Below, one piece after another: positions 1 to 64,000 of a stretch of DNA of 64,000 bases; position 1 is the stretch's first letter, and every line of letters begins with the position of its first letter. The DNA is from Porifericola rhodea. GTDB taxonomy: Bacteria; Bacteroidota; Bacteroidia; Cytophagales; Cyclobacteriaceae. The translations under genes were made by a program, and so were the position numbers. A model generated the notes under the pieces. That model had not been told where the DNA came from, ran no database searches, and was given only the letters and a program-made list of their open reading frames with translations. The stretch spans positions 3,984,501-4,048,500 of the forward strand of contig NZ_CP119421.1 of the NCBI RefSeq assembly GCF_030506305.1, read 5' to 3'.

Positions 1-75
1 GTTGGTAGCACTTTTCATGGACACAATATACTCGCTGGAGGTGCCTCCGGAGATTACGGCAATAGTTTTAGTCAT
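1..75 (-). CDS. ddl: D-alanine--D-alanine ligase, N-terminal fragment (cut by window edge)
   Basis: The first 25 codons of a minus-strand gene are visible, starting at the ATG complement at 73-75. They read MTKTIAVISGGTSSEYIVS and then run off the window. The pattern of a beta strand, GG and S-x-E-Y/H is the start of the ATP-grasp ligase that joins two D-alanines for peptidoglycan synthesis in the cytoplasm. Only the N-terminal nucleotide-fold strand can be seen, so catalytic residues cannot be checked. It lies downstream of the leucine-catabolism operon on the same strand but is separated from it by a terminator-like hairpin. Confidence 0.6.
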   Translation of the reverse strand, partial: MTKTIAVISGGTSSEYIVSMKSATN

Positions 76-117
76 CTATGTGGTTTTTGCGGCAATTTAC
101 ATCTTTTGAGATATAGC

Positions 118-151
118 AAAAAAGTTACCATATTCTTATGTAAACTTTTTT
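118..151 (-). terminator. AT-rich terminator-like hairpin after the leucine-catabolism operon
   Basis: AAAAAAGT at 118-125 pairs with ACTTTTTT at 144-151, and the flanking TTAC/GTAA extends the stem with one bulge. Read on the minus strand it ends in a run of six T, just downstream of the HMG-CoA lyase gene and ahead of ddl. The stem is poor in GC, so strength is uncertain. Confidence 0.4.
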
Positions 152-257
152 ACTTCTAATGATGTAAGTAAAAGTCTCAAAAATACAGAGGAAATTTAGA
201 AGAAAAAGTGAAGTACAATAAAGCTTAACTATTTCTGACAAAGGAAAATATACACAT

Positions 258-1121
258 TTAGGGCATAATGTCTTCAGCCATTTGCATGGCATGCGCAAAT
301 GCTTGTTTGTCTACTCCTGTAGAAGCTTCCTGCTCATCAAAATAAGCCAGCAAATCAGAAGTTCTGATATTTCCGGTAAGTTCTGGCCCGGCCATTGGGC
401 AACCTCCCAGCCCATTGAGTACCCCATCAAAATGACGGCAGCCATTTTGGTATGCTGCGTCAATTTTATCGCGCCAGTCTTGTGAAGTAGTGTGCAGGTG
501 TAGGCCAAACTTTACTTCTGCATAGGCAGGAACTACTATATCCAGCACCTTTGCGATAGTTGCTGCATTTCCCATGCCTGTTGTATCAGCAAGAGCGATA
601 TCGCGAATGCCTGCCCAGTGCAACTGGTCTATCCAGTGCAGAAGTAGTTCTGTATTCCAGTCATCCCCGTAGGGGTTACCAAAGGCCATAGATATGTAGA
701 CTAAAAGCTTTTTGTCATGTTTTGTACTATGGGCGAGTAAATCCTGTACTAGCTGAAAAGACTTTTCTATAGTGCTTCTGATATTTCTTTCTAAAAAGGT
801 AGGGGAGAAAGAAAAGGGGAATCCAAGGTAGGTAATTTCAGCGTGTTTACAAGCCTCCTCTGCTCCACGCATATTTCCAATAATTGCCAGTAACTTCGTC
901 TGAGTGCCATCCAGGTTAAGGTTTTGTAGCACCTCAGAAGTATCCTTCATCTGAGGAACGGCTTTAGGCGAAACAAAGCTACCAAAATCTAAAGTATCAA
1001 AACCAACCTTTAAGAGGCTATTAATATATTTAATTTTATGAGTGGTGGGGATAAATTCGGTAATTCCCTGCATTGCGTCACGAGGACATTCAGTAATTTT
1101 TACCTGAGAAGAGACTGACAT
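258..1121 (-). CDS. mvaB: Hydroxymethylglutaryl-CoA lyase family protein
   Basis: A 287-residue TIM-barrel lyase predicted to split HMG-CoA into acetoacetate and acetyl-CoA, the last step of leucine breakdown. Visible signatures are the N-terminal E11-C-P-R14-D15, where family members have E-x-G-P-R-D with catalytic Arg and metal-binding Asp; the metal-binding H208-x-H210 pair; and the active-site loop GLGGCP with the cysteine at 241. It is the last gene of the liu-type operon, 78 bp after the acyl-CoA dehydrogenase gene. The usual H-x-H-D-T is H-L-H-T-T here, so it belongs to a divergent branch. Length fits the bacterial enzymes (about 300). A related DRE-TIM lyase or aldolase is possible, but the context strongly favours HMG-CoA lyase. 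Confidence 0.85.
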   Translation of the reverse strand: MSVSSQVKITECPRDAMQGITEFIPTTHKIKYINSLLKVGFDTLDFGSFVSPKAVPQMKDTSEVLQNLNLDGTQTKLLAIIGNMRGAEEACKHAEITYLGFPFSFSPTFLERNIRSTIEKSFQLVQDLLAHSTKHDKKLLVYISMAFGNPYGDDWNTELLLHWIDQLHWAGIRDIALADTTGMGNAATIAKVLDIVVPAYAEVKFGLHLHTTSQDWRDKIDAAYQNGCRHFDGVLNGLGGCPMAGPELTGNIRTSDLLAYFDEQEASTGVDKQAFAHAMQMAEDIMP

Positions 1122-1162
1122 AGGTGGGGCTTTTCAAGAATATAAATTTATGACACAGAATA

Positions 1163-1184
1163 GAGCCATGAACGGGCATGGCTC
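1163..1184 (-). other. Perfect 8-bp stem-loop between acyl-CoA dehydrogenase and HMG-CoA lyase genes
   Basis: GAGCCATG at 1163-1170 and CATGGCTC at 1177-1184 form a stem with a 6-base loop in the 78-bp gap. No T-run follows on the minus strand, so it looks more like a processing or attenuation hairpin inside the operon than a full terminator. Confidence 0.4.
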
Positions 1185-1199
1185 CTAAATGGCATGTTA

Positions 1200-2339
1200 T
1201 TAGCAGCCGATATGGCGAGATATAACCATGCGCTGTATCTCTGAGGTGCCCTCTCCAATTTGTAGGATACGTTGGTCACGGTAAAATCTTTCGATATCGT
1301 ACTCAGCCATCAGGCCATAACCTCCATGAATCTGCACAGCTTCATCAGACACTTCTTTAGCTATTTCTGAGCAGTAAAGTTTAGACATGGCTGCCTCCTT
1401 TCCAAAGGGCTTTCCGTGATCTTTCAGCCAGCAGGCTTTGTAGAGTAAATTTCTTGCCAGCTCTATTTTAGTTGCCATATCCGCCAGCTTAAAAGCAATT
1501 GCCTGAAATTTGCTTATGGCCTGACCAAACTGTTTGCGTTCTTTGGCATATGCGAGTGCCATTTCATAAGCACCTTGTGCCAGTCCTAAACCCATAGCAG
1601 CAATAGACAGTCTACCACTATCAAGGGTTTTAAGCATAATTTTAGATCCCTGGCCTCTCTCTCCTAACAGGTTGTCTTCGGGAACCTGACAGTTATCAAA
1701 AAATAGTTGAGAGGTGTTTGAAGCTCGCCAGCAAAACTTGTCGTGCATTTCGCTGGCCTCAAAGCCAGGGGTATCTCTCTCGACAATGACTGTCGAGAAC
1801 TCTTTGCTACCATCTACCTCACCAGAAACGGCCTGTACAGTTGCGCCTTTAGTAATGTCTGTAGCTCCATTGGTAATAAAAATCTTGGACCCATTGATTA
1901 CCCATTTGCCATCCTGTAAACGAGCTGTGGTTTTACTGCCTCGGGAGTCGGAACCAGCTTCAGGTTCAGTAAGGCCAAAAGCCCATAAAGCCCTGCCGCT
2001 ACAAAGATCGGGAAGATACTTTTCTTTCTGCTTCTGGTTACCAAAATTGAATAGAGGGCCTGTACCCAATGAGTTATGTGCAGCAATGGTTGCCGCCTGA
2101 GATCCATCTATACGTGATAATTCCTCAACAGCAATAATATAGGACAAATAATCCATGCCCTGGCCACCAAACTCTTCTGAAACTGTCATGCCGCAGAGGC
2201 CCATTTCTCCCATTTGCTGGGTAATTTCTAAAGAAAACTTTTCATGCTTGTCTAGCTCTCGGGCTACGGGCCTGATAACCGTTTCGGCAAAATCCCGGAC
2301 GGAATTTCGCACCATTTCGTGTTGTTCTGTTACGTACAT
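1200..2339 (-). CDS. Acyl-CoA dehydrogenase (short/branched-chain type) of the leucine operon
   Basis: A 379-residue FAD flavoprotein with the full acyl-CoA dehydrogenase fold, expected to oxidise a short or branched acyl-CoA to the 2-enoyl-CoA and pass electrons to ETF. The FAD/substrate segment FGLTEPEAGSD and the C-terminal RDQRILQIGEGTSEIQR are clear. By position it should be the isovaleryl-CoA dehydrogenase (LiuA) of the leucine pathway. However, the catalytic Glu is at the medium/short-chain position (E363 in GEGTSEIQR), and helix G has LDSGRL where isovaleryl-CoA dehydrogenases have their Glu. It may therefore act on butyryl- or 2-methylbutyryl-CoA instead of, or as well as, isovaleryl-CoA. 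It is 17 bp from the biotin carboxylase gene upstream. Confidence 0.88.
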   Translation of the reverse strand: MYVTEQHEMVRNSVRDFAETVIRPVARELDKHEKFSLEITQQMGEMGLCGMTVSEEFGGQGMDYLSYIIAVEELSRIDGSQAATIAAHNSLGTGPLFNFGNQKQKEKYLPDLCSGRALWAFGLTEPEAGSDSRGSKTTARLQDGKWVINGSKIFITNGATDITKGATVQAVSGEVDGSKEFSTVIVERDTPGFEASEMHDKFCWRASNTSQLFFDNCQVPEDNLLGERGQGSKIMLKTLDSGRLSIAAMGLGLAQGAYEMALAYAKERKQFGQAISKFQAIAFKLADMATKIELARNLLYKACWLKDHGKPFGKEAAMSKLYCSEIAKEVSDEAVQIHGGYGLMAEYDIERFYRDQRILQIGEGTSEIQRMVISRHIGC

Positions 2340-2356
2340 GGGTTCTGTTGTTTTCG

Positions 2357-4369
2357 TTAATGCTCTTCATCATCTACCTCGGAAAGTTTCACCAAAGGCA
2401 TGTTTCTGTCTACCATAGCATCCTGGCTTACATAGATCTCTTCTACTTTTGCATTTTTAGGAGCAATGATGTTGTTTTCCATCTTCATAGCTTCCACAAT
2501 GAGCAGTACCTCTCCCTTTTTTACGGTATCGCCTGCTTTTACATTCAGTTGGATGACTTTTCCGGGCATAGGAGACGATAAGTGGTTACTTGCCTCTTCT
2601 GCTCCAGTGTTTTCCATAATCAGTTCACTATTTGCCAGCTTATCAAGTCTCTTCATCTGATAGCTCATGCCTTCAAATGAGATTTGATAGCTTTGGTCTT
2701 CATTATCTGAGACAAAAGCTGTGTGCTCAATGTCGCCTAAGTAGTAAACAATTTTTCCCTGATCTTTGTGCTTTATTTTTAACACTTCATTTTGGGTACC
2801 AAAGATCAGCTCATATTCACCTTTGCGTATGTTCCAGAGTTCAATATGTACTTCTTCATTATGGAGTAAAAGTTTAATAGCCGGGAGTGGACGCCAATAG
2901 CCTAGTTCTTGCCAAATATTCTCATTGATATGGCTTTTATCATTCTGCTCTGTGCTAGCCAGCTCATAGCTTAACCCTGCGGAAGCTATGGCCAACAATG
3001 AATTTTTCTTTTTCAGCTCCTCCATTTCGTCTAGTAATCTGGGTGTATGCTGGTCGCAGTATTTGGTAGAGATACGGTTTTCTACAAAATCTTCTGACTG
3101 TAGCAGGTGGAGCAAATAGTGGATATTTGTATCTATTCCATGGATGGCATACTCCTTCAGAGCACTGATGCTATTAGCTCTGGCCTGCTCCCGGTCTTTA
3201 CCATAAACGATAAGTTTGGAGATCATAGGGTCATAACTGCTCTGAATACGTATGGGCTTATCTATAAATGTGTCAAGCCTGTAGTTCGGCGATTTTGGAG
3301 GGTAGTAGTATGTAATCTCGCCTGGAGAAGGAAGAAAATTATTTTCAGGGCTTTCCGCATAAATCCTACACTCAATAGCATGACCTTTCTGCTGAATATT
3401 TTCCTGCGTAAAGGGGAGTACATGGCCCGCGGCTATTTTAATCTGCTCAGCTAGCAGGTCTATTCCGGTTGTCAGTTCTGTTACCGGGTGCTCCACCTGA
3501 ATACGCGTGTTCATTTCCAGAAAATAGAATTTCTGTTCCTTATCCAAAAGAAACTCTATAGTTCCGGCATTGGAGTAAGGTATAGCTTTAGCGAGTTGAA
3601 CTGCCGCTTTGCCAATCTCCTCACGTGTAGCTGCGTTTAGACTGGGTGAGGGTGCTTCTTCAATAATTTTTTGATAACGTCGTTGTAATGAACATTCTCG
3701 CTCATAAAGGTGTACCACATTTTGATGATGATCCGCCAGCACCTGAACCTCAATATGTCGTGGCTCGTCTAAATATTGTTCTACATACACTGCTTCATCT
3801 CCAAAATAGGTTTTGGCCTCACGGCTGGTAGAAGCAATGGCCTGCTCAAGCTCCGATGCTTGTCTTACAATCCTCATTCCTTTGCCACCTCCACCGGCAG
3901 CAGCTTTTATCAGTAAGGGGTAGGGAAGTTGGGCCCCTTTTTCAAGTATCTCTTCCTTACTTCCAGTAAAACCCTCCGTAGTGGGAATGCCGGCCTGCTG
4001 TGCAAATTTGCGAGCTTCTATTTTGTTGCCCATCAGCTTGATAGCTTTAGAAGAAGGGCCAATAAATGTAAGTTCAGCGGCTTCACAGGCAGCTACAAAC
4101 GCAGCATTCTCTGATAGGAAACCATACCCCGGATGTACAGCATCGCAGGCATACTCCTGAGCAATACCAATAATTTTATCAATGTTAAGGTAAGTATCAC
4201 TCAGCTTACCTTCCCCCAGAGAGACAGCATCACTGGCTGTTTTTACATGCATGGAGTCTTTATCGTCTTCCGCAAAAATTGCTAAAGTACTGATACCCAA
4301 AGCATGGGCAGATTTACAAATGCGGACAGCAATCTCTCCTCGGTTAGCAATTAGTATTTTTTTGAACAT
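2357..4369 (-). CDS. liuD: Methylcrotonoyl-CoA carboxylase biotin-carrying (alpha) subunit
   Basis: A 670-residue biotin carboxylase fused to a biotin carrier domain. It carboxylates its own biotin with ATP and bicarbonate and hands the carboxyl group to the beta subunit encoded two genes upstream. Order: biotin-carboxylase N domain from residue 1, ATP-grasp domain with the glycine-rich loop GGGGKG at 159-164, the EMNTRIQVEHPVTE signature at 285-298, a connecting domain, and a biotinyl domain ending in EAMKMEN with the acceptor lysine at 629. It shares one base with the upstream hydratase gene (TAATG), so the two are translationally coupled. Acetyl- or propionyl-CoA carboxylase alpha subunits look alike; the operon points to methylcrotonoyl-CoA. 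Confidence 0.9.
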   Translation of the reverse strand: MFKKILIANRGEIAVRICKSAHALGISTLAIFAEDDKDSMHVKTASDAVSLGEGKLSDTYLNIDKIIGIAQEYACDAVHPGYGFLSENAAFVAACEAAELTFIGPSSKAIKLMGNKIEARKFAQQAGIPTTEGFTGSKEEILEKGAQLPYPLLIKAAAGGGGKGMRIVRQASELEQAIASTSREAKTYFGDEAVYVEQYLDEPRHIEVQVLADHHQNVVHLYERECSLQRRYQKIIEEAPSPSLNAATREEIGKAAVQLAKAIPYSNAGTIEFLLDKEQKFYFLEMNTRIQVEHPVTELTTGIDLLAEQIKIAAGHVLPFTQENIQQKGHAIECRIYAESPENNFLPSPGEITYYYPPKSPNYRLDTFIDKPIRIQSSYDPMISKLIVYGKDREQARANSISALKEYAIHGIDTNIHYLLHLLQSEDFVENRISTKYCDQHTPRLLDEMEELKKKNSLLAIASAGLSYELASTEQNDKSHINENIWQELGYWRPLPAIKLLLHNEEVHIELWNIRKGEYELIFGTQNEVLKIKHKDQGKIVYYLGDIEHTAFVSDNEDQSYQISFEGMSYQMKRLDKLANSELIMENTGAEEASNHLSSPMPGKVIQLNVKAGDTVKKGEVLLIVEAMKMENNIIAPKNAKVEEIYVSQDAMVDRNMPLVKLSEVDDEEH

Positions 4370-5181
4370 TACTTAATTATCACGTTCTCTCTTTTTTTGA
4401 TCCAGGAGGGTTTTCGTTTTTCTATAAAAGCAGCCATACCTTCCTGACCCTCCTCAGAAGCACGGGCATCGGCAATCATACGCGCTGTATAGTCAATGGT
4501 TTCATTGAAATTACTGCTCTTACAGATATTAAAAATAAGTTCTTTAGTGCTTGCCATTGCTTGCGGTGAGTTGGTTCTAAACTCGTTATACATTTGGTTG
4601 AGTGTCTCTTCCAACTGTTCTTCCTCACACACATGGTTTACCAGACCTTTGGCGAATGCTTCTTTGCAAGGAAAACGTTTACCGCTAAGCATTAGCTCTC
4701 GTGCATTAAATTCACCGGTTCTTTTAATAATATAGGGTGAAATGGTAGCGGGGATAATGCCAATTTTGACCTCGCTAAAAGAAAAAGTAGTGTTGGGCAC
4801 ACAATAAGCAATATCACAAGCTGCAAGCAAGCCATTAGCTCCACCAAAAGAAGCTCCGTGTGCTACGGCTATGGTCGGTTTGCTAAACGAATAAATCATA
4901 TAAAAACAGCGCGCCAGGTGCATGTTTTCCTTGTAATCTTCTTCATACGAAAGTTTTGAAAAGCTTTTCATCCAGTGGATATCAGCACCCGCACAAAATA
5001 CAGAACCTCTTCCGCGGATAACAAGAGCTAGTATTTCAGCATCATGTTCTATGGATTCCAGACAATCTATGATATCAGAAATCATATGATTATTGAAGGC
5101 GTTTCTAACTTCAGGACGGTTCAGCCATAGCGTACCAATTCCGTCCTTTACCTCAAACTCAATATTCTCGTATTTATTCAT
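4369..5181 (-). CDS. liuC: Methylglutaconyl-CoA hydratase (enoyl-CoA hydratase/isomerase family)
   Basis: A 270-residue crotonase-fold protein, expected to hydrate 3-methylglutaconyl-CoA to HMG-CoA between the carboxylase and the lyase steps. The oxyanion-hole segments are CAGAD at 63-67 and GASFGGANG at 109-117. The catalytic Glu equivalent to rat Glu164 is E137, followed by the usual G-x-x-P. The other Glu of enoyl-CoA hydratases (rat Glu144) is replaced by Gly near residue 117, which I recall as usual in LiuC-type proteins. The gene lies between the carboxyltransferase gene (19 bp upstream) and the biotin carboxylase gene (1-base overlap), which supports the assignment better than the sequence alone. 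Confidence 0.85.
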   Translation of the reverse strand: MNKYENIEFEVKDGIGTLWLNRPEVRNAFNNHMISDIIDCLESIEHDAEILALVIRGRGSVFCAGADIHWMKSFSKLSYEEDYKENMHLARCFYMIYSFSKPTIAVAHGASFGGANGLLAACDIAYCVPNTTFSFSEVKIGIIPATISPYIIKRTGEFNARELMLSGKRFPCKEAFAKGLVNHVCEEEQLEETLNQMYNEFRTNSPQAMASTKELIFNICKSSNFNETIDYTARMIADARASEEGQEGMAAFIEKRKPSWIKKRENVIIK

Positions 5182-5200
5182 TAGTACAACTTAGTTAGGT

Positions 5201-6808
5201 CTACATTCTAAATACACCAAACCTGGTATCTTCATATTTTTTATTAAGCGATGCGGAGATACCAATAGCAAGTATTTTCCGAGTATCTTTCGGGTCAATG
5301 ATGCCATCGTCCCACAAGCGTGCAGTGCTAAAATAGGGGGAACCTTCTCGCTCGTATTTATTCATAATCTGAGACCTCAGCTGCTCTGCCTCACTGGTAG
5401 GAAAGGTTTTACCTTTCGCCTCAAACTGTGCTTCTTTTACAGTAACCAGCACATTGGCTGCCTGCTCTCCGCCCATGACTGAAATTCTGGAGTTAGGCCA
5501 CATAAACAGTAATCGTGGGTCGTAGGCTCTACCTGCCATAGCGTAGTTACCAGCACCAAAAGAGCCTCCAAATACAATAGTAAACTTAGGGACATTGGCA
5601 TTAGCAACAGCATGCACCATTTTGGCCCCATCACGGGCAATACCACTCTGCTCATAAGCTTTACCTACCATAAATCCGGTAATATTTTGCAGAAATACAA
5701 TTGGTATCTGGCGATGACAGCAAAGCTCTATAAAGTGCGCGCCTTTTAATGAGCTATCGGAAAACAGAATACCATTGTTTGCGATAATGCCCACAGGGTA
5801 GCCATGAATATGGGCAAAACCTGTAACCAGTGTAGTACCATATTTGGCTTTAAACTCATGAAAACGGCTACCATCTACCATTCTCATAATAATTTCTCTT
5901 ACATCTACCGGTTTTTTAAAGTTGATAGGCGCAATCCCATAAAGCTCCTGTGGGTCGTAATATGGTTCTTCTGTAGCTCTTTTTTCCAGAGGTTGTTTGT
6001 GCCCTTTAGGTAAAGTCTCAAAAATATTTCGGCATATCTGAATGGCATGGGCATCGTTTTCTGCCATATGATCTGCCACGCCTGATTTGCTTGTGTGTAC
6101 TTCTGCCCCGCCCAGTTCTTCTGGACTTACTTCTTCGCCGGTAGCGGCTTTTACAAGGGGAGGACCACCCAAAAATATATGTCCCTGATTACGTACAATG
6201 ATAACTTCGTCACACATGGCAGGAACATAGGCACCGCCTGCGGTGCTTGAGCCCATTACTACGGCGATCTGTGGAATTCCGGCAGCAGATAATCTAGCCT
6301 GGTTGTAAAAAAAACGGCCAAAATCAAAGCGGTCAGGGAAAACGTTAGACTGATCAGGCAGAAATACACCGCCAGAATCAACCAGGTATACACAGGGTAA
6401 ATGGTTTTCCATGGCGATTTCCTGCGCACGAATGTGTTTCTTAATAGACTCCTGAATATAAGTCCCTCCTTTAACCGTAGCATCATTCGCAGAAATGATG
6501 GCTTCATGCCCGTGTATGATACCTATGCCAGCAACAACGCCCGCCGCAGGAAATTCATTATCGTACAAGCCATAAGCAGCCATGGGCGATAATTCCAGAA
6601 AAGGAGTATTGGGGTCTAGTAATAGGTTAATACGGTCTCGTGCCAGTAGTTTACCTCTTTTGGTATGCTTAGCCTGAGCATTTTCGCTACCTCCCTGCGC
6701 TGTAGAGCGAAGGATAGAGCGATACTGATTGATAAGTTCACGATAAGCTGCCTGTTGATTTTTAAATTCCTCCGAAGAGGTATTAATCTTGCTTTCTAAA
6801 CGGTACAA
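5201..6808 (-). CDS. liuB: Methylcrotonoyl-CoA carboxylase carboxyltransferase (beta) subunit
   Basis: A 535-residue acyl-CoA carboxyltransferase with two crotonase-like halves. It moves the carboxyl group from biotin to 3-methylcrotonoyl-CoA. Typical landmarks are the [15 protein letters not shown] segment near the N terminus, the first-half oxyanion region [14 protein letters not shown] and the second-half [19 protein letters not shown] with [10 protein letters not shown] after it. Length matches methylcrotonoyl-CoA carboxylase beta subunits (about 535) better than propionyl-CoA ones (about 515). It is the first gene of the five-gene minus-strand operon, so the promoter should lie in the AT-rich stretch at 6809-6990. 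Confidence 0.9.
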
Positions 6809-6834
6809 ATCGTAAAAATTAGATGTTATTAAGC

Positions 6835-6865
6835 TTTACTCTTTCCAAAAGGAAGAACGAGTAAA
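6835..6865. promoter_or_regulatory. Inverted repeat in the leader of the leucine operon
   Basis: TTTACTC at 6835-6841 and GAGTAAA at 6859-6865 are perfect inverted arms, and inner TTCC/GGAA arms nest within them. The element sits 27 bp ahead of the liuB start. It could be an operator for a TetR- or MerR-type liu regulator or a leader hairpin; nothing in the sequence decides between these. Confidence 0.3.
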
Positions 6866-6990
6866 TTTAAAAATAGTTAAATTATACAGCTAAAAAAAAT
6901 AATACTTTTGAAGTATTGTTAATATTTTAAGAAATTTTTACGAAAAATACTAAATATGAAGATGAATCTTATAAGTAAATATGCTTAAAA

Positions 6991-9900
6991 TTATTGCTTA
7001 AGCAGCTTATTTGTAGAATTAATCGTACTACTTACTACTTTAACAATATACATACCTGTAGGCAAAGCCTGCAAGTCTAATTGGTAAGTTTGATTAAGTG
7101 TATTGGGAAAATTTAGTTCGCTTACCAGTTTACCTTGCGTATCTATTAAAAATATGTTTACCTGATCACGCTCACGTAGGTTAAATGCTATTTTTAGCAG
7201 GCCATCAGATTCTACACTTGTACGGGCGGTATAGGGGTTTGGAAATACTCGGTAGTTGTTTTCTTCAAGTATCTGGGCTACAGGCTCCTGTGTGGCAGAT
7301 ACAAAAAACTCAATATCATCCAGATACAAATTGTTGCCATAGGCATTACTTACTTCAAAGGCAAGGCGTACATTTTCTTCACCGGCAAACTCTGTAAGGT
7401 TTATAAATTCCTGCTTCCAATCGCTCTCCTGAGCAGGGGCCCAGGCTTGCTGACTTGTAGTAACAGCCAGGTCTTCTCCCGCTTTTTCATAGACAGTAGT
7501 ATAACTATCTCCCAGGTCGGTTGATACTTTTACTCTTAAAGTATCTGCATATTCAGCTGAAAGCAGAGCATAGGAAATTTTAAAGAATACGCTGGCCTCC
7601 GAAAGTGTGGAAAAGTCAAGTATTGGGCTAACGAGCATATCCTCACTTCCTACATTCTGGTTTTGGTAAAGATTAATATAGGCAGAAATACTGTTTATTT
7701 CATTTTCATTGGGGGCAATAAGGTTCCAGGTGATGTCTCCATCTGGATTTACCACCTGCCACGCGTTTTCATGTACACTGGTTTCGCTCATCAACACATC
7801 GGGAAGACCTCCATCTGAGATGTTACTAAAATCCTGAATGAGAGGAAGGATATCGGTTTTGTCATCTACGTAAAAGTTGTAAATGCGCTCATTGTCTTCA
7901 GTTTGCTCGTCAGGAGTTAAATTGGGGGCAGATACACTTACATTCAATCGGTGAATGCCTACAGTTAAGTCTTGTTCTTCAAAAGTAAACTCTCTACTTT
8001 GCCCAGGCTCTAAAGGAAAAGCATCATATACAAAATTAGTAGTAGTTCCTCCATCTATACTGTAGTTTACTTCAAATCTATTTACTGTGGAAGATCCTTC
8101 ATTGACAACACGAATAGTAGGTATTGGAGAAGTATTAGCTGAAAGTAGAGAAGGCTTGAAAACCTTATCTATAGCAAGGTCTAATGCTAAATCTTCTTCA
8201 GCTTCCAGATTAATGTTATCCAGATACAGATTATTTCCATAGTCATTTGTGCCAATAAAGATGAACTGAACGTTTTCTTCGCCCAGATAAGCATCCAGAG
8301 AGAAGCTTAGCTTTTCCCATTCGGCACGGCTTGCAGGAGTAAAATCTGAGTTTATGGCAGGGGAAGTAGACAAATCTTCTCCACTGGCATCAAAAAGTAC
8401 TTCGCTTATGGTAGCTCCGCAATCAGTTGATATGGCTACAGTAAAACCATCATTTCTAAGGTCGCCATCCTGCTCGTATGCAGCATAGGCATAAAGGAAA
8501 CTTAGCTCAGCAGATTTGAGTCCGCTTAAGTTGTAGACTGGTGTGTAGAGATAATCTTTTTCACCTAATCCGGTTTCGTATTCAAAAAATTGGAGACTTA
8601 GAGCAGTGTTATCTTCTCCATCAAAACCGGGTACTTCTACAACCTCCCAGGTATAGGACTGGTCTGGATTATTGATTGTACCTGAATTTAAGAGTGTACT
8701 GCTGGCTGGTGTTTCAAAATTGTCTGCCAGGGGTAGGTCTCCTCTTTGCGGGATAATAAAATTGACAGATTTAGTGTCGTTAAAGTTATTTTCATCTTCC
8801 CCTCCGTTCACCTGCGATACTGAAAAGCTAATTTCGTACTGGCTACTACTTTCCTGCAAATTTAAAGGAGGGAAGCTTACTTCTGCACTCTCACTGCTAG
8901 CGAGTGTAATATTAGACTGCTGCTCATAAATAAGATTTCCCTGTAAAAAGAGCTGTATGCTTACTGAGTTAATCGTCTCGGTACCAGCATTAACCACTTC
9001 TACGGCAGGGATAAGTTCATATTCGCACTCGCGAGCTTGAGGTGAGATAATTCTTTCAATGGCAGCATCATTATCTGCCATAACAGGAGCTTCCAGTCCA
9101 GGTGATTCTAACAATGATACTCTTCTTGGGCTGTTCAGCAGAACAATCCAGATTCTTTCTTTCTGACCTTCGGTAAACAGGTTCATACAGGCATCATCAG
9201 TATAATCCATGTAGTTTTGAAACATATCATAACTACCACAGCTTGATGGTTCTATCGGGCAACCGTTAGTTTCTGAAGATTGCAGGGGGGTGTCGTCAAC
9301 AAAATCATCTGCACTACAGTCTCCATCGCCCCAAATATGCCTTAAGCCCAGAAAGTGACCTACCTCATGAGTAGCGGTTCGGCCATAGCTACTGCTATTA
9401 GCATTGCCACCACTTCCAAAGTAGCGATAGTCAACTACAACCCCATCAGTGAGGCGGTTTGTTGAGGCGTCTTCCAAGCCTTGCAGGTCTGACTCCGGAA
9501 ACTGGGCAAATCCTAAATAGCCATTGCGCAAAGGAGCTACCCAGATATTCAGGTAGTCTTCTGCGGGCCAGTAGCTAAGGCTACTTAACGTGCTGGCACT
9601 GTTGATTCCGTAAGTTAGTTGATTGCCTTCTGTACGGGTAACTCCATCAGTAGCAAAACCATCGGGAGACTGGAGGGCAAGTACAAATTCTACTTCTACA
9701 TCTGCCGCTACATCCTGAAAACGCAAAGGCGTAAATGTCTGATCCGCGTTCTGTCTTCTAAAGTCTTCATTCAGGGTTTGAATCTGACTTTCAATCTGCT
9801 CCATCGGAATATTGGTACCTTCGCCGACAGCCTCACCCCGGTGAATAACATGAACTACTACCGGAATGCGTAAAACAGCGTTTTGCTGATTTTCAGTTAA

Positions 9901-10146
9901 TGTCCTAAGTTGTTTGCTTATTCCTTCCTTCTTCTTGGCATTAATCCATTGTTCAAACTGGTTTTTTTCGGTGCCAGGATTGTTGCCGAGCATTTGTTTA
10001 AGCTTGTCATTGAATGGCACTGTGCCGCATTTATCTATATGATCCTGTGCTCTAAGAGGGAGCACACATGCAAATAGCAAGTAAAAGGAACAAAACACAC
10101 GAATGACAGACACAGGGGTAATGGAATGGTTCATATTCAATGACAA
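6991..10146 (-). CDS. Secreted M43-family metalloprotease with T9SS sorting domain
   Basis: A 1051-residue exported zinc protease. An N-terminal signal peptide ends near residue 34 (LLFACVLPLRAQ). The catalytic domain carries HEVGHFLGLRH at 260-270, whose three His and one Glu form the metzincin site, and a Met-turn at YMD (M313), as in the M43 cytophagalysin/pappalysin group. Two similar adhesion modules follow (roughly 470-655 and 770-955, each ending in YGNNLYLD), separated by CARDB-like segments. The last 85 or so residues, from YRVFPNP, form a type A T9SS C-terminal domain with the closing PTGMYIVKV motif. It should cross the outer membrane by T9SS and be released or anchored at the surface. 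The gene stands alone, 71 bp downstream of the NifU-like gene. Confidence 0.92.
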   Translation of the reverse strand: MSLNMNHSITPVSVIRVFCSFYLLFACVLPLRAQDHIDKCGTVPFNDKLKQMLGNNPGTEKNQFEQWINAKKKEGISKQLRTLTENQQNAVLRIPVVVHVIHRGEAVGEGTNIPMEQIESQIQTLNEDFRRQNADQTFTPLRFQDVAADVEVEFVLALQSPDGFATDGVTRTEGNQLTYGINSASTLSSLSYWPAEDYLNIWVAPLRNGYLGFAQFPESDLQGLEDASTNRLTDGVVVDYRYFGSGGNANSSSYGRTATHEVGHFLGLRHIWGDGDCSADDFVDDTPLQSSETNGCPIEPSSCGSYDMFQNYMDYTDDACMNLFTEGQKERIWIVLLNSPRRVSLLESPGLEAPVMADNDAAIERIISPQARECEYELIPAVEVVNAGTETINSVSIQLFLQGNLIYEQQSNITLASSESAEVSFPPLNLQESSSQYEISFSVSQVNGGEDENNFNDTKSVNFIIPQRGDLPLADNFETPASSTLLNSGTINNPDQSYTWEVVEVPGFDGEDNTALSLQFFEYETGLGEKDYLYTPVYNLSGLKSAELSFLYAYAAYEQDGDLRNDGFTVAISTDCGATISEVLFDASGEDLSTSPAINSDFTPASRAEWEKLSFSLDAYLGEENVQFIFIGTNDYGNNLYLDNINLEAEEDLALDLAIDKVFKPSLLSANTSPIPTIRVVNEGSSTVNRFEVNYSIDGGTTTNFVYDAFPLEPGQSREFTFEEQDLTVGIHRLNVSVSAPNLTPDEQTEDNERIYNFYVDDKTDILPLIQDFSNISDGGLPDVLMSETSVHENAWQVVNPDGDITWNLIAPNENEINSISAYINLYQNQNVGSEDMLVSPILDFSTLSEASVFFKISYALLSAEYADTLRVKVSTDLGDSYTTVYEKAGEDLAVTTSQQAWAPAQESDWKQEFINLTEFAGEENVRLAFEVSNAYGNNLYLDDIEFFVSATQEPVAQILEENNYRVFPNPYTARTSVESDGLLKIAFNLRERDQVNIFLIDTQGKLVSELNFPNTLNQTYQLDLQALPTGMYIVKVVSSTINSTNKLLKQ

Positions 10147-10217
10147 GCCTGCTAATTAGAAGTAGCTAACTGTTACTTTTGTTAAGACTGATGTTTTCCA
10201 GCAGATAACGACTAATC

Positions 10218-10505
10218 TTAAGCCATATTGTCGGGAAGTTTGGCATGAGGGTCGTCAGGGCTGGTAATATTTACCGCCTTAACATCGGTGATCTCAGGCA
10301 CCTGTCTTTTTATGGTTTCTTCTATACCAGCTTTCATGGTCATAACAGACATAGGGCAAGATCCACAAGCCCCCAAAAGTTCCAGTTTTACTACCATATT
10401 GTCATCTACGCCTAGTACTTTTACGTCGCCGCCATCAGTTTCCAGATAGGGTCTGATGTCGTTCAGCGCTTTTTCTATACGGCTTACAAGTTCTTGATTC
10501 TCCAT
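10218..10505 (-). CDS. NifU-like C-terminal-domain Fe-S scaffold protein
   Basis: A 95-residue protein that is only the NifU C-terminal domain. It carries the GACGSCP motif with cysteines 47 and 50, which hold an iron-sulfur cluster at a subunit interface before transfer to client proteins. The preceding LETDGGDVKVLGV is the family signature. It follows the Mrp-type ATPase gene with an 8-bp gap on the same strand, so the two probably act together in cytoplasmic Fe-S assembly. A full NifU has two further domains; the short form is common. Confidence 0.9.
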   Translation of the reverse strand: MENQELVSRIEKALNDIRPYLETDGGDVKVLGVDDNMVVKLELLGACGSCPMSVMTMKAGIEETIKRQVPEITDVKAVNITSPDDPHAKLPDNMA

Positions 10506-10513
10506 TTTTGGGC

Positions 10514-11629
10514 TTATTGAGCGTTAATATCTACTTTTTTCGTTTTGGTAGCATTCGCATTTCTAATTGCTACCTGTCTTGCAAATTCTTGTGCCAGATT
10601 TTCAAAGGCCAATTGCTCAGGAGTAGGAGCATTGCCTTCTCCAACACCCAGCACAGCGGGATATCCTCGGTCGCCACTTTCTCGGATACTTTGTACCAAA
10701 GGTATCTCTCCTAGAAATGGTGCTTCCGCTTTTTCGGCAAAAGCTTTGCCTCCTTCTTTTCCGAATATATAATACTTGTTATCAGGTAGCTCGGCAGGTG
10801 TAAAGTAAGCCATATTCTCTACAATACCCAGAATAGGAACATTGATTTGTTTCTGCCTGAACATAGACAAACCTTTGCGAGCATCTGCCAAAGCAACTTT
10901 CTGTGGTGTAGTCACAATTAATGCGCCGGTAACCGGTACCGACTGAACCAGTGTAAGGTGTATATCGCTGGTACCAGGAGGTAAGTCTATAATCAGGTAA
11001 TCCAGTTCACCCCAGTCTGCGTCGCCTAAAAACTGTTGTAGTGCTTTACTTGCCATTGGACCTCTCCACACCACAGCATCATCAGCAGCCATTAAAAAAC
11101 CGATAGAAATAAGCTTTACGCCATACTGAGTAAGAGGTACTATAACATTTTTGCCATTAACATTTTTTACCTCAGGTTGCTCAAATTCGCAATTGAACAT
11201 AGTTGGGATTGAAGGACCAAAGATATCTGCATCTACCAGACCTACTTTAGCACCAATTTTAGACAATGCTACGGCCAGGTTAGCCGATACCGTAGATTTT
11301 CCTACGCCACCTTTACCAGAGGCCACAGCTATAATATTTTTTACCTGAGGCAGCATTACCGCATTTTTTCTGCTAGAGGTAACACTGGAGCTCATATTGA
11401 TCTGAACCTGCAACTCAGATGAAACCTGATCATAGATCGCATCAATACAGGCGTTTTTAATTACTTCTTTCAGCGGACAGGCGGGTGTGGTCAGCTCCAC
11501 AGTAAAGCGCACATGATTACCCTCAACCTCCAGGTCTTTAATCATATTCAGGCTTACCAGATCTTGTTTTAGATCCGGATCATCTACCGTGCTCAGGGCT
11601 TTGAGGATATCTTCTTTTGTGACGGGCAT
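10514..11629 (-). CDS. mrp: Mrp/NBP35 (ApbC) family Fe-S carrier ATPase
   Basis: A 371-residue P-loop protein. Residues about 4-80 are a MIP18/DUF59 domain, including the conserved TTPACP segment, and the remainder is a ParA-like ATPase with the deviant Walker A GKGGVGKST at 105-113. Members bind and transfer Fe-S clusters to apoproteins. The C-terminal CxxC that normally bridges a cluster between two Mrp subunits is absent: the segment after VENMAYF reads TPAELPDNKYYIFG. Cluster binding, if any, must use other ligands or the neighbouring NifU-like partner. It is transcribed with that gene and divergently from dnaG. Confidence 0.88.
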   Translation of the reverse strand: MPVTKEDILKALSTVDDPDLKQDLVSLNMIKDLEVEGNHVRFTVELTTPACPLKEVIKNACIDAIYDQVSSELQVQINMSSSVTSSRKNAVMLPQVKNIIAVASGKGGVGKSTVSANLAVALSKIGAKVGLVDADIFGPSIPTMFNCEFEQPEVKNVNGKNVIVPLTQYGVKLISIGFLMAADDAVVWRGPMASKALQQFLGDADWGELDYLIIDLPPGTSDIHLTLVQSVPVTGALIVTTPQKVALADARKGLSMFRQKQINVPILGIVENMAYFTPAELPDNKYYIFGKEGGKAFAEKAEAPFLGEIPLVQSIRESGDRGYPAVLGVGEGNAPTPEQLAFENLAQEFARQVAIRNANATKTKKVDINAQ

Positions 11630-11783
11630 AGGATTATGATAATTCTTATTCTTGCAAAATTAATTATTATGCGGACATTTGCATTTTAACTACAAAATTG
11701 CACCTTAGTTAGTGCGCATTTCTGCAAATGATTTGCAAACATACTCACTCACATTTACGAATAAAAGCTTTCATAGTTAACTG

Positions 11784-13730
11784 ATGATTAGGAAGGAAAT
11801 AATTGACGAGATTAAAGCTAGAGTAGACATCCTGGATGTGATCGGGGATTATGTGAATCTTAAAAAGCAGGGAGGAAACTACCGAGGCTTAAGCCCTTTT
11901 AATCAGGAAAAGACCCCTTCTTTTTATGTAGTTCCTTCTAAAGGCTTTTTTAAAGATTTCAGCTCAGGCAAAGCTGGTGACGCGATCACTTTTTTGATGG
12001 AGTCTGAAGGCATGAGTTATGTGGAAGCAATCAAGCAGCTGGCTAAACGCTATGGCATAGAGGTAGAAGAAGAAAACATGACCGATGAGGAGCTGGAAGC
12101 TCAAAATGAGAAAGACAGCCTCTATATTGTCATGAAGTATGCTTCGGAGTATTTCAAAGATCAGCTCTGGAAGGGAGAAGAAGGCAAAGCCATAGGTCTG
12201 TCATACTTTAAGGAGCGTGGTTTTTCTGAAGAGACTATCAAAGCTTTTGATCTGGGGTATAGCCTGGATTTGTGGGATGGACTGCTCAAAACGGCAAAAC
12301 AGGCAGGCTACCACCAAGATATTTTGGAGAAAGCAGGACTTATTATCCGAAAAGAAAGAAAGGAAGGAGACCGACGCTATGATCGTTTCAGAGGCAGGGT
12401 AATGTTTCCTATTCACAACCTTAGCGGAAGGATAATAGCATTTGGAGCTCGTTTGCTCAAGATTAATCCAGATATTGAACAGCCTAAATATCTTAACTCT
12501 CCTGAAACTCCCATTTACCATAAAAGTGATGTGCTGTATGGAATTTATCAGGCGAAGCAGCAGATTAGGCAAGAAGACAACTGCTACCTGGTAGAAGGCT
12601 ATACGGATGTGATTTCTTTACATCAGGCAGGCATACAAAATGTGGTAGCTTCTTCTGGCACATCTCTTACTCAGGAGCAAATCAGGCTAATTGCCCGATA
12701 TACCAAAAATGTGAGTGTACTTTTTGATGGTGACCCTGCTGGACTAAAGGCATCATTCCGGGGTATTGATATGATACTTGAGGGTGGGCTGAACGTAAAA
12801 GCGGTAGTGCTGCCAGAAGGTGAAGACCCTGATAGCTATGTGCGTAAGCTGGGGGGAAGTCAGTTTAAAGAATTTCTAAAAGAGCAGCAGCAGGATTTTA
12901 TTTCATTTAAAACCGCGGTTTATCAGGAGGAAACAGAGAAAGACCCAATTCGCAGGGCAGAAATAATCCGTGAGATCGTTCATAGTATCTCTAAAATTCC
13001 AGACCCCATTCAGCGCCAGGTCTATATTAAAGAAACCAGTGTCAAGCTGGAAATGGATGAAGGTACTTTGTTTGCCGAGCTGAACAAGATTTTTATTAAA
13101 CAGCAGCGCTCAGCTTCCAGGCAACAGTCTTATGAGTATGAAGATAAGCAGGTTGATGATCTGGACTTTGCGCATCCGGAAGAACCTCTGGCTGAAGTAA
13201 AATCCAATAGCCTTAATGAAGGACTACTCAATAAAGAAAAGGAGCTGATGCGTGTGCTGGTGATGTATGGTCATCATGCGGTGGAAGAGAATTACATGGT
13301 GTGCCACTATATTAAAGATGAGCTGGAAGATATCAGTCTCAAAAATGAGTTGCATCAGCGTATGTTTGATGTCTACTATCAACATGTAGATGAACAGAAA
13401 AGCCTGATGGAAAAATATATGATAGAGCAGGTTGAGCCGGATATTTCTAAACAGGTTATTGACCTGATAGTGGAACATTATATGCCTAGCCCAAACTGGG
13501 AGGAGCGCAATGTGTATGTGCCCAAAAAAGATGAAGATATCTTAAAAGTAATTACACGCAGTATAGATCAGCTTAAGTTTGATGTTATTAAAGACATGAT
13601 TGAGCAAAAAAGACAGGAACTCAAAAGTGTTAGCGATGAAAATGATTTAATTATTTTAATGACAGAGATTCAACACCTGGTGAGTGTGAAAAGAGAAATC
13701 GCCAAGAAGTATGATATTGTTATTTCATAA
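11784..13730 (+). CDS. dnaG: DNA primase, without zinc ligands
   Basis: A 648-residue DnaG that lays RNA primers at the replication fork. The N-terminal CHC2-type fold is present (GLSPFNQEKTPSF at 35-47), but all four positions that normally bind zinc are replaced: S37, N40, D58 and S61. The TOPRIM catalytic core is intact, with VEGYTDV (E271) and DGDPAG (D315, D317), and a C-terminal helicase-binding region follows. From memory, ligand loss is shared by related Bacteroidota primases, so it is probably ancestral and not a defect. It stands alone and diverges from mrp across a 154-bp gap. Confidence 0.93.
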   Translation: MIRKEIIDEIKARVDILDVIGDYVNLKKQGGNYRGLSPFNQEKTPSFYVVPSKGFFKDFSSGKAGDAITFLMESEGMSYVEAIKQLAKRYGIEVEEENMTDEELEAQNEKDSLYIVMKYASEYFKDQLWKGEEGKAIGLSYFKERGFSEETIKAFDLGYSLDLWDGLLKTAKQAGYHQDILEKAGLIIRKERKEGDRRYDRFRGRVMFPIHNLSGRIIAFGARLLKINPDIEQPKYLNSPETPIYHKSDVLYGIYQAKQQIRQEDNCYLVEGYTDVISLHQAGIQNVVASSGTSLTQEQIRLIARYTKNVSVLFDGDPAGLKASFRGIDMILEGGLNVKAVVLPEGEDPDSYVRKLGGSQFKEFLKEQQQDFISFKTAVYQEETEKDPIRRAEIIREIVHSISKIPDPIQRQVYIKETSVKLEMDEGTLFAELNKIFIKQQRSASRQQSYEYEDKQVDDLDFAHPEEPLAEVKSNSLNEGLLNKEKELMRVLVMYGHHAVEENYMVCHYIKDELEDISLKNELHQRMFDVYYQHVDEQKSLMEKYMIEQVEPDISKQVIDLIVEHYMPSPNWEERNVYVPKKDEDILKVITRSIDQLKFDVIKDMIEQKRQELKSVSDENDLIILMTEIQHLVSVKREIAKKYDIVIS

Positions 13731-13814
13731 GATATTGCCCTCTCTGTATAGCAGGATCAAATAATTTCTCTGAATCTCCTATCGTCAATCAGGCTTAAGT
13801 TTGAAGGCCTTTAT

Positions 13815-14945
13815 TTATCTATTTTGCTTTACAGGAACAGTCTCTTTGTTTGTTGCTTTGTATTTGAGATCATTATACGCGTGGTCTAAAGTCGTCAGAC
13901 AATGATCCATCTCTTCCGATACATCGCGAATATGTTTTAAAAATCTATTCAAAGTTGGAGTATCCAGTTCATTATCTTCCAGTACATTTGATATTCCCAA
14001 TAGGGTAGCTACAGGACTTCTCAATACATGCGATATATCAAAAAGTATTTGCTCTAGTGCTTTTACGTATTCTTTTTTGCTAGTAATGTCCCTAAAATAA
14101 CCGTACCACATTACACTTCCATTCTCCTGTAGTTCTGGTTTAGCATTGGCCCAAAACCAGCGCAGCGTATTGTCATTAGAAAGCATACGAAACTCTGCAC
14201 TCCAGTTTTGTAAGCTTTTATAAGATTGGTTCAGGGTTTGGTTTACGTGTGGAGTATCGTCCGGGTAAATCATTTTCAGCCCCAATTCAGGCTGCTCTTT
14301 GAGTATTGCCAATGGTAGTTTAGGAAAGACTTTCTCTATGCCTTTGCTCAAAAAGGGAAAGCTTAGCTTGCCCTGTTTATCCATCTCCAATTGAAATACT
14401 ACTCCAGGTGTTTGGTCAGTCAGCTTTTTAAGACGGTGAGCACTCCGCTCAATTTTTGTGTCCTGCTCTAGTAATATTTTCCTGGTTTCCAGGTAGTTCA
14501 TAGCCTTCTTTGCCAGTATCTGAAGCGCTTTCTTTTGCTTTTCGTTGATCTGACGAGGTTTGTTATCAATGACGCAAAGCGTACCTAGCACATTCCCTTT
14601 TGGGGTTTGTAGCGGAGCACCAGCATAAAAGCGAATATATGGATCTCCATTGACGTGTGGATTATCTTTAAATCTCTCATCATTCAGTGGGTCATCTACT
14701 ACAAGCACCTCTTCTGGTAGGTGCAAAGCATGCTGACAAAATGCCTGGTCACGAGGGGTCTGGTCAACTGATAAACCCCTAATGGATTTAAACCACTGAC
14801 GATCTTCATCTACAAATGACAGTAGAGATATAGGAGTATCACAAATTACAGAAGCTATTTCTGCCAGTTCATCTAGTTCTTTTTCTGGTGGCGTATCTAA
14901 AATCTTATATGCCTGTAGTTCTTTTAGCCTTTCTTGTTCGTTCAT
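13815..14945 (-). CDS. GAF-PAS signalling protein with histidine-kinase dimerisation helix but no ATPase domain
   Basis: About 376 residues from the preferred start at 14945 (MNEQERLKELQAYKILDTPPE, the usual opening of this GAF family); an in-frame start 14 codons earlier exists. A GAF domain covers roughly 10-165, with the FCQHAL and FYAGAPL signatures. A PAS domain runs to about 310, ending in WYGYFRDIT. A HisKA-like helix pair follows with FDISHVLRSPVATLLG, where the His would be the phosphorylation site. The protein then stops: there is no HATPase_c domain (N, G1, G2 boxes). It can sense but cannot phosphorylate itself unless another kinase supplies ATPase activity. No partner is adjacent. 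No frameshift into a further domain was found downstream. Confidence 0.8.
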   Translation of the reverse strand: MNEQERLKELQAYKILDTPPEKELDELAEIASVICDTPISLLSFVDEDRQWFKSIRGLSVDQTPRDQAFCQHALHLPEEVLVVDDPLNDERFKDNPHVNGDPYIRFYAGAPLQTPKGNVLGTLCVIDNKPRQINEKQKKALQILAKKAMNYLETRKILLEQDTKIERSAHRLKKLTDQTPGVVFQLEMDKQGKLSFPFLSKGIEKVFPKLPLAILKEQPELGLKMIYPDDTPHVNQTLNQSYKSLQNWSAEFRMLSNDNTLRWFWANAKPELQENGSVMWYGYFRDITSKKEYVKALEQILFDISHVLRSPVATLLGISNVLEDNELDTPTLNRFLKHIRDVSEEMDHCLTTLDHAYNDLKYKATNKETVPVKQNR

Positions 14946-15299
14946 GAATTTGTTTTTAAATCCATACTTATCAATACTATAGTGCATTACGCCTATGTAT
15001 TAATGATCAAAAAAATATAGTAATTTTTTATCAATCAGTGTGCCATTACTAAGGGTAAGTATAAAAGCCCATTGTAATAAATACTGCTAAAAGATTATAT
15101 AATACTCTTCTTTAGCTTTAAAAAAGTATGTGTATGGTGTGAAAATGTTATTTAAATAGCTTAAAAAATGCAATTATGCATTAAATACTTATTCATGCCT
15201 AAGGGTTTAATAGTAAATTCAAGATTATAGAAAATAATTGAATTCCATATTTTTAGCAAAACAAAATTACTAAAAAGGGGAAGAGAGTTAAACTTTGTA
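14946..15299. other. Gene-free AT-rich stretch
   Basis: About 350 bp upstream of the GAF-PAS gene and downstream of rsgA (both minus strand). I see no RNA gene, repeat or convincing ORF; it should contain the GAF-PAS promoter and the rsgA 3' end. Confidence 0.5.
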
Positions 15300-16373
15300 C
15301 TAGTTGCCCGTTTTATTCTTTCTCTTAGCCTCTTGAATTTGTTTGTACATCTTTCCCTGCAGTTTAGATTTTTTACGTTTTTCTTCAAGTGTACTGCTGT
15401 AATGCGCCTGCTCTCGCTTAAGCTTATGGTAGTTTTCTAACGCGGAGGCATCAATTTTTCCTTCATCCACGGCTTCTAATACCGCACAATGGTCTTCTGT
15501 GCTATGTGTGCAGTCTTTGTATTTACAGTTTAGAGCTAATTCTGAGATGAAGTCAAAAGTAGTATCTACGCCTTCTCCGCTATTTGTCATTCCTAATTCT
15601 CTCATTCCTGGGGTATCAATCAGTATACCCCCATCTCGGAGCACAAACAATTCTCTATGGCTGGTAGTGTGTCGTCCTTTGCTGGTGCTCTCACTAATGT
15701 CTTGTGTTACCATCAGTTCCTTATCTAAAAGCCTGTTTAGTAGGGTAGACTTACCCACACCAGATGAGCCTAACACGCAATAAGTATTGCCAGCCACAAT
15801 GTGTGATTTAATAATATCCAGTCCTTCCAGACTGATATTACTAAGTTTTACTACTGGAATTGACTGTACCCTATTCTGCACTTTCTGAACGAGCTTGTCT
15901 ACTTCAGTTTTGTTTAAGAGGTCAGTCTTGCTAAGCACAATTATAGGCTGAATATTAGAAGCATGGCAAATGGCAAGGTAGCGCTCCAGACGATTTAGGT
16001 TAAAATCATATCCTACTGCCTGAACAATAAAAGCGGCATCTACATTGGTGGCAATCAGCTGTTCTTCTGCATGCTTACCTACTGCCTGTCTTGCTAGTTT
16101 GTTTTTGCGTTCCAGTATCTCCATAATAATGGCAGACTCTTTATCATAAATATTGAGCTTCACCCAATCGCCTACCGCAGGAAAATCTTCTCGGCTGCTG
16201 GCCGTAAATCTCAGATTTCCGGTAATCTCTGCTGAATAGGTAGCATTTAGGGTGTAAACCTTATATCTTTCTTTATACTCGGCTATAACTCTTCCAACTT
16301 CAAAGCCTTCATCTTCTAGGGCAAGTACTTTAGGAAGGAGCTTCTTTTCTAAACCTAAATCTTGTAAGTCCAT
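15300..16373 (-). CDS. rsgA: Small ribosomal subunit biogenesis GTPase RsgA
   Basis: A 357-residue circularly permuted GTPase that checks late 30S maturation and helps release assembly factors. An N-terminal OB fold spans about 25-95. The G motifs occur in the permuted order G4 SKTD (148-151), G1 GSSGVGKST (202-210), G3 DTPG (253-256). A C-terminal zinc knuckle follows with C283-x4-C288-x-H290-x5-C296. The C terminus is a basic tail rich in Lys and Arg, which is usual. It is monocistronic. Confidence 0.95.
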   Translation of the reverse strand: MDLQDLGLEKKLLPKVLALEDEGFEVGRVIAEYKERYKVYTLNATYSAEITGNLRFTASSREDFPAVGDWVKLNIYDKESAIIMEILERKNKLARQAVGKHAEEQLIATNVDAAFIVQAVGYDFNLNRLERYLAICHASNIQPIIVLSKTDLLNKTEVDKLVQKVQNRVQSIPVVKLSNISLEGLDIIKSHIVAGNTYCVLGSSGVGKSTLLNRLLDKELMVTQDISESTSKGRHTTSHRELFVLRDGGILIDTPGMRELGMTNSGEGVDTTFDFISELALNCKYKDCTHSTEDHCAVLEAVDEGKIDASALENYHKLKREQAHYSSTLEEKRKKSKLQGKMYKQIQEAKRKNKTGN

Positions 16374-16602
16374 TGCATTCCCATTTAAACTTCTATAAAA
16401 AGTAATGTAAAAAATTAAATCTGTCTTTGCGAAAGATGGATAAGCTCAAGTAAACATGTGTAAAAGTATGGTAGTGTGCTGATATTGAACTAAATGGTTT
16501 TTCGTACTTAGGGCAGTTCTTGAAACGGTATGCTATCTATTAAAATTGATAACACAAACCCGCTACTAAATCATACACAGTATATATTTAAAAAGTCTAT
16601 GC

Positions 16603-17202
16603 CTAGAGGCGTGTAAGAGGTATTTTTTTGACACAGTAAATTTTTAAACTGGGGTCAAAAGTATCTAAAATATTCTCCAGCTTTAACTGAGTTTTAGCAA
16701 TAAGCCCTTCCATGTAACCGACCTCCTGATAAGCGGTAAAGTTTCTGTAATGTGAATTAAACCTTTGGTCTAACCACATCAAAAATTTTTGAGAGTTGTT
16801 CTTGGGTTCACAAAACGCGCAAATTATCTGCTGATCAGAAATTTCAGACATACGTTGTAGTATGGCAGCAGATAGTTTGGTAGGTAGGACATGATAAAAC
16901 AGGCAAGCAGTAACAACATCAAAATGACGAGTAGGGGTATAGTCAGCATTAAGGCATAACTGATGAAACTCAACTTTATTCGTTCTCAGCTCATGTGTTT
17001 TGCGCCGAGCATACTGTATTAGCGTAGCATTGCTATCTATACCCAGGCCATAATTAATTTTACTTAAACTATTGATCAGAAAACTCCCTGTGCCGCAACC
17101 AATATCAAGTACATTACTATTAGGAGCAATCAGTTCAAGCATTTGAGCTCTAATTGGCTGAAGGTATCTATCAACGGTACGCGATTTTATCCAGCCTTTC
17201 AT
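16603..17202 (-). CDS. Class I SAM-dependent methyltransferase of unknown substrate
   Basis: A 199-residue protein with a Rossmann methyltransferase core. Motif I is VLDIGCGTGSFL at 31-42. The acidic residue that binds the ribose of SAM is in GLGIDSN, and motif IV-like FDVVTACLFYHVL follows. The C-terminal third, which would define the substrate, is unremarkable. No pathway neighbours are present: rsgA lies downstream and a SnoaL-like gene upstream. A small-molecule or lipid methyltransferase is the most that can be said. Confidence 0.75.
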   Translation of the reverse strand: MKGWIKSRTVDRYLQPIRAQMLELIAPNSNVLDIGCGTGSFLINSLSKINYGLGIDSNATLIQYARRKTHELRTNKVEFHQLCLNADYTPTRHFDVVTACLFYHVLPTKLSAAILQRMSEISDQQIICAFCEPKNNSQKFLMWLDQRFNSHYRNFTAYQEVGYMEGLIAKTQLKLENILDTFDPSLKIYCVKKIPLTRL

Positions 17203-17350
17203 TTATTTCTGAATTTTATATCCTCTAATTTACAAACTACTACTCAATTTTGTAGGTGGAAAAGCCTGTTGTATAAAAAATAAAGGAACAATAGTTACAG
17301 AGAACCCTATGTTTATCAAGATTATGTAAACTAGCAAAGTTAAACGGCTA

Positions 17351-17710
17351 CTATTCTTTAGGTATAGGGAGTTTATGCATGCGCAAAAAAGACAGCTTAT
17401 CCCAGTAGCCACGCTGAAACTTAATTTTGTGTGCCTTTACCTGAAAGAAACCACAACCTCTGAGACCCAGTGGGTCTTTCCATTCAAGTATAGCCCAGTC
17501 TCCATCTTCAAATAGATTTTCTGGAATGCAAAGCATTTTTGCCTGAGCAAACTCATGACTGAACATTCTAAGTATAGATTCTCTACCTACTACTGCTTCT
17601 TGCGCTACCTGATGGTTAACTGCATCCTCATGATATAGGAGAGATAAAGCTTCAGCATCAGCAGCATTAAAAAGGCGAATCCACTCTTCAACTATCTTTT
17701 TGGGGCGCAT
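17351..17710 (-). CDS. SnoaL/NTF2-like fold protein
   Basis: A 119-residue protein with the NTF2-like layout: an N-terminal helix (EEWIRLFNAADAEALSLLY), then H-E-D-A-V-N-H and a mixed sheet ending in a variable tail. Such proteins act as small isomerases or cyclases or merely bind ligands, and this one has no context to indicate which. It is on the same strand as the methyltransferase gene but 148 bp away, so co-transcription is possible but not shown. Confidence 0.65.
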   Translation of the reverse strand: MRPKKIVEEWIRLFNAADAEALSLLYHEDAVNHQVAQEAVVGRESILRMFSHEFAQAKMLCIPENLFEDGDWAILEWKDPLGLRGCGFFQVKAHKIKFQRGYWDKLSFLRMHKLPIPKE

Positions 17711-18158
17711 AAAGTAATTTTGTACTCTAATTTGATTTAAATGATCTTAAAATTCAACTATTAACTTTTACACTTTATGGAGTAATAGATGTGTTAAATT
17801 GAGTAACACACCTTTTACATATTGTCATTATTAGAATAGAGTGCCTGCTCATATCTAAAATGTTTTAGTGAGTTAATTTTAGCTCATACTTTAGAAAAAT
17901 GGCAAAAGAAGTGAGTTTTTTTAGAGCTTAAATTTAAAAAACTTATATAAGCTAATTATATGTAGGTAGACTTTATGGTGGTAAAAGTATTTAAAAAATA
18001 GATATTACAGCATACCTAATAGACATTTAAAATAGTCTTCAACCAGTTGAATATTTAAAAATACTAATTGTAATTACATAAGTGATTTTACCAAAATCTG
18101 CTATAAGTATTGGTATTATACAGTAATGTATCTTTGTAATGCAATAACATGAATACTT
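17711..18158. other. Gene-free AT-rich stretch with a candidate promoter at its right end
   Basis: About 450 bp of strongly AT-rich sequence between divergently transcribed genes. Apart from the promoter-like element described separately I see no RNA gene, repeat or coding potential. Confidence 0.5.
18110..18136 (+). promoter_or_regulatory. Candidate Bacteroidota-type promoter
   Basis: TATCTTTG at 18129-18136 fits the phylum's TAnnTTTG -7 element, and TTG at 18110-18112 lies 16 bp upstream, close to the usual -33 spacing. The start codon of the next gene follows 22 bp downstream. Confidence 0.35.
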
Positions 18159-18794
18159 ATGAAGCAGACTATCTTGCAAAGAATAGACTGGGGAGAGATG
18201 GCATTAGAGAATAGTATGAACCATCCGCTAATTCAATCAGCTCTGAAAAACGTAGGCTATCCTATCTCTCGCTTACAGGAAGGAAAGCAACTGTTAGAAG
18301 AAGTGCGTCAGCATCAAAGAATGTTAAGCCAGGCAATAAGTGAGCTGTCAGATACAAAAAGGCATATATACGAGCGCTTAGATAAAGTTAAGAAAATACA
18401 TGCCAGGCATCGTAATCTGGCGAGAATTGCCTTTCAGGATGACTTAACAATGTATACACGATTACGATTGAGTAAGCTTAGTAGTGCTATACAAGAGTGG
18501 CTTAGCTATGCAGAGAATTTTTACCAGATAATTATCTCAGAAGGAGAGGAAATTTACAATTTTGGAATAAGCCGTAAAGAGCTGGACACTACTCAACAAG
18601 AAGTAGCCTACTTAATCAGTAAAAAAAGGCAGTTCAGCTGCAAAGGCAATACTGAGAGGGTAAATAAAGCCACTGATAGGGCAATAAGTCATTTTGATTA
18701 TTGGCTCCACGATTTCGAAAATACAACACGAAAAGCACTCAAGGACCAGCCTGAATTAATGGATGTGATAAACAGGCTTTTGCTATCCCTATAA
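18159..18794 (+). CDS. Hypothetical helical protein
   Basis: A 211-residue soluble protein I do not recognise. It has no signal peptide or membrane segment. Residues about 35-85 (GKQLLEEVRQHQRMLSQA onwards) are rich in Glu, Gln, Lys and Leu with a heptad-like pattern, suggesting a coiled coil. Two more amphipathic helices follow, with a basic patch around RKELDTTQQEVAYLISKKRQ. It is preceded by a good promoter match and stands alone, convergent with the rhodopsin pseudogene. A structural or regulatory partner role is possible, but nothing shows it. Confidence 0.6.
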   Translation: MKQTILQRIDWGEMALENSMNHPLIQSALKNVGYPISRLQEGKQLLEEVRQHQRMLSQAISELSDTKRHIYERLDKVKKIHARHRNLARIAFQDDLTMYTRLRLSKLSSAIQEWLSYAENFYQIIISEGEEIYNFGISRKELDTTQQEVAYLISKKRQFSCKGNTERVNKATDRAISHFDYWLHDFENTTRKALKDQPELMDVINRLLLSL

Positions 18795-18801
18795 ACCAAA
18801 A

Positions 18802-18836
18802 AAAGATATTCTCCTCACACGAGGAAGAAGATCTTT
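18802..18836 (+). terminator. Imperfect hairpin after the helical-protein gene
   Basis: AAAGAT at 18802-18807 pairs with ATCTTT at 18831-18836, and TTCTCCTC at 18809-18816 pairs with GAGGAAGAA at 18821-18829 around an ACAC loop. It lies between two converging genes and may stop transcription from either side; the T-run is weak. Confidence 0.35.
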
Positions 18837-18872
18837 ACCTAATTAGCGCTTGTGAGATACTTATTTACAGAA

Positions 18873-19735
18873 TTAATGAAATGCTTTTTCTTTGTTTTCT
18901 GTGGTTTCATACACATAGCCTTCAGCTTTACTCATATGTTGAGCTACTACAGTAAGTAGTACACCGTAGATTACTTTAGAAGATATATCAGCGATTGTAT
19001 ACGTGATCTGGCGAGCTACTACTCCCAATTCATTAAAAAAGGCTCCTCCTATTCCAACCAGGTGAGGCATCAGATAGGCGCCAGGGTACAGCATCCAGGA
19101 TACCAGAAACAGCCACCATATAGAATTTAGTGTACTTTGAGCTGGAGCGGGAATACCTTCTTTTCCTTCATTGATGACTTACGCATCAGCCATAATATGT
19201 GTACAAAGAATACAGCAGATACGGCTCCCCATAGAGCAAATTTAGTAAGGTTGGTTACTTCATAATACTGTCCTACATATCCGGTAAGAATCATTAATGC
19301 ACCGGATATCCAAAACTGATTTCGTACACTGGAAAAGCTGCTTTAAGTAAGAGACACCACAAAAAGTATCTGGAACAAGAGCATGGGTACATCAATCATC
19401 CAGTTTAAGTAACGATAACCATTATTAAACAAATCGGCACCTTCGGCCAGATAATATTTTCCTCGCTCCACATCAAAATTAAAAGTGTTGGACCAGTTTT
19501 GCGCCTGTACAAACAGTAGCAAAAAGGCAGAAACCATTACTACAACAGACAAAATGGATGAAGTACGATACGTGGGAGCTACCTGCTTGATGGTCAGGAC
19601 AAAATACAATAAACCGGCTAACATTACCGCGTAGCCCAAGGTAAGAACATGAGAAACTATCTGAAATGCCATTTCAGAATACCCCTGTTCCGTACCGATG
19701 TAATTTTCAAATGTTGCGTTTCCTAATGGCTCCAT
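18873..19735 (-). pseudogene. Sodium-pumping rhodopsin (NDQ type), inactivated
   Basis: Joined across two lesions, the minus strand encodes a complete seven-helix rhodopsin closely resembling the light-driven Na+ pump KR2. Helix C reads YRYLNWMIDVPMLLFQ, which holds the Asn, Asp and Gln of the NDQ motif. Helix G reads DISSKVIYGV with the retinal-binding Lys. The first 130 codons end at an in-frame TAA (19343-19345) just after FVVSLT; translation past it gives SSFSSVRNQF in the same frame, as expected for helix D. A second lesion near 19173-19178 (one base missing after LMRK) moves the reading frame before NEGKEGIP, after which LYPGAYLMP and the rest follow to 18873. The gene had function in an ancestor; a full-length product now would need readthrough plus frameshifting. 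Confidence 0.88.
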
Positions 19736-20003
19736 TTTATAAGGTATGTTAAAAGATGAGTAATACTTAATGGGACTAATAGGTGAGTTTGTATTATGTT
19801 TAATTAAACAAGTTTTATTTTAAACATAATACTTTGTATTATTACACATATTTTAAAAATATAATAGTTTTGTTAATACTTATAGTATAAGAATTATACG
19901 GTTGTAGGTGGGTTAGTTTATTCTTCATAAAGGTGAAGTGCTTCTCATTAAATGTTTTTATCTTCATTCTTTAACAGAGTTAATCACCACTAAACTATTA
20001 TAC

Positions 20004-20948
20004 ATGTTTGGGATAGAAGTCCTGGAGGTCGTTATCGGGCTAATTTTTGTCTATCTGCTATTAAGTCTGCTGGCCACCACCCTCAATGAAATTATAATGA
20101 ACTGGCTTTACTCCAGAGGCAAAAATCTCAAGATTGCTTTGGAGACCATGCTAAATGATGAGGAGGGTGGTGATGTTTTGTGTGAGCAGTTTTTTGAGCA
20201 TCCGCTGGTACGTAAGCTGCGCAGAAAAGAAAAGGGGAGTTTTCCTGCCTACATTAGTAATCAATACTTTTCTAAAGTGCTGATAGAATTGCTCTATCCT
20301 AAAGAGGGAGGAAACATAGATAAACTAAGAAAAGGAATTGAAGGCTTGCCCGAGGGTAAAACCAAAAAAGTGCTACGTTCTTTTTTACTAGATGCGGAAG
20401 GTAATCTTGATAAATTTAAGGCTAATCTTGAAGTTTGGTACGAAGAAATAATGTTACAGGCTACTGCCTGGTATAAGCGTCGTGTGCAGATCATCCTTTT
20501 TTTTCTAGGGCTCTCTATTAGTGTGGTTTTCAATGCAGATACTTTTCGTATCGCTCAAAAACTCAGCTTTGATCCGGATTCGCGGGCTCAGGTTATAGCA
20601 CAGGCAGACAGCTTTATTGCCAAATATGATAGTCTGAATACTGGAGTTGTAGAAAAAGAAGAAATTGATACTATGCGTAGGCAGGTATATCAATTGGTAC
20701 ATGAAGAAATAGAAATGAGTTCTTCTGCATTAGGAATGGGCTGGAAGGAAACTAAATACAAAAGATTGTGGCTATGGGGTATTCCATTACCTGGTGTGCT
20801 ACGCGCTGTGCCTGGCTGGCTAATTACAGCTTTTGCAATTACACTGGGGGCACCTTTCTGGTTTGATCTACTTAAGCGATTGATGAGCGTAAGAGCTGAT
20901 GGTAGAAAGCCAGTATCTGACATCAAACTCACAGACACTTCCAGCTAA
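20004..20948 (+). CDS. Unknown three-helix membrane protein
   Basis: A 314-residue protein from the ATG at 20004; a GTG 22 codons earlier is in frame but the hydrophobic MFGIEVLEVVIGLIFVYLL looks like the true N terminus. Membrane segments are about 6-28, 158-178 and 268-290 (VPGWLITAFAITLGAPFWF). Long soluble regions lie between: a basic stretch after helix 1 and a region after helix 2 with Asp/Ser/Gln-rich helices. I do not recognise a named family. It is the first of four plus-strand genes (to 23971) ending in two App1-type phosphatases, so a role in envelope lipid handling is a reasonable guess. Confidence 0.65.
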   Translation: MFGIEVLEVVIGLIFVYLLLSLLATTLNEIIMNWLYSRGKNLKIALETMLNDEEGGDVLCEQFFEHPLVRKLRRKEKGSFPAYISNQYFSKVLIELLYPKEGGNIDKLRKGIEGLPEGKTKKVLRSFLLDAEGNLDKFKANLEVWYEEIMLQATAWYKRRVQIILFFLGLSISVVFNADTFRIAQKLSFDPDSRAQVIAQADSFIAKYDSLNTGVVEKEEIDTMRRQVYQLVHEEIEMSSSALGMGWKETKYKRLWLWGIPLPGVLRAVPGWLITAFAITLGAPFWFDLLKRLMSVRADGRKPVSDIKLTDTSS

Positions 20949-20999
20949 ACAATATGCTTATTTTTTAAGAGGACTAAACATATAAACTACTAATCATCT

Positions 21000-21656
21000 A
21001 TGCATTACTTTTTTCAGATTAAACTCAAAAGCATTACAATTATTGAAAACGGGCAGGTAGACAGTGGAGAAGGGAACAACCTTCTGGCCATAGGAGTCAT
21101 CTATCCTAATCCTCACGATAAAGTGCCCACTACAGTTATGGAGGTACATCTGCAAGACAATAAAACACTCAACTTAGGTGGCCTTCCCCTGAAAGACCAG
21201 ATTATATTCAAAGGTCCGGTAATAGGAGAGTCCGGTTTGGATGTAGAGATTAGCGCAATAGAAAAAGCCGATAAGATTGAAAAGATACTGCACAATGTTT
21301 TTGGCAGAGCGGTTAGCGGAGCGCTGAGTCTTATTCCTGGGGGTGGCATAGTCTCTTTACTTACTGCTGCTGCTCGTGATACCATGACCTCCGTATTTGA
21401 TCAGGCAGAGCCTCAGGACCGATTACATACCATTGGAAAAGGTTATATGTCGTTAAGTAGCGAAACACCTGAAGGAGATTTTGTTGTCCAACTGTCTGTG
21501 CCTCAGGAGGTAAAGTTGAGTCAGACTTTTATGAACGACAAAGGGAAAAAGGCTATTAAAAAAATTACTTTACCCCAGGGGTATAACAATGCTATGGTAG
21601 TTTTTGACATTAAAAAATATCCAGTACAAAAGACTGTGGAGGGTGCTATTGTCTGA
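21000..21656 (+). CDS. Hypothetical protein in the App1 gene block
   Basis: A 218-residue protein of unknown family. It opens with a beta-rich part (KLKSITIIENGQVDSGEGNN) that resembles small calcium- or lipid-binding beta sandwiches. It has a central small-residue segment (GRAVSGALSLIPGGGIVSLL, about 97-120) that could insert in a membrane or pack as a hinge, and a beta-rich C terminus. No signal peptide or catalytic motif is visible. It lies 51 bp after the membrane-protein gene and 69 bp before the first App1 gene on the same strand. Confidence 0.6.
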   Translation: MHYFFQIKLKSITIIENGQVDSGEGNNLLAIGVIYPNPHDKVPTTVMEVHLQDNKTLNLGGLPLKDQIIFKGPVIGESGLDVEISAIEKADKIEKILHNVFGRAVSGALSLIPGGGIVSLLTAAARDTMTSVFDQAEPQDRLHTIGKGYMSLSSETPEGDFVVQLSVPQEVKLSQTFMNDKGKKAIKKITLPQGYNNAMVVFDIKKYPVQKTVEGAIV

Positions 21657-21725
21657 ATTTCCGAGTAATAAGCATCATTGCAAACAAATAAAGCTGTATC
21701 ATATTTATATACTAAAGTATTTTTT

Positions 21726-22853
21726 ATGACAGCAATATCAGATTTTTTCCTTAAGTCATTGAGCGGTATAGAAACCGCCTACGATCAATCTTCTTTTTAC
21801 ATCAAAAAGAAGCTACACCTGCTAGGGCCACTTAGTATACAGCCTTATCTGGGTTTTGGTAGTACCGATAAAGTGCTAATCAGCGGTAGGCTGCTAGAGT
21901 CTGAAGGGCAAGAGGCTCCCAAAGAAAATGCTAGCGTCTGGAGTAATATACGTACTATGTATCGACGTTACGAAAGTGACGAAGTGCCAAACGCTCGCAT
22001 CAAAGTTTACTTTCAGAATTTGGAGCAAATTGTAAAAACCGATAGTGAGGGATACTTTAAGCTTATTCTGGAAGATTTTGAGCTGGATAACGAAAATAAT
22101 TGGCACGACATACATTTTGAGTTGCTAGACGAAATTTACCCAGATCAGGGGCCAGTGACAGCAGATGGTAAAGTGCTAATTCCCGACAAATGTGAGTATG
22201 GCATTATTTCGGATGTTGATGATACAATCCTGATCTCACGCTCTTCGGATCTCATCAAAAAAGCCCAGCTTACTTTTTTCAATAATGCTCGTACACGTAC
22301 ACCATTTTCAGGTGTTTCTGCATTATACAAAGCTTTGCAGGGTGGTAGCAATGGGCAGCAGATTAATCCTGTTTTCTATGTCTCCAGCAGTCCCTGGAAC
22401 CTTTACGATTTACTCTATCACTTTTGCGATGTGCATAATATTCCCAAAGGTCCTTTCTTACTAAGAGATATGGGGGTAGACAGCGATACCTTTATCAAAA
22501 GCAGTCATGAGAAGCATAAAGTAGCTCAAATTACGACGCTCTTTACCTTGTACCCCAAAACCAAATTTATTTTGATTGGTGACAGTGGTCAAAAAGATCC
22601 TGAAATTTATGAGTTTATGAGCCGCAAGTACCCCGAAAATATACAGGCGATATACATACGCGATGTCACTTCTGATAAAAGAGATAAAGAAGTGAGAGCT
22701 ATTGCTGAGAAGGTGAAAAAACAAGGGATAGATATGATCCTTGCCAAAAACTCTACAAACGCTGCATTGCATGCCTACGAAAATGGTTTAATACCTCGTG
22801 ATGCTGCAGAAAAAATAATATCATCTGTAGAAATTGAAGATCAGCTAAAGTGA
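21726..22853 (+). CDS. App1-type (DUF2183) phosphatidate phosphatase-like protein, copy 1
   Basis: 375 residues from the ATG at 21726; a TTG 16 codons earlier is in frame but unlikely. The C-terminal half is the App1 catalytic domain, with the HAD-like D-x-D-D-T motif in ISDVDDTILIS, the FYVSSSPWNLYDLL block and GDSGQKDPEIY. Yeast App1 removes phosphate from phosphatidic acid with Mg2+. The N-terminal half is a beta domain (SGRLLE, and VKTDSEGYFKL as in carboxypeptidase-like or C2-like sandwiches) that may sit at membranes. No signal peptide is seen. It overlaps the next, paralogous gene by four bases (GTGA), so the two are coupled. Confidence 0.85.
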   Translation: MTAISDFFLKSLSGIETAYDQSSFYIKKKLHLLGPLSIQPYLGFGSTDKVLISGRLLESEGQEAPKENASVWSNIRTMYRRYESDEVPNARIKVYFQNLEQIVKTDSEGYFKLILEDFELDNENNWHDIHFELLDEIYPDQGPVTADGKVLIPDKCEYGIISDVDDTILISRSSDLIKKAQLTFFNNARTRTPFSGVSALYKALQGGSNGQQINPVFYVSSSPWNLYDLLYHFCDVHNIPKGPFLLRDMGVDSDTFIKSSHEKHKVAQITTLFTLYPKTKFILIGDSGQKDPEIYEFMSRKYPENIQAIYIRDVTSDKRDKEVRAIAEKVKKQGIDMILAKNSTNAALHAYENGLIPRDAAEKIISSVEIEDQLK

Positions 22854-23971
22854 ACATCGGAGGTATACTACTAAAAACTGTAGGCAGGGCAGAAACCCGC
22901 TTGGACCGCTGGAAGCTCAAGCGTAGAATCCGTAAAGGTAAGCTGGGCGATGTGATCATCTTCCCTTATCGGGGCTATGGCAACCATAAGGAGCTAACGA
23001 TAATGGGGCGTGTGATGGAAAATAGTGGCTTGGCTAAACCAAATGTGCATGACAGTACCTGGACGAATATTAAAGCCATGGCCAGGCGATATATGAGTCG
23101 TGAGATACCCTTCGTACATGTAAAAGCAAAGTTTCAGGAGCAGGAGAAAAATCTTGAAGTTAATGATGAAGGCTACTTTCGTTTGCGAATGGCCTTTCCG
23201 CAACCTCCACCTGATGACCGTCTATGGCATAAGGTAGAATTTAAACTACTGGATAAATTGACCGAAGGTCAAAAAGAAATCAAAGCCAAAGGAGAGGTGA
23301 TGATTCCAGATAGCAAGTCAGATTTTGGAGTGATCTCTGACATTGATGATACCATACTCATATCCAAAACTACCAGCCGGATAGAGATTATAAGAATGGC
23401 ACTGGTAAACAACGCGACTACTCGTATGCCATTTCATGGAGTAGCTGCTTTTTACAATGCCTTGCAAAAAGGGGGAAATGGAAAATCGCATAATCCTGTC
23501 TTTTATGTGTCTAGTAGTCCGTGGAATATGTATGACATGCTGGAGGATTTTTTCGCTTTAAATAATATTCCAAAAGGACCGATACTTCTTAGAGATATTG
23601 GTATAAGTGAAACTAAGTTTATCAAGGAAAAACATGCCAGTCATAAACTAGATAAGATCAGACGTATCTTGTCTTTTTATCCCGATCTAAAATTTATTCT
23701 GCTGGGAGATAGTGGTCAGCATGATCCGGAAATTTATCAGACCGTGGTACACGAGTTTCCGGGTAGAGTACTTAGCGTATACATAAGAGATGTTACTAAT
23801 CCGGTACGTAAAGAAGCTGTCAAAAAAATTGCTATGGACATGGCAGGTAGGGGAGTTGACCTGGTAATAAAAGATGACACTGTAGATGCTGCATCGCATG
23901 CCGAAAGTAAAGGCTACATTAGCGAGGGAAGCAGCGAAAAAATAAAAGCAGAAAGAGCGAAAGACCTCTAA
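22850..23971 (+). CDS. App1-type (DUF2183) phosphatidate phosphatase-like protein, copy 2
   Basis: A 373-residue paralogue of the preceding gene, starting at GTG 22850 inside the upstream stop (GTGA overlap). It has the same layout: N-terminal beta domain, then ISDIDDTILISKT with the nucleophile Asp, FYVSSSPWNMYDML and GDSGQHDPEIY. Both copies keep all visible catalytic residues, so neither looks like a decaying duplicate; they may act as a heterodimer or on different lipids. The N termini differ (copy 2 has KLKRRIRKGKLGD, more basic). A strong terminator overlaps its stop codon, which closes the four-gene block. Confidence 0.85.
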   Translation: MNIGGILLKTVGRAETRLDRWKLKRRIRKGKLGDVIIFPYRGYGNHKELTIMGRVMENSGLAKPNVHDSTWTNIKAMARRYMSREIPFVHVKAKFQEQEKNLEVNDEGYFRLRMAFPQPPPDDRLWHKVEFKLLDKLTEGQKEIKAKGEVMIPDSKSDFGVISDIDDTILISKTTSRIEIIRMALVNNATTRMPFHGVAAFYNALQKGGNGKSHNPVFYVSSSPWNMYDMLEDFFALNNIPKGPILLRDIGISETKFIKEKHASHKLDKIRRILSFYPDLKFILLGDSGQHDPEIYQTVVHEFPGRVLSVYIRDVTNPVRKEAVKKIAMDMAGRGVDLVIKDDTVDAASHAESKGYISEGSSEKIKAERAKDL

Positions 23972-23988
23972 GGTCTTTCAGCTTTTTT
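23959..23988 (+). terminator. Rho-independent terminator after the App1 pair
   Basis: GAAAGACCT at 23959-23967 and AGGTCTTTC at 23971-23979 form a 9-bp stem with a 3-base loop, followed by a run of six T (23983-23988). The stem contains the stop codon of the second App1 gene. Confidence 0.85.
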
Positions 23989-23997
23989 GTGTTGAGG

Positions 23998-24396
23998 TCA
24001 GACTTTTCTTTCTGCCAATCGGTCTTTCACAAATTCAACATTTGTCTTTCCGTGCGGACTGGGCTTTCCATTTTCGTCCAGGTTTACCATTACTATTTTA
24101 TCAATAGAAAGAATCTCCTCGTGTGTCATCTTGTTTCGTACGATACAGCGTACGGTAAGCGAGGTTTTTCCAAAAGAAACAGGTTCAATTCCAATTTCAA
24201 TAATGTCACCCGTTACTGCAGAACTGATAAAGTTTATTTCAGAAATATACTTGGTTACTACTTTTTGGTTCTCTAATTGTATTACCGCATAGAGGGCCGC
24301 TTCCTCATCTATCCATTGAAGCAAACGCCCCCCAAAGAGTGTTTTATTAGGGTTTAGGTCTTCGGGTTTTACCCATTTTCTTGTATGAAAATTCAT
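23998..24396 (-). CDS. Hotdog-fold acyl-CoA thioesterase (YciA/BFIT-like)
   Basis: A 132-residue protein. The segment NKTLFGGRLLQWIDEEAALYA (FGG and the acidic pair on the central helix) is the active-site signature of hexameric acyl-CoA thioesterases that free CoA from acyl-CoA in the cytoplasm. The later VTGDIIEIGIEPVSFGKTSL is the matching sheet region. It is convergent with the App1 pair. The acyl chain preferred cannot be told from sequence. Confidence 0.85.
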   Translation of the reverse strand: MNFHTRKWVKPEDLNPNKTLFGGRLLQWIDEEAALYAVIQLENQKVVTKYISEINFISSAVTGDIIEIGIEPVSFGKTSLTVRCIVRNKMTHEEILSIDKIVMVNLDENGKPSPHGKTNVEFVKDRLAERKV

Positions 24397-24697
24397 GTAC
24401 TATTCTAAGTTTAAGGTATTAAAAATATTACTTGTAATAAGCAATAGAGTTAATGAAGGCAATAGTTTAAGCTATGAATTAGGTTAGCCTAAATAAAGTT
24501 TCACATACTACTTATATTAAGTATGTACGAATGGGAGCAAATAGCGTTTAAGAAGATTTTTGGAATACTCTTCAACTAAACCTTTAATTTAAGATAGGTA
24601 TTCCTCCTTTCCTCACATGTTTAGCTGAAAATAGTAAAGTGTTACTTACTTTAATAGGTGGTAAATATTTATAAATCAGTTGGTTAACAAAGGGTGT
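24397..24697. other. Gene-free stretch with a small palindrome
   Basis: About 300 bp between oxyR (upstream on the minus strand) and the thioesterase gene. TACTTA at 24509-24514 and TAAGTA at 24518-24523 form a small palindrome; otherwise I see nothing. Confidence 0.4.
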
Positions 24698-25639
24698 TTA
24701 AACTGGTGAAACAAGTTGAACCTTCTTTTCTTTACTAATAAGTGGCGATACCGTATCAGTAATTACATTTTTCAGTTCATTCAAAATCTTCTTTTTCACG
24801 AAATGTTTATGTACTACCAGGCTAACTTCACGAGCAGGTACAGGTTTTTTAAATTTTCTAAGATGTCTTCTGTCTTCCATGCTAAAGTCAATGGTAGCAA
24901 GCTGCGGAAAAATGGTCAGGCCATCATTTAATTTTACAAATCTTTTTAGGGTATCAATAGTGCCAGATTTGTACTCCAGATTCCAGTCGGGAGAGCGTTC
25001 TTTTCTAAGGCTGCAAAGCTTGCTTATTTGTGCTCGCAGGCAGTGCCCCTCTTCCAGTAACCATAATCTGTTCACATCAATTTTGTTAAGATCTACATCG
25101 TCTGTTTGCTCAGTTACTTTCCTCCGTGCGCTGTCAAATAGAATAAAAGGTTCCTGATACAATGGCACCTCTATCAGGTTCGGGTGGTCTAGGGGAGTAG
25201 ATAGCAGACCAATGTCCAGCTTACGACTTTCCAGGTCAGAAATAATTTTTTCAGTAACTCCCTCACTTATGGTAAAATGAATTTTAGGATGGGCCTCTAT
25301 AAACTCTTTTAAGAAAAGAGGAAAGAGGTAAGAGGCAACTGTAGGTATCGCACCTATCTTTAGGCTCCCTCTTAGTTCGCCCTTTAGGCCACTTACCAGT
25401 TCCTTAAAATTATTAATCTCCCTAAGTATGGTTTGCGCCTGATTGATGAGCTCTTGCCCTTCTCGGGTCACAGTAATGGGTTTGGTTTTTCTATCAAAAA
25501 AAACAATACCTAATTCTTTCTCCAAGCGGGACACCATAGTACTTAGGGTAGATTGGGTGATGCAGCATTTTTCTGCGGCTTTATCAAAACTTCTTAGCTC
25601 ACTTACGGCTTCTATATACTCCAGCTGTTGAATGTTCAT
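24698..25639 (-). CDS. oxyR: Hydrogen-peroxide-sensing LysR regulator OxyR
   Basis: A 313-residue LysR-type activator. The N-terminal winged helix (FDKAAEKCCITQSTLSTMVSRL) binds DNA; the C-terminal domain senses peroxide. The two redox cysteines are C200 and C209 in EEGHCLRAQISKLC, matching the C199/C208 pair of E. coli OxyR in spacing and context (LLEEGHCLR). It is divergently arranged with katA across 122 bp, the classical arrangement in which OxyR controls the catalase and itself. Confidence 0.92.
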   Translation of the reverse strand: MNIQQLEYIEAVSELRSFDKAAEKCCITQSTLSTMVSRLEKELGIVFFDRKTKPITVTREGQELINQAQTILREINNFKELVSGLKGELRGSLKIGAIPTVASYLFPLFLKEFIEAHPKIHFTISEGVTEKIISDLESRKLDIGLLSTPLDHPNLIEVPLYQEPFILFDSARRKVTEQTDDVDLNKIDVNRLWLLEEGHCLRAQISKLCSLRKERSPDWNLEYKSGTIDTLKRFVKLNDGLTIFPQLATIDFSMEDRRHLRKFKKPVPAREVSLVVHKHFVKKKILNELKNVITDTVSPLISKEKKVQLVSPV

Positions 25640-25761
25640 CTTAAATCATGGTTTACTTATAACATTGATACTGTCAATAATACTAACTATAATATCGTTT
25701 TTATAACTAATTAATAGTTTCTAATATTGTGTATATCAAATTTTTCTAAAACAACATTATT
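25640..25761. promoter_or_regulatory. oxyR-katA divergent promoter region
   Basis: A 122-bp AT-rich gap between the oxyR and katA starts with several ATA/TAT-type partial inverted repeats (for example around 25688-25725). An OxyR binding site is expected here, but I could not define a clean ATAG-type repeat by eye. Confidence 0.45.
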
Positions 25762-27222
25762 ATGGCTAACAAAAACCCTAGACTAACAACTTCGGCAGGT
25801 GCTCCAGTGAGTAACAATAAAAATTCACTCACCGCCGGTAGAAGAGGTCCGGTCGTACTTAGCGACTACAAGCTTTTTGAAAAAATTGCCCATCAGAATA
25901 GAGAGAGAATACCTGAGAGAGTAGTGCATGCTAAAGGTTGGGGTGCACATGGTACTTTTAAGGTAACTAACGATATTACCAAATATACCCGTGCTAAAAT
26001 ATTTTCTGAAGTAGGTAAGGAAACCCCTCTTTTAATGCGTTTTTCTACTGTAGCAGGAGAGCAGGGTGCTGCCGATGCAGAAAGAGACGTAAGAGGCTTT
26101 TCAATTAAGTTTTATACTGAAGAAGGTAACTGGGATATGGTAGGTAACAATACTCCGGTCTTCTTTGTAAGAGATGGATATAAATTTCCTGACTTTATTC
26201 GTACCCAGAAGAGGCATCCTAAAACAAACTTAAGGTCTAATACTGCTATGTGGGACTTCTGGTCATTAACGCCAGAAAGTTTGCATCAGGTAACTATTCT
26301 GATGTCTGACCGTGGTTTACCTGTTGCTCCAATGTACATGAATGGTTATGGTTCTCATACTTTCAGCTTCTGGAATAACCAGGGGGAAAGATACTGGGTG
26401 AAGTTTCATTTCAAAACCATGCAGGGCCATCGCCATTATACCAATGAAGAGGCTAAAAAAGTAATTGGAGAAAGCAGAGAGTCTTATCAGGAAGAGCTTT
26501 TTGGAACTATTGAAAGAGGTGAGTTCCCTAAGTGGAAGTTTATGGTACAGATAATGCCAGAGGCAGATGCTGAAAAGACACCTTACAATCCATTTGACTT
26601 AACCAAGGTATGGCCTCACTCTGACTATCCTCTAATAGAAGTAGGTGAGATAGAGCTAAACCGCAATCCTGAAAACTATTTTAATGAAGTAGAAAATGCT
26701 GCATATTCTCCTTCAAATGTAGTACCAGGCATAGGTTTTTCTCCTGATAAAATGCTACAAGCAAGGGTGTTTTCATATGCTGATGCACACCGTTACAGAC
26801 TAGGTGCGCACTATGAGTCTCTTCCTATAAACCGACCAAAATCTCCGGTAGCACACTACCACAAAGATGGTTTAATGAGATACTATACTGATAACAATAA
26901 TCCTGATGCTTACTACGAGCCTAACTCGTTTGGTGGTCCGGAAGCTGACCCTAGCGTAGAAGAGCCGCCAATGAAAATCAATGGTGACATAGGACGTTAT
27001 GAGTATGAAGAGGAGATTGATGTGTATACTCAGCCTCGTGCATTATTCAACCTGTTTGATGATGCTCAGAAAGAACGTCTGTTTAACAACATCGCTGAAG
27101 CTATGGGAGGTGTACCTACAGAAATTATAGAGAGACAACTCGCACACTTTGATAAAGTAGATCCTGCCTACGGTGATGGGGTAAGAGCTGCCCTGGGAAT
27201 TAGCCAAACAGCAGCTCAGTAA
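25762..27222 (+). CDS. katA: Small-subunit heme catalase
   Basis: A 486-residue monofunctional catalase that converts hydrogen peroxide to water and oxygen. The distal His is H56 in [13 protein letters not shown]. The proximal heme ligand is Y339 in [35 protein letters not shown] is the clade-3 signature with Ala-Glu-Gln-Gly. The length fits clade-3 (small-subunit, NADPH-binding) enzymes. No signal peptide is present, so it is cytoplasmic. Divergent oxyR implies peroxide induction. A terminator and a small ankyrin gene follow. Confidence 0.97.
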
Positions 27223-27248
27223 TTTGAGTTAATTTGTTGTATTACACT

Positions 27249-27278
27249 AAGGGAGTTGCATATCGCGCTCCCTTTTTT
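27249..27278 (+). terminator. Terminator between katA and the ankyrin gene
   Basis: AAGGGAG (27249-27255) pairs with CTCCCTT (27268-27274), followed by a T-run through 27278. It should end most katA transcripts and let partial readthrough reach the ankyrin gene 20 bp beyond. Confidence 0.65.
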
Positions 27279-27297
27279 ACAATTAAACATTTACACC

Positions 27298-27759
27298 ATG
27301 AATTTTTTTGAAGCTATACGTTTTGGAGAGTTGGAAGACGTGAAGCGAGAAGTGAATGCTAATGCAAGTATATTGGAAGAAAAAGATCCTAAGGGCTTTC
27401 CTCCTCTGGTGCTGGCAAGCTATAATGAACAGTACGAGATAACTAAATTTTTTTTAGACGCGGGGGCTGATGTTAATGTAAGAGATGCAGCAGGCAATAC
27501 CGCTCTTATGGGAGTGTGTTTCAAAGGCTACAATGATATTGCTGCCCTCTTGATAGAAAGAGGAGCTGATGTTAACGCTCAGAATTATAATGGAGCTACC
27601 GCTCTTATTTATGCCGCTACCTTTGGTCAGTCAGAAATAGTAAAGCAATTGCTAGAGCATGGTGCTGACAAAACCATTAAAGACAATAGAGGAAATACAG
27701 CGCATACTCATGCAAGTTTTCAAGGTTTGCCTGAGCTGGCTTCTATCCTGGAGGTATAA
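27298..27759 (+). CDS. Ankyrin-repeat protein linked to catalase
   Basis: 153 residues from the ATG at 27298; an upstream alternative start would overlap the terminator. At least three ankyrin repeats are clear (GFPPLVLASYNEQYEITKFF, GNTALMGVCFKGYNDIAALL, GATALIYAATFGQSEIVKQL), each followed by the GADVN-type turn. There is no signal peptide. Small ankyrin proteins next to catalases (AnkB of Pseudomonas is the named case) support catalase activity or assembly. That role is inferred here from position. Confidence 0.85.
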   Translation: MNFFEAIRFGELEDVKREVNANASILEEKDPKGFPPLVLASYNEQYEITKFFLDAGADVNVRDAAGNTALMGVCFKGYNDIAALLIERGADVNAQNYNGATALIYAATFGQSEIVKQLLEHGADKTIKDNRGNTAHTHASFQGLPELASILEV

Positions 27760-27790
27760 AAAAACTCATCGCAGTTAAATACGATGAGTT
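27758..27790 (-). terminator. Hairpin terminator between converging genes
   Basis: AACTCATCG at 27763-27771 and CGATGAGTT at 27782-27790 form a perfect 9-bp stem. Read on the minus strand it is followed by a run of T (complement of 27758-27764), so it mainly serves the NAD(P)-binding gene at 27814-28455. Confidence 0.7.
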
Positions 27791-27813
27791 TATGACAAAA
27801 TTAGGGGGCTCTG

Positions 27814-28455
27814 TTATAAAGTATTCAGGGCTTCCTCTACTTCCAGATTACCGCCTCCAATAATTTCAAATGTTTTACGATACGTGTGGTTATTTTCTAA
27901 AGCTTCTACAATAGAGAGCGCAACATCGGCCCGTGAAATTTGTCCCTGCTTATCTTCCAGTCTTTCCTGGGCAATAATATGATTACTTTCCGGATCATTG
28001 TTGAGCATGCCTGGTCTTACAATTGTATAGTTCAGATTACTTTTTAACAATCGTTTTTCTGATGCCGCTTTAGCTTTCAGGTAGGGCTGAAGTTTTTCTG
28101 GCCCTTGCGTAGGCTCATCTGTACCTACTGAACTAAGCAAGATAAACCTCTCTACTCCATTTCTCTCACAAGCTTCTATAAGTTTAATTGCACCATCACG
28201 ATCTACTGATTTGGTTTTATCTTCGCCGGTATTAGGACCTGAACCTGCGGCAAAAATTACAGCCTGTGCACCTTCTACAGCAAATTCTATATCACCCTCC
28301 AGATTAGCTATATATGGAATTGCACCCAGCTTCTCCATTTCTTCAGACTGAGAATCATCTCTGATCATGGCTAGAACGTTATGTTCCCTTTCTACTAAAA
28401 GCTTTACAATTTGGAGTCCGGTTTTACCGTGTGCTCCTGCAACTAAAATATTCAT
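27814..28455 (-). CDS. Atypical SDR / NAD(P)-binding protein (NmrA/YwnB-like)
   Basis: A 213-residue Rossmann protein. The N terminus ILVAGAHGKTGLQI carries the G-x-x-G-x-x-G dinucleotide-binding loop. LSSVGTD and YLKAKAASEKRL provide the Ser and the Tyr/Lys-type region of atypical SDRs, and YTIVRPGML is typical of NAD(P)H-binding NmrA-like proteins. Such proteins reduce small quinones or flavins or act as redox sensors. Nearby oxidative-stress genes fit but do not prove such a role. Confidence 0.8.
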   Translation of the reverse strand: MNILVAGAHGKTGLQIVKLLVEREHNVLAMIRDDSQSEEMEKLGAIPYIANLEGDIEFAVEGAQAVIFAAGSGPNTGEDKTKSVDRDGAIKLIEACERNGVERFILLSSVGTDEPTQGPEKLQPYLKAKAASEKRLLKSNLNYTIVRPGMLNNDPESNHIIAQERLEDKQGQISRADVALSIVEALENNHTYRKTFEIIGGGNLEVEEALNTL

Positions 28456-28811
28456 GGTTTCTTGGGTTAAAAGTGAATGATTATATATTAAAAAATAATT
28501 TTATACCCATCTAACTAACTTACTCTCTGAATGTTGGAAGAAAATCTCATACCCAAACCTGTTAAAACCTATCAGGTAGTAATCGCTTCCGAATTCAGTC
28601 CTTAAGATAAATATTATTATGATTTTTATGTATTTAATTTAAGTAATTTTACTAGATTGTTTTAATTTTAAAATAGAGTGTTTGTACTTATTGTATTTTT
28701 TTACCGTTTGCTACTTTGACTGCTATCACTGGTCTTAGTAGGTATATTGTTTGGCAATACTGTCATTACTCATTAAATTATTATAAAAGTCTGATCCTAA
28801 TTACAATAGTT
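28456..28811. other. Gene-free AT-rich stretch
   Basis: About 350 bp between diverging genes. I see no RNA gene, clear promoter or repeat. Confidence 0.45.
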
Positions 28812-29799
28812 TTGAAAAGCTTCATTTTACTGTTGATATGTGCTTTATGTTGCTCTAACACCTTCGCTCAAAAACCCTGAGCAAGAGATTTGGGTATTCC
28901 TTTCAGTGGTACTACCGGACCAAACAATGCTATAACCGATGTTGAAGGGGTAGAGGTAGGCTATTCAACCTTCATATCTGGAAGTGGGAAGCAGAAGATA
29001 GGAGAAGGCCCGGTCAGAACCGGAGTGACTGCTGTTTTTCCTCGTCCTAAATCTGCCAAGTTCAGTCCTGTTTATGCTAATTGGTATAGCCTTAATGGTA
29101 ATGGTGAAATGACAGGTACCACCTGGATTACAGAATCTGGTTTTTTAGAAACACCAATTATGATTACCAACACAAATAGTGTAGGCATAGTACGAGATGC
29201 CGTGCTGGAATGGTTCGTAGAAACCGACTGGTATTGAGGAGAAGATTGGTGGTATACTTACCCGGTTGTAGCTGAAACTTATGATGGCTTTTTAAATGAT
29301 ATTTATGGATTTCATGTCCAAAAAGAACATGTTTTCGAGGCAATTAACAATGCAAAAGGAGGAGCCCTGGCAGAAGGAAATGTAGGTGGAGGAACTGGAA
29401 TGATGTGTCTTGGTTTTAAAGGAGGCACAGGCACCGCCTCAAGGCAGTTTAAAGTTCTGGATTCAACCTACGCTTGGTGTATTGGTGCAGGCTAATTTTG
29501 GGGCTAAGTTTAATTTTACGGTAGCTGGAGTTCCAGTAGGAAAAGAACTTATATATACTTTAAATTATGAACTAAACAAACCTCCCATAGCTGCCAGGCA
29601 GGAAGGCGATGGTTCAATAATAGTTGTGGTGGCTACCGATGCGCCACTTTTGCCTCATCAACTGAAAAGAATAGCTCAAAGAGTTCCTAATGGTATAGGG
29701 CTAAGGGGGGTAAGAGGAAGCAATGGATCAGGAGACATCTTTATTGCTTTTTCTACGGCTAATAATAATGCTTTTGATAGGAATAACATCGCGTTCTAT

Positions 29800-30232
29800 T
29801 AAAAAACAAAGATTTTCAGTATAAATATTTTAAGAGAAAGGCATAGGTAACTTGCCCAACTATAGAGTTAGAAATTTCACTCTTTTTGGATCTTCTATCG
29901 TGAAAGTTTGCTAAAGCAAACGATATGTTAAAAGCAGGAAATGCTTGCATTTCCTGCTTTCACCACCTGCTGTTTACGAGGTGGTCAATAAAATGTCTAT
30001 ACTACTGCAGTTGTAGTTTCACATAGGGAGTATCCCTTTTGATAACAGCAAACATCCGGCTGATCAGCTTATTTCTGATGGCATTGATGATGACCATATG
30101 ATGCTTTCCTTCTTTGATCTTTCTGCGGTAGTAGGCATGGTATTCATTCTCAGTTCTCAAGGTCTTGAGCCTGTTCAGCCGATGAGTTCTCCTCCTTTTC
30201 TCTAAAGTTAAGAATAGGATTATTCTATCTAA
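29800..30232 (-). mobile_element. Remnant of an IS110/IS1111-family insertion sequence
   Basis: This segment interrupts the DmpA-type gene. Its minus strand keeps an open frame for the last part of an IS110-family transposase and about 200 bp of non-coding sequence after the stop. The N-terminal two-thirds of the transposase, including the DEDD catalytic part, is gone, so the element is a deletion derivative. TTCTAT occurs near both ends (29794-29799 and 30223-30228), which could be chance, since IS110 elements usually leave no target duplication. Boundaries are judged from where the peptidase reading frame stops and resumes. Confidence 0.75.
29906..29985 (-). ncRNA. Three stacked hairpins downstream of the IS110 transposase remnant (possible bridge/seek RNA remnant)
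   Basis: Within 80 bp there are three perfect inverted repeats: GTTTGC/GCAAAC (29906-29911, 29916-29921), AAAGCAGGAAATG/CATTTCCTGCTTT (29931-29943, 29948-29960) and ACCACCT/AGGTGGT (29962-29968, 29979-29985). On the transposase strand they begin about 17 bases after the stop codon. In the IS1111 group of the IS110 family the guide (bridge or seek) RNA is encoded in this 3' position. That they are such an RNA is inference; a plain terminator array is the alternative. Confidence 0.35.
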
Positions 30233-30238
30233 ATAAAT
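30002..30238 (-). pseudogene. IS110-family transposase, C-terminal fragment
   Basis: An open frame without a start codon ends at the TAG complement at 30002-30004. It reads through RLNRLKTLRTENEYHAYYRRK and KEGKHHMVIINAIRNKLISR to FAVIKRDTPYVKLQLQ. The Y-Y-R-R-K, E-G-K-H-H-M and N-A-I-R-N-K-L segments are the hallmark C terminus of transposases of the IS110/IS116/IS902 group, which carry a DEDD catalytic domain at the other end. About 75 residues remain of an expected 330-400. It cannot be active. Confidence 0.75.
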
Positions 30239-30550
30239 ATAAAGGTACAGCTTAAAAGTCTACCAAATGATCAGTTGAACTGGTTTTTCCAGAGTACTGT
30301 AGAGGCTGTAGAAGAGGCAATTATTAATGCTATGCTTGCGGCAGAAGATATGGAAGGTATTAATGGTAATACTGCCTATGCATTGCCTCATAATTTGTTA
30401 ACTCAAGTGTTAAAAAAATATAATAGAATTAACGAATAAGAGGCTCAGTGTCACTAAATTCAGCATATCCAATACTTCGGAAGAGCAAGGCTCATCTCTT
30501 AGCTGGAGTAAAAGATTAATATTTTTGTTTATAATCCTAACCTAATTACC

Positions 30551-31030
30551 ATGCTATTAGCATTTATTTTTTCTAACCTTCAAAAGGTAGTGCTTGCCTT
30601 CATTTGTGTGCTTTTGCTTAACCTGAACTTGATGGCTCAGGCGCCGCAATTAGAAAAAGCTAACCCAAATGATATAAGTGACTCCAATAAAGAGCAGGCC
30701 CAAAAAATGGCTAACGATATACTATCTGCTATGGCAGATGGAGCGTATTATCAGTTTTCTGAGGATAGCGCTACGCCCCAAATGGTGCAGGCATTTACCG
30801 AAGCCACCCAAAAGCAGGCTTATTCGCAAATATCTGCTCAGGTAGGAGGTTATCAGTCAGAGCTGAAGTATCAGGAAGCCTACCATGTGAAACAGGGTGA
30901 GATGGAAGGTATCATTTATCGCTTCAAAGGTACTTTTGCAAACTCAGTGCCTGAGGTAAGAGTAGTCATGACCAAGGAGAACAAAATCGCAGGTTTACTG
31001 GTAGTGCCCTGGAACGATCAGTTACGCTGA
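30551..31030 (+). CDS. Exported hypothetical protein (possibly DUF3887-like)
   Basis: A 159-residue protein with a signal peptide ending near LNLNLMAQ. The mature part has an N-terminal helix (NKEQAQKMANDILSAMADG), a middle helix (PQMVQAFTEATQKQAYSQIS) and a beta-rich end (GIIYRFKGTFANSVPEVRVVMT, in part). This is the layout of small NTF2-like DUF3887 domains, which bind unknown ligands. It is expected in the periplasm. No operon partner: the peptidase pseudogene is upstream and the helicase gene converges on it. Confidence 0.6.
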   Translation: MLLAFIFSNLQKVVLAFICVLLLNLNLMAQAPQLEKANPNDISDSNKEQAQKMANDILSAMADGAYYQFSEDSATPQMVQAFTEATQKQAYSQISAQVGGYQSELKYQEAYHVKQGEMEGIIYRFKGTFANSVPEVRVVMTKENKIAGLLVVPWNDQLR

Positions 31031-31040
31031 AAGAGCAACA

Positions 31041-33524
31041 TTATTCTCCAAAAACAGCATAAGCCTCTAATTGCTCCTGCATCTTCCTGATTCTGTCTTC
31101 AAGTGTCTCAGAACTAATCTTTTCTCTTAGGCGATCTACCATAATTGGGAAAGCAAAAGGAGTAGGGTAGCGAGGATATTCTATAATAATTTTTTGTTGC
31201 CTGATAGATTGAAGAACATCAGCAAGCGTAGACTGTTCTACCTGAAGGTAGAGCGCTTCCTGCATTGCCTGTGCAATAAGTAAGTTATTGGGGTCGTATT
31301 CAGTAAATACATCATAAATAATTTGAGAGGTAGCTTGCAAATGTTTACCTCCAATAGGTTTACCAGGAAAACCCTGAAAAATTAATCCTGATATAGCGGC
31401 AATCTCCCGAAAACGACGCTTGGCCATTTCGGTACTATTTACACTTTCTAATATATCTTCCAGCAGATGCTCTTCAGTAAAGAGGTCTAGCTCAAGAGCT
31501 TCTTCCAAAGGAATTTCAGTATCCGACAAAAGTTCAAAACCATAGTCGTTCATGGCAATAGAAAAAGAAATGGGCTGAATCTGACTTATACGCCAGGCAA
31601 GCAGTGTAGAAAGGATTTCATGTACTGCTCTTCCAGCAAATGGGTACATATATATATGATAACCTTCTTTTGAAGTTAACTTTTCTATTAGAAAATTCTG
31701 GCGGTCAGGCAGGGCAGACCAGCTATCTTGCAAGGAAAGCAGGGGTTGTAAGGCCTTCAATTCTATGTCCTGATAGCTGCCATCCAGAAACTCATCCAGT
31801 TTGTAGCGAAGCATATCTGAAAGCTGTGAAGAAAGGGGCATGCGGCCACCAGACCAGGAAGGTATCAAGCCACTGCTACCTTTAGCTTTGCGCACCAACA
31901 CGGTCAGATCCTTAATACGCTCAAACTTCAGATTTCTACCAGCAAACCAGAAATTGTCGCCTTTTTTAAGGCGGGAGATAAAGCTTTCTTCTATAGTTCC
32001 TATAAAACCTCCGCTGGCATATTTTACTTTGAGCACCGGATCGCTCACTATGGTGCCCATAGACATACGGTGACGCATAGCTATTTTTCGGCTTTCTACC
32101 AGATACACGTCGTCTACAAGCTGCACCTTGGCAAATTCATCATACTCGCCCAGGCTATCTCCTCCAGTGGTAATAAACTGTAAAGCCCATTGCCACTCTT
32201 CCGGAGAAAGGTCACGATAAGCATAGGTCTGCTTTACTTCTTCATACACCTCTTTTTCTTTAAAACCTTCGCCTACGGCCAGGGTAACGAGGTACTGAAC
32301 CAGCACATCAAAAGATTTTTCCAGAGGGCGACGCGACTCATATATTTTCTGCTTGATAGCCTCTTTAATAGCAGCACCCTCCAGTAGCTCTAGAGAATGA
32401 GTAGGTAGAAAATAAACCTGGCTTACTGCGCCTGGCTGATGACCACTACGACCGGCTCTTTGAATAAACCGGGCAATTCCTTTCGGGCTTCCCACCTGTA
32501 TAACCGTTTCTACCGGACGGAAATCAACACCCAGATCCAGACTGGAAGTACACACCACCAGTTTAAGTATCCCCTGATGTAAAGCCTCTTCAACCCAGGT
32601 ACGTACGTTGTTATCTAGTGAGCCATGGTGCATCGCCATTTGACCAGCCAGTTCGGGTACTCTGGCTAATAGCTTCTGATACCAGATTTCTGTTTGGGAG
32701 CGTGTGTTGGTAAACAATAGGGTAGTGCGGCTCTGCTCTATTATAGGCAATACTTTGTCCAGCATTTTTATACCCAAATGACCTGCCCAGGGGAATTTTT
32801 CTATTTCATCAGGTAGAATACTTTCTACCTCTATCTTTTTTTCTATATCTGCTTTGACAATAAGACTGTTTCGTGAATGACGTGGACCTAGAAGAATATC
32901 TTTAGCCTGCTCCAGATTACCGATAGTTGCCGATACCCCCCAAATTTTTAACTCTGGCCGTATCACTTTTAAGCGACTGATACCTAGCTCCAACTGTACA
33001 CCACGTTTAGTTCCCAGTAATTCATGCCACTCATCCACAATCACACACTTTAGTTGTTTAAAAAGTCTGCTATGTTGTTTCTGACTAATGAGCAGATGCA
33101 GGCTCTCAGGGGTAGTAATCAGGCATTCAGGCATGTTTTTCATCTGCTTCTGACGCTGACTGCTACTAGTATCACCACTCCGTACTGCGACCTCCCATGG
33201 TATTTGTAAAGCCTCGCAGGCTCTCTGCATAGCCAACTGTATGTCTTTAGCCAAAGCTTTTAAGGGAGTGATCCAAAGTACCTGAAGTCCATTTTTTCTA
33301 TTTTCCTGAAAAGTGTCGGGGTTTTCCCGGATGAACTCCAGCAAGCAGGCTAGCCAGAGCGCATAAGTTTTACCGCTACCAGTAGGAGCATTGAGCAAGC
33401 CACTTTCACCTGACAGATATGCTTCCCATACCTCCTGCTGAAAAGCAAATGGCTTCCAGCCCTGTTCATTAAACCATGAAAAAACGGGCGAAAGTGAAGA
33501 TAAATTATCTGAAGTTGAAGGCAT
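31041..33524 (-). CDS. Lhr-type DEXH-box DNA helicase
   Basis: An 827-residue superfamily-2 helicase. Walker A is NAPTGSGKT (45-53), Walker B is IVDEWHELLG (DEWH box), motif III is SATIG, and motif VI is RFIQRAGRSGH. The C-terminal half has the winged-helix and Lhr-associated region ending around 815. It corresponds to the short Lhr type that in many bacteria sits beside an ATP-dependent DNA ligase and an exonuclease in a DNA-repair cluster. Neither is next to it here; a synthetase gene and an exported-protein gene flank it. It is probably a repair helicase. Confidence 0.88.
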   Translation of the reverse strand: MPSTSDNLSSLSPVFSWFNEQGWKPFAFQQEVWEAYLSGESGLLNAPTGSGKTYALWLACLLEFIRENPDTFQENRKNGLQVLWITPLKALAKDIQLAMQRACEALQIPWEVAVRSGDTSSSQRQKQMKNMPECLITTPESLHLLISQKQHSRLFKQLKCVIVDEWHELLGTKRGVQLELGISRLKVIRPELKIWGVSATIGNLEQAKDILLGPRHSRNSLIVKADIEKKIEVESILPDEIEKFPWAGHLGIKMLDKVLPIIEQSRTTLLFTNTRSQTEIWYQKLLARVPELAGQMAMHHGSLDNNVRTWVEEALHQGILKLVVCTSSLDLGVDFRPVETVIQVGSPKGIARFIQRAGRSGHQPGAVSQVYFLPTHSLELLEGAAIKEAIKQKIYESRRPLEKSFDVLVQYLVTLAVGEGFKEKEVYEEVKQTYAYRDLSPEEWQWALQFITTGGDSLGEYDEFAKVQLVDDVYLVESRKIAMRHRMSMGTIVSDPVLKVKYASGGFIGTIEESFISRLKKGDNFWFAGRNLKFERIKDLTVLVRKAKGSSGLIPSWSGGRMPLSSQLSDMLRYKLDEFLDGSYQDIELKALQPLLSLQDSWSALPDRQNFLIEKLTSKEGYHIYMYPFAGRAVHEILSTLLAWRISQIQPISFSIAMNDYGFELLSDTEIPLEEALELDLFTEEHLLEDILESVNSTEMAKRRFREIAAISGLIFQGFPGKPIGGKHLQATSQIIYDVFTEYDPNNLLIAQAMQEALYLQVEQSTLADVLQSIRQQKIIIEYPRYPTPFAFPIMVDRLREKISSETLEDRIRKMQEQLEAYAVFGE

Positions 33525-33608
33525 GTTTATTCAAAGCAATAGGCAGTAGAATGGTTTGCCACAAGCAGTACATTTTTTTAATTTCTCTCTTAGTAAATGT
33601 AGAGGACA

Positions 33609-35588
33609 CTATTCGTCTTGTTGTTGCATATAGGCTTTGCGCAGGCTTCGCCGCATAAGTTTGTTAGAAGCTGTTCGTGGCAGACTTTGCTCAGGAATAA
33701 TTTCTTTAATTCTGAAAAGAGGATTGAGTTCCTTAGAAATTAACGCTTGCCATTCTGTTTTTAGGCCAGGCAGGTCTATAACTTCTGACTTAGGAATGAA
33801 AAAGATGATAAGTGCTTCGGGGCCTCCACCTTTGGGTGCTACTGCTACCGCCGCGCTTTCGTATACTTGTGGGTGTTGATTAACAATCTTCTCAATCTCT
33901 ACGGCACTTATTTTTATGCCACCCAGGTTCATACTATCATCCGCACGACCCCTACTTTTATAGAAAGTTGTACCCGCTAAAAGTTGGTCAAATACCTGAT
34001 AGCTATCACCATGCTTTCTTAGCAATGTTCCATCTGCCGTTTGTGGAGTATCCTCATAATATTCTTTATGATGATCGCGGTTGAGCAAATGTTGCGATAG
34101 TCCTATTGCAGGAGGAACAATAAACACTTCTCCATCTTGGGAGTGAGTGATTTGCCCATTTTCTTCATTTCTAAAAAGAAGCTCAGTACCCAGAGTAGGA
34201 GTAGTGAAAGTAGCTGGAGAAGCAGCCTGTAGCACTGAACCGCTGATATATCCTCCGCCAATTTCTGTGCCGCCGCAATACTCAATAATGGGCGCTTTAA
34301 ATTGAGCCAGCCACATCAGATAAAGGTAGTCTTCAACCTGAGAGGGTTCACCAGTAGAGCTAAATAGTCTGATGCTCAACTGCCTATTTTCCATTGTTTT
34401 GTTTTTTCTCCAGGCTTTTACTAATGAAGGTATAGTGCCTAGTATGCTGATGTTTGCCTTTTCTGCAAAGTCTGCAAAAGCAGGAGTGGCGGCAGAACCA
34501 GTAAACAGAGCTAAAGTTGCCTTATTCATAAGAGCAGCAAAGATAGTCCAGGGCCCCATCATCCAACCCATACCTGTAGTCCAGCTTACCACATCTTTTG
34601 GCTGTACATCTTGATGGAAGTGAGCATCAGCCGCACATTTTATAGGTGTAAGCTGAGTCCAGGGAATGGCTTTAGGCTCATTGGTAGTGCCTGATGAGAA
34701 CAAAATACTGATTAAAGAATCAGGAGTAGCGCTCAGCACATTAAAAGTGTCTGAAGCCAGAAAGTCCTGCCACAAAATATCTTCTTCTCTGGTTTCTGTT
34801 TCGTTTTGAGTATTTATGATAATTGCTGTTGGAGCTTGTGCCTCTTTAATCTTTGGATAAACAGGAAGTGCTTTTCCTGCATATGAGTACTCATCATAAG
34901 CAATAATCGCTTTGGCTTCACTACTTGCTAACCTCCGTTTAAGTTCGTGGGCAGAAAAGCTATCGGCTATGAGTACTGCCACCATACCGGCTTGTATGAT
35001 TCCGAGATAGGCATAAACAGCTTCGGGGCAAAGCGGTAGGTAGAGGGCTATTCTATCCCCTGGCCTAAACCCAAGTTTCGTTAACCCATTGGATACCTGA
35101 TTGCATTTTGTCTGTAATTCTTGGTAGCTAATTTTCTCCAACTTTTGATTTTCATCCGAGCAGATAATAGCGGTCTTTTCAGGTGAAGCCTTCAAGCAGC
35201 TACGTGCTATATTTAATTTGGCCTGAGGTAGCCAGTCTGGGTTTTCCAGGTCTTGCACCGGAGTCTCAATAATCTGTTGGTAAGGCTGATCAAACTCAAC
35301 GTTAAGAGCTTTAATAGCTTCATTCCAGTAGTCTTCACGATTTTCTATAGACCACCGATATAACTCCTGGTAGTTTTTTAGATTTAATTTATGAGCTAGC
35401 GCACTTAGGTTGGCATGGGTAATTGTATCTTCATCTGGTAGCCAGGCAATGCCAAAAGGGTAACTAGAGAATATCTTATCATACTCTTTCTTAAGTTCGT
35501 CAAATGCTAAGCCTGTTAGCTGCTGCTTACAGAATGACTGCCATGTCTGGGCGTCATTTAGGAGGTTGTTTTCTTTTGGGTTATGCAT
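33609..35588 (-). CDS. AMP-forming acyl-CoA synthetase (acetoacetyl/acetyl-CoA synthetase-like)
   Basis: A 659-residue ANL-family ligase that activates a carboxylic acid with ATP and joins it to CoA. An ACAS-type N-terminal extension precedes the AMP-binding core, with P-loop ILFSSGTTNEPKAIPWTQ (about 290-307), EYCGGTEIGGG and SRGRADDSMNLGGIKIS. The acyl-adenylate lysine is K643 in RTASNKLMRR. The substitutions (TTNEPKAI, not TTGKPKG; NLGGIK, not KISGHR) resemble the plant AAE17/AAE18-type branch more than true acetyl-CoA synthetase. The substrate is unknown; it is not in an operon. Confidence 0.85.
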   Translation of the reverse strand: MHNPKENNLLNDAQTWQSFCKQQLTGLAFDELKKEYDKIFSSYPFGIAWLPDEDTITHANLSALAHKLNLKNYQELYRWSIENREDYWNEAIKALNVEFDQPYQQIIETPVQDLENPDWLPQAKLNIARSCLKASPEKTAIICSDENQKLEKISYQELQTKCNQVSNGLTKLGFRPGDRIALYLPLCPEAVYAYLGIIQAGMVAVLIADSFSAHELKRRLASSEAKAIIAYDEYSYAGKALPVYPKIKEAQAPTAIIINTQNETETREEDILWQDFLASDTFNVLSATPDSLISILFSSGTTNEPKAIPWTQLTPIKCAADAHFHQDVQPKDVVSWTTGMGWMMGPWTIFAALMNKATLALFTGSAATPAFADFAEKANISILGTIPSLVKAWRKNKTMENRQLSIRLFSSTGEPSQVEDYLYLMWLAQFKAPIIEYCGGTEIGGGYISGSVLQAASPATFTTPTLGTELLFRNEENGQITHSQDGEVFIVPPAIGLSQHLLNRDHHKEYYEDTPQTADGTLLRKHGDSYQVFDQLLAGTTFYKSRGRADDSMNLGGIKISAVEIEKIVNQHPQVYESAAVAVAPKGGGPEALIIFFIPKSEVIDLPGLKTEWQALISKELNPLFRIKEIIPEQSLPRTASNKLMRRSLRKAYMQQQDE

Positions 35589-35765
35589 ATGCTGAGATTA
35601 AAAAGTTCTCCTGAATAAACCTAAAGCATGTAAATAATGCAAGTGAGTAACTGTATAGCAATAAAAAAGAGTATCCCTAATATTAGGTTTGTCTGAGCAG
35701 CTAATTATATTTAGCTTCAAAAGAAACGCGAAAAACTACCTGTCAACATACTAACCTTAAGACTT

Positions 35766-36431
35766 ATGCGTCTACTTCTCCGATTTTCCTTATTTGCCCT
35801 AATACTTATAAGTGTTATGTCATTTAGCGAAAAAAAAAGAAAGAAAGTAATATTTTTTGGTGACTCTATTACTCAAGCCGGTGCTGAAAAGCCTGAAGGA
35901 TATATCAATATTCTGAAACAAAAAGTAGATACTACTGCTTATCAGTTAATTGGTAAAGGTATCAGTGGCAATAAAGTAACTGATCTGGAAAAACGTGTAA
36001 AGAAAGACGTACTAAAGTTAAACCCGGATGTTGTCTTCATTTACATTGGAATTAATGATGTATGGCATTTTTACGAACCTGAGGGTGCTGTAGGTACAAA
36101 AATAGAGCGATACGAAAGTGGGCTGAGAAAGCTTACCAATGAGTTGAACGCACAAAATATACGCACGATTTTATGTACACCTACTGTTATTGGTGAAGAG
36201 CCTTCATTTGATGGAGAGATTAACCACGAGCTAGAAAAATATGCTGAAATCGTTCGTAAAGTTGCAAAAGAGACGGACTCAGAACTATGCGATTTACGCA
36301 CAGCTTTTAAAGACTATATAAAACAGAACAACCCTAGCGCTGCAAACAGTGGAATTCTCACTACTGACCGGGTACACCTTAACGATAAGGGAGATAAGTT
36401 TGTGGCTGAGCTGTTTAGCAAGTATTTATGA
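35766..36431 (+). CDS. Exported SGNH/GDSL-family hydrolase
   Basis: A 221-residue esterase-fold protein with an uncleaved or cleavable signal (LLRFSLFALILISVMSF). Catalytic blocks are all present: GDSIT with the nucleophile S34, the oxyanion GISGNK (Gly65-Asn69), GIND with N97, and D201-R-V-H204 near the end. Relatives remove acetyl groups from polysaccharides or act as lysophospholipases and rhamnogalacturonan acetylesterases. No partner gene indicates the substrate. It is monocistronic. Confidence 0.85.
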   Translation: MRLLLRFSLFALILISVMSFSEKKRKKVIFFGDSITQAGAEKPEGYINILKQKVDTTAYQLIGKGISGNKVTDLEKRVKKDVLKLNPDVVFIYIGINDVWHFYEPEGAVGTKIERYESGLRKLTNELNAQNIRTILCTPTVIGEEPSFDGEINHELEKYAEIVRKVAKETDSELCDLRTAFKDYIKQNNPSAANSGILTTDRVHLNDKGDKFVAELFSKYL

Positions 36432-36611
36432 TTAGTTAGAAATGACAATTTTGTAAGTAACAATTACGCAAATATTAAGAAATGTGTAATCAGATGTGTT
36501 GAGATCTTTAACAATTTTATAAATTGTTGTTTTTAAAATATACAGGCTAAGTACTGTGTTCTTTGGACTAAACAAAACCAGACTTCATAATTTTGTGAAC
36601 TCAAACTTTTT

Positions 36612-37016
36612 ATGATGAAATTTAACAAAGTGCTGTTGGTGGATGATGATGAAATCTCAAATTTTATCAATACACAGGTTTTGATGGACATAAATCTGGC
36701 AGATGATATCATGGTTGCCATGAATGGGCAGGAAGCACTAGAGTTGTTGCGAGAGAGTTATGAAACTGACGATACATTTGGTCGGCCAGAATTGATATTC
36801 CTGGATCTTAACATGCCTATAATGGATGGCTTCAGTTTCTTGCAGGCATGTGAGTTCTGCAAAAATGGAAACATCAAAGTTGTGGTATTGTCCTCTTCTA
36901 CCAATAGTAAAGATATGGAAGCAGCTCAGAGGTTTCCTCAGGTAAAGTATTATTTGAACAAACCTCTGACTGCCGATAAAGTGGAACAGGCCTTAGCTGC
37001 ATTTAGCAGCAATTAA
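36612..37016 (+). CDS. Single-domain response regulator
   Basis: A 134-residue CheY-like receiver with no output domain. The acidic pocket is D11-D12 and the phosphorylated aspartate D65 in LIFLDLNMP. The switch Ser is in VVLSSST and the conserved K117 in LNKPLT. It should be phosphorylated by a separate kinase and act by protein contacts. The GAF-PAS protein earlier in the window lacks an ATPase, so it is not an obvious partner. The gene is convergent with the PorE-like gene. Confidence 0.9.
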   Translation: MMKFNKVLLVDDDEISNFINTQVLMDINLADDIMVAMNGQEALELLRESYETDDTFGRPELIFLDLNMPIMDGFSFLQACEFCKNGNIKVVVLSSSTNSKDMEAAQRFPQVKYYLNKPLTADKVEQALAAFSSN

Positions 37017-37021
37017 GCTGC

Positions 37022-38956
37022 TTACTTTGTATCCAGTATTTTAATAATCTCAATCTCGGTACGACGGTTGAGTGCTCTGCCTCCTTCTTCGTAATCGTTG
37101 GAAGCAACTGGCTTACTTTCTCCAAAACCTTTAGCGGTAATTCTATCCTGCGACAGACCAAAATTGAGGAGATAGTCAGCTACTGCTCTTGCTCTTTCTT
37201 CCGATAGGTGTTGATTATAAGCGGCATCTCCTACATTATCGGTATGTCCGTTAATCTGAATTACAATATTCGGCTGAGCCTTAAGAAGGGTATAAATTTG
37301 ATTAAGCTCCACTAAAGATTCTTTACGAATGTTTGATTTGTTGGTGTCAAAGAAAATATTCTTTAGTACCCCAATAGTACCTACTTTACTTTCCTGTAAG
37401 CTGATATCCAGGCGGTTTTGTTGGTTTGGCTTCAGTGAAGAAGACTTCAGGTTTTGTGAGTAGAAGAGGTAGCCATCACTTTCTACTGTAAGCCCGAGAT
37501 TTTTACCTTCAGGTATGGCTATTTTAAATGAACCGGTTTCCGGGTTAGAAATGGTACGAGTAACTACAATATTTTTCTCGTTATCGGATAGAATTATTTC
37601 AGCTTCCAGAAACTCACCGGTTTCAATGTTTTTGATGGTACCTACCAGATAAGTCTCCTTGTCTTTTTTGCGAGCCAATGTCATCAGGGGAGCATCTCTT
37701 TTCTCCTGTATAAAATCTCGTTTATCCATCAGGATAGCATAAATATCATTACCACCAAGTCCATCTTCACGAGCTGTTGCGTAATAGCCGTACTCATTGT
37801 TTTTGGCAATTACGAAATAATTATCATCCTGAGCGGTATTAATAGGATAAGCCAGGTTTACTGGTGTTGTCCATTTCTCACGTAGGTATTTGCTTTTAAA
37901 AATATCAAAGCCTCCCATACCCAGGTGGCCGGTTGAACTAAAGTACAAAGTTTCTCCATCGGCATGAATAAATGGAGCATCTTCATCACCGGCAGTATTA
38001 ATTTTAGGCCCCAGATTTATAGGCTTACCCCAGCGGTTAAAATCGTCCAGGGTTGAAACATAAATGTCAAATCCACCATACCCGCCAGGGCGGTTACTAG
38101 AAAAATAGAGTTTGTTACCTTCACCATTCATAGAAATGGACAATTCACGATAGGGTGAGTTAACACCGCCCACCGGCTTGGGCTCTCCCCACTTTTCGCC
38201 ATCAAATGTGGATACGTAGAAATCACCATCGCCTTCATCCATGTAGATAAAGAGCTGGGTTCCATCAGGTGAGATTGCCGCTCCACACTCATGGTAATTG
38301 GTGTTTACGGCTCCCTTAATTTTTTCAGGTGCTTTCCAGCTATTGTTTTCTCTGTGAGAAATATAGATGTCCTCATAATAGTTATTGTCGTAGGCCATCT
38401 CATTTCCGGTAGAACCTTCACGACGAGAGGTAAAAATTAAAGAATTACCATCCGCTGTTACCAAAGGGGCATAGTCCTGATTGTCGGAGTTGACAGTTTT
38501 GAGGTTAGTGATTTTAACATTTTTGGGATTATTTATATACTCAATACCTATTGCACACTGCATAATGTGTTGGTCAGCGGCAAAGGTATTATCGGTCATT
38601 TCCCGGTAAGTACTAAAGTGGTCCAGCGCTTCCATAAATTTATGGTTGAACTGATAAGCCAGGGCCAGATTGTAGATCATCTCGTCCTTAGGTTTTTCAG
38701 TATTTTCGTACACTTTAATCATGTACGGAAGCGCACGGTCTTTATATTTACTTTTAAGGTAAGCCTGCCCGATTCGGTAAGCTAGATTCAGATCATTGGG
38801 TTCTTCTTTTTCCGCTTCCAGATAGGTATTCACAGCCTCTGTATAAAAACCATCCCGATAGTATTTATCAGCGGTCTTCATTAGTTTTTTGAAAGACTGT
38901 GCCTCAGCAGAAAAAGAAAGTAATACAAGGCAAATACAGCTAATAATTTGTCTCAT
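37022..38956 (-). CDS. PorE-like OmpA-family protein (TPR, PD40 propeller, CRD, OmpA)
   Basis: 644 residues from the ATG at 38956; an in-frame start 11 codons upstream would bury the signal peptide (MRQIISCICLVLLSFSAEAQ). Order: TPR repeats about 15-125, WD40-like PD40 repeats about 150-400 (YFSSNRPGGYGGFDIYVST, YFSSTGHLGMGGFDIFKS), a carboxypeptidase-regulatory beta domain about 440-520, and an OmpA C-terminal peptidoglycan-binding domain (INGHTDNVGDAAYNQHLSE). This order is that of PorE, the periplasmic T9SS component that ties the secretion machine to peptidoglycan. The T9SS-targeted protease in this window would be a client of that system. Other OmpA-PD40 proteins share parts of the architecture. 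Confidence 0.85.
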   Translation of the reverse strand: MRQIISCICLVLLSFSAEAQSFKKLMKTADKYYRDGFYTEAVNTYLEAEKEEPNDLNLAYRIGQAYLKSKYKDRALPYMIKVYENTEKPKDEMIYNLALAYQFNHKFMEALDHFSTYREMTDNTFAADQHIMQCAIGIEYINNPKNVKITNLKTVNSDNQDYAPLVTADGNSLIFTSRREGSTGNEMAYDNNYYEDIYISHRENNSWKAPEKIKGAVNTNYHECGAAISPDGTQLFIYMDEGDGDFYVSTFDGEKWGEPKPVGGVNSPYRELSISMNGEGNKLYFSSNRPGGYGGFDIYVSTLDDFNRWGKPINLGPKINTAGDEDAPFIHADGETLYFSSTGHLGMGGFDIFKSKYLREKWTTPVNLAYPINTAQDDNYFVIAKNNEYGYYATAREDGLGGNDIYAILMDKRDFIQEKRDAPLMTLARKKDKETYLVGTIKNIETGEFLEAEIILSDNEKNIVVTRTISNPETGSFKIAIPEGKNLGLTVESDGYLFYSQNLKSSSLKPNQQNRLDISLQESKVGTIGVLKNIFFDTNKSNIRKESLVELNQIYTLLKAQPNIVIQINGHTDNVGDAAYNQHLSEERARAVADYLLNFGLSQDRITAKGFGESKPVASNDYEEGGRALNRRTEIEIIKILDTK

Positions 38957-39095
38957 AGTGAAAACGCACTTTGAATGATTAATGCGCAATTACTAAGAGT
39001 AGAGACAAAATAAAAACTTAGAAATTAGCTCAGCATATTGATGTATAAAAATTCATAAATATGCAGCGTTTGCACTCATATGTCTGTCTGTACAG

Positions 39096-40397
39096 CTATT
39101 TTTTCTGAGTGTGCCACATTTTTAGCTGAGATTTGTAGTCTGTATAATGTATGTATCTCTCATTGGTAAGGAAGAGCATTTGTAAAGGGTTGCCACTACC
39201 TGCATTATGCACCGCATAAGGGCGTATATTGTCTAGTGTAGAGTTTTGTGTAATTGCTATGCTTTTCCATTTTCCTGACTTTTTTCTTTGCCATTGTTCA
39301 ATCTCAAATACACCTTTCTTCTGGCGCGAGAGATAAACGGTAGTAGGATCTTCATGGTCTAGCACCACACCGCCTGAATAATTTTGCTCTCTTTCTACAG
39401 AACCTGCCGGCGTCTGTGGGAACCAGCTTCCAGCAAAAGTAAGTTCTTCGCGCTGCCACTGCTTACCATCCCAGTGAGTGTAATGGTAATAATGCGTAGA
39501 GTCTTCCGGAAATACAGCATAGGTTAAGACGGGTTTTCCTTCTTTGTCTGCGGCAATATCCCATATCCATGCTTTGTTTGAAGTTTGCCCATTATGTACC
39601 TGTTCGGCCTGTTGAGGAGAAAAGGGGAGCTCATCCATGCTTGCAATTTTATTGCCTCCGGCAGTAAAAAAACTACCATTCTGATAATAGGTGTAATATA
39701 TGCTATTGTCAGTTTCTCGTCGTGGGTGACCATCTGTAAAGGCAATGTGTAGCTTTTCTCCATCACTGAAGGCTTTAACATATGGCCGACGGTCTCGGTA
39801 TATTCTTTCAGGTAAAACCATTATTTTACCTTTAGACCAGCTTTTGCCACCATCTTTAGAGATGGAATAATTGGGTTTGAAATCCATGCCTCTCCAAAGC
39901 AAAAACAGTTCATCTTTTACCTTCCATATATTTACATACGTATAGGTTTTAGAAAATTCCGAATAGGTAGCGGTATCATTCAGCGCCAGTTCACGTCTTT
40001 CTTCCCAGGCATCAATTTGTTCAGGATATTTAGATGTTAGTAGATATATAGGTGTTTCTCTGGAATGCTTTGCATAAAAAACCATTAATTTGCCCTCTTC
40101 TGTGATATGGATAGCTGGATTATCATGGTCATCCACTTCTAACTTGTTATGCAACACATATGACTCCTGCTCACCGGTCTGATGATCATAATAACCAATC
40201 ATAATACTACCCGAAGAATCTACCCAGCCAATATAGGTTCGCTGGTGTTTTCCTTCGTAATACACAGCTCTGGGGTCTGAGAACCAGCACCAGGCACCAT
40301 CATCTGCAAAAGTAGCTACTTTGCCCTGGGCAAATATTTTAGTGCATAATAAAAGAGACAAAAACAGTAGAGGAGTAAATAGTTTAAGGCTTTTCAT
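39096..40397 (-). CDS. Exported BNR-repeat (BNR_4-like) propeller protein
   Basis: A 433-residue protein with a signal peptide ending at CTKIFAQ. The mature part is a seven-bladed-propeller type with repeated Asp-box-like turns (SISKDGGKSWSKG is the clearest) and the opening ADDGAWCWFSDPRAVY typical of BNR_4 proteins. Members occur in glycan-utilisation loci and include polysaccharide lyases and glycan-binding proteins. Several conserved His, Arg and Tyr (DDHDNPAIH, RDRRPY, WFPQTP) could form an active site. The function is not decided; the sulfatase and TonB receptor genes lie 8 kb away. Confidence 0.75.
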   Translation of the reverse strand: MKSLKLFTPLLFLSLLLCTKIFAQGKVATFADDGAWCWFSDPRAVYYEGKHQRTYIGWVDSSGSIMIGYYDHQTGEQESYVLHNKLEVDDHDNPAIHITEEGKLMVFYAKHSRETPIYLLTSKYPEQIDAWEERRELALNDTATYSEFSKTYTYVNIWKVKDELFLLWRGMDFKPNYSISKDGGKSWSKGKIMVLPERIYRDRRPYVKAFSDGEKLHIAFTDGHPRRETDNSIYYTYYQNGSFFTAGGNKIASMDELPFSPQQAEQVHNGQTSNKAWIWDIAADKEGKPVLTYAVFPEDSTHYYHYTHWDGKQWQREELTFAGSWFPQTPAGSVEREQNYSGGVVLDHEDPTTVYLSRQKKGVFEIEQWQRKKSGKWKSIAITQNSTLDNIRPYAVHNAGSGNPLQMLFLTNERYIHYTDYKSQLKMWHTQKK

Positions 40398-40411
40398 AAA
40401 GTTGTGTTAGC

Positions 40412-40484
40412 AGAAAAAAAAGTCTGATCCAAAATAATCAAGATTAGCCACATAGCGAAACCTTGATACATTTAGATCAGACTT
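40412..40484 (-). terminator. Long-looped terminator after the YkgJ-type gene
   Basis: AAGTCTGATC (40420-40429) pairs with GATCAGACTT (40475-40484), and inner ATCAAG/CTTGAT arms (40437-40442, 40462-40467) stack within. On the minus strand the stem is followed by eight T (complement of 40412-40419). Confidence 0.6.
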
Positions 40485-40504
40485 AGTTAAAGAATTGAGT
40501 TAAT

Positions 40505-41101
40505 TTATGATGCTTTCAGAGGGGATCTGTAGCTGTAATACGCCAGTACTTCTTCTAATGCTAATCTTATGGCAGTATTAATTGGATAAAACTTCTCAGT
40601 AAGTCGGTAATCAATATTGCAAAGGCGAAAGTAGTAGTTTCGCATTACTGGTGCAGGCCGGCCTTCTTTAATCCATGCTTCGGCCCTCTGAAGTTCAGGC
40701 ACACGTTCAGTTTTAATAACATTGCAGGTGGAAAGTCTTTTGCTTCCATATTTATCAAAGGCAAGCGAAAAGCCAAAGAGCCTGCATATCATTCCCCTGT
40801 AGTTGTACTGTGTGCATTTACCCTGCTGCTTATCGGTACCTAATGCCAAAAGCACCGCGCAAACCTGGCTGGAGTCAAATGTTTTTAACTTTTCTAGAAA
40901 CTTCTCTGCTTCCCCTTGGGTATGCAGGTGCAAAGCTAAGGGCAAAAATTCCAGAATAGTGGCATCTATATCTGGTTTAAAACAGCACTTACCGCATCCA
41001 CTAACGCAATGCAGGTTAGTGCCTTGTGTAAAGAGTTGCATCTCCCGACTTAACTCCTCATACAACTTTTCTACTGCTTTTACTTTTTTCTTGATGGACA
41101 T
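40505..41101 (-). CDS. YkgJ-family cysteine-cluster protein
   Basis: A 198-residue protein with the YkgJ-type metal cluster: GCGKCCFKPD in the N-terminal third, then QGKCTQYNYRGMICRLFGF and STCNVIK. The cysteines (C-x2-CC early, then C, C, C) probably bind zinc or an Fe-S cluster. The biochemical role of the family is not known; some members occur with methyltransferases or flagellar genes. It is 89 bp after the large Type ISP-like gene on the same strand, too far for clear coupling. Confidence 0.85.
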   Translation of the reverse strand: MSIKKKVKAVEKLYEELSREMQLFTQGTNLHCVSGCGKCCFKPDIDATILEFLPLALHLHTQGEAEKFLEKLKTFDSSQVCAVLLALGTDKQQGKCTQYNYRGMICRLFGFSLAFDKYGSKRLSTCNVIKTERVPELQRAEAWIKEGRPAPVMRNYYFRLCNIDYRLTEKFYPINTAIRLALEEVLAYYSYRSPLKAS

Positions 41102-41190
41102 ATTTTGTTTGAAAATTAAAGTAAATACTTCAATTTTTAGAAAAGAGTTGCAGTATGAAATTAAAAAAAAAATTGGGATGAAAACTACCC

Positions 41191-43923
41191 CTAACTATCC
41201 CTTTGTGGTACTTCTACTTTTGTCAGTTTACTAGCCATCAGACATAGTTTTTTTAGCTGAATGGCTAGGTTTTGAGTATCGCTCAGAGCATCTGTTTTAA
41301 ACTTGTCCCTTACTAATTTATGTTTAGGCTTGTACTGTTTTAGATAGTCCAGATAAGGCACAAAAATGTATGCTTTCAGGTATTGATATTGCCAGCTCTC
41401 TACCGGAATATTGCTCAAGGTAAGTTGTTGCGCTTTTTCTTTCAGGATGATCACACTCCTCTCTTCATCATAGTCGTACTGAAGAGTTCTGCTCAACGGT
41501 TTTTCAAACTTCTCAGTTTTAGATTGTATCTGAGCTAAGGGGTTTTGAGAGTCAGTAGAGATATTCTGTACGTCAAAAAAAGCTTTACCCAGCGCGACCC
41601 ATTTTCTGAAGCCTGGGAGTAGAGGAATACGTGGCCACTCGCGCTGCAAAAACACACCATATTTTTTTTGATAGGCTGAATCCTGCAATTGAGCAAAACT
41701 GTAGTAAAAAATATTTTCTTTACTGACGGCTTCTGCATCTTTTAGGGCTTCATCAAACTTGAAAGTGATAGCAGAAAGTTGCTCATTTAGCTCCTGAGCA
41801 TATGCGCGTACCCTTTGGTAAATCCCTTTGCGTTCTACAGCACCTCGCTCCAAATGTTGTACTTTGCTACTAAGCTCTGCTATTTTTTCACGTGCCGGAT
41901 TGAGTAAACTTATATCTGTACTATAATGCTGGGCATTCTGAAGCAACTGATGTATCTGATCCGGGTATTTGCGAATTAGCGGTAGGTCACGGCTAACTGA
42001 AGCTATGCTTTCCAGCGTTTGAGTAATAGCAAGAGGAGGAAAGGCTTCTGCTTTGGTCTGGGGTTGATGAATAAGCTGTTCATAATATTCAGAGAATACC
42101 TTAAGAGCTGCATCACTGATATTGTACTCTTGGTCTGCTGAATAGATTGGAAAACCAACTCTATTGTTTTGGGCAAGCCAGGGAGATACTGTAGCAAAAG
42201 ACTGAAGTGGCTGTGTCTCATAGACAATGGTAGCTACTTCAGACATAAACTTATTCATGAGTAGTTCCTCATGATAAATATATAAATACACAAAAGGCGC
42301 TACTTGTATCGCTTTAATCTTCTGGCTATCAAATTTTAATCTCATACCGCCCTTAGCCATACTGTGAAGGCTTTCTGGCCATTTTATTTCATCTGGAAGA
42401 TCTCCGTTGGCATTTAAAGCCTTGCTATATTGCTTAATCAGGTATCTTACTTTTTTCTCCAGTATTTTTGCCGATGGAGCTACGAGCCAGGAGCCTAAAT
42501 GTGGGTTTGTGCCCTCGCTACTGTTTATGAATATAGCATCCTCAGAACCGTATAGCGGAAGGTGTTCAAAAAAATCTGTATCAGGTAAGCTGATCCAGTA
42601 GTTTTGACTGATAAAATCAATCTCTTTCCATTTTAAGTCATCAGCATCTTCTATTCCTTTTTGTAAAAGCTTTTGCAAAGGAATGGTACAATGTCTTATC
42701 TCGTAGTTTCTTTTAACAGAAGCAGATTTTTTTACAAGGTAAAGCACGCAAAGTCCTTTTTGATCATCAGGAAGCTCCAGTATGTATACCTCCTGAAAGT
42801 GTTGGTAGACATAAGTTCTAAAATACAGGTCTTTATCAGATTCCAACACCTCATCTGGAAGTACACAAAGCAGAATAGCTGATTCTTTTAGTTTTTCAAT
42901 CGCCCAAAACACAAGTCTGTCTCTTTCCTGAATACTTGTCTGTTCAATTCCTGATTTTTGAACGTCCTCTAAAATTTTATTGTCTAATGCATCTGCACCT
43001 CGTTGTGCATAACGATAGGGGTGAGGCTGTTTTCTAAGGTCTAGAGCGATTAGGGGGTAGCTAGTATTCTGAATCTGACGAGCTTCACTCGCAGAATTTT
43101 GAGGAGCAAAAAGACTGGTTTGTTGGCCATGATACTGCTCTCTAACTAAATCCTCCCAATCAATTAGATGCTCACCCTGAGGTGCTAGCAAGTTTAGTCC
43201 TATCCACATCAGGTCTATCTGCACCTGGTTAAGCTTGTTGGTGGGAGAAGAGTCTAATAGAGCAGATTCACTAAGTTGTGCAAAAGCAGTTGTCCAGTTG
43301 CTTTCTTCAAAATTGATAAGTAGTAACTTTGCCTCTTCATCGTGTATACTTAGCCCTATGCGTCTTTTAGACAAATACTGTAGATAATCTAACAGCGACC
43401 TGGATGCTAGTTCTGAAAATGATGGTTGATATGCTCGGTATTCACTAACAAAATGCAGGTACTGCCATACTTTTAGTTGGGCATCTGCTTTCAGCTGGCT
43501 TTCTATTAGGTGCTTAATTCCGGATAATTCTTCCAACTTGCTTTTTACAGCTTTATCCTTAACAAAAGCATCAGTCAGTTTAGTGAAAAATGGAAAGCGC
43601 TGACTGAAGATTTTCCATTGCTTTTCTGAGAGTATGGTCTGTAGAAAGAGTACAGTAGCAGTAATCTTAAGCAGGTCGTTTTCCCGCAGGCGATCGCTAA
43701 GTCTGATTACAAGGTTTTGCTTTAGATCGTTTAGAACTATTCGTAATTTTTTGTTCTGACTGCAAACTTCCTTTAATTCTCTGTTAAGCTGCTTAAATGA
43801 TTTTTGATAAGCCTCCTGCCATATGCTAAGGTGCTGCTCTACAAAGCTGAGAGCTGGCTGGTCTGCATCACAAACCAAAGGCAGGTAGTTGAGAAAGGTT
43901 TGGCTCTTTTGATCTAAAAGCAT
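41191..43923 (-). CDS. Large protein related to Type ISP restriction-modification enzymes, methylase motifs lost
   Basis: A 910-residue soluble protein. Residues about 535-910 follow the pattern after the methylase core of Type ISP (LlaBIII-like) enzymes. The IKAIQVAPFVYLYIYHEEL block corresponds to the IRxVxYRPFD segment, VGFPIYSADQEYNISDAAL (588-606) to the FPLYLYP/LSPE block, and 738-785 (IFYYSFAQLQDSAYQKKYGV, then FLQREWPRIPLLPGFRK) and 840-863 to the specificity domain. Residues 325-400 (ERDRLVFWAIEKLKESAILL, YILELPDDQKG) fit the methylase region. However, there is no glycine-rich SAM motif I, and the expected N-P-P-Y is degenerate (LRKQPHPYRY, 296-305). The nuclease and helicase parts are absent. 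The N-terminal 150 residues are helical and unassigned. It is probably a DNA-binding protein or inactive remnant, but the frame is intact over 2.7 kb. Confidence 0.6.
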   Translation of the reverse strand: MLLDQKSQTFLNYLPLVCDADQPALSFVEQHLSIWQEAYQKSFKQLNRELKEVCSQNKKLRIVLNDLKQNLVIRLSDRLRENDLLKITATVLFLQTILSEKQWKIFSQRFPFFTKLTDAFVKDKAVKSKLEELSGIKHLIESQLKADAQLKVWQYLHFVSEYRAYQPSFSELASRSLLDYLQYLSKRRIGLSIHDEEAKLLLINFEESNWTTAFAQLSESALLDSSPTNKLNQVQIDLMWIGLNLLAPQGEHLIDWEDLVREQYHGQQTSLFAPQNSASEARQIQNTSYPLIALDLRKQPHPYRYAQRGADALDNKILEDVQKSGIEQTSIQERDRLVFWAIEKLKESAILLCVLPDEVLESDKDLYFRTYVYQHFQEVYILELPDDQKGLCVLYLVKKSASVKRNYEIRHCTIPLQKLLQKGIEDADDLKWKEIDFISQNYWISLPDTDFFEHLPLYGSEDAIFINSSEGTNPHLGSWLVAPSAKILEKKVRYLIKQYSKALNANGDLPDEIKWPESLHSMAKGGMRLKFDSQKIKAIQVAPFVYLYIYHEELLMNKFMSEVATIVYETQPLQSFATVSPWLAQNNRVGFPIYSADQEYNISDAALKVFSEYYEQLIHQPQTKAEAFPPLAITQTLESIASVSRDLPLIRKYPDQIHQLLQNAQHYSTDISLLNPAREKIAELSSKVQHLERGAVERKGIYQRVRAYAQELNEQLSAITFKFDEALKDAEAVSKENIFYYSFAQLQDSAYQKKYGVFLQREWPRIPLLPGFRKWVALGKAFFDVQNISTDSQNPLAQIQSKTEKFEKPLSRTLQYDYDEERSVIILKEKAQQLTLSNIPVESWQYQYLKAYIFVPYLDYLKQYKPKHKLVRDKFKTDALSDTQNLAIQLKKLCLMASKLTKVEVPQRDS

Positions 43924-43969
43924 ATTGTTTTTTGGAGGACAAAGTTCGTGTCCGCAATATACAAGACAT

Positions 43970-43998
43970 AAAAAAGTCCGACCCGTTTTGGACCGAAC
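43970..43998 (-). terminator. Terminator after the YtxH-like gene
   Basis: GTCCGACCC (43976-43984) and GGACCGAAC (43990-43998) pair, allowing G-U, and on the minus strand the stem is followed by six T (complement of 43970-43975). Confidence 0.6.
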
Positions 43999-44019
43999 TC
44001 TTTGTGTTAAACGCTAAAG

Positions 44020-44418
44020 TTATGAGTGAGTACTGCCATTAATACCTAGCTTTTCTTCGGCATTGCGTCGGGCCTCTTCCATTTCACTTTCCAAATCTAT
44101 ATGACCATTCTCAGTCAAAAAAAAACTGCTGATACGATCTCTTAACCTCTCACCAGACTCTGGTGCCAGTAAGATAGCGGTAATAGAGCCAGCCACGAGA
44201 CCTCCGATAAAACCAGCTATCATAGCACCGGAGTCATCAGATTTTTTTGGAGGAGTTTTGGTAAGCAGGTGCTGTTGCTCAAGAAGTTTCTCTTTTAGCA
44301 TTTTGTTCATAGCCAGGGCGGAGCCAGTAACAAAGCTTATAGTTTTAAGGGCTTCTAAAGAAGGAAATCTTTTTTTCTTCTTTTTGCCAAATGAAAAAGA
44401 TCCATTTCCGAATTTCAT
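44020..44418 (-). CDS. YtxH-domain protein
   Basis: A 132-residue protein. The hydrophobic Gly/Ala segment GAMIAGFIGGLVAGSITAILL is one membrane helix, followed directly by APESGERLRDRISSFF, the YtxH signature, and a charged C-terminal helix. The N terminus is very basic (KKKKKRFPSLEALK). YtxH proteins are small membrane proteins associated with general stress responses. It is monocistronic with its own terminator. Confidence 0.8.
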   Translation of the reverse strand: MKFGNGSFSFGKKKKKRFPSLEALKTISFVTGSALAMNKMLKEKLLEQQHLLTKTPPKKSDDSGAMIAGFIGGLVAGSITAILLAPESGERLRDRISSFFLTENGHIDLESEMEEARRNAEEKLGINGSTHS

Positions 44419-44532
44419 AGGTAAAAAAGTTAATGTGTAAAGTTATTTCTCTAGCCTAATTTACAAGGATTAGGGTGATATTCAAACGATATTAAAGAGC
44501 TGTAGTTTTTTAAAATCAGATAAAAGATAAGT

Positions 44533-45195
44533 TTAGTAGCTAATTTCTACCTCCTGATTTCCCTTATTCTGCTGATAAAGGGTCCAGTATTGCTCAGCAA
44601 TAGCATCAGGGTTATATCTGTCGTCGCTAAGTTGTACAAAGCCATTGACCGTGACAGTAGCTACATGAATGTTGTTGGGTTGTAGTAATTGGTGCAGGCT
44701 TTGCGCAAGGTTGCGAAGTGCTGCTTTGCCTAAGCCAAGAGAGCCATATTGAGGATTTGGCTCCGTAGCTAAGCCCCCTCCGGTAAAAAAGATTTTGCCG
44801 CCTCCTTTTTGTTTCATAAGCGGAACTACCGCCTGGCTGGCATTAAGAGCGCCTATTGTATTTACTTTAAAGTCATCTATCAACTGATGATCGCTGGCAT
44901 TCAGCAGGTTAATTTGGCTTACTGCTGCTGCGTTATAAATGAGTACATCGGTAGGACCGAGCGACTCATGAATGTAGTTAATACTTTTGGTGAGTTCTTC
45001 TTTCTGAGAGGCATCAGCCAGATAATAATAAGCTTCTATACCATCACGATGTAGCTTCTTTTGTATTCGGTCCAGCTTATCATTGCTACGAGATACCATA
45101 GCTATGGTAAAATCTTCCTGACCAAAGCGGCGGGCGATTGCCATGCTTATGCCATCGCCCATGCCAATGATTGTAAGTATCTTGCTTTCAGACAT
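44533..45195 (-). CDS. SDR-family protein without the catalytic tyrosine
   Basis: A 220-residue short-chain dehydrogenase fold. The cofactor loop is GMGDGISMAIA (11-21), with VSRS for NADP specificity and YNAA as the NAG equivalent. The active-site stretch reads YGSLGLGKAALRN: lysine 157 is present, but the position four residues before it, normally Tyr, is Leu153. The GGG at 140 also replaces the usual Ser region. It may bind NADP(H) without classic reductase chemistry. It is 74 bp downstream of the esterase start region's opposite neighbour, on the same strand, with no clear pathway. Confidence 0.75.
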   Translation of the reverse strand: MSESKILTIIGMGDGISMAIARRFGQEDFTIAMVSRSNDKLDRIQKKLHRDGIEAYYYLADASQKEELTKSINYIHESLGPTDVLIYNAAAVSQINLLNASDHQLIDDFKVNTIGALNASQAVVPLMKQKGGGKIFFTGGGLATEPNPQYGSLGLGKAALRNLAQSLHQLLQPNNIHVATVTVNGFVQLSDDRYNPDAIAEQYWTLYQQNKGNQEVEISY

Positions 45196-45269
45196 TTTTA
45201 GCGTTCCTTTTGGTCAAGTAACTCATTTTTGTCAAACAGGTTTAAATCCTGAGGGATAATATCTGAAGG

Positions 45270-46106
45270 TTAAGAGTCTTGCCGCTTACTTTTAAAGAAA
45301 TTGCTAAAAAATAGAAACTGGTACTGTACGGCATTATCCCAGTACGTCCAGTTGTGGCTACCCGGGCGCTCTATATAGTCGTGAGGAATATCTGCCTCCA
45401 GTAATTTTCGGTGAAGTTTGCGGTTAATCTCAAAGAAGAAATCATCTGTGCCACAGTCTACAATAATTTTTAACTGTTCGGGATCAATCTTTTCTACCAT
45501 ATTAACGACTGAAAGAGAATCCCAAAGGGTAGGGTTACTGGCATAAGAGCCAAGTTTTTCGGGAAGTTCCCAGCCCTGTATATTATAGGTAAGGTCTACA
45601 CCACCACTCATACTTCCTGCTGCGCCAAAAGTATCCTGATGCCGTATTCCTAGAAAAAGCCCGCCGTGTCCTCCCATACTCAGGCCTGTTATGGCTCGTG
45701 AATTAGCTTTGGCTATAGTACGATAGTTTGTATCTACATACTTAACCACTTCTTCGGCAATGTGAGTTTCGTACTGGCTGTTCGGATCTTTAGGACTATC
45801 CAGGTACCAGCTATTGTAGCCTCCATCAGGCAGCACTACAATTACTTGATGCTGATTGGCCAGGGCAGGTATGCTCGTGGCTTTGGTTACCCAGCCCGAG
45901 TAGCTATCGCTATAGCCATGGAGTAGGTAAATGACCGGAAACGATTGCTCCGAGTTTTGGTAAGTGTCCGGTGTAACAACTATTGCCGGAATTTCTTTTT
46001 GCATAGCATCACTATACACTGCCACGGTATCAATACGGGCAGCATAGGCTACGCTCAGGTGTAACAAAAAAAAGCTGGCTAAGAGCCAGCTTCGTAATTT
46101 GATCAT
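45270..46106 (-). CDS. Exported esterase (esterase D / feruloyl-esterase-like)
   Basis: A 278-residue alpha/beta hydrolase with a signal peptide ending near LSVAYAA. The nucleophile elbow is GLSMGG with S143. LLHGYSDSYSGW is the oxyanion region, and Asp (DCGTDDFF) and His (RPGSHNWTYW) complete the triad. The fold is shared by S-formylglutathione hydrolases and by secreted feruloyl or acetylxylan esterases; export favours the latter. The stop codon region overlaps nothing, but its start overlaps the end of the Gfo/Idh gene by four bases, so the two are coupled. Confidence 0.85.
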   Translation of the reverse strand: MIKLRSWLLASFFLLHLSVAYAARIDTVAVYSDAMQKEIPAIVVTPDTYQNSEQSFPVIYLLHGYSDSYSGWVTKATSIPALANQHQVIVVLPDGGYNSWYLDSPKDPNSQYETHIAEEVVKYVDTNYRTIAKANSRAITGLSMGGHGGLFLGIRHQDTFGAAGSMSGGVDLTYNIQGWELPEKLGSYASNPTLWDSLSVVNMVEKIDPEQLKIIVDCGTDDFFFEINRKLHRKLLEADIPHDYIERPGSHNWTYWDNAVQYQFLFFSNFFKSKRQDS

Positions 46107-47452
46107 AATCGGTTAGCTCTTGGTTTTAGATCCGTTAAGGTACCAATTTTTACGGGTTCTCCACTCTCTACACTGTTACGAGCAGCTACCCCCAGCAATA
46201 CCGACATAGCGCCATCCCTAGTGCCCGCAGACTGGCGGTATGGGTCGGCCATTTCAGGATTTTTGAAAATCTTATCCTTTAGGCGAGTGTCTCCACCTCC
46301 GTGTCCGCCACCAGCATGAGGAATTTTGATCAGCTCGGTTTTGCCAAAATTTTTGGTGAGCCTAAGTTCGTCATAATCTTGCATTTCCCAAGGCTGACTT
46401 TCCTGAATCCAGGCTTCCAGGCGTCCGCCGGTACCATTAAAGGCAATACGGTAGCCCTCGTAAGGAGAGTACGTAGTGAGTGAGTAGCTTACCTGCACAT
46501 CGTTGGCATAACGGATAGAGGCTGCCATTTTATCGTAGATGTTCACATCTTTTCTCCACAAGCAGGCATCTCTGATGTAACCATCGTATTCTTCGTTGGC
46601 TACATAAAGATTCATGTAGTGTTCGTTTTTGGTGATGTCCCAATAGAAGTTACACTTATTCTTGTGCTCACAGCCTCTACACTTGTCGGAACGGAACTCA
46701 TTGTTCATGCCATAGTGCTCCAGCTTACCATAGGCAAATACTTCTTCTGGCTCGGACTCCAGCCACCAGTTAAGCAGGTCAAAATGGTGGGTAGATTTAT
46801 GAACGAAGAGGGTTCCACTGTGCTCACGTTCACCATGCCAGCGTCTGAAGTAAGAAGCACCGTGGTCGGTATTGAGGTACCAGTGAAAATCTACAGAGGT
46901 AATATCTCCAATAGCTCCCTCTCTCAACAGTTCGTATATTCTCTGGCGGTGGGGAGAGTAGCGGTAGTTAAAAGTTACTATCACGCTTTTACCGGTACTT
47001 CTTTCAGCGTCCAAAATAGCCTGTACTTTACGCTCATCGGTAGTCATAGGTTTTTCGGTGATAATATCCGCACCCATTTCCATACCTTTAATAATAAAGT
47101 CGTGGTGGGTAGCATCAACCGTAGTTACGATGAGTGTATCTGGCTTTTGCTCCTGCATCATTTGCTCAAAATTGATGTAGGTCTTACAGTCTACACCTAT
47201 ATATTTTTTTCCGTAAGCAAGACGTCCAGGGTTGGTGTCGCATAGACCCACAAACTCTACATTATCTTTATAGGCCTCGGCCACGCTTTTTCCCCACATA
47301 CTGATACCGCGAACACCGGTTCCTACCAAAGCAATCTTCTTTTTAGCTTTAGGTGCTCTTGCAAAAGCAGAAAGGGACGGAGCCATGAGAGTGCCTGCCA
47401 TGGCAGTGCCGGTTGTTGCTAAAAAATCTCTACGGTTTGTTTTCTTGTCCAT
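46103..47452 (-). CDS. Tat-exported Gfo/Idh/MocA-family oxidoreductase with cysteine cluster
   Basis: A 449-residue protein starting with a twin-arginine signal (TNRRDFLATTGTAMAGTL, Arg7-Arg8). The Rossmann loop is ALVGTGVRG (41-49). The sugar-binding EKP is at 133-135, and the catalytic region HKSTHHFDLLNWW (218-230) is typical of Gfo/Idh/MocA dehydrogenases. The Tat signal implies folding with its NAD(P) cofactor before export to the periplasm. Cysteines 258, 261 and 267 (C-x2-C-x5-C) and C297 form an added metal-binding cluster. It acts probably on a glycan-derived sugar; the coupled esterase gene overlaps it by four bases. Confidence 0.88.
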   Translation of the reverse strand: MDKKTNRRDFLATTGTAMAGTLMAPSLSAFARAPKAKKKIALVGTGVRGISMWGKSVAEAYKDNVEFVGLCDTNPGRLAYGKKYIGVDCKTYINFEQMMQEQKPDTLIVTTVDATHHDFIIKGMEMGADIITEKPMTTDERKVQAILDAERSTGKSVIVTFNYRYSPHRQRIYELLREGAIGDITSVDFHWYLNTDHGASYFRRWHGEREHSGTLFVHKSTHHFDLLNWWLESEPEEVFAYGKLEHYGMNNEFRSDKCRGCEHKNKCNFYWDITKNEHYMNLYVANEEYDGYIRDACLWRKDVNIYDKMAASIRYANDVQVSYSLTTYSPYEGYRIAFNGTGGRLEAWIQESQPWEMQDYDELRLTKNFGKTELIKIPHAGGGHGGGDTRLKDKIFKNPEMADPYRQSAGTRDGAMSVLLGVAARNSVESGEPVKIGTLTDLKPRANRL

Positions 47453-47832
47453 ACTTAGGTTGTCATTAACAGTTAAAATATTTACTAAAGTTTAAGGACT
47501 GCTTATTGCCTCGTATGCTTATTACTGCAGAATAACAGCTGCTTAGCCTTAGCAAATCGTCCGTGTGATTATTGAGTGTATATAATTTAAGATTTAATCG
47601 ATTGCAGAGATAACGGTGATTAATTTATTACATAAGTTGCTCTATTTATTCTCAGTATTTCTTCATTGAGTATATGTGTGCTGATTATACTATTTAATAG
47701 AAGAATAAAACCCTAGATTAAAAAGAAATATACAAAAATGCAACCGATTACATTTAAGAGGGCATAAATTTTCTTTTTTGTAATGATTCTAATTAATAAC
47801 TTGATCAGTACTTTGTACTATACAACAACTTC
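47453..47832. other. Divergent promoter region
   Basis: 380 bp between the Gfo/Idh and sulfatase genes, AT-rich. TACTTTG at 47809-47815 resembles a -7 element but its spacing to an upstream TTTG is wrong. I see no RNA gene or repeat. Confidence 0.4.
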
Positions 47833-49257
47833 ATGCGCATCATTTTTCTTATTGCTCTGGCAGTCTTTTCGCTGTTTTATGCACCGAAGATGGCTACTGC
47901 CCAAAGTTCTCCACTTCCTAATATTATTATTTTTCTTGTAGATGACCTTGGTTGGGCTGACTTAAATTGTTACGGTAGCGATTTACACGAAACGCCAAAT
48001 ATAGATAAACTGGCTCGGATGGGAGTCAGGTTTACCCATGCTTACTCTGCTTCTACAGTCTGTTCACCGAGCAGAGCAGCTATAATGACGGGTAAATACC
48101 CTGCCAGGCTTAATATTACCGATTGGATAAGTGGTAGCATTAATAAGTATGGCAAAGTTCAGGTACCGGACTGGCAGAAATTTTTGCCTTTGGAGGAGGA
48201 AACACTAGCCGAATACCTTAAAGGTAAGGGCTATAGTACCGGACATATTGGAAAATGGCATTTAGGAGAAGACACTATATATTACCCCCAACACCAGGGC
48301 TTTGATGTAAATATAGCTGGTTATAGTAAAGGCTCACCGCCATCATACTTTTATCCTTACGAGCGACAAAACCGTGATCCGATTCCATATTTAGAAGGGG
48401 GAGAAGAAGGAGAGTATCTGACTGACCGACTTACAGAGGAAGCCCTGCACTTTATAAAAAAACAGGCTAGTAAACCTTTCTTTCTCAATTTTGATCATTA
48501 TTCTGTCCACACCCCCATACAGGCCAAAGAAGAACAGAGACAGTATTATGAGTCTAAAATTCAAGAGGGCATGACTCACCAAAATGCTAAATATGCTGCA
48601 ATGGTGCACAGTACTGATGAAAGTATGGGACGCATCATGGAGCTTTTGGATAGTCTGGAGATAATGAGTAATACCATGATAATTTTTACCAGTGATAATG
48701 GCGGGCTTATCTTAAGAAATATTACCAGTAATGCTCCACTCAGGTCAGGCAAAGGTTCTCCATACGAAGGTGGAACCAGGGTGCCTATGATTATCAAACC
48801 GGCGCATGAAGCATCATTAGGTTTTGAGTCGGAAGAGCCCGTGATTTCTATGGATATATTTGCGACAATCAGAGGTTTATTGGAGGAGGGGAGCCAGGTA
48901 GTCTATGAAGATGGTTATAGCTTACTTCCCTTGCTAGAAGCTGAAGACAATAGCCTGAAAAGAGAAGCTTTGTACTGGCACTATCCGCATCATCATCAAG
49001 GGGGCTCAGCTCCACATAGTGCTATCAGAATGGGTAATTATAAACTAATAGAGTTTTACGAAAAAGACGAACATGAGCTGTATCATCTTGTAGAGGATAT
49101 AGGTGAAAGTCAAAATCTAGTTCATCAGCAGTCAGAAATAAGCAAAGATTTGTATCAGCAACTAAAAAAGTGGAAAGTGGAAGTAGGCGCTCAATTACCC
49201 ACTCCCAATCCTCATTATGACTCTTTAAAAGCGCTGGAGTATTACCACAACTGGTAG
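47833..49257 (+). CDS. Exported arylsulfatase-type sulfatase (formylglycine class)
   Basis: A 474-residue sulfatase with a signal peptide ending at MATAQ. The sulfatase signature is CSPSRAAIMTG with C77, which becomes formylglycine; metal-binding D37-D38 is in FLVDDLGWADL, and a second metal-binding set DNGG lies in FTSDNGGLIL. GKWHLG is the further active-site Lys/His block. It should remove sulfate from a glycan in the periplasm. It ends one base before the stop of the TonB receptor gene, head-on. An anaerobic or aerobic formylglycine-generating enzyme must lie elsewhere. Confidence 0.92.
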   Translation: MRIIFLIALAVFSLFYAPKMATAQSSPLPNIIIFLVDDLGWADLNCYGSDLHETPNIDKLARMGVRFTHAYSASTVCSPSRAAIMTGKYPARLNITDWISGSINKYGKVQVPDWQKFLPLEEETLAEYLKGKGYSTGHIGKWHLGEDTIYYPQHQGFDVNIAGYSKGSPPSYFYPYERQNRDPIPYLEGGEEGEYLTDRLTEEALHFIKKQASKPFFLNFDHYSVHTPIQAKEEQRQYYESKIQEGMTHQNAKYAAMVHSTDESMGRIMELLDSLEIMSNTMIIFTSDNGGLILRNITSNAPLRSGKGSPYEGGTRVPMIIKPAHEASLGFESEEPVISMDIFATIRGLLEEGSQVVYEDGYSLLPLLEAEDNSLKREALYWHYPHHHQGGSAPHSAIRMGNYKLIEFYEKDEHELYHLVEDIGESQNLVHQQSEISKDLYQQLKKWKVEVGAQLPTPNPHYDSLKALEYYHNW

Positions 49258-51627
49258 TTAAAAATCAATGATTATTCCAATGGTAGGCAGTGCTGCACTA
49301 TTATCAGTATCGGGCACTTCTACCAGACGTTCCGGCTCTACCAACTGTCCGTCATCTGTTCTTTCCAGCGTATAAGTAGGGGGTGTTGGTAGATTACTGC
49401 CCAGTACGTTGGTAACTTCCAGAAACACATTGAAAGTCCAGTCTGAGAAATTCCATTTTTTATCTACTCTAATATCGGCTTGGTTGTAAGCTCCCAGGCG
49501 TACCGAACCTAGTTGCGGGTAGTCATAAACGAAAGTGGGGTATGTATTTAATGACTCGTCTAAATCTACCAAAGGATATGGCGTGGGGCCCAGGTAGCGG
49601 ACTCTTAAGCCAAGCTCCCAATTTTTAGGAAGCTTATACCCACCGGTGAAAGTGAGTAGGTGACGATTATCCCAAACCGAAGGTAAATAGTTGTTTTCGT
49701 CCAGGCCAGTAAATTCACTCCAGTATAGTGTATAGGCTAAAATACCGTAAAAGTTTTTATTCAATTTTTGTTGTAGCAAAAACTCCGCTCCATAGCTACG
49801 TCCTAGACCTACGCTGGCAATATCTTCGTTACCCAGTACTTCAAAGTCACCCCCAAGGTTAGCCAGAGATACCTGCTCTCTAATGGATACCGGATAATGA
49901 TCGTAGCGCTTGTAAAAACCCTCCAGGGTTAGTCGGGTAGATTTGCGTGGCAAAAACTCAAGGCCAGCTACTAGATGGTCACTCTGTATATATTCGCTGT
50001 CTTTGTTAAGATAATCTCCAGAATTATCTTTATATCCTAAGATGGTGTAAGGAGGAATTTTAAAATATCGGCCAGCAGATGCATTGAGCGTCCAGCGGGG
50101 AGCAAGCAGGTAAGAGATAGATAGTCGTGGAGATATAGTGCTAAGCATGTTCATGCCATCTTCCAGAAATGTGTTGCCATCGGCACGAACCCCAAAAGAT
50201 GGGGTCAATCTCTCTCCAAAAAAGGGTTTAGAAATTTGCCCGAATAAGCCATAGCGATAAAATTCTGTATTAGTTTCGTAGCTTAGTTCATTTACGGCAT
50301 CTTCAGTAGTATTTGTGTAGCGAGAGTACTGTGCCAGAAAACCACTAGAAAGAGTCCAGTCTCCCAGAAAATTTGTCATCTCAAATCTGAGCTTGTTTTC
50401 ATCTTCTTCTGATTCGTTACGAAACAAAATACCTTCCTGCTCTACATTGTCCTGATAGCGGGTAAAATTATTATTAAGGATGTTTCCACTCAATGTTGTT
50501 CTCATAAAACCATTTCCGTTTTTAAAACGGTGTTTCCAGCTCAGGCCAATAGTGCTACTCCACTGTTTAATCACTGGCACCTGGTCTAAAGTAGCCTGTT
50601 GTTCCAGGCTGTAATCGTCTGGTGGGTTAATTTGAAAATCATCTATAGAGCCAACTCCTATAAGGTTAAGTTCGTTTCTGCTGTCAATTTTGTGATTAAT
50701 TTTGTATTGATAATCCCAGTAATCTGGTAAAAACGGCAAATCAATTACTTTGAACAAGAACTGTAGATAAGAACGACGGATAGAAGTAATAAATGTAGTC
50801 TTCGCTAGTTCTTCGCCTTCTGGTTTTACTAGTGGGCCTTCAAAAGTAAGAGCTGCTTCGCTGGCTCCAACTCTAATATTTGTTCTTCTTTCACGGGCAT
50901 TTCCGTTTCTCTGGTCAAATTGTAAGACACCAGATAGAACATTGTCATACTGCGCTGGAAAAGAGCTTGTGCTTAGGGTAACCCCTTCAATAAAGGATAC
51001 ATTGAGTAAACCAACGGGCCCTCCTGCGCTACCCTGTGTAGCAAAATGGTTAATATTCGGGATCTCCACTCCATCCAGATAATACACATTTTCGTTGGGT
51101 GCTCCTCCGCGTATAATAACATCATTTCTGAAACCAACAGAGCCAGAGACCCCCGGTAAAGACTGAACCACCTTGGCTATATCATTATTTCCACCAGGGT
51201 AAGTGGCTATTTCTTCCTGTGACAGCCGCTGTATAGAGTTTGGGGTTTCCTGAGTCTTCTCAAAAGGGCTGGCCTCAACTACGATCTCGCTAAGTTCATC
51301 CACGGCTTCTGTAAGTGAGAAATTAATATCGGGGTTTCCTCCCGAGCGTACAATTACATTGTATCTGGTTTTGGACCGATAACCCACATAAGAAGCAGTA
51401 ACATTGTAAGTCTTGGCTGGTATATTTTTAATTTGGTAAAAACCATTCATATCAGTTATGCCTCCCAGTTCTGTGCCTTCCAGGCGGATGCTTACACCAA
51501 TTAATCCCTCTTCGGTTTTAGCATCTCTTACAAAACCACTCAGCTCTCCCATATTTTGCGCTTTAAGCGTATTAGCACAAAAAGTAAAAAAGGAAATAAA
51601 AACAAAAGTCTTGAAGTAGCCGTTCAT
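49258..51627 (-). CDS. TonB-dependent outer-membrane receptor with CarboxypepD_reg-like N-terminal domain
   Basis: 789 residues from the ATG at 51627; the reading frame is open further upstream but that part has no signal-like sequence, while MNGYFKTFVFISFFTFCANT is a good signal peptide. Order: carboxypeptidase-regulatory-like domain about 30-110 (GELSGFVRDAKTEEGLIGVS), plug domain (IVVEASPFEKTQETPNSIQR, DVIIRGGAPNENVYYLDGVE) and a 22-strand-type barrel ending FNVFLEVTNVLGSNLPTPP and a final aromatic residue. It imports large molecules with energy from TonB. No SusD partner is adjacent; the sulfatase gene ends against it and may share the substrate. Confidence 0.9.
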   Translation of the reverse strand: MNGYFKTFVFISFFTFCANTLKAQNMGELSGFVRDAKTEEGLIGVSIRLEGTELGGITDMNGFYQIKNIPAKTYNVTASYVGYRSKTRYNVIVRSGGNPDINFSLTEAVDELSEIVVEASPFEKTQETPNSIQRLSQEEIATYPGGNNDIAKVVQSLPGVSGSVGFRNDVIIRGGAPNENVYYLDGVEIPNINHFATQGSAGGPVGLLNVSFIEGVTLSTSSFPAQYDNVLSGVLQFDQRNGNARERRTNIRVGASEAALTFEGPLVKPEGEELAKTTFITSIRRSYLQFLFKVIDLPFLPDYWDYQYKINHKIDSRNELNLIGVGSIDDFQINPPDDYSLEQQATLDQVPVIKQWSSTIGLSWKHRFKNGNGFMRTTLSGNILNNNFTRYQDNVEQEGILFRNESEEDENKLRFEMTNFLGDWTLSSGFLAQYSRYTNTTEDAVNELSYETNTEFYRYGLFGQISKPFFGERLTPSFGVRADGNTFLEDGMNMLSTISPRLSISYLLAPRWTLNASAGRYFKIPPYTILGYKDNSGDYLNKDSEYIQSDHLVAGLEFLPRKSTRLTLEGFYKRYDHYPVSIREQVSLANLGGDFEVLGNEDIASVGLGRSYGAEFLLQQKLNKNFYGILAYTLYWSEFTGLDENNYLPSVWDNRHLLTFTGGYKLPKNWELGLRVRYLGPTPYPLVDLDESLNTYPTFVYDYPQLGSVRLGAYNQADIRVDKKWNFSDWTFNVFLEVTNVLGSNLPTPPTYTLERTDDGQLVEPERLVEVPDTDNSAALPTIGIIIDF

Positions 51628-51704
51628 CAAGTATTTATTACAGATATGTATTAATTTTATTACAATATTGTTATACTTTTTTCTGTGCTTTTTGTTTAGT
51701 AGAT

Positions 51705-52358
51705 ATGGGCAAAGAAATAGAAAAAATTTTAGAGCTGTTAGTTTACTGGAAAGAGTACAGTAAAGAGGGTAAGACTGATATTTATGAGTTTGCGCACTGG
51801 CTTCTAAAAAATGACGTAAACTATACGCCAAAAGAATCAGAAGATCATCAATATCCCAGCCAGCAATACATCTCCAGCACATATACGGTAGATGATCAGT
51901 TAACTTTGTTTTGGGCTCGTCTTGTTCGTTATACTCACCTATGGTCTAAGAAAGCTTTGCACGATTTGCCTATAAGTTCAGTAGAAGAATACGGCTTACT
52001 AAAATCTGTACAGTTTCTTAGAAATGCTAAAAAATCTGATCTGATTAGCTATAGCCTGTTAGAAACCACAACCTGTTTTGAAATGATTAAAAGGCTGATC
52101 AAATCTGCCTATCTGCAAGAGTCAGTAGATCCAAATGATAGGCGCTCCCGATTGGTACAGCTTACAAAAAAGGGGGAAGAAATTATTGCTGAAGCTGATC
52201 AGAATATGCGCCAATTGTCAGTTTTGTTAATGGGTGATCTGAATAAGCTACAAAAAGAAGAACTGCTTAAATACCTTAGTCAGCTCAATCTGTTTCATGA
52301 AAAGCTTTATCATGATAAACGAGAGGCTACGTTTGATCAATTATTGGCCAGAAAGTAA
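51705..52358 (+). CDS. MarR-family transcriptional regulator
   Basis: A 217-residue protein. The winged helix-turn-helix spans about 125-190: LISYSLLETTTCFEMIKRLI is the recognition helix region and SVDPNDRRSRLVQLTKKGEE is the wing and signature. The N-terminal 85 residues are longer than in ordinary MarR proteins (about 145), and helical, so a dimer or ligand domain is added. It diverges from the TonB receptor gene over 77 bp and may regulate it. Confidence 0.85.
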   Translation: MGKEIEKILELLVYWKEYSKEGKTDIYEFAHWLLKNDVNYTPKESEDHQYPSQQYISSTYTVDDQLTLFWARLVRYTHLWSKKALHDLPISSVEEYGLLKSVQFLRNAKKSDLISYSLLETTTCFEMIKRLIKSAYLQESVDPNDRRSRLVQLTKKGEEIIAEADQNMRQLSVLLMGDLNKLQKEELLKYLSQLNLFHEKLYHDKREATFDQLLARK

Positions 52359-52495
52359 AGTAGGAGTAGTAAACTTAAAAATATCAAACCCTACGCTTGC
52401 TGTACTGTTAGTATAGTAAAGATTTTTTAAACGTCTATATCTTCAGATTTTCGCATAACGTCTGCTTTGAAGGTGTAGCTTAAACTTTTACAGAT

Positions 52496-52723
52496 ATGAA
52501 AACAGCAGGAATAATATTACTAGTTATAGGAGCCTTGTGTTTGGGTTATCTGATTTTTGATTTATTTGACGCTAATGGTAGAAATGAAGTTTTGCCATTT
52601 CTTAGTCAAACCTGGGCCGCGATATTAGCTAGCTTTCTATTAGGGGCAGGAGCAGCCTTAATGGTAGCGGCAAATCCAAAATACAGAAGTAAAAGAGAAG
52701 AGCGGGAGCGGGTTAATTATTAA
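52496..52723 (+). CDS. Small two-helix membrane protein
   Basis: A 75-residue protein with two membrane helices (AGIILLVIGALCLGYLIFDL and AAILASFLLGAGAALMVA) joined by a short soluble loop, and a charged C terminus (SKREERERVN). I do not recognise a family. It overlaps the crtW stop at the 3' end (11 bp, opposite strand). It is real by its coding pattern and its own start ATATG, but the function is unknown. Confidence 0.6.
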   Translation: MKTAGIILLVIGALCLGYLIFDLFDANGRNEVLPFLSQTWAAILASFLLGAGAALMVAANPKYRSKREERERVNY

Positions 52724-53402
52724 CCATTTTTTCTTTTTCTTTATAAAGCTGCCACCACGGAGTGCCTGGAGAGTTGTGGTGCTCATAGTGGTAGCCAAAG
52801 AAATAACAGCTTACAAATGCCCAAAGGTGATTTTTTTCCTGTGTAGAAGAGTGATGTTTGTTTTGTTTCTCCCCACGATGCGGTAGGTATGTGCCAAAGT
52901 AAAATAGCTGAAGTGTAGCAAGAACTGAAGGAAGAATGTAGAAGAGTATTACATTGGGTTTAGGGAAAGCAAGCAACATAAGCTCATAAGTACCCGCCAT
53001 CAACAGAATTTGCCAAATGCTAACATACTCAAGCGCAAACTTAAAATACCAGGTAATAAAATTACCATGATGATAATCAGGGTCTTGATCTGTTGCCACA
53101 AAGCGATGGTGCATATGGTGCTTAGGAAACAGTTTTTTATAGGAATTGTAGGCGAATAAGCCCGCTGCTATTTTTCCTAATAAATTATTGGTTTGCTTAG
53201 ATTTTGAGATTGCCCCGTGCATAGCATCATGCGCAGTGATAAAAAGACCTGTGTACAAATGGGTCTGTACAAGTATAAATAAATAAGTTAATGGGTTAGA
53301 CCAGCTGACCTCAAACAAAGATAAAAGACAAAATAAGCTGGTCAGCCATAATAGTATGATGGCTATTGCGATATGTACACCTTTTTCGCGATACCAGACC
53401 AT
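52713..53402 (-). CDS. crtW: Beta-carotene ketolase CrtW
   Basis: A 229-residue integral-membrane di-iron oxygenase. It has four to five hydrophobic helices and the three histidine clusters of the CrtW family: HDAMHG (58-63), HHMHHRF (95-101) and HYEHH near the C terminus, plus YFGTYLPHR, a CrtW hallmark. It adds a 4-keto group to a beta-ionone ring. The gene is last in the sigma-crtI-crtB-ispH-crtW operon (3-bp gap to ispH). A plain fatty acid desaturase is less likely because of FGTYLPHR and the context. Confidence 0.9.
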   Translation of the reverse strand: MVWYREKGVHIAIAIILLWLTSLFCLLSLFEVSWSNPLTYLFILVQTHLYTGLFITAHDAMHGAISKSKQTNNLLGKIAAGLFAYNSYKKLFPKHHMHHRFVATDQDPDYHHGNFITWYFKFALEYVSIWQILLMAGTYELMLLAFPKPNVILFYILPSVLATLQLFYFGTYLPHRGEKQNKHHSSTQEKNHLWAFVSCYFFGYHYEHHNSPGTPWWQLYKEKEKMVNN

Positions 53403-53405
53403 AAA

Positions 53406-54251
53406 CTACAAGCTAAGCAATTTAGATTTTACATTTTCCATAAGCCACATAGGAGTAGAAGTAGCTCCACATATCCCTACTGAATTTCCTTCCGAAAACC
53501 AGCTAGTATCAATCTCGCTTTCGCTGGAAACAAAGTAAGTGTTAGGGTTTTTGTCCTTACAAACTCCATATAAAACCTTACCGTTAGAAGATTTGGTGCC
53601 TGATACAAATAATATTATATCGTAGTTGCTGGCAAAAGCCCTTAACTCTTTATCTCTGTTGGAGACTTGCCGGCATATGGTATCATTAGCGTTAACTTCT
53701 ATGCCCGCCTCTTTGAGTGTGCTGCTTATCTCATAAAATTTATCAGTGCTTTTGGTTGTCTGGCTGTAAAGTGTAATGTTTTTTGGTAGTTGAGAAATGT
53801 CTAACTCGTCTATATTTTGAAATACGACAGCTTCCTGATTTGTCTGGCCCAAAAGTCCTTCTACCTCAGCATGTCCATGTTTTCCGTAGATATAAATGCT
53901 CTCGTCTTTGTCATACGAGTTTTTAATTCTATTCTGAAGTTTTAATACTACCGGGCAGGAAGCATCAATGAGCTGAAGGTTGTTTTCAAGGGCTATGCGG
54001 TAGGTGGATGGAGGCTCACCGTGGGCACGTATTAATACTTTTTCGTTGTAGATTTCTTTTAAAGCTTCGTGATTTATGATTTTTAATCCTTTTTTCTCAA
54101 GTCGGCGTACTTCTTCATCATTATGTACAATATCACCCAGGCAATAAAGATGGCTATCTTCGGAGAGAATGTCTTCTGCCATTTCTATCGCGTAAACCAC
54201 TCCGAAGCAAAACCCTGAATTATGGTCAATATCTACTTTTAGATGTAACAT
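53406..54251 (-). CDS. ispH: 4-hydroxy-3-methylbut-2-enyl diphosphate reductase
   Basis: A 281-residue Fe-S enzyme, the last step of the non-mevalonate isoprenoid pathway, giving IPP and DMAPP. The three cluster cysteines are C15 (GFCFGV), C99 (DASCPVV) and C193 (DTICRQ). Other signatures are HGEPPS, KHGHAEV and GTKSSN. It lies within the carotenoid operon, between crtB (42 bp upstream) and crtW (3 bp downstream), so isoprenoid supply is co-expressed with pigment genes. Confidence 0.95.
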   Translation of the reverse strand: MLHLKVDIDHNSGFCFGVVYAIEMAEDILSEDSHLYCLGDIVHNDEEVRRLEKKGLKIINHEALKEIYNEKVLIRAHGEPPSTYRIALENNLQLIDASCPVVLKLQNRIKNSYDKDESIYIYGKHGHAEVEGLLGQTNQEAVVFQNIDELDISQLPKNITLYSQTTKSTDKFYEISSTLKEAGIEVNANDTICRQVSNRDKELRAFASNYDIILFVSGTKSSNGKVLYGVCKDKNPNTYFVSSESEIDTSWFSEGNSVGICGATSTPMWLMENVKSKLLSL

Positions 54252-54293
54252 GTTATATTAACAATTAGAGGTGATACTAGTGTTCACTTTTGA

Positions 54294-55127
54294 TTAAAAG
54301 TAGTTGAATCTTGCCCTGAAATAAGTGCTTATTAGCAGGGCAAACTTCTGATTATCAGGAATTCGTATCCTGCGGTCTGCGATAGTATCGGCAGAACAAT
54401 TCTTTATTTTTTTAAATAGATTGAGGTAATAAATATAGGCCATGTAAACGCCCAGTTTAGCACCCGATGGTAATCTTATGATACCCTGATAGGCAGCATC
54501 AAAATCTTCCTGAATATCATCTTCTATCTGGCATTTGGCCTGCGAAGAAAAACTGCTGAAATCTATTCCCGGAAAGTAAACTCTTCCTCTTTCTTCATAA
54601 TCTGACTTAATGTCCCTTAAAAAGTTCACTTTCTGAAATGCTGCCCCTAGTCTGCGTGCTGGTTCTTTTAAGTTTTGATATTGTTGCTCGTCACCTTCAC
54701 AGAAAACTCTGAGACACATAAGACCTACAACTTCCGCTGAACCATAAATGTACTCCTCATAGGTATTAAGATTATAAGTCTGTTTGTGGAGATCCATTTC
54801 CATACTCTTAAGAAAAGCTTCAATCAATTCTTCTTCTATATGGTATTTATTAACCACCGACTGAAAGGCATGCAATACAGGGTTCAAGCTGATTTTTTCG
54901 TTAATGGCCTGATAGGTTTCAACTTTAAAACGATCCAGTAAAGCCTTTTTGTCGTGGTTATGAAAGGTATCAACAATTTCATCAGCATACCTGACGAAAC
55001 CATATATCGCATAAATAGGATAATGGAATCGCTTGTGCAAAGTTTTGATACCAAGCGTAAATGAGGTGCTATAATGCTCAGTAATTACTTTGCTGCATTT
55101 GAAAGTAGTAAGATCAAAGAGGTTCAT
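54294..55127 (-). CDS. crtB: Phytoene synthase CrtB
   Basis: A 277-residue all-helical prenyl synthase that condenses two geranylgeranyl diphosphates to phytoene. Both aspartate-rich motifs are present: YADEIVDTFH and LRDIKSDYEERGRVYFP. These bind Mg2+-diphosphate. The length is typical. It is 26 bp downstream of crtI in the operon. Confidence 0.95.
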   Translation of the reverse strand: MNLFDLTTFKCSKVITEHYSTSFTLGIKTLHKRFHYPIYAIYGFVRYADEIVDTFHNHDKKALLDRFKVETYQAINEKISLNPVLHAFQSVVNKYHIEEELIEAFLKSMEMDLHKQTYNLNTYEEYIYGSAEVVGLMCLRVFCEGDEQQYQNLKEPARRLGAAFQKVNFLRDIKSDYEERGRVYFPGIDFSSFSSQAKCQIEDDIQEDFDAAYQGIIRLPSGAKLGVYMAYIYYLNLFKKIKNCSADTIADRRIRIPDNQKFALLISTYFRARFNYF

Positions 55128-55153
55128 AAAAATGAGTAGTGTGTGTTTACTTA

Positions 55154-56632
55154 TTACTGGCTATATTCTTTAGCTACCTGCTCGGCTACCACCTTACCCG
55201 AAATAAGGGAGGGGGGAACACCAGGACCGGGTACTGTTAGCTGACCTGTATAAAATAAGTTGTTTATTTTCTTACTTTTTAAACTGGGCTTAAGTATTGC
55301 CGTCTGCATAAGTGTATTAGCCAGACCATAGGCATTACCCTTGTATGCGTTATAATCTTTTACAAAATCGTTGTGCGCGTAAGATCTTTTGTATACTACT
55401 GCTTCGCGTATGTTTTGTCCTGTATATTCTTCCAGCCTTTCCATAACTATGTTGTAGTACTTTTCTCTGATTTCCTCATTGTCTTTGAGGTCAGGAGCTA
55501 CCGGAATAAGGAAGAAAAGATTTTCGTGTCCGGGAGGAGCTACTGATTCATCAGTACGAGATGTGACAGAAAGATAGAATAAAGGTTTTTCCGGCCATTT
55601 TTTGTTTTCATAAATATCTGCTGCATGAGGTCCAAAATCTTCGTCAAAGAAAAGGTTATGGTGCTCCAGCATATCCAGCTTTTTGTTAATACCAACGTAA
55701 AATAGCAATGATGAAGGAGCCATTTTTCGGCTATCCCAATATTCGTCTGAATAGGAGCGGTATTGTTTTGGCAGCAGTTGTGTCTCTACATGATGGTAGT
55801 CGGCGCCGCTTACCACAACATCTGCTGTATAAGTTTCTGTACTGGTGTGTACTGCTGCGATACGGTTCTCTTGTATGTCAAAGCTTTTCACATCGGCGTT
55901 AAGTACCAGTTTTACTCCTTTATTGGTAGCCACTTTCATCATCCCTTCCACAATTTTGTGCATGCCACCCATAGGATACCAGGTACCTAGCTTAATATCA
56001 GCATAATTCATCAAACTGTAAAGTGCAGGAGTGTTTTGGGGTAGGGCTCCTAACAAAAGGATGGGAAACTCCATGATGCGAATGATACGATCGTTCTCAA
56101 AGAAGGAGCGGATGTGTTTGTGAAAAGATTTAAAGACATCCATTCTGGTGATGTCGTACAAAAGCTTAAGACTTAAAAATTCACTGACTGAGCGGCTAGG
56201 CTTATACACCAGGTTATTGATACCGACTTCATATTTATATGCTGCCTGCTCCAGAAATTTATCTAGCTGAATGCTGCTACCACTCTCCAGTGTATCAAAT
56301 AAATTTGCCAGCGCTTTAAACGACGCTGGCAAATCCATATAATCATCCTTGCCAAAAACAACTTTGTAGGATGGATCTAAACGTTTGAGGTTATAAAGGT
56401 CTGTGGTTTTATATCCAAAACTTTCAAAATATGAGTCAAATACATCTGGCATCCAATACCAGCTGGGGCCCATATCAAACGTGAATCCATCCTGAGAAAA
56501 AGATCGGGCTCTGCCGCCTGGCGAATTGTGCTTTTCAAGTAACGTTACTTCATATCCTCTATCTGCTAAACTTGTGGCGGCAGAAATACCAGAAAAACCC
56601 GATCCAATAACAATAATCTTATTCTTTTTCAT
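55154..56632 (-). CDS. crtI: Phytoene desaturase CrtI
   Basis: A 492-residue flavoprotein that desaturates phytoene to lycopene. The FAD-binding N terminus reads VIGSGFSGISAATSLADRG. The C-terminal signature is YTGQLTVPGPGVPPSLISGK. The chain length and the FLIPVAPDL segment fit CrtI; CrtD-type (1-hydroxy-neurosporene desaturase) and CrtN are relatives, so a dual role in 3,4-desaturation cannot be excluded. It is 14 bp after the sigma factor gene. Confidence 0.93.
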   Translation of the reverse strand: MKKNKIIVIGSGFSGISAATSLADRGYEVTLLEKHNSPGGRARSFSQDGFTFDMGPSWYWMPDVFDSYFESFGYKTTDLYNLKRLDPSYKVVFGKDDYMDLPASFKALANLFDTLESGSSIQLDKFLEQAAYKYEVGINNLVYKPSRSVSEFLSLKLLYDITRMDVFKSFHKHIRSFFENDRIIRIMEFPILLLGALPQNTPALYSLMNYADIKLGTWYPMGGMHKIVEGMMKVATNKGVKLVLNADVKSFDIQENRIAAVHTSTETYTADVVVSGADYHHVETQLLPKQYRSYSDEYWDSRKMAPSSLLFYVGINKKLDMLEHHNLFFDEDFGPHAADIYENKKWPEKPLFYLSVTSRTDESVAPPGHENLFFLIPVAPDLKDNEEIREKYYNIVMERLEEYTGQNIREAVVYKRSYAHNDFVKDYNAYKGNAYGLANTLMQTAILKPSLKSKKINNLFYTGQLTVPGPGVPPSLISGKVVAEQVAKEYSQ

Positions 56633-56646
56633 TCATTTAATGGACA

Positions 56647-57159
56647 CTACTCCTTAACGGCGTAGTTCTTCAATGTAGATTTTAGCTCTTTTCTAGCAAT
56701 GTGAATTCTGTTTTTTACAGTCCCGATAGGAATGCTTAAACGATCTGCAATTTCATGATATTTAAATCCACGATAGTGCATCATGAAAGGCGTTTTATAC
56801 GCATCGTCAAGTTTAGTAATTGCACCTTTAATATCACGCATTGCAAAGCTAGAGTAGGCCTGATTTTCTGTAACGCTACTGGTACTGTTGATATAGTGCA
56901 GGTTATCAGTAGTATCGATAAATGTATTGCGGCGCACCATTCTCTGATAATTAGTGATGAAGGTGTTTTTCATAATGGTATACAACCAAGCCTTAAGGTT
57001 AGTACCGTCAGTAAATTTGTCGCGATTTGTAAAGGCTTTCAAGATTGTTTCCTGAAGCAAATCATTTGCTTCTTCCATGTCCTTAGTAAGTTTAAGAGCA
57101 AAAGGCTTTAAAGACTTAGACATTTTGTCGAGCGAGTAACTGAATTCAAGTGCTGTCAT
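56647..57159 (-). CDS. ECF sigma factor heading the carotenoid operon
   Basis: A 170-residue ECF sigma-70. Region 2 is NDLLQETILKAFTNRDKF with the conserved Trp of KAWLYTIMKNTFI; region 4 is MMHYRGFKYHEIADRLSIPIGTVKNRI. No anti-sigma gene is adjacent. Because it is first in the operon with crtI-crtB-ispH-crtW, it probably directs transcription of its own operon and of the other pigment genes, perhaps under the CarH-like repressor encoded upstream. In several other bacteria ECF factors and CarH/LitR proteins act in one light-induction pathway. Confidence 0.9.
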   Translation of the reverse strand: MTALEFSYSLDKMSKSLKPFALKLTKDMEEANDLLQETILKAFTNRDKFTDGTNLKAWLYTIMKNTFITNYQRMVRRNTFIDTTDNLHYINSTSSVTENQAYSSFAMRDIKGAITKLDDAYKTPFMMHYRGFKYHEIADRLSIPIGTVKNRIHIARKELKSTLKNYAVKE

Positions 57160-57558
57160 GATTAAAAAATTTGCTTGGTTTTGTTTAAGATGATGTCTAC
57201 TAACATTAAACGTAAACAGAAAAAAATGTTTAACAAATTAAGAATAAAAATTAAACAAAGTAAAAATTGGCTATAAATTAAGTTTAAAAAATGCCTGTAA
57301 ACAGACACGGATAGCCGATTTTGTTAAGATTTAAGTTAATAGATTCTTCTGAAAAAATAAAATAAAAAAATAAATTGTTTATTGATTTTAGCTAGAAAGA
57401 TGAACAAGTTAATAGAAACTTGTAGACTTTAAAAAATTGCCCATAACGAAAAGAATAAGATTAAAAAGTAAACAACTGCGTGTTTAGTTCAAGTATACGT
57501 AGAAAAAATGAATATGTTTAACAGATATAGAAATTTCCTGTACAGTTTAGTGCGTATT
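57160..57558. promoter_or_regulatory. Regulatory region of the sigma-crtIB-ispH-crtW operon
   Basis: About 400 bp of AT-rich sequence between the CarH-like gene and the sigma gene (both minus strand). It holds a set of related boxes: TGTTTAACA at 57227-57235 and 57515-57523, CTGTAAACAG (a near-perfect palindrome) at 57295-57304, GTAAACAG at 57212-57219 and GTAAACAAC at 57469-57477. These TGTTTAnA/TnTAAACA half-sites are candidate operators for the MerR/B12 regulator or sigma-factor promoters. Confidence 0.4.
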
Positions 57559-58464
57559 TTAATTAGATGAGACTTTCTGAAGCTTATTGTTTTCTACAAA
57601 TTGCACTATGTGGTCTATACGGGCAAAAATCTTAATGTTGTCAGGAGTTTTTAAGTTCTGCCCAATTACCTGATAGCCACTTAGCAAAATTTGAGTGTCC
57701 TTAAAAGTTTTAGATAACTTATCCATATAATCTTCTACCTGATCCGAAGATGGGCTGGTAGTGAAAATAGTAAGGATAAAATCTGGCCGGTGTACATTAT
57801 TTACGGATACCAGATCCTCAAAAGGAAGGTTTTGCCCGAGATAAATAACTTTATTATGTCTCGCTTTAATTAGGTAACATAAGAAGAGAAGAGTGATCTC
57901 ATGCAGTTCCCCTTCCGGAAGGTAGAGCAGATACTTATGCTGACTTTCAGCATTAGAAACGAACTGTCCGTCAATAGCTACAATTAGCTTTTGGCGAATC
58001 AGGTTGGTGATAAAATGTTCCTGAGAAGGATTGATTGATCCCGTTTGCCACAGCACACCAATTTTAGAAAGAAAGGGGTAAATCACATTAATCATAGTGC
58101 TTTCAAAACCCAGCTTTAAAATGTTGGTAGACATGATTTTTTCAAAGCGATCTTCATCAAGATCAATCATGGCCAGGGTAAGTGCATGTATCTGGTCTGG
58201 GTAGCGTAGATTTCTTTCGGTAAGCCGCAGTACTTCGTTAAGCATGTCTTCGTCGCTCATTCCGGCGATTTTGGAAATCTTGAAACCATTATCTTTCAGA
58301 AGGGCAATATTCAGTACCAGCTTCAGATCTTTGTCATCGTAATAGCGTATGTTGGTTTCGGTACGCTTAGGAATAATAAACTGATAACGTTGCTCCCATA
58401 TTCTTAGGGTATGGGCTTTAATTCCAGATAGTTGTTCAAGATCACGGATTGAATAATTGCTCAC
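57559..58464 (-). CDS. CarH/LitR-type MerR regulator with B12-binding light-sensor domain
   Basis: A 301-residue regulator. Residues 1-75 are a MerR winged helix (YSIRDLEQLSGIKAHTLRIW, RYYDDKDL). Residues about 90-165 are a four-helix B12-cap with the CarH signature W139-x9-E149-H150 (WQTGSINPSQEH). Residues about 175-290 are a cobalamin Rossmann domain with E186-L-H188, where H188 is the expected lower cobalt ligand, and VIYLGQNLP. In Thermus CarH the same set (Trp131, Glu141, His142, His177) gives a dark tetramer that represses and a light-split monomer that releases DNA. This protein should therefore control the carotenoid genes by light and adenosylcobalamin. It lies in line with crtZ, 23 bp upstream of it. 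Confidence 0.9.
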   Translation of the reverse strand: MSNYSIRDLEQLSGIKAHTLRIWEQRYQFIIPKRTETNIRYYDDKDLKLVLNIALLKDNGFKISKIAGMSDEDMLNEVLRLTERNLRYPDQIHALTLAMIDLDEDRFEKIMSTNILKLGFESTMINVIYPFLSKIGVLWQTGSINPSQEHFITNLIRQKLIVAIDGQFVSNAESQHKYLLYLPEGELHEITLLFLCYLIKARHNKVIYLGQNLPFEDLVSVNNVHRPDFILTIFTTSPSSDQVEDYMDKLSKTFKDTQILLSGYQVIGQNLKTPDNIKIFARIDHIVQFVENNKLQKVSSN

Positions 58465-58487
58465 TTTAATGGACTTTAATAAACAGG

Positions 58488-58937
58488 CTATTTACGTTTG
58501 CTGAAGTATTTAAAAGGTACGATCAGTAACCCGAAAGATACTGAGCCGTCTCTCTGATTAGATTTATGATGGTCTCTATGGGCTTTGGCTATTCCATTCC
58601 AGTATTTTCCACTTGGCTTCTGCTTTGATTTAATTCGTCTATGAATCAAGATATCGTGCAGAAGAAAGTAAGAAAACCCATATGCAGTAATTCCCAAACC
58701 TAACCAAAATCTATAATCTAGCGAATTTACACCTAATATGATAAGAACTACCGCAGCTGTGCCAAAAATTAAAGAAAATACATCGTTCAATTCAAAGAAG
58801 CCTTTGGTAGCAGTATGATGTGTTTTATGAATACTCCAAAGTGGGCCATGCATGATATATTTATGAATAAACCACGAGAAGAATTCCATGCCCACAAAGC
58901 CCAACAAAAAAAATACTATGCTGCTTAATACATTCAT
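58488..58937 (-). CDS. crtZ: Beta-carotene hydroxylase CrtZ
   Basis: 149 residues from ATG 58937; an in-frame start eight codons earlier adds a hydrophilic MCNKCLLS. A membrane di-iron hydroxylase with the clusters HKYIMHG, HKTHH, HDILIHRR and HRDHH, adding a 3-hydroxyl to a beta ring. Four hydrophobic helices surround them. It follows the cruF-like gene by 42 bp and precedes the CarH-like gene by 23 bp on the same strand. Confidence 0.92.
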   Translation of the reverse strand: MNVLSSIVFFLLGFVGMEFFSWFIHKYIMHGPLWSIHKTHHTATKGFFELNDVFSLIFGTAAVVLIILGVNSLDYRFWLGLGITAYGFSYFLLHDILIHRRIKSKQKPSGKYWNGIAKAHRDHHKSNQRDGSVSFGLLIVPFKYFSKRK

Positions 58938-58979
58938 GCTTAGTAAACATTTATTACACAAATATGTTAGGGATTCTTT

Positions 58980-59654
58980 TTAAATGGTAGTTTGTAGAAC
59001 AATAAAAAAAATAGCCTGTACAAGAAGTACAAATTTAGCTAGAGAATTTTCTTTTTTAAATATGAGCAGATGAAAGGCAAATTGTAAGAAAAGCGCTACT
59101 ATAAACCAACCAAAATAGTTTTGTGTAGGTATAATTCCATCAGCCCAGTCCCAAAAGTCCAGTTTTATAGCAACCGGTTCAATGAGCATATCCAGCAACA
59201 CCATTAGTGTAGCACCCAGCAGACTTTTTAAAACCACATGAATTTTAAGCCTGCTTACAAGGCTGCCACTCGCGTATACCAGTATCAGCCAGTTAACACC
59301 AATAATCAGTGGAACTTGCCATACTTGGAAGCCCAGGGTATTGCCATAGGCGTAGCTTCCAAAAATAAATTCAGTATGCACACCAAGAACTTCTACAAAG
59401 TAGCCGCAGAAGTAAGTAATAATATTGAATAGCCAGAATGAAGCATTCCAGTCGGTATGAAAGTACAATAGGAGAGATACCGTAAGGAGTAGATTAATAG
59501 GTGTAGCAGCCTCAAAATAAGGTCTGCTAGCAGGGTATATTAAACCTAGCGCACCAAAAAAATGTACTACTGCTAAGGTGCTAACCGCTAATTTTAATTT
59601 TTTAGAATAACGAATTGAGTTGTTTGCTGGAGCCTGATTAAAGATAATGGACAT
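58980..59654 (-). CDS. CruF-like carotenoid biosynthesis protein (DUF422/PF04240 type)
   Basis: A 224-residue membrane protein with about six helices. Signatures are GYFVEVLGVHTEFIFGSYAYG, VPLIIGVNWLILVY and DMLIEPVAIKLDFW, which match the CruF/DUF422 family; CruF hydrates the 1',2' double bond of gamma-carotene to the 1'-hydroxy product. Lycopene cyclases of the CrtYcd type are different and do not show these segments. It is the first gene of the cruF-crtZ-carH set. Monocyclic keto-hydroxy carotenoids such as flexixanthin of Cytophagales need this hydratase plus CrtW and CrtZ. Confidence 0.82.
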   Translation of the reverse strand: MSIIFNQAPANNSIRYSKKLKLAVSTLAVVHFFGALGLIYPASRPYFEAATPINLLLTVSLLLYFHTDWNASFWLFNIITYFCGYFVEVLGVHTEFIFGSYAYGNTLGFQVWQVPLIIGVNWLILVYASGSLVSRLKIHVVLKSLLGATLMVLLDMLIEPVAIKLDFWDWADGIIPTQNYFGWFIVALFLQFAFHLLIFKKENSLAKFVLLVQAIFFIVLQTTI

Positions 59655-59706
59655 AAACTTAGTTGAACTCAGTATTGAGACCGAATATTAACTAATTATT
59701 ATGACC

Positions 59707-60060
59707 TTATTGTTTTTGCTCTTCTAATAGTTTTTTAAATGTCTTAAATTCTTTCTGGCTGGCCAATGCTATTAGACGGATGTATACCGTATCTGGAATC
59801 TGTTCAGGGGTATAATATTTAGTTAGTGACTTGTACCAATTCGCTAGCGCTTCTTCAGTTTCTAGCTGGTTCAAAGATGACAAAAACAATGCTTCTAGTG
59901 CATCTTTTTCTTTAGTAGCCAGATGAGCATTCATGTGTTTGTCTAGTTCCTTTCCGATAATACGTTCTTTTTCGGTAGAACCCTCTGAGTACATTCCTTT
60001 AATAGGGTGTACACGGCTACAGATCTCATTAAAAATTGCGGTAAGCTCTTTTCTTTTCAT
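59707..60060 (-). CDS. Hypothetical helical protein
   Basis: A 117-residue soluble, mostly helical protein I do not recognise. It opens MKRKELTAIFNEICSRVHPI and has the segment EGSTEKERIIGKELDKHMNAHL, then a Lys/Glu-rich helix to the end (KEFKTFKKLLEEQKQ). No signal peptide, membrane helix or metal motif. It lies 52 bp upstream of the CruF-like start on the same strand, so it may lead the carotenoid transcript, but no role is evident. Confidence 0.55.
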   Translation of the reverse strand: MKRKELTAIFNEICSRVHPIKGMYSEGSTEKERIIGKELDKHMNAHLATKEKDALEALFLSSLNQLETEEALANWYKSLTKYYTPEQIPDTVYIRLIALASQKEFKTFKKLLEEQKQ

Positions 60061-60167
60061 TTGGTCTTTTCTGTTGTATTTATTCTATAAACTAATAAAC
60101 ACAGAATTTGCCAAAGTTGCTGAAAAGAGTGGGTGCTATTAGGGTAAGTGGATGTAATAAATTAAAA

Positions 60168-60195
60168 AAACTACACCCGTATAGGAGTGTAGTTT
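60168..60195 (-). terminator. Terminator after lipA
   Basis: AAACTACAC (60168-60176) and GTGTAGTTT (60187-60195) form a 9-bp stem; on the minus strand the stem is followed by a run of T (complement of 60164-60170). Confidence 0.7.
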
Positions 60196-60223
60196 TGTAT
60201 AATTCTAATGTGAGTTCCTTAGT

Positions 60224-61105
60224 CTAAACGTTTACATGCTTTTCTGCATGATAAGAAGAACGTACCAAAGGACCAGACTCTACATATTTTATTCCTCTTC
60301 TTAAGCCTTCTTCTCTAAAATGATCAAACTTATCAGGGTGAACAAACTCTGCTACCTCTATATGCATTTTAGTAGGTTGAAGGTACTGTCCAAGAGTTAA
60401 CACATCTAAGCCATGAGCTACAAGATCATCCATAGCTTTGTAAACTTCATCATCAGTTTCGCCGAGCCCAAGCATAATACCTGATTTACTACGCTTACCG
60501 TAATCTTTGATCTTTTGAAGCTGCTCAAGACTTCGGTTATATTTTGCCTGAGGTCTTACTCTGCGGTAAAGCCTTTCTACAGTCTCCATATTATGCGAAA
60601 CTACTTCTTGACCAGCATCAATCATACGATACAAAGCCTCCCAATTACCTTTTACATCAGGTATAAGGGTTTCAATAGTAGTTTCCGGGCTCAGACGCTT
60701 GGTTTCTTTTACGGTCTGGTACCAGATTTCTGCACCACGATCTTTCAGTTCATCTCGGTTTACCGAAGTGATAACAGCATGCTTTACGCCCATCAATTTG
60801 ATAGCTTCAGCTACTCTGATAGGTTCTTCAGCATCGTATTCGGGTGGTCGCCCGGTAGCTACTGCACAAAAAGTACAGCTACGGGTACATACATTACCTA
60901 AAATCATAAAGGTAGCAGTACCGCGGCCCCAGCACTCTCCCATATTAGGGCAGTTACCGCTTTCACAGATCGTATGTAATTTATATTTATCTACCAGCTT
61001 ACGAACATTCGCATACTCTTTACCAACTGGGAGTTTAACTCTGAGCCAGTCAGGTTTGCGTGTTTTTTTGGTAGCTTCTTCGGGTATTACAGGTAATTCT
61101 ATCAT
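60224..61105 (-). CDS. lipA: Lipoyl synthase
   Basis: A 293-residue radical-SAM enzyme that inserts two sulfurs into octanoyl groups on lipoyl domains. The auxiliary cluster cysteines are C47, C52 and C58 ([12 protein letters not shown]). The radical-SAM triad is C73, C77 and C80 (CTRSCTFC). The C-terminal RSSYHAEKH holds the serine that ligates the auxiliary cluster. Monocistronic with its own terminator. Confidence 0.97.
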
Positions 61106-61210
61106 ACAACTAATCGCTCTAACTATAGTCGGTGTAATATTATCTTAATCAGAAACAAAGAAAGGGGTTTAATGATTCGACTGCAAGCAAAGTGAACGCT
61201 AAAGTGCTTA

Positions 61211-61951
61211 TTACTTACGGCTTCCGTAGAACAGCATAATAAACGCTGAAGGAAAAATTCTTCTTGGATTGGAAACAGGAACGATATCAACTTCCTGGCT
61301 AAATGCTTCTAGCTGAAATCCAGCCTCAAAACCGGTAACATCGTTTTTGAATGTGCCAAACTCAAAAGCCAGAGAAGCTTTTACATTTGCGCCTATTGCC
61401 ACAGTAGACTCACAAAATCCTTTTAAAAATGGACCAGAACCTATAATTCTTCCAGCTTCAAGATCACTGGTATAGGGGCGGACTACCGTACGGTTGTTAG
61501 GTTCGGCGTATTGTACATAGTAGGGCATAAGTATACCAACACTTGGGCCTCCAGCCAAAATAGCATTGACCTGAACACCCTGTTGAGGTGCTTTTTTAAA
61601 TACCACCCACTCACGGCCATATTGGGGACGCACAGAAAACAGATAGTTTGTTTTGCCTAATATGAATGTGTTGCCACTGGTACGCGATACTCGCCTTAAT
61701 TCTTTAGGGTGTTTTACATTAACAATTTCTAGCCCGAATGTTTGAAAGCGTTTGTTTTCTATAACCCGACTAAATTTGATAGCTCCCCCGGCAATCAGTC
61801 CAGAGTTAGTGTTTTTACTAATTCCCCAGATAAATTCGCGACTGTAAGAGTAGGTATCATCCTGTTGTTGTGCCATAGCGGTGCCAGTAGCCAACAAACA
61901 AATCAGTGTAAATATGAACCGTATATTATTTTTGTTAATTTCCGCACCCAT
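61211..61951 (-). CDS. Exported beta-barrel-like hypothetical protein
   Basis: 246 residues from ATG 61951; an in-frame start eight codons earlier would bury the signal. The signal peptide ends near TGTAMAQ. The mature chain alternates hydrophobic and polar residues and ends in an aromatic-rich stretch (PSAFIMLFYGSRK), as in small outer-membrane barrels, but the last residue is not aromatic. I do not recognise the family. It is 105 bp upstream of lipA and divergent from the OsmC gene. Confidence 0.7.
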   Translation of the reverse strand: MGAEINKNNIRFIFTLICLLATGTAMAQQQDDTYSYSREFIWGISKNTNSGLIAGGAIKFSRVIENKRFQTFGLEIVNVKHPKELRRVSRTSGNTFILGKTNYLFSVRPQYGREWVVFKKAPQQGVQVNAILAGGPSVGILMPYYVQYAEPNNRTVVRPYTSDLEAGRIIGSGPFLKGFCESTVAIGANVKASLAFEFGTFKNDVTGFEAGFQLEAFSQEVDIVPVSNPRRIFPSAFIMLFYGSRK

Positions 61952-62000
61952 ATCATTAAAAGTAAGCAAATACAATTAAACCGCAAATATATAAACGAAG

Positions 62001-62405
62001 ATGATTACTATTAAGTCTACTTACTCTGGAGAATTACGAACAGAAAATATTCATATCAAGTCTCAGGAAAAAGTCATTACAGATGCACCTACAGACAATA
62101 ATGGTAGAGGAGAAGCATTTTCCCCAACTGACTTGGTATGTGCTTCTTTGTGCAGTTGCATGATGACAATTATGGGTATAAGAGCACAGAAAAATGATAT
62201 TTCTCTGGAAGGTCTGGAAGCTGACGTCACCAAGGTGATGGCTTCAAGTCCTCGTAAAATCTCAAAAATAAAAATTGAATTTCGTCTTAAAAAAACGAAT
62301 GCCACCGACTCACAGATTGCTATGCTGAAAGATGCAGCACTGACTTGTCCGGTGGCTTTAAGCTTAAACCCTGATATTAAACAGGATGTTTCTTTTAATT
62401 TCTAA
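62001..62405 (+). CDS. OsmC-family peroxidase-like protein
   Basis: A 134-residue protein of the OsmC/Ohr fold. The active cysteines are in DLVCASLCSC (C47, C51, C53) and LTCPVALSL. Ohr-type pairs of cysteines reduce organic hydroperoxides with lipoyl or thiol partners. The extra cysteine (three in the first motif) is unusual. It converges with no gap on the YtxJ gene, which also belongs to thiol redox defence. Confidence 0.85.
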   Translation: MITIKSTYSGELRTENIHIKSQEKVITDAPTDNNGRGEAFSPTDLVCASLCSCMMTIMGIRAQKNDISLEGLEADVTKVMASSPRKISKIKIEFRLKKTNATDSQIAMLKDAALTCPVALSLNPDIKQDVSFNF

Positions 62406-62750
62406 TTAAGCAAGTTTGGCAGCCTGCTCATTAATTTCTCTGTAAGAAATCCCCATGTGCGAATTATCATAGACGCATTTTCCGTCCTTGATAATAAGTA
62501 CCTGGGGAGACTGATGGGTTATATTGAAGGTAGAAGCTACCTCATTAGAAATGTCTCTGTTTTTAATCAGATCCAGAAAGTAAGCTTGAATGTTTGCCTC
62601 ATCAGTTTTCCAGTCACGCTCCAATCTATTTAACGCCATACTACTTATACTACAGCGTGTACTGTGCTTAAAAATAAGTATTGGCTGTAGGTTAGACTTT
62701 TCTTTAATTTCTTGTAGAGTATCTACTTTATCTAGCTTATTCCAGTTCAT
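62406..62750 (-). CDS. ytxJ: YtxJ-type monothiol bacilliredoxin-like protein
   Basis: A 114-residue thioredoxin-fold protein. The active site is HSTRCSISS with a single cysteine at 33, matching the YtxJ family (also called bacilliredoxin-like), which occurs in bacteria that make bacillithiol and is expected to reduce mixed bacillithiol disulfides. It follows the basic repeat-protein gene by 6 bp, so it is in an operon with it. Presence implies a bacillithiol system elsewhere in the genome. Confidence 0.88.
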   Translation of the reverse strand: MNWNKLDKVDTLQEIKEKSNLQPILIFKHSTRCSISSMALNRLERDWKTDEANIQAYFLDLIKNRDISNEVASTFNITHQSPQVLIIKDGKCVYDNSHMGISYREINEQAAKLA

Positions 62751-62756
62751 AAGAGT

Positions 62757-63833
62757 TTAATAATACCAAATTTCACTTTCTTCCTTATCATATCTGGGTT
62801 TACGTTCCTTCTCTTTTGCGCTTTTAGGAAGGTCGTTCTTTTTAAAGATATGAGAAATTATTAATCTCCAACGTCTGTATTGTTCTTTTTGTTCGTATGA
62901 GCGCATCGTTTTCCCTTTTAAGTGGTATACGCTAGGGTGCATATCCTTTCCGGGCTTACGCATTCTGATATCGCCATCGTACTGATGAACTTTTGCCGAT
63001 AACTTTTTAAAGTGCCGAGTTCTTGCCTTCAGGGTTGGTACTTTAATCTGGCCATGGTAAGAAGTATAAGAAGCAGCTTTATCTTTTTCCTTCTTTACTT
63101 TATACATTCCCGCGCTCTGAAGGTCAGAAGACTGCCTTTCGTTGATTTTAATCTGTCGTTTTGGCTTAGCAATTCTTATACCTCCTGAGTAAAAATTCAT
63201 ATACTCAGCTTTGTATTGAAATTGTTTGTCTACTCTTTTTTGAGGAGCCCTGCGAATATTTCCCTGATACAGGTGTTGGTCTTTGGCTAGCTGTTCGTAG
63301 TCAACCTTCTTTCTCTTTATAGTACCCTGATAATCGGTTCCCTCCGTACCTTCTATCTCTTTCTTCCTTTTTAGCCTACCTTGAAAAGTGCTGGGTTTAT
63401 TTCGGTTAAAAGTTCTCTGCCAAAAACTTTCTCGGGGTTTGTCCTGACCTTCTTCATAGGCAGGTTCATTATTGACAGGAGCGTCATAGGGGCTATTATT
63501 GTAATTGAGGGTTTTGCTGGCAGGCTGCTGATAGTTATCTCTATGTTTCTTTTTTTTGCCTTTAGAAGCAGGACGTTGGTAATTGTCTTTTGCCTTTGAG
63601 CTATTACCTACGCTGGCAGGCTGCTTGTAAGCGTCTTTAATTTTGATCGGTTTTTTAACCTCTTTGGCTTCTCTTGGCTTCTTTTTTTTCTTTGCTACTT
63701 TAACGGTTGGTAGTTTCCCCTCATTGGACTGGGCATAAGCTTCTCCGTTGATCCCACTAAGCAGGAGTACAAAAATCACCAATATAACACAGTGAAGAGG
63801 GTGTAAGAAATGTGTAAGTATTCTATTTTTCAC
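62757..63833 (-). CDS. Exported basic protein with two kinds of short repeat
   Basis: A 358-residue very basic protein with a signal peptide (HPLHCVILVIFVLLLSGING, then EAYAQ). First repeat set: Y-x-x-P-A-S at 69-74, 85-90 and 101-106, each 16 residues apart. Second set: Y/F-x-G-x-I/L-K/R at F150, Y168, Y189, Y215, Y259 and Y285. Lys and Arg make up a large share. I do not recognise a family. Secretion plus repeated basic tyrosine motifs would suit binding to an acidic polymer (DNA, teichoic- or sulfated glycan) or the cell wall. It heads a transcript with ytxJ, with a lipoprotein-like gene further upstream. Confidence 0.7.
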   Translation of the reverse strand: MKNRILTHFLHPLHCVILVIFVLLLSGINGEAYAQSNEGKLPTVKVAKKKKKPREAKEVKKPIKIKDAYKQPASVGNSSKAKDNYQRPASKGKKKKHRDNYQQPASKTLNYNNSPYDAPVNNEPAYEEGQDKPRESFWQRTFNRNKPSTFQGRLKRKKEIEGTEGTDYQGTIKRKKVDYEQLAKDQHLYQGNIRRAPQKRVDKQFQYKAEYMNFYSGGIRIAKPKRQIKINERQSSDLQSAGMYKVKKEKDKAASYTSYHGQIKVPTLKARTRHFKKLSAKVHQYDGDIRMRKPGKDMHPSVYHLKGKTMRSYEQKEQYRRWRLIISHIFKKNDLPKSAKEKERKPRYDKEESEIWYY

Positions 63834-63865
63834 AGATAGAAACTATCGTTGAAGCCCAGCGTAGT

Positions 63866-64000
63866 TTAGTTTTTCACTCTTCCGTTTTTGTCAAATTTAA
63901 TTTTGGAGCTACTGCCCAACTGATCTTTATCAGCTTTATTGAGGTGCGAAAAAGAAGGGCAGGGTATAGCATGGCTACGGCATGATGAAAGCCAAAACGA
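63866..64000 (-). CDS. Putative lipoprotein, C-terminal fragment (cut by window edge)
   Basis: The last 44 codons of a minus-strand frame ending at the TAA complement at 63866-63868. It reads WLSSCRSHAIPCPSF, then HLNKADKDQLGSSSKIKFDK and NGRVKN. The L-S-S-C could be a lipobox, which would make the whole protein short, with its start just beyond the window. The ending resembles small lipoproteins of Bacteroidota that I cannot name. It lies 32 bp upstream of the basic repeat-protein gene, so they may be co-transcribed. Confidence 0.5.
   Translation of the reverse strand, partial: SFWLSSCRSHAIPCPSFSHLNKADKDQLGSSSKIKFDKNGRVKN

What the first reader, a model, noticed from the sequence alone, without database searches (positions are those of the whole stretch)
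41191..43923. Intact 910-residue relative of Type ISP restriction enzymes that has lost the nuclease, helicase and methylase motifs
Segments after the methylase core of Type ISP enzymes (the YRPFD-like block near 538-556, FPLYLYP/LSPE-like block at 588-606, and the specificity-type C terminus from about 738) are recognisable in order, but the SAM motif I is missing and N-P-P-Y is degenerate (296-305). The frame is open for 2.7 kb with no stop or frameshift, which argues for selection on a non-catalytic role such as sequence-specific DNA binding, phage defence by sequestration, or gene control. The match of domains is from memory of the family; its meaning is inference.
Basis: partly seen in the sequence, partly recalled or inferred. 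Interest (0 to 1): 0.65.

Follow-up and report, generated by a model that had tools for sequence, protein, structure and literature searches.

The report
Dead restriction enzyme kept by selection
A bacterial gene descended from DNA-cutting and DNA-marking restriction enzymes has lost the motifs for both activities, yet relatives in 22 bacterial genomes of the same order keep it, in Flammeovirga under strong selection, with an added helical module, so it has probably been turned to a new, likely DNA-binding, job.

Summary
Confirmed and extended. The gene lies on the minus strand (window 41191-43923, 910 aa). It passes the Pfam cut-off for the Type ISP specificity domain (E=1.2e-28). Its N-terminal half aligns by profile with the coupler and methyltransferase of active enzymes (E=4.7e-22), but motif I (DPATGTGTF) reads LINFEESNW, NPPY reads QPHPY, and there is no nuclease. 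It does not look like a decaying copy. It belongs to a family found in 22 genomes from five families of the order (GTDB Cytophagales, inferred), none with either methylase motif. All share a roughly 110-aa helical insert absent from active enzymes. It occurs once in 16 of 18 Flammeovirgaceae genomes. In Flammeovirga dN/dS is 0.02-0.11, and the dead methylase domain is the slowest-evolving part. Gene order is stable within genera and unlike a defence island. Best reading: a domesticated Type ISP/IIL pseudoenzyme acting as a non-catalytic DNA-binding clamp with a helical docking module. Exact function is untested. The nearest active relatives have no helicase, so 'lost the helicase' is not supported.

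The parts
41191..43923 (-). Catalytically dead Type ISP/IIL-like gene, 910 codons plus stop
   Evidence: Open frame; PF18135 E=1.2e-28; single copy in the genome; GC 39.8% against 39.9% for the window
43354..43746 (-). Coupler-like helical region, residues 60-190
   Evidence: Profile alignment to the coupler of active enzymes; AF2 helices here are low confidence
42664..43353 (-). Degenerate methyltransferase (Rossmann) domain, residues 191-420
   Evidence: hhalign E=4.7e-22 for residues 60-420 of the family against active enzymes; fold of residues 281-446 matches CamA Z 11.0 and M.TaqI Z 9.5
43294..43320 (-). Former SAM-binding motif I position, about residues 202-210, LINFEESNW instead of DPATGTGTF
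   Evidence: Alignments
43108..43128 (-). GxQxxLF-like element before motif IV, about residues 266-272 (GQQTSLF), retained in many dead members and in active enzymes
   Evidence: Alignments
43015..43035 (-). Former NPPY (motif IV) region, about residues 297-303, RKQPHPY
   Evidence: Alignments
42079..42663 (-). First part of the target-recognition domain, residues 421-615
   Evidence: PF18135 stretch 464-847; alignment to active enzymes
41731..42078 (-). Family-specific insert, residues 616-731; helical bundle at about 631-731; best-conserved block against G002 (56% identity at 641-731)
   Evidence: Present in all 22 members, essentially absent in active enzymes; AF2 pLDDT mostly 72-93
41194..41730 (-). 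C-terminal specificity core and tail, residues 732-910 (SKENIFYY...PRIPLLPGFRKW...GK)
   Evidence: Strongest match to DrdV and LlaGI; conserved in dead and active proteins
43971..44003 (-). Terminator-like hairpin between the YtxH-like gene and this gene, suggesting the gene has its own transcription unit
   Evidence: Pattern scan, 14 pairs plus T run; suggestive only

Best explanation
The gene encodes a domesticated pseudo-restriction enzyme. An ancestral single-chain nuclease-coupler-methylase-specificity enzyme (Type IIL/ISP kind) lost its nuclease and the SAM and NPPY motifs, and gained a helical (four-helix) module inside its specificity domain. The result was kept as a single-copy chromosomal gene in several families of Cytophagales. 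It most likely still closes the methylase/specificity clamp on DNA, binding particular or modified sites without chemistry, and uses the helical bundle and the coupler remnant to oligomerise or to recruit a partner, for a host function such as gene control, chromosome organisation or DNA surveillance. Shown: descent, loss of catalytic motifs, the shared insert, purifying selection (in Flammeovirga), stable gene order. Inferred: DNA binding, the docking role of the bundle, the host function.
For: Descent: PF18135 cut-off met by the window protein and every full-length member scanned; dead N-terminal half against active enzymes E=4.7e-22. Catalytic loss: 22 members, none with motif I or NPPY. 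Selection: dN/dS 0.058 at dS 0.26, 0.065 at dS about 1, 0.063 at dS 0.9; dead methylase region dN 0-0.019. Core-gene behaviour: one copy in 16 of 18 Flammeovirgaceae; same gene order in three species of the window genus and recurrent neighbours across Flammeovirga. Shared insert not found in active enzymes, in other orders of the class sampled or in viral contigs. DNA clamp: LlaGI and LlaBIII grip DNA between methylase and specificity domain (PMC4872093), and that part is retained as a fold.
Against: No DNA binding, target or partner is demonstrated. The protein has no strong positive charge (net -4, pI 6.6), though some active relatives are similar. The window gene evolves faster than its neighbours (40% against 65-85% identity to G002), and in the window genus the N-terminal and first methylase parts are the least conserved, unlike Flammeovirga. 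One of three same-genus copies carries a frameshift. In the window's family only this genus had a full-length match, so the distribution is patchy and transfer between lineages is possible.
Confidence: 0.55

Rival explanations
1. Neofunctionalised enzyme or sensor: the former SAM/adenine pocket now binds another ligand or a modified flipped base, or does different chemistry.
For: In Flammeovirga the dead methylase region is the most constrained part of the protein (dN 0-0.019) and the motif I site carries a new fixed sequence, YPSFTLPPF, in all nine species.
Against: The replacement motif is not shared across the family: window genus LINFEESNW, G568 and G557 partly deleted, G522 different. In the window genus residues 191-300 are among the least conserved.
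Confidence: 0.17
2. Anti-phage role without catalysis: binds and sequesters unmodified or modified phage DNA, or senses it for another effector.
For: Ancestry is a restriction enzyme; a dead protein could act as a sensor (inference).
Against: Neighbourhoods look like housekeeping genes (polA, ribosomal-protein genes, ExbD-like, OmpA) and are stable within genera (several of these names were read from sequence, not scanned); one copy in nearly every Flammeovirgaceae genome, unlike patchy defence genes; specificity region conserved within Flammeovirga rather than diversifying.
Confidence: 0.12
3. Subunit of a composite enzyme: the dead chain positions DNA for a methylase or nuclease acting in trans, as METTL14 does for METTL3 (analogy from general knowledge).
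For: The window genome encodes three strong N6_Mtase (PF02384) genes elsewhere; the insert is a plausible docking module.
Against: No neighbour is shared by all; only one pair of genera shares flanking genes.
Confidence: 0.1
4. Decaying pseudogene or silent restriction gene, merely not yet broken.
For: Fast evolution of the window copy and a frameshift in one of three same-genus copies; G528 keeps half-decayed motifs EPTVGRSTF and CPPL.
Against: Long open frames in 21 of 22 genomes across deep divergence, dN/dS 0.02-0.11 in Flammeovirga, a shared gained insert, and the catalytic site already gone in all.
Confidence: 0.05

Closest known systems
Type ISP restriction-modification enzymes LlaGI and LlaBIII (PDB 5ffj, 4xqk)
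   Same: Methylase and specificity domains in the same order; PF18135 match; among the top structural matches
   Different: No Mrr nuclease, no helicase, no SAM or NPPY motifs; extra helical insert
DrdV, single-chain restriction-methylase (PDB 7lo5, 7lvv)
   Same: Best PDB match by sequence (1.3e-17) and by Foldseek (1e-12 to 1e-14); like the window gene's active relatives it has no helicase (for DrdV from general knowledge)
   Different: DrdV is catalytically active with a nuclease; the window protein has neither nuclease nor methylase motifs
CamA adenine methylase of Clostridioides difficile (PDB 7lni and others)
   Same: Methylase fold match (Z 11.0, rmsd 4.4, 155 residues); a methylase without a nuclease (general knowledge)
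   Different: CamA methylates and has intact motifs; the window protein lacks them
BsaXI Type IIB enzyme with helical knob and paddle (PMC11997821)
   Same: Precedent for helical modules in a restriction-methylase chain that take part in DNA binding and cleavage
   Different: BsaXI is active; no sequence link to the insert was found here
Inactive restriction genes such as disrupted MmeI-family genes (discussed in PMC5867850)
   Same: Restriction-modification genes without activity
   Different: Those are disruptions described as readily reactivated; this family lost its motifs throughout and stays under purifying selection where tested

Membership tests
Type ISP restriction-modification enzyme | Type ISP C-terminal specificity domain (PF18135) | tested here: met
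   E=1.2e-28, 100.6 bits against cut-off 25.9
Type ISP restriction-modification enzyme | Coupler domain (PF22240) | tested here: inconclusive
   No Pfam hit for the window protein; weak sub-threshold hits in members G481 and G522 (E=0.0036, 0.0028); profile alignment spans the coupler
Type ISP restriction-modification enzyme | N6-adenine methylase motifs I and NPPY | tested here: not met
   LINFEESNW and QPHPY instead; none of 22 family members has them
Type ISP restriction-modification enzyme | N-terminal Mrr/PD-(D/E)xK nuclease | tested here: not met
   Domain absent; only about 60 residues precede the coupler-like region; G481 keeps a degraded GYWKSC for GYWE(A/S)K
Type ISP restriction-modification enzyme | SF2 helicase-like ATPase | tested here: not met
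   No Pfam match; nearest active relatives also lack it
Type IIL/IIG single-chain enzyme (DrdV-like) | Nuclease, methylase and specificity in one chain without ATPase | tested here: not met
   Specificity domain and methylase fold present, nuclease and methylase motifs absent
Orphan DNA methylase (CamA-like) | Intact SAM and NPPY motifs without nuclease | tested here: not met
   Motifs lost
The dead Cytophagales family described here | PF18135 match, no methylase motifs, helical insert at the same place | tested here: met
   Insert profile match 1.8e-48 in the window gene, though that gene was part of the profile; alignments
The dead Cytophagales family described here | Single origin (one clade) | tested here: inconclusive
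   Tree without the insert columns needs two changes; clade not rejected, AU p=0.148
The dead Cytophagales family described here | Binds DNA | not testable with these tools
   Needs EMSA or ChIP

The most novel reading that the evidence does not exclude
A new class of bacterial chromosomal protein: a restriction-methylase-derived pseudoenzyme, a core gene in Flammeovirgaceae, whose dead methylase pocket has become a reader of particular or modified DNA bases, with an added four-helix module that relays binding to a partner.
Probability: 0.25. Interest if true: 0.85.

Novelty: new variant of a known kind. Interest (0 to 1): 0.62.

Why it matters
Restriction-modification genes are usually mobile, patchy and quick to decay. 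Here a whole lineage keeps one as a single-copy gene after its catalytic motifs are gone and after adding a module, with the dead active-site domain under the strongest constraint in Flammeovirga. That is a clear case of restriction machinery recruited for what is probably a host function. It can be tested in Flammeovirga isolates (methylome, ChIP-seq, deletion). No description of the family turned up in the papers searched.

Tried and rejected
1) Genome scan with the single protein found nothing; the family is too divergent for exact peptide patterns. 3) NCBIfam gave no family; PADLOC gave mainly restriction-enzyme models over the C terminus. 4) Full-length AF2 was poor (pLDDT 51.4); residues 280-910 gave 62.9. 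Fold evidence is secondary, and its alignment contained active methylases, which can bias it. 5) The insert's best structural matches are four-helix bundles (designed bundles, Avd, S23-like; Z about 11), a level the tool calls common for helical bundles, so no family is assigned. 6) Search for a conserved neighbour: only Flammeovirgaceae genera g161 and g169 share flanking genes. 7) dN/dS was not computed for the window gene; it is only 40% identical to its nearest intact orthologue, so dS is presumed saturated, and selection there is inferred from identity and synteny. 8) Paper searches found nothing on this family. 10) Further viral-contig scans only returned loci already in hand.

Full report
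OBSERVATION. The gene is an uninterrupted 910-codon frame on the minus strand, window 41191-43923. It lies in a 5.49-Mb single-contig genome and is the only PF18135 gene there. Its composition matches its surroundings (GC 39.8%, window 39.9%). Pfam gives Type_ISP_C at E=1.2e-28 over residues 464-847. PDB sequence search gives DrdV (1.3e-17) and LlaGI (1.3e-8), mainly over the C-terminal part.

CATALYTIC STATE. Active relatives from the same order and from viral contigs carry PF18135, PF22240, PF02384 and PF07669 but no helicase. Against them, the motif I site DPATGTGTF is LINFEESNW (about residues 202-210) and the NPPY region reads RKQPHPY (about 297-303). The nuclease domain is absent. The degenerate half is still homologous: the profile of residues 60-420 of the dead family aligns across coupler and methylase with E=4.7e-22, and the three window-genus proteins alone give 2.7e-11.

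SAME-GENUS ORTHOLOGUES. Two other species of the genus carry the gene in identical gene order (esterase, SDR, YtxH-like, this gene, CxxCxxCC protein, BNR, OmpA, response regulator, GDSL-like). G002 has a 928-aa protein, 40% identical, with its neighbours at 65-85%. In G001 the gene is split by a frameshift at a seven-A run, with both parts otherwise open. The best conserved part between the window protein and G002 is residues 641-731 at 56%.

A FAMILY. A profile search of 390 genomes of the order found relatives that were not ordinary enzymes. Flammeovirga (nine species, 824-829 aa), seven other Flammeovirgaceae, G481, G528 and G522 all lack both methylase motifs. With the window genus this makes 22 genomes in five families of the order. 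A census of the held Flammeovirgaceae found one copy in 16 of 18 genomes; the two without it are 2.8-3.0 Mb genomes. In the window's own family only its genus has a full-length match. In 395 genomes drawn from the class no other genome matched the insert profile.

INSERT. All members have an extra block of about 110 residues (window protein 616-731; 108-130 in others) between the NISDxAL and KENIFYY blocks of the specificity domain; active enzymes have 1-25 residues there (63 in one). The insert profile aligns to active enzymes only at the 23 columns of the flanking KENIFYY block. It is predicted as a helical bundle with pLDDT mostly 72-93. Its fold matches are of the generic four-helix kind.

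SELECTION. In Flammeovirga, dN/dS of the dead gene is 0.058 (dS 0.26), 0.065 (dS 0.99) and 0.063 (dS 0.91), with other pairs 0.02-0.11 at higher dS; the neighbour polA is 0.02-0.05. By region, the dead methylase part has dN 0.000, 0.019 and 0.018 in three pairs, lower than the coupler, insert or tail. This excludes decay in that genus and suggests the dead pocket matters there. In the window genus residues 191-420 are less conserved (26-42%) than the insert (56%), so the two lineages may stress different parts.

TRANSITIONAL FORMS. G528 keeps EPTVGRSTF and CPPL and lacks nuclease and coupler. G481 keeps a nuclease-like N terminus with GYWKSC where active enzymes have GYWE(A/S)K. Both carry the insert. 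Gain of the insert may therefore have come before the full erosion of the motifs, which then proceeded separately in different lineages (inference). A tree that leaves out the insert columns does not place all dead members in one clade, but does not reject one (two changes; AU p=0.148).

CONTEXT. Neighbourhoods are stable within genera and mostly unrelated between them: a polA-like gene and a HIRAN gene in Flammeovirga, ribosomal-protein genes in g161 and ExbD-like genes in g173 (names other than HIRAN read from sequence). g161 and g169 share two flanking genes. No restriction or defence gene was recognised beside it in the loci examined, though not every neighbour was scanned. A terminator-like hairpin lies upstream of the window gene.

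STRUCTURE. The model of residues 280-910 (pLDDT 62.9, pTM 0.39) matches DrdV (Foldseek 9e-13), LlaBIII and LlaGI, and CamA at Z 11.0 over 155 residues. Global TM-scores are low because domain placement is unreliable, and the alignment included active enzymes.

MECHANISM. Published structures show LlaGI and LlaBIII closing a clamp of methylase and specificity domain around DNA (PMC4872093). The window family keeps that part, loses the catalytic motifs, and adds a helical bundle inside the specificity domain. The best reading is a non-catalytic DNA clamp with a docking module, used for a host function. DNA binding, target and partner are all inferred.

NOVELTY. PF18135 covers the specificity domain, but no record or paper found here describes a catalytically dead, insert-bearing, core-gene branch. 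I call it a new variant of a known kind; if the pocket turns out to be a modified-base reader it would be more than that.

Noticed in passing
L032:9850-10060: In the same-genus genome G001 the orthologue is interrupted by a frameshift at a run of seven A; both halves are otherwise open, so this is a recent mutation, a phase-variable tract or an assembly error.
   Followed up: partly
L071:10050-10436: In Flammeovirga a HIRAN-domain gene (PF08797, E=1.1e-9) lies convergently next to the dead gene, with a polA-like gene on the other side; similar small genes recur at this place in the Flammeovirga loci seen.
   Followed up: partly
window 43971-44003: Strong terminator-like hairpin (14 pairs, T tail) between the YtxH-like gene and the dead gene.
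   Followed up: no
L119:629-2599: G528 member with half-decayed motifs (EPTVGRSTF, CPPL) and loss of nuclease and coupler: a possible transitional form.
   Followed up: partly
G000:C1:2612570-2618626 and 3021606-3022556: The window genome has three strong N6_Mtase (PF02384) genes (frames of 493-511 aa) outside the window, two within about 6 kb of each other.
   Followed up: no
L034:4013-8183: In G056 an active-type enzyme is split into a 580-aa methylase part (with DPATGTGTF and NPPY) and a 452-aa specificity part about 1 kb apart.
   Followed up: no
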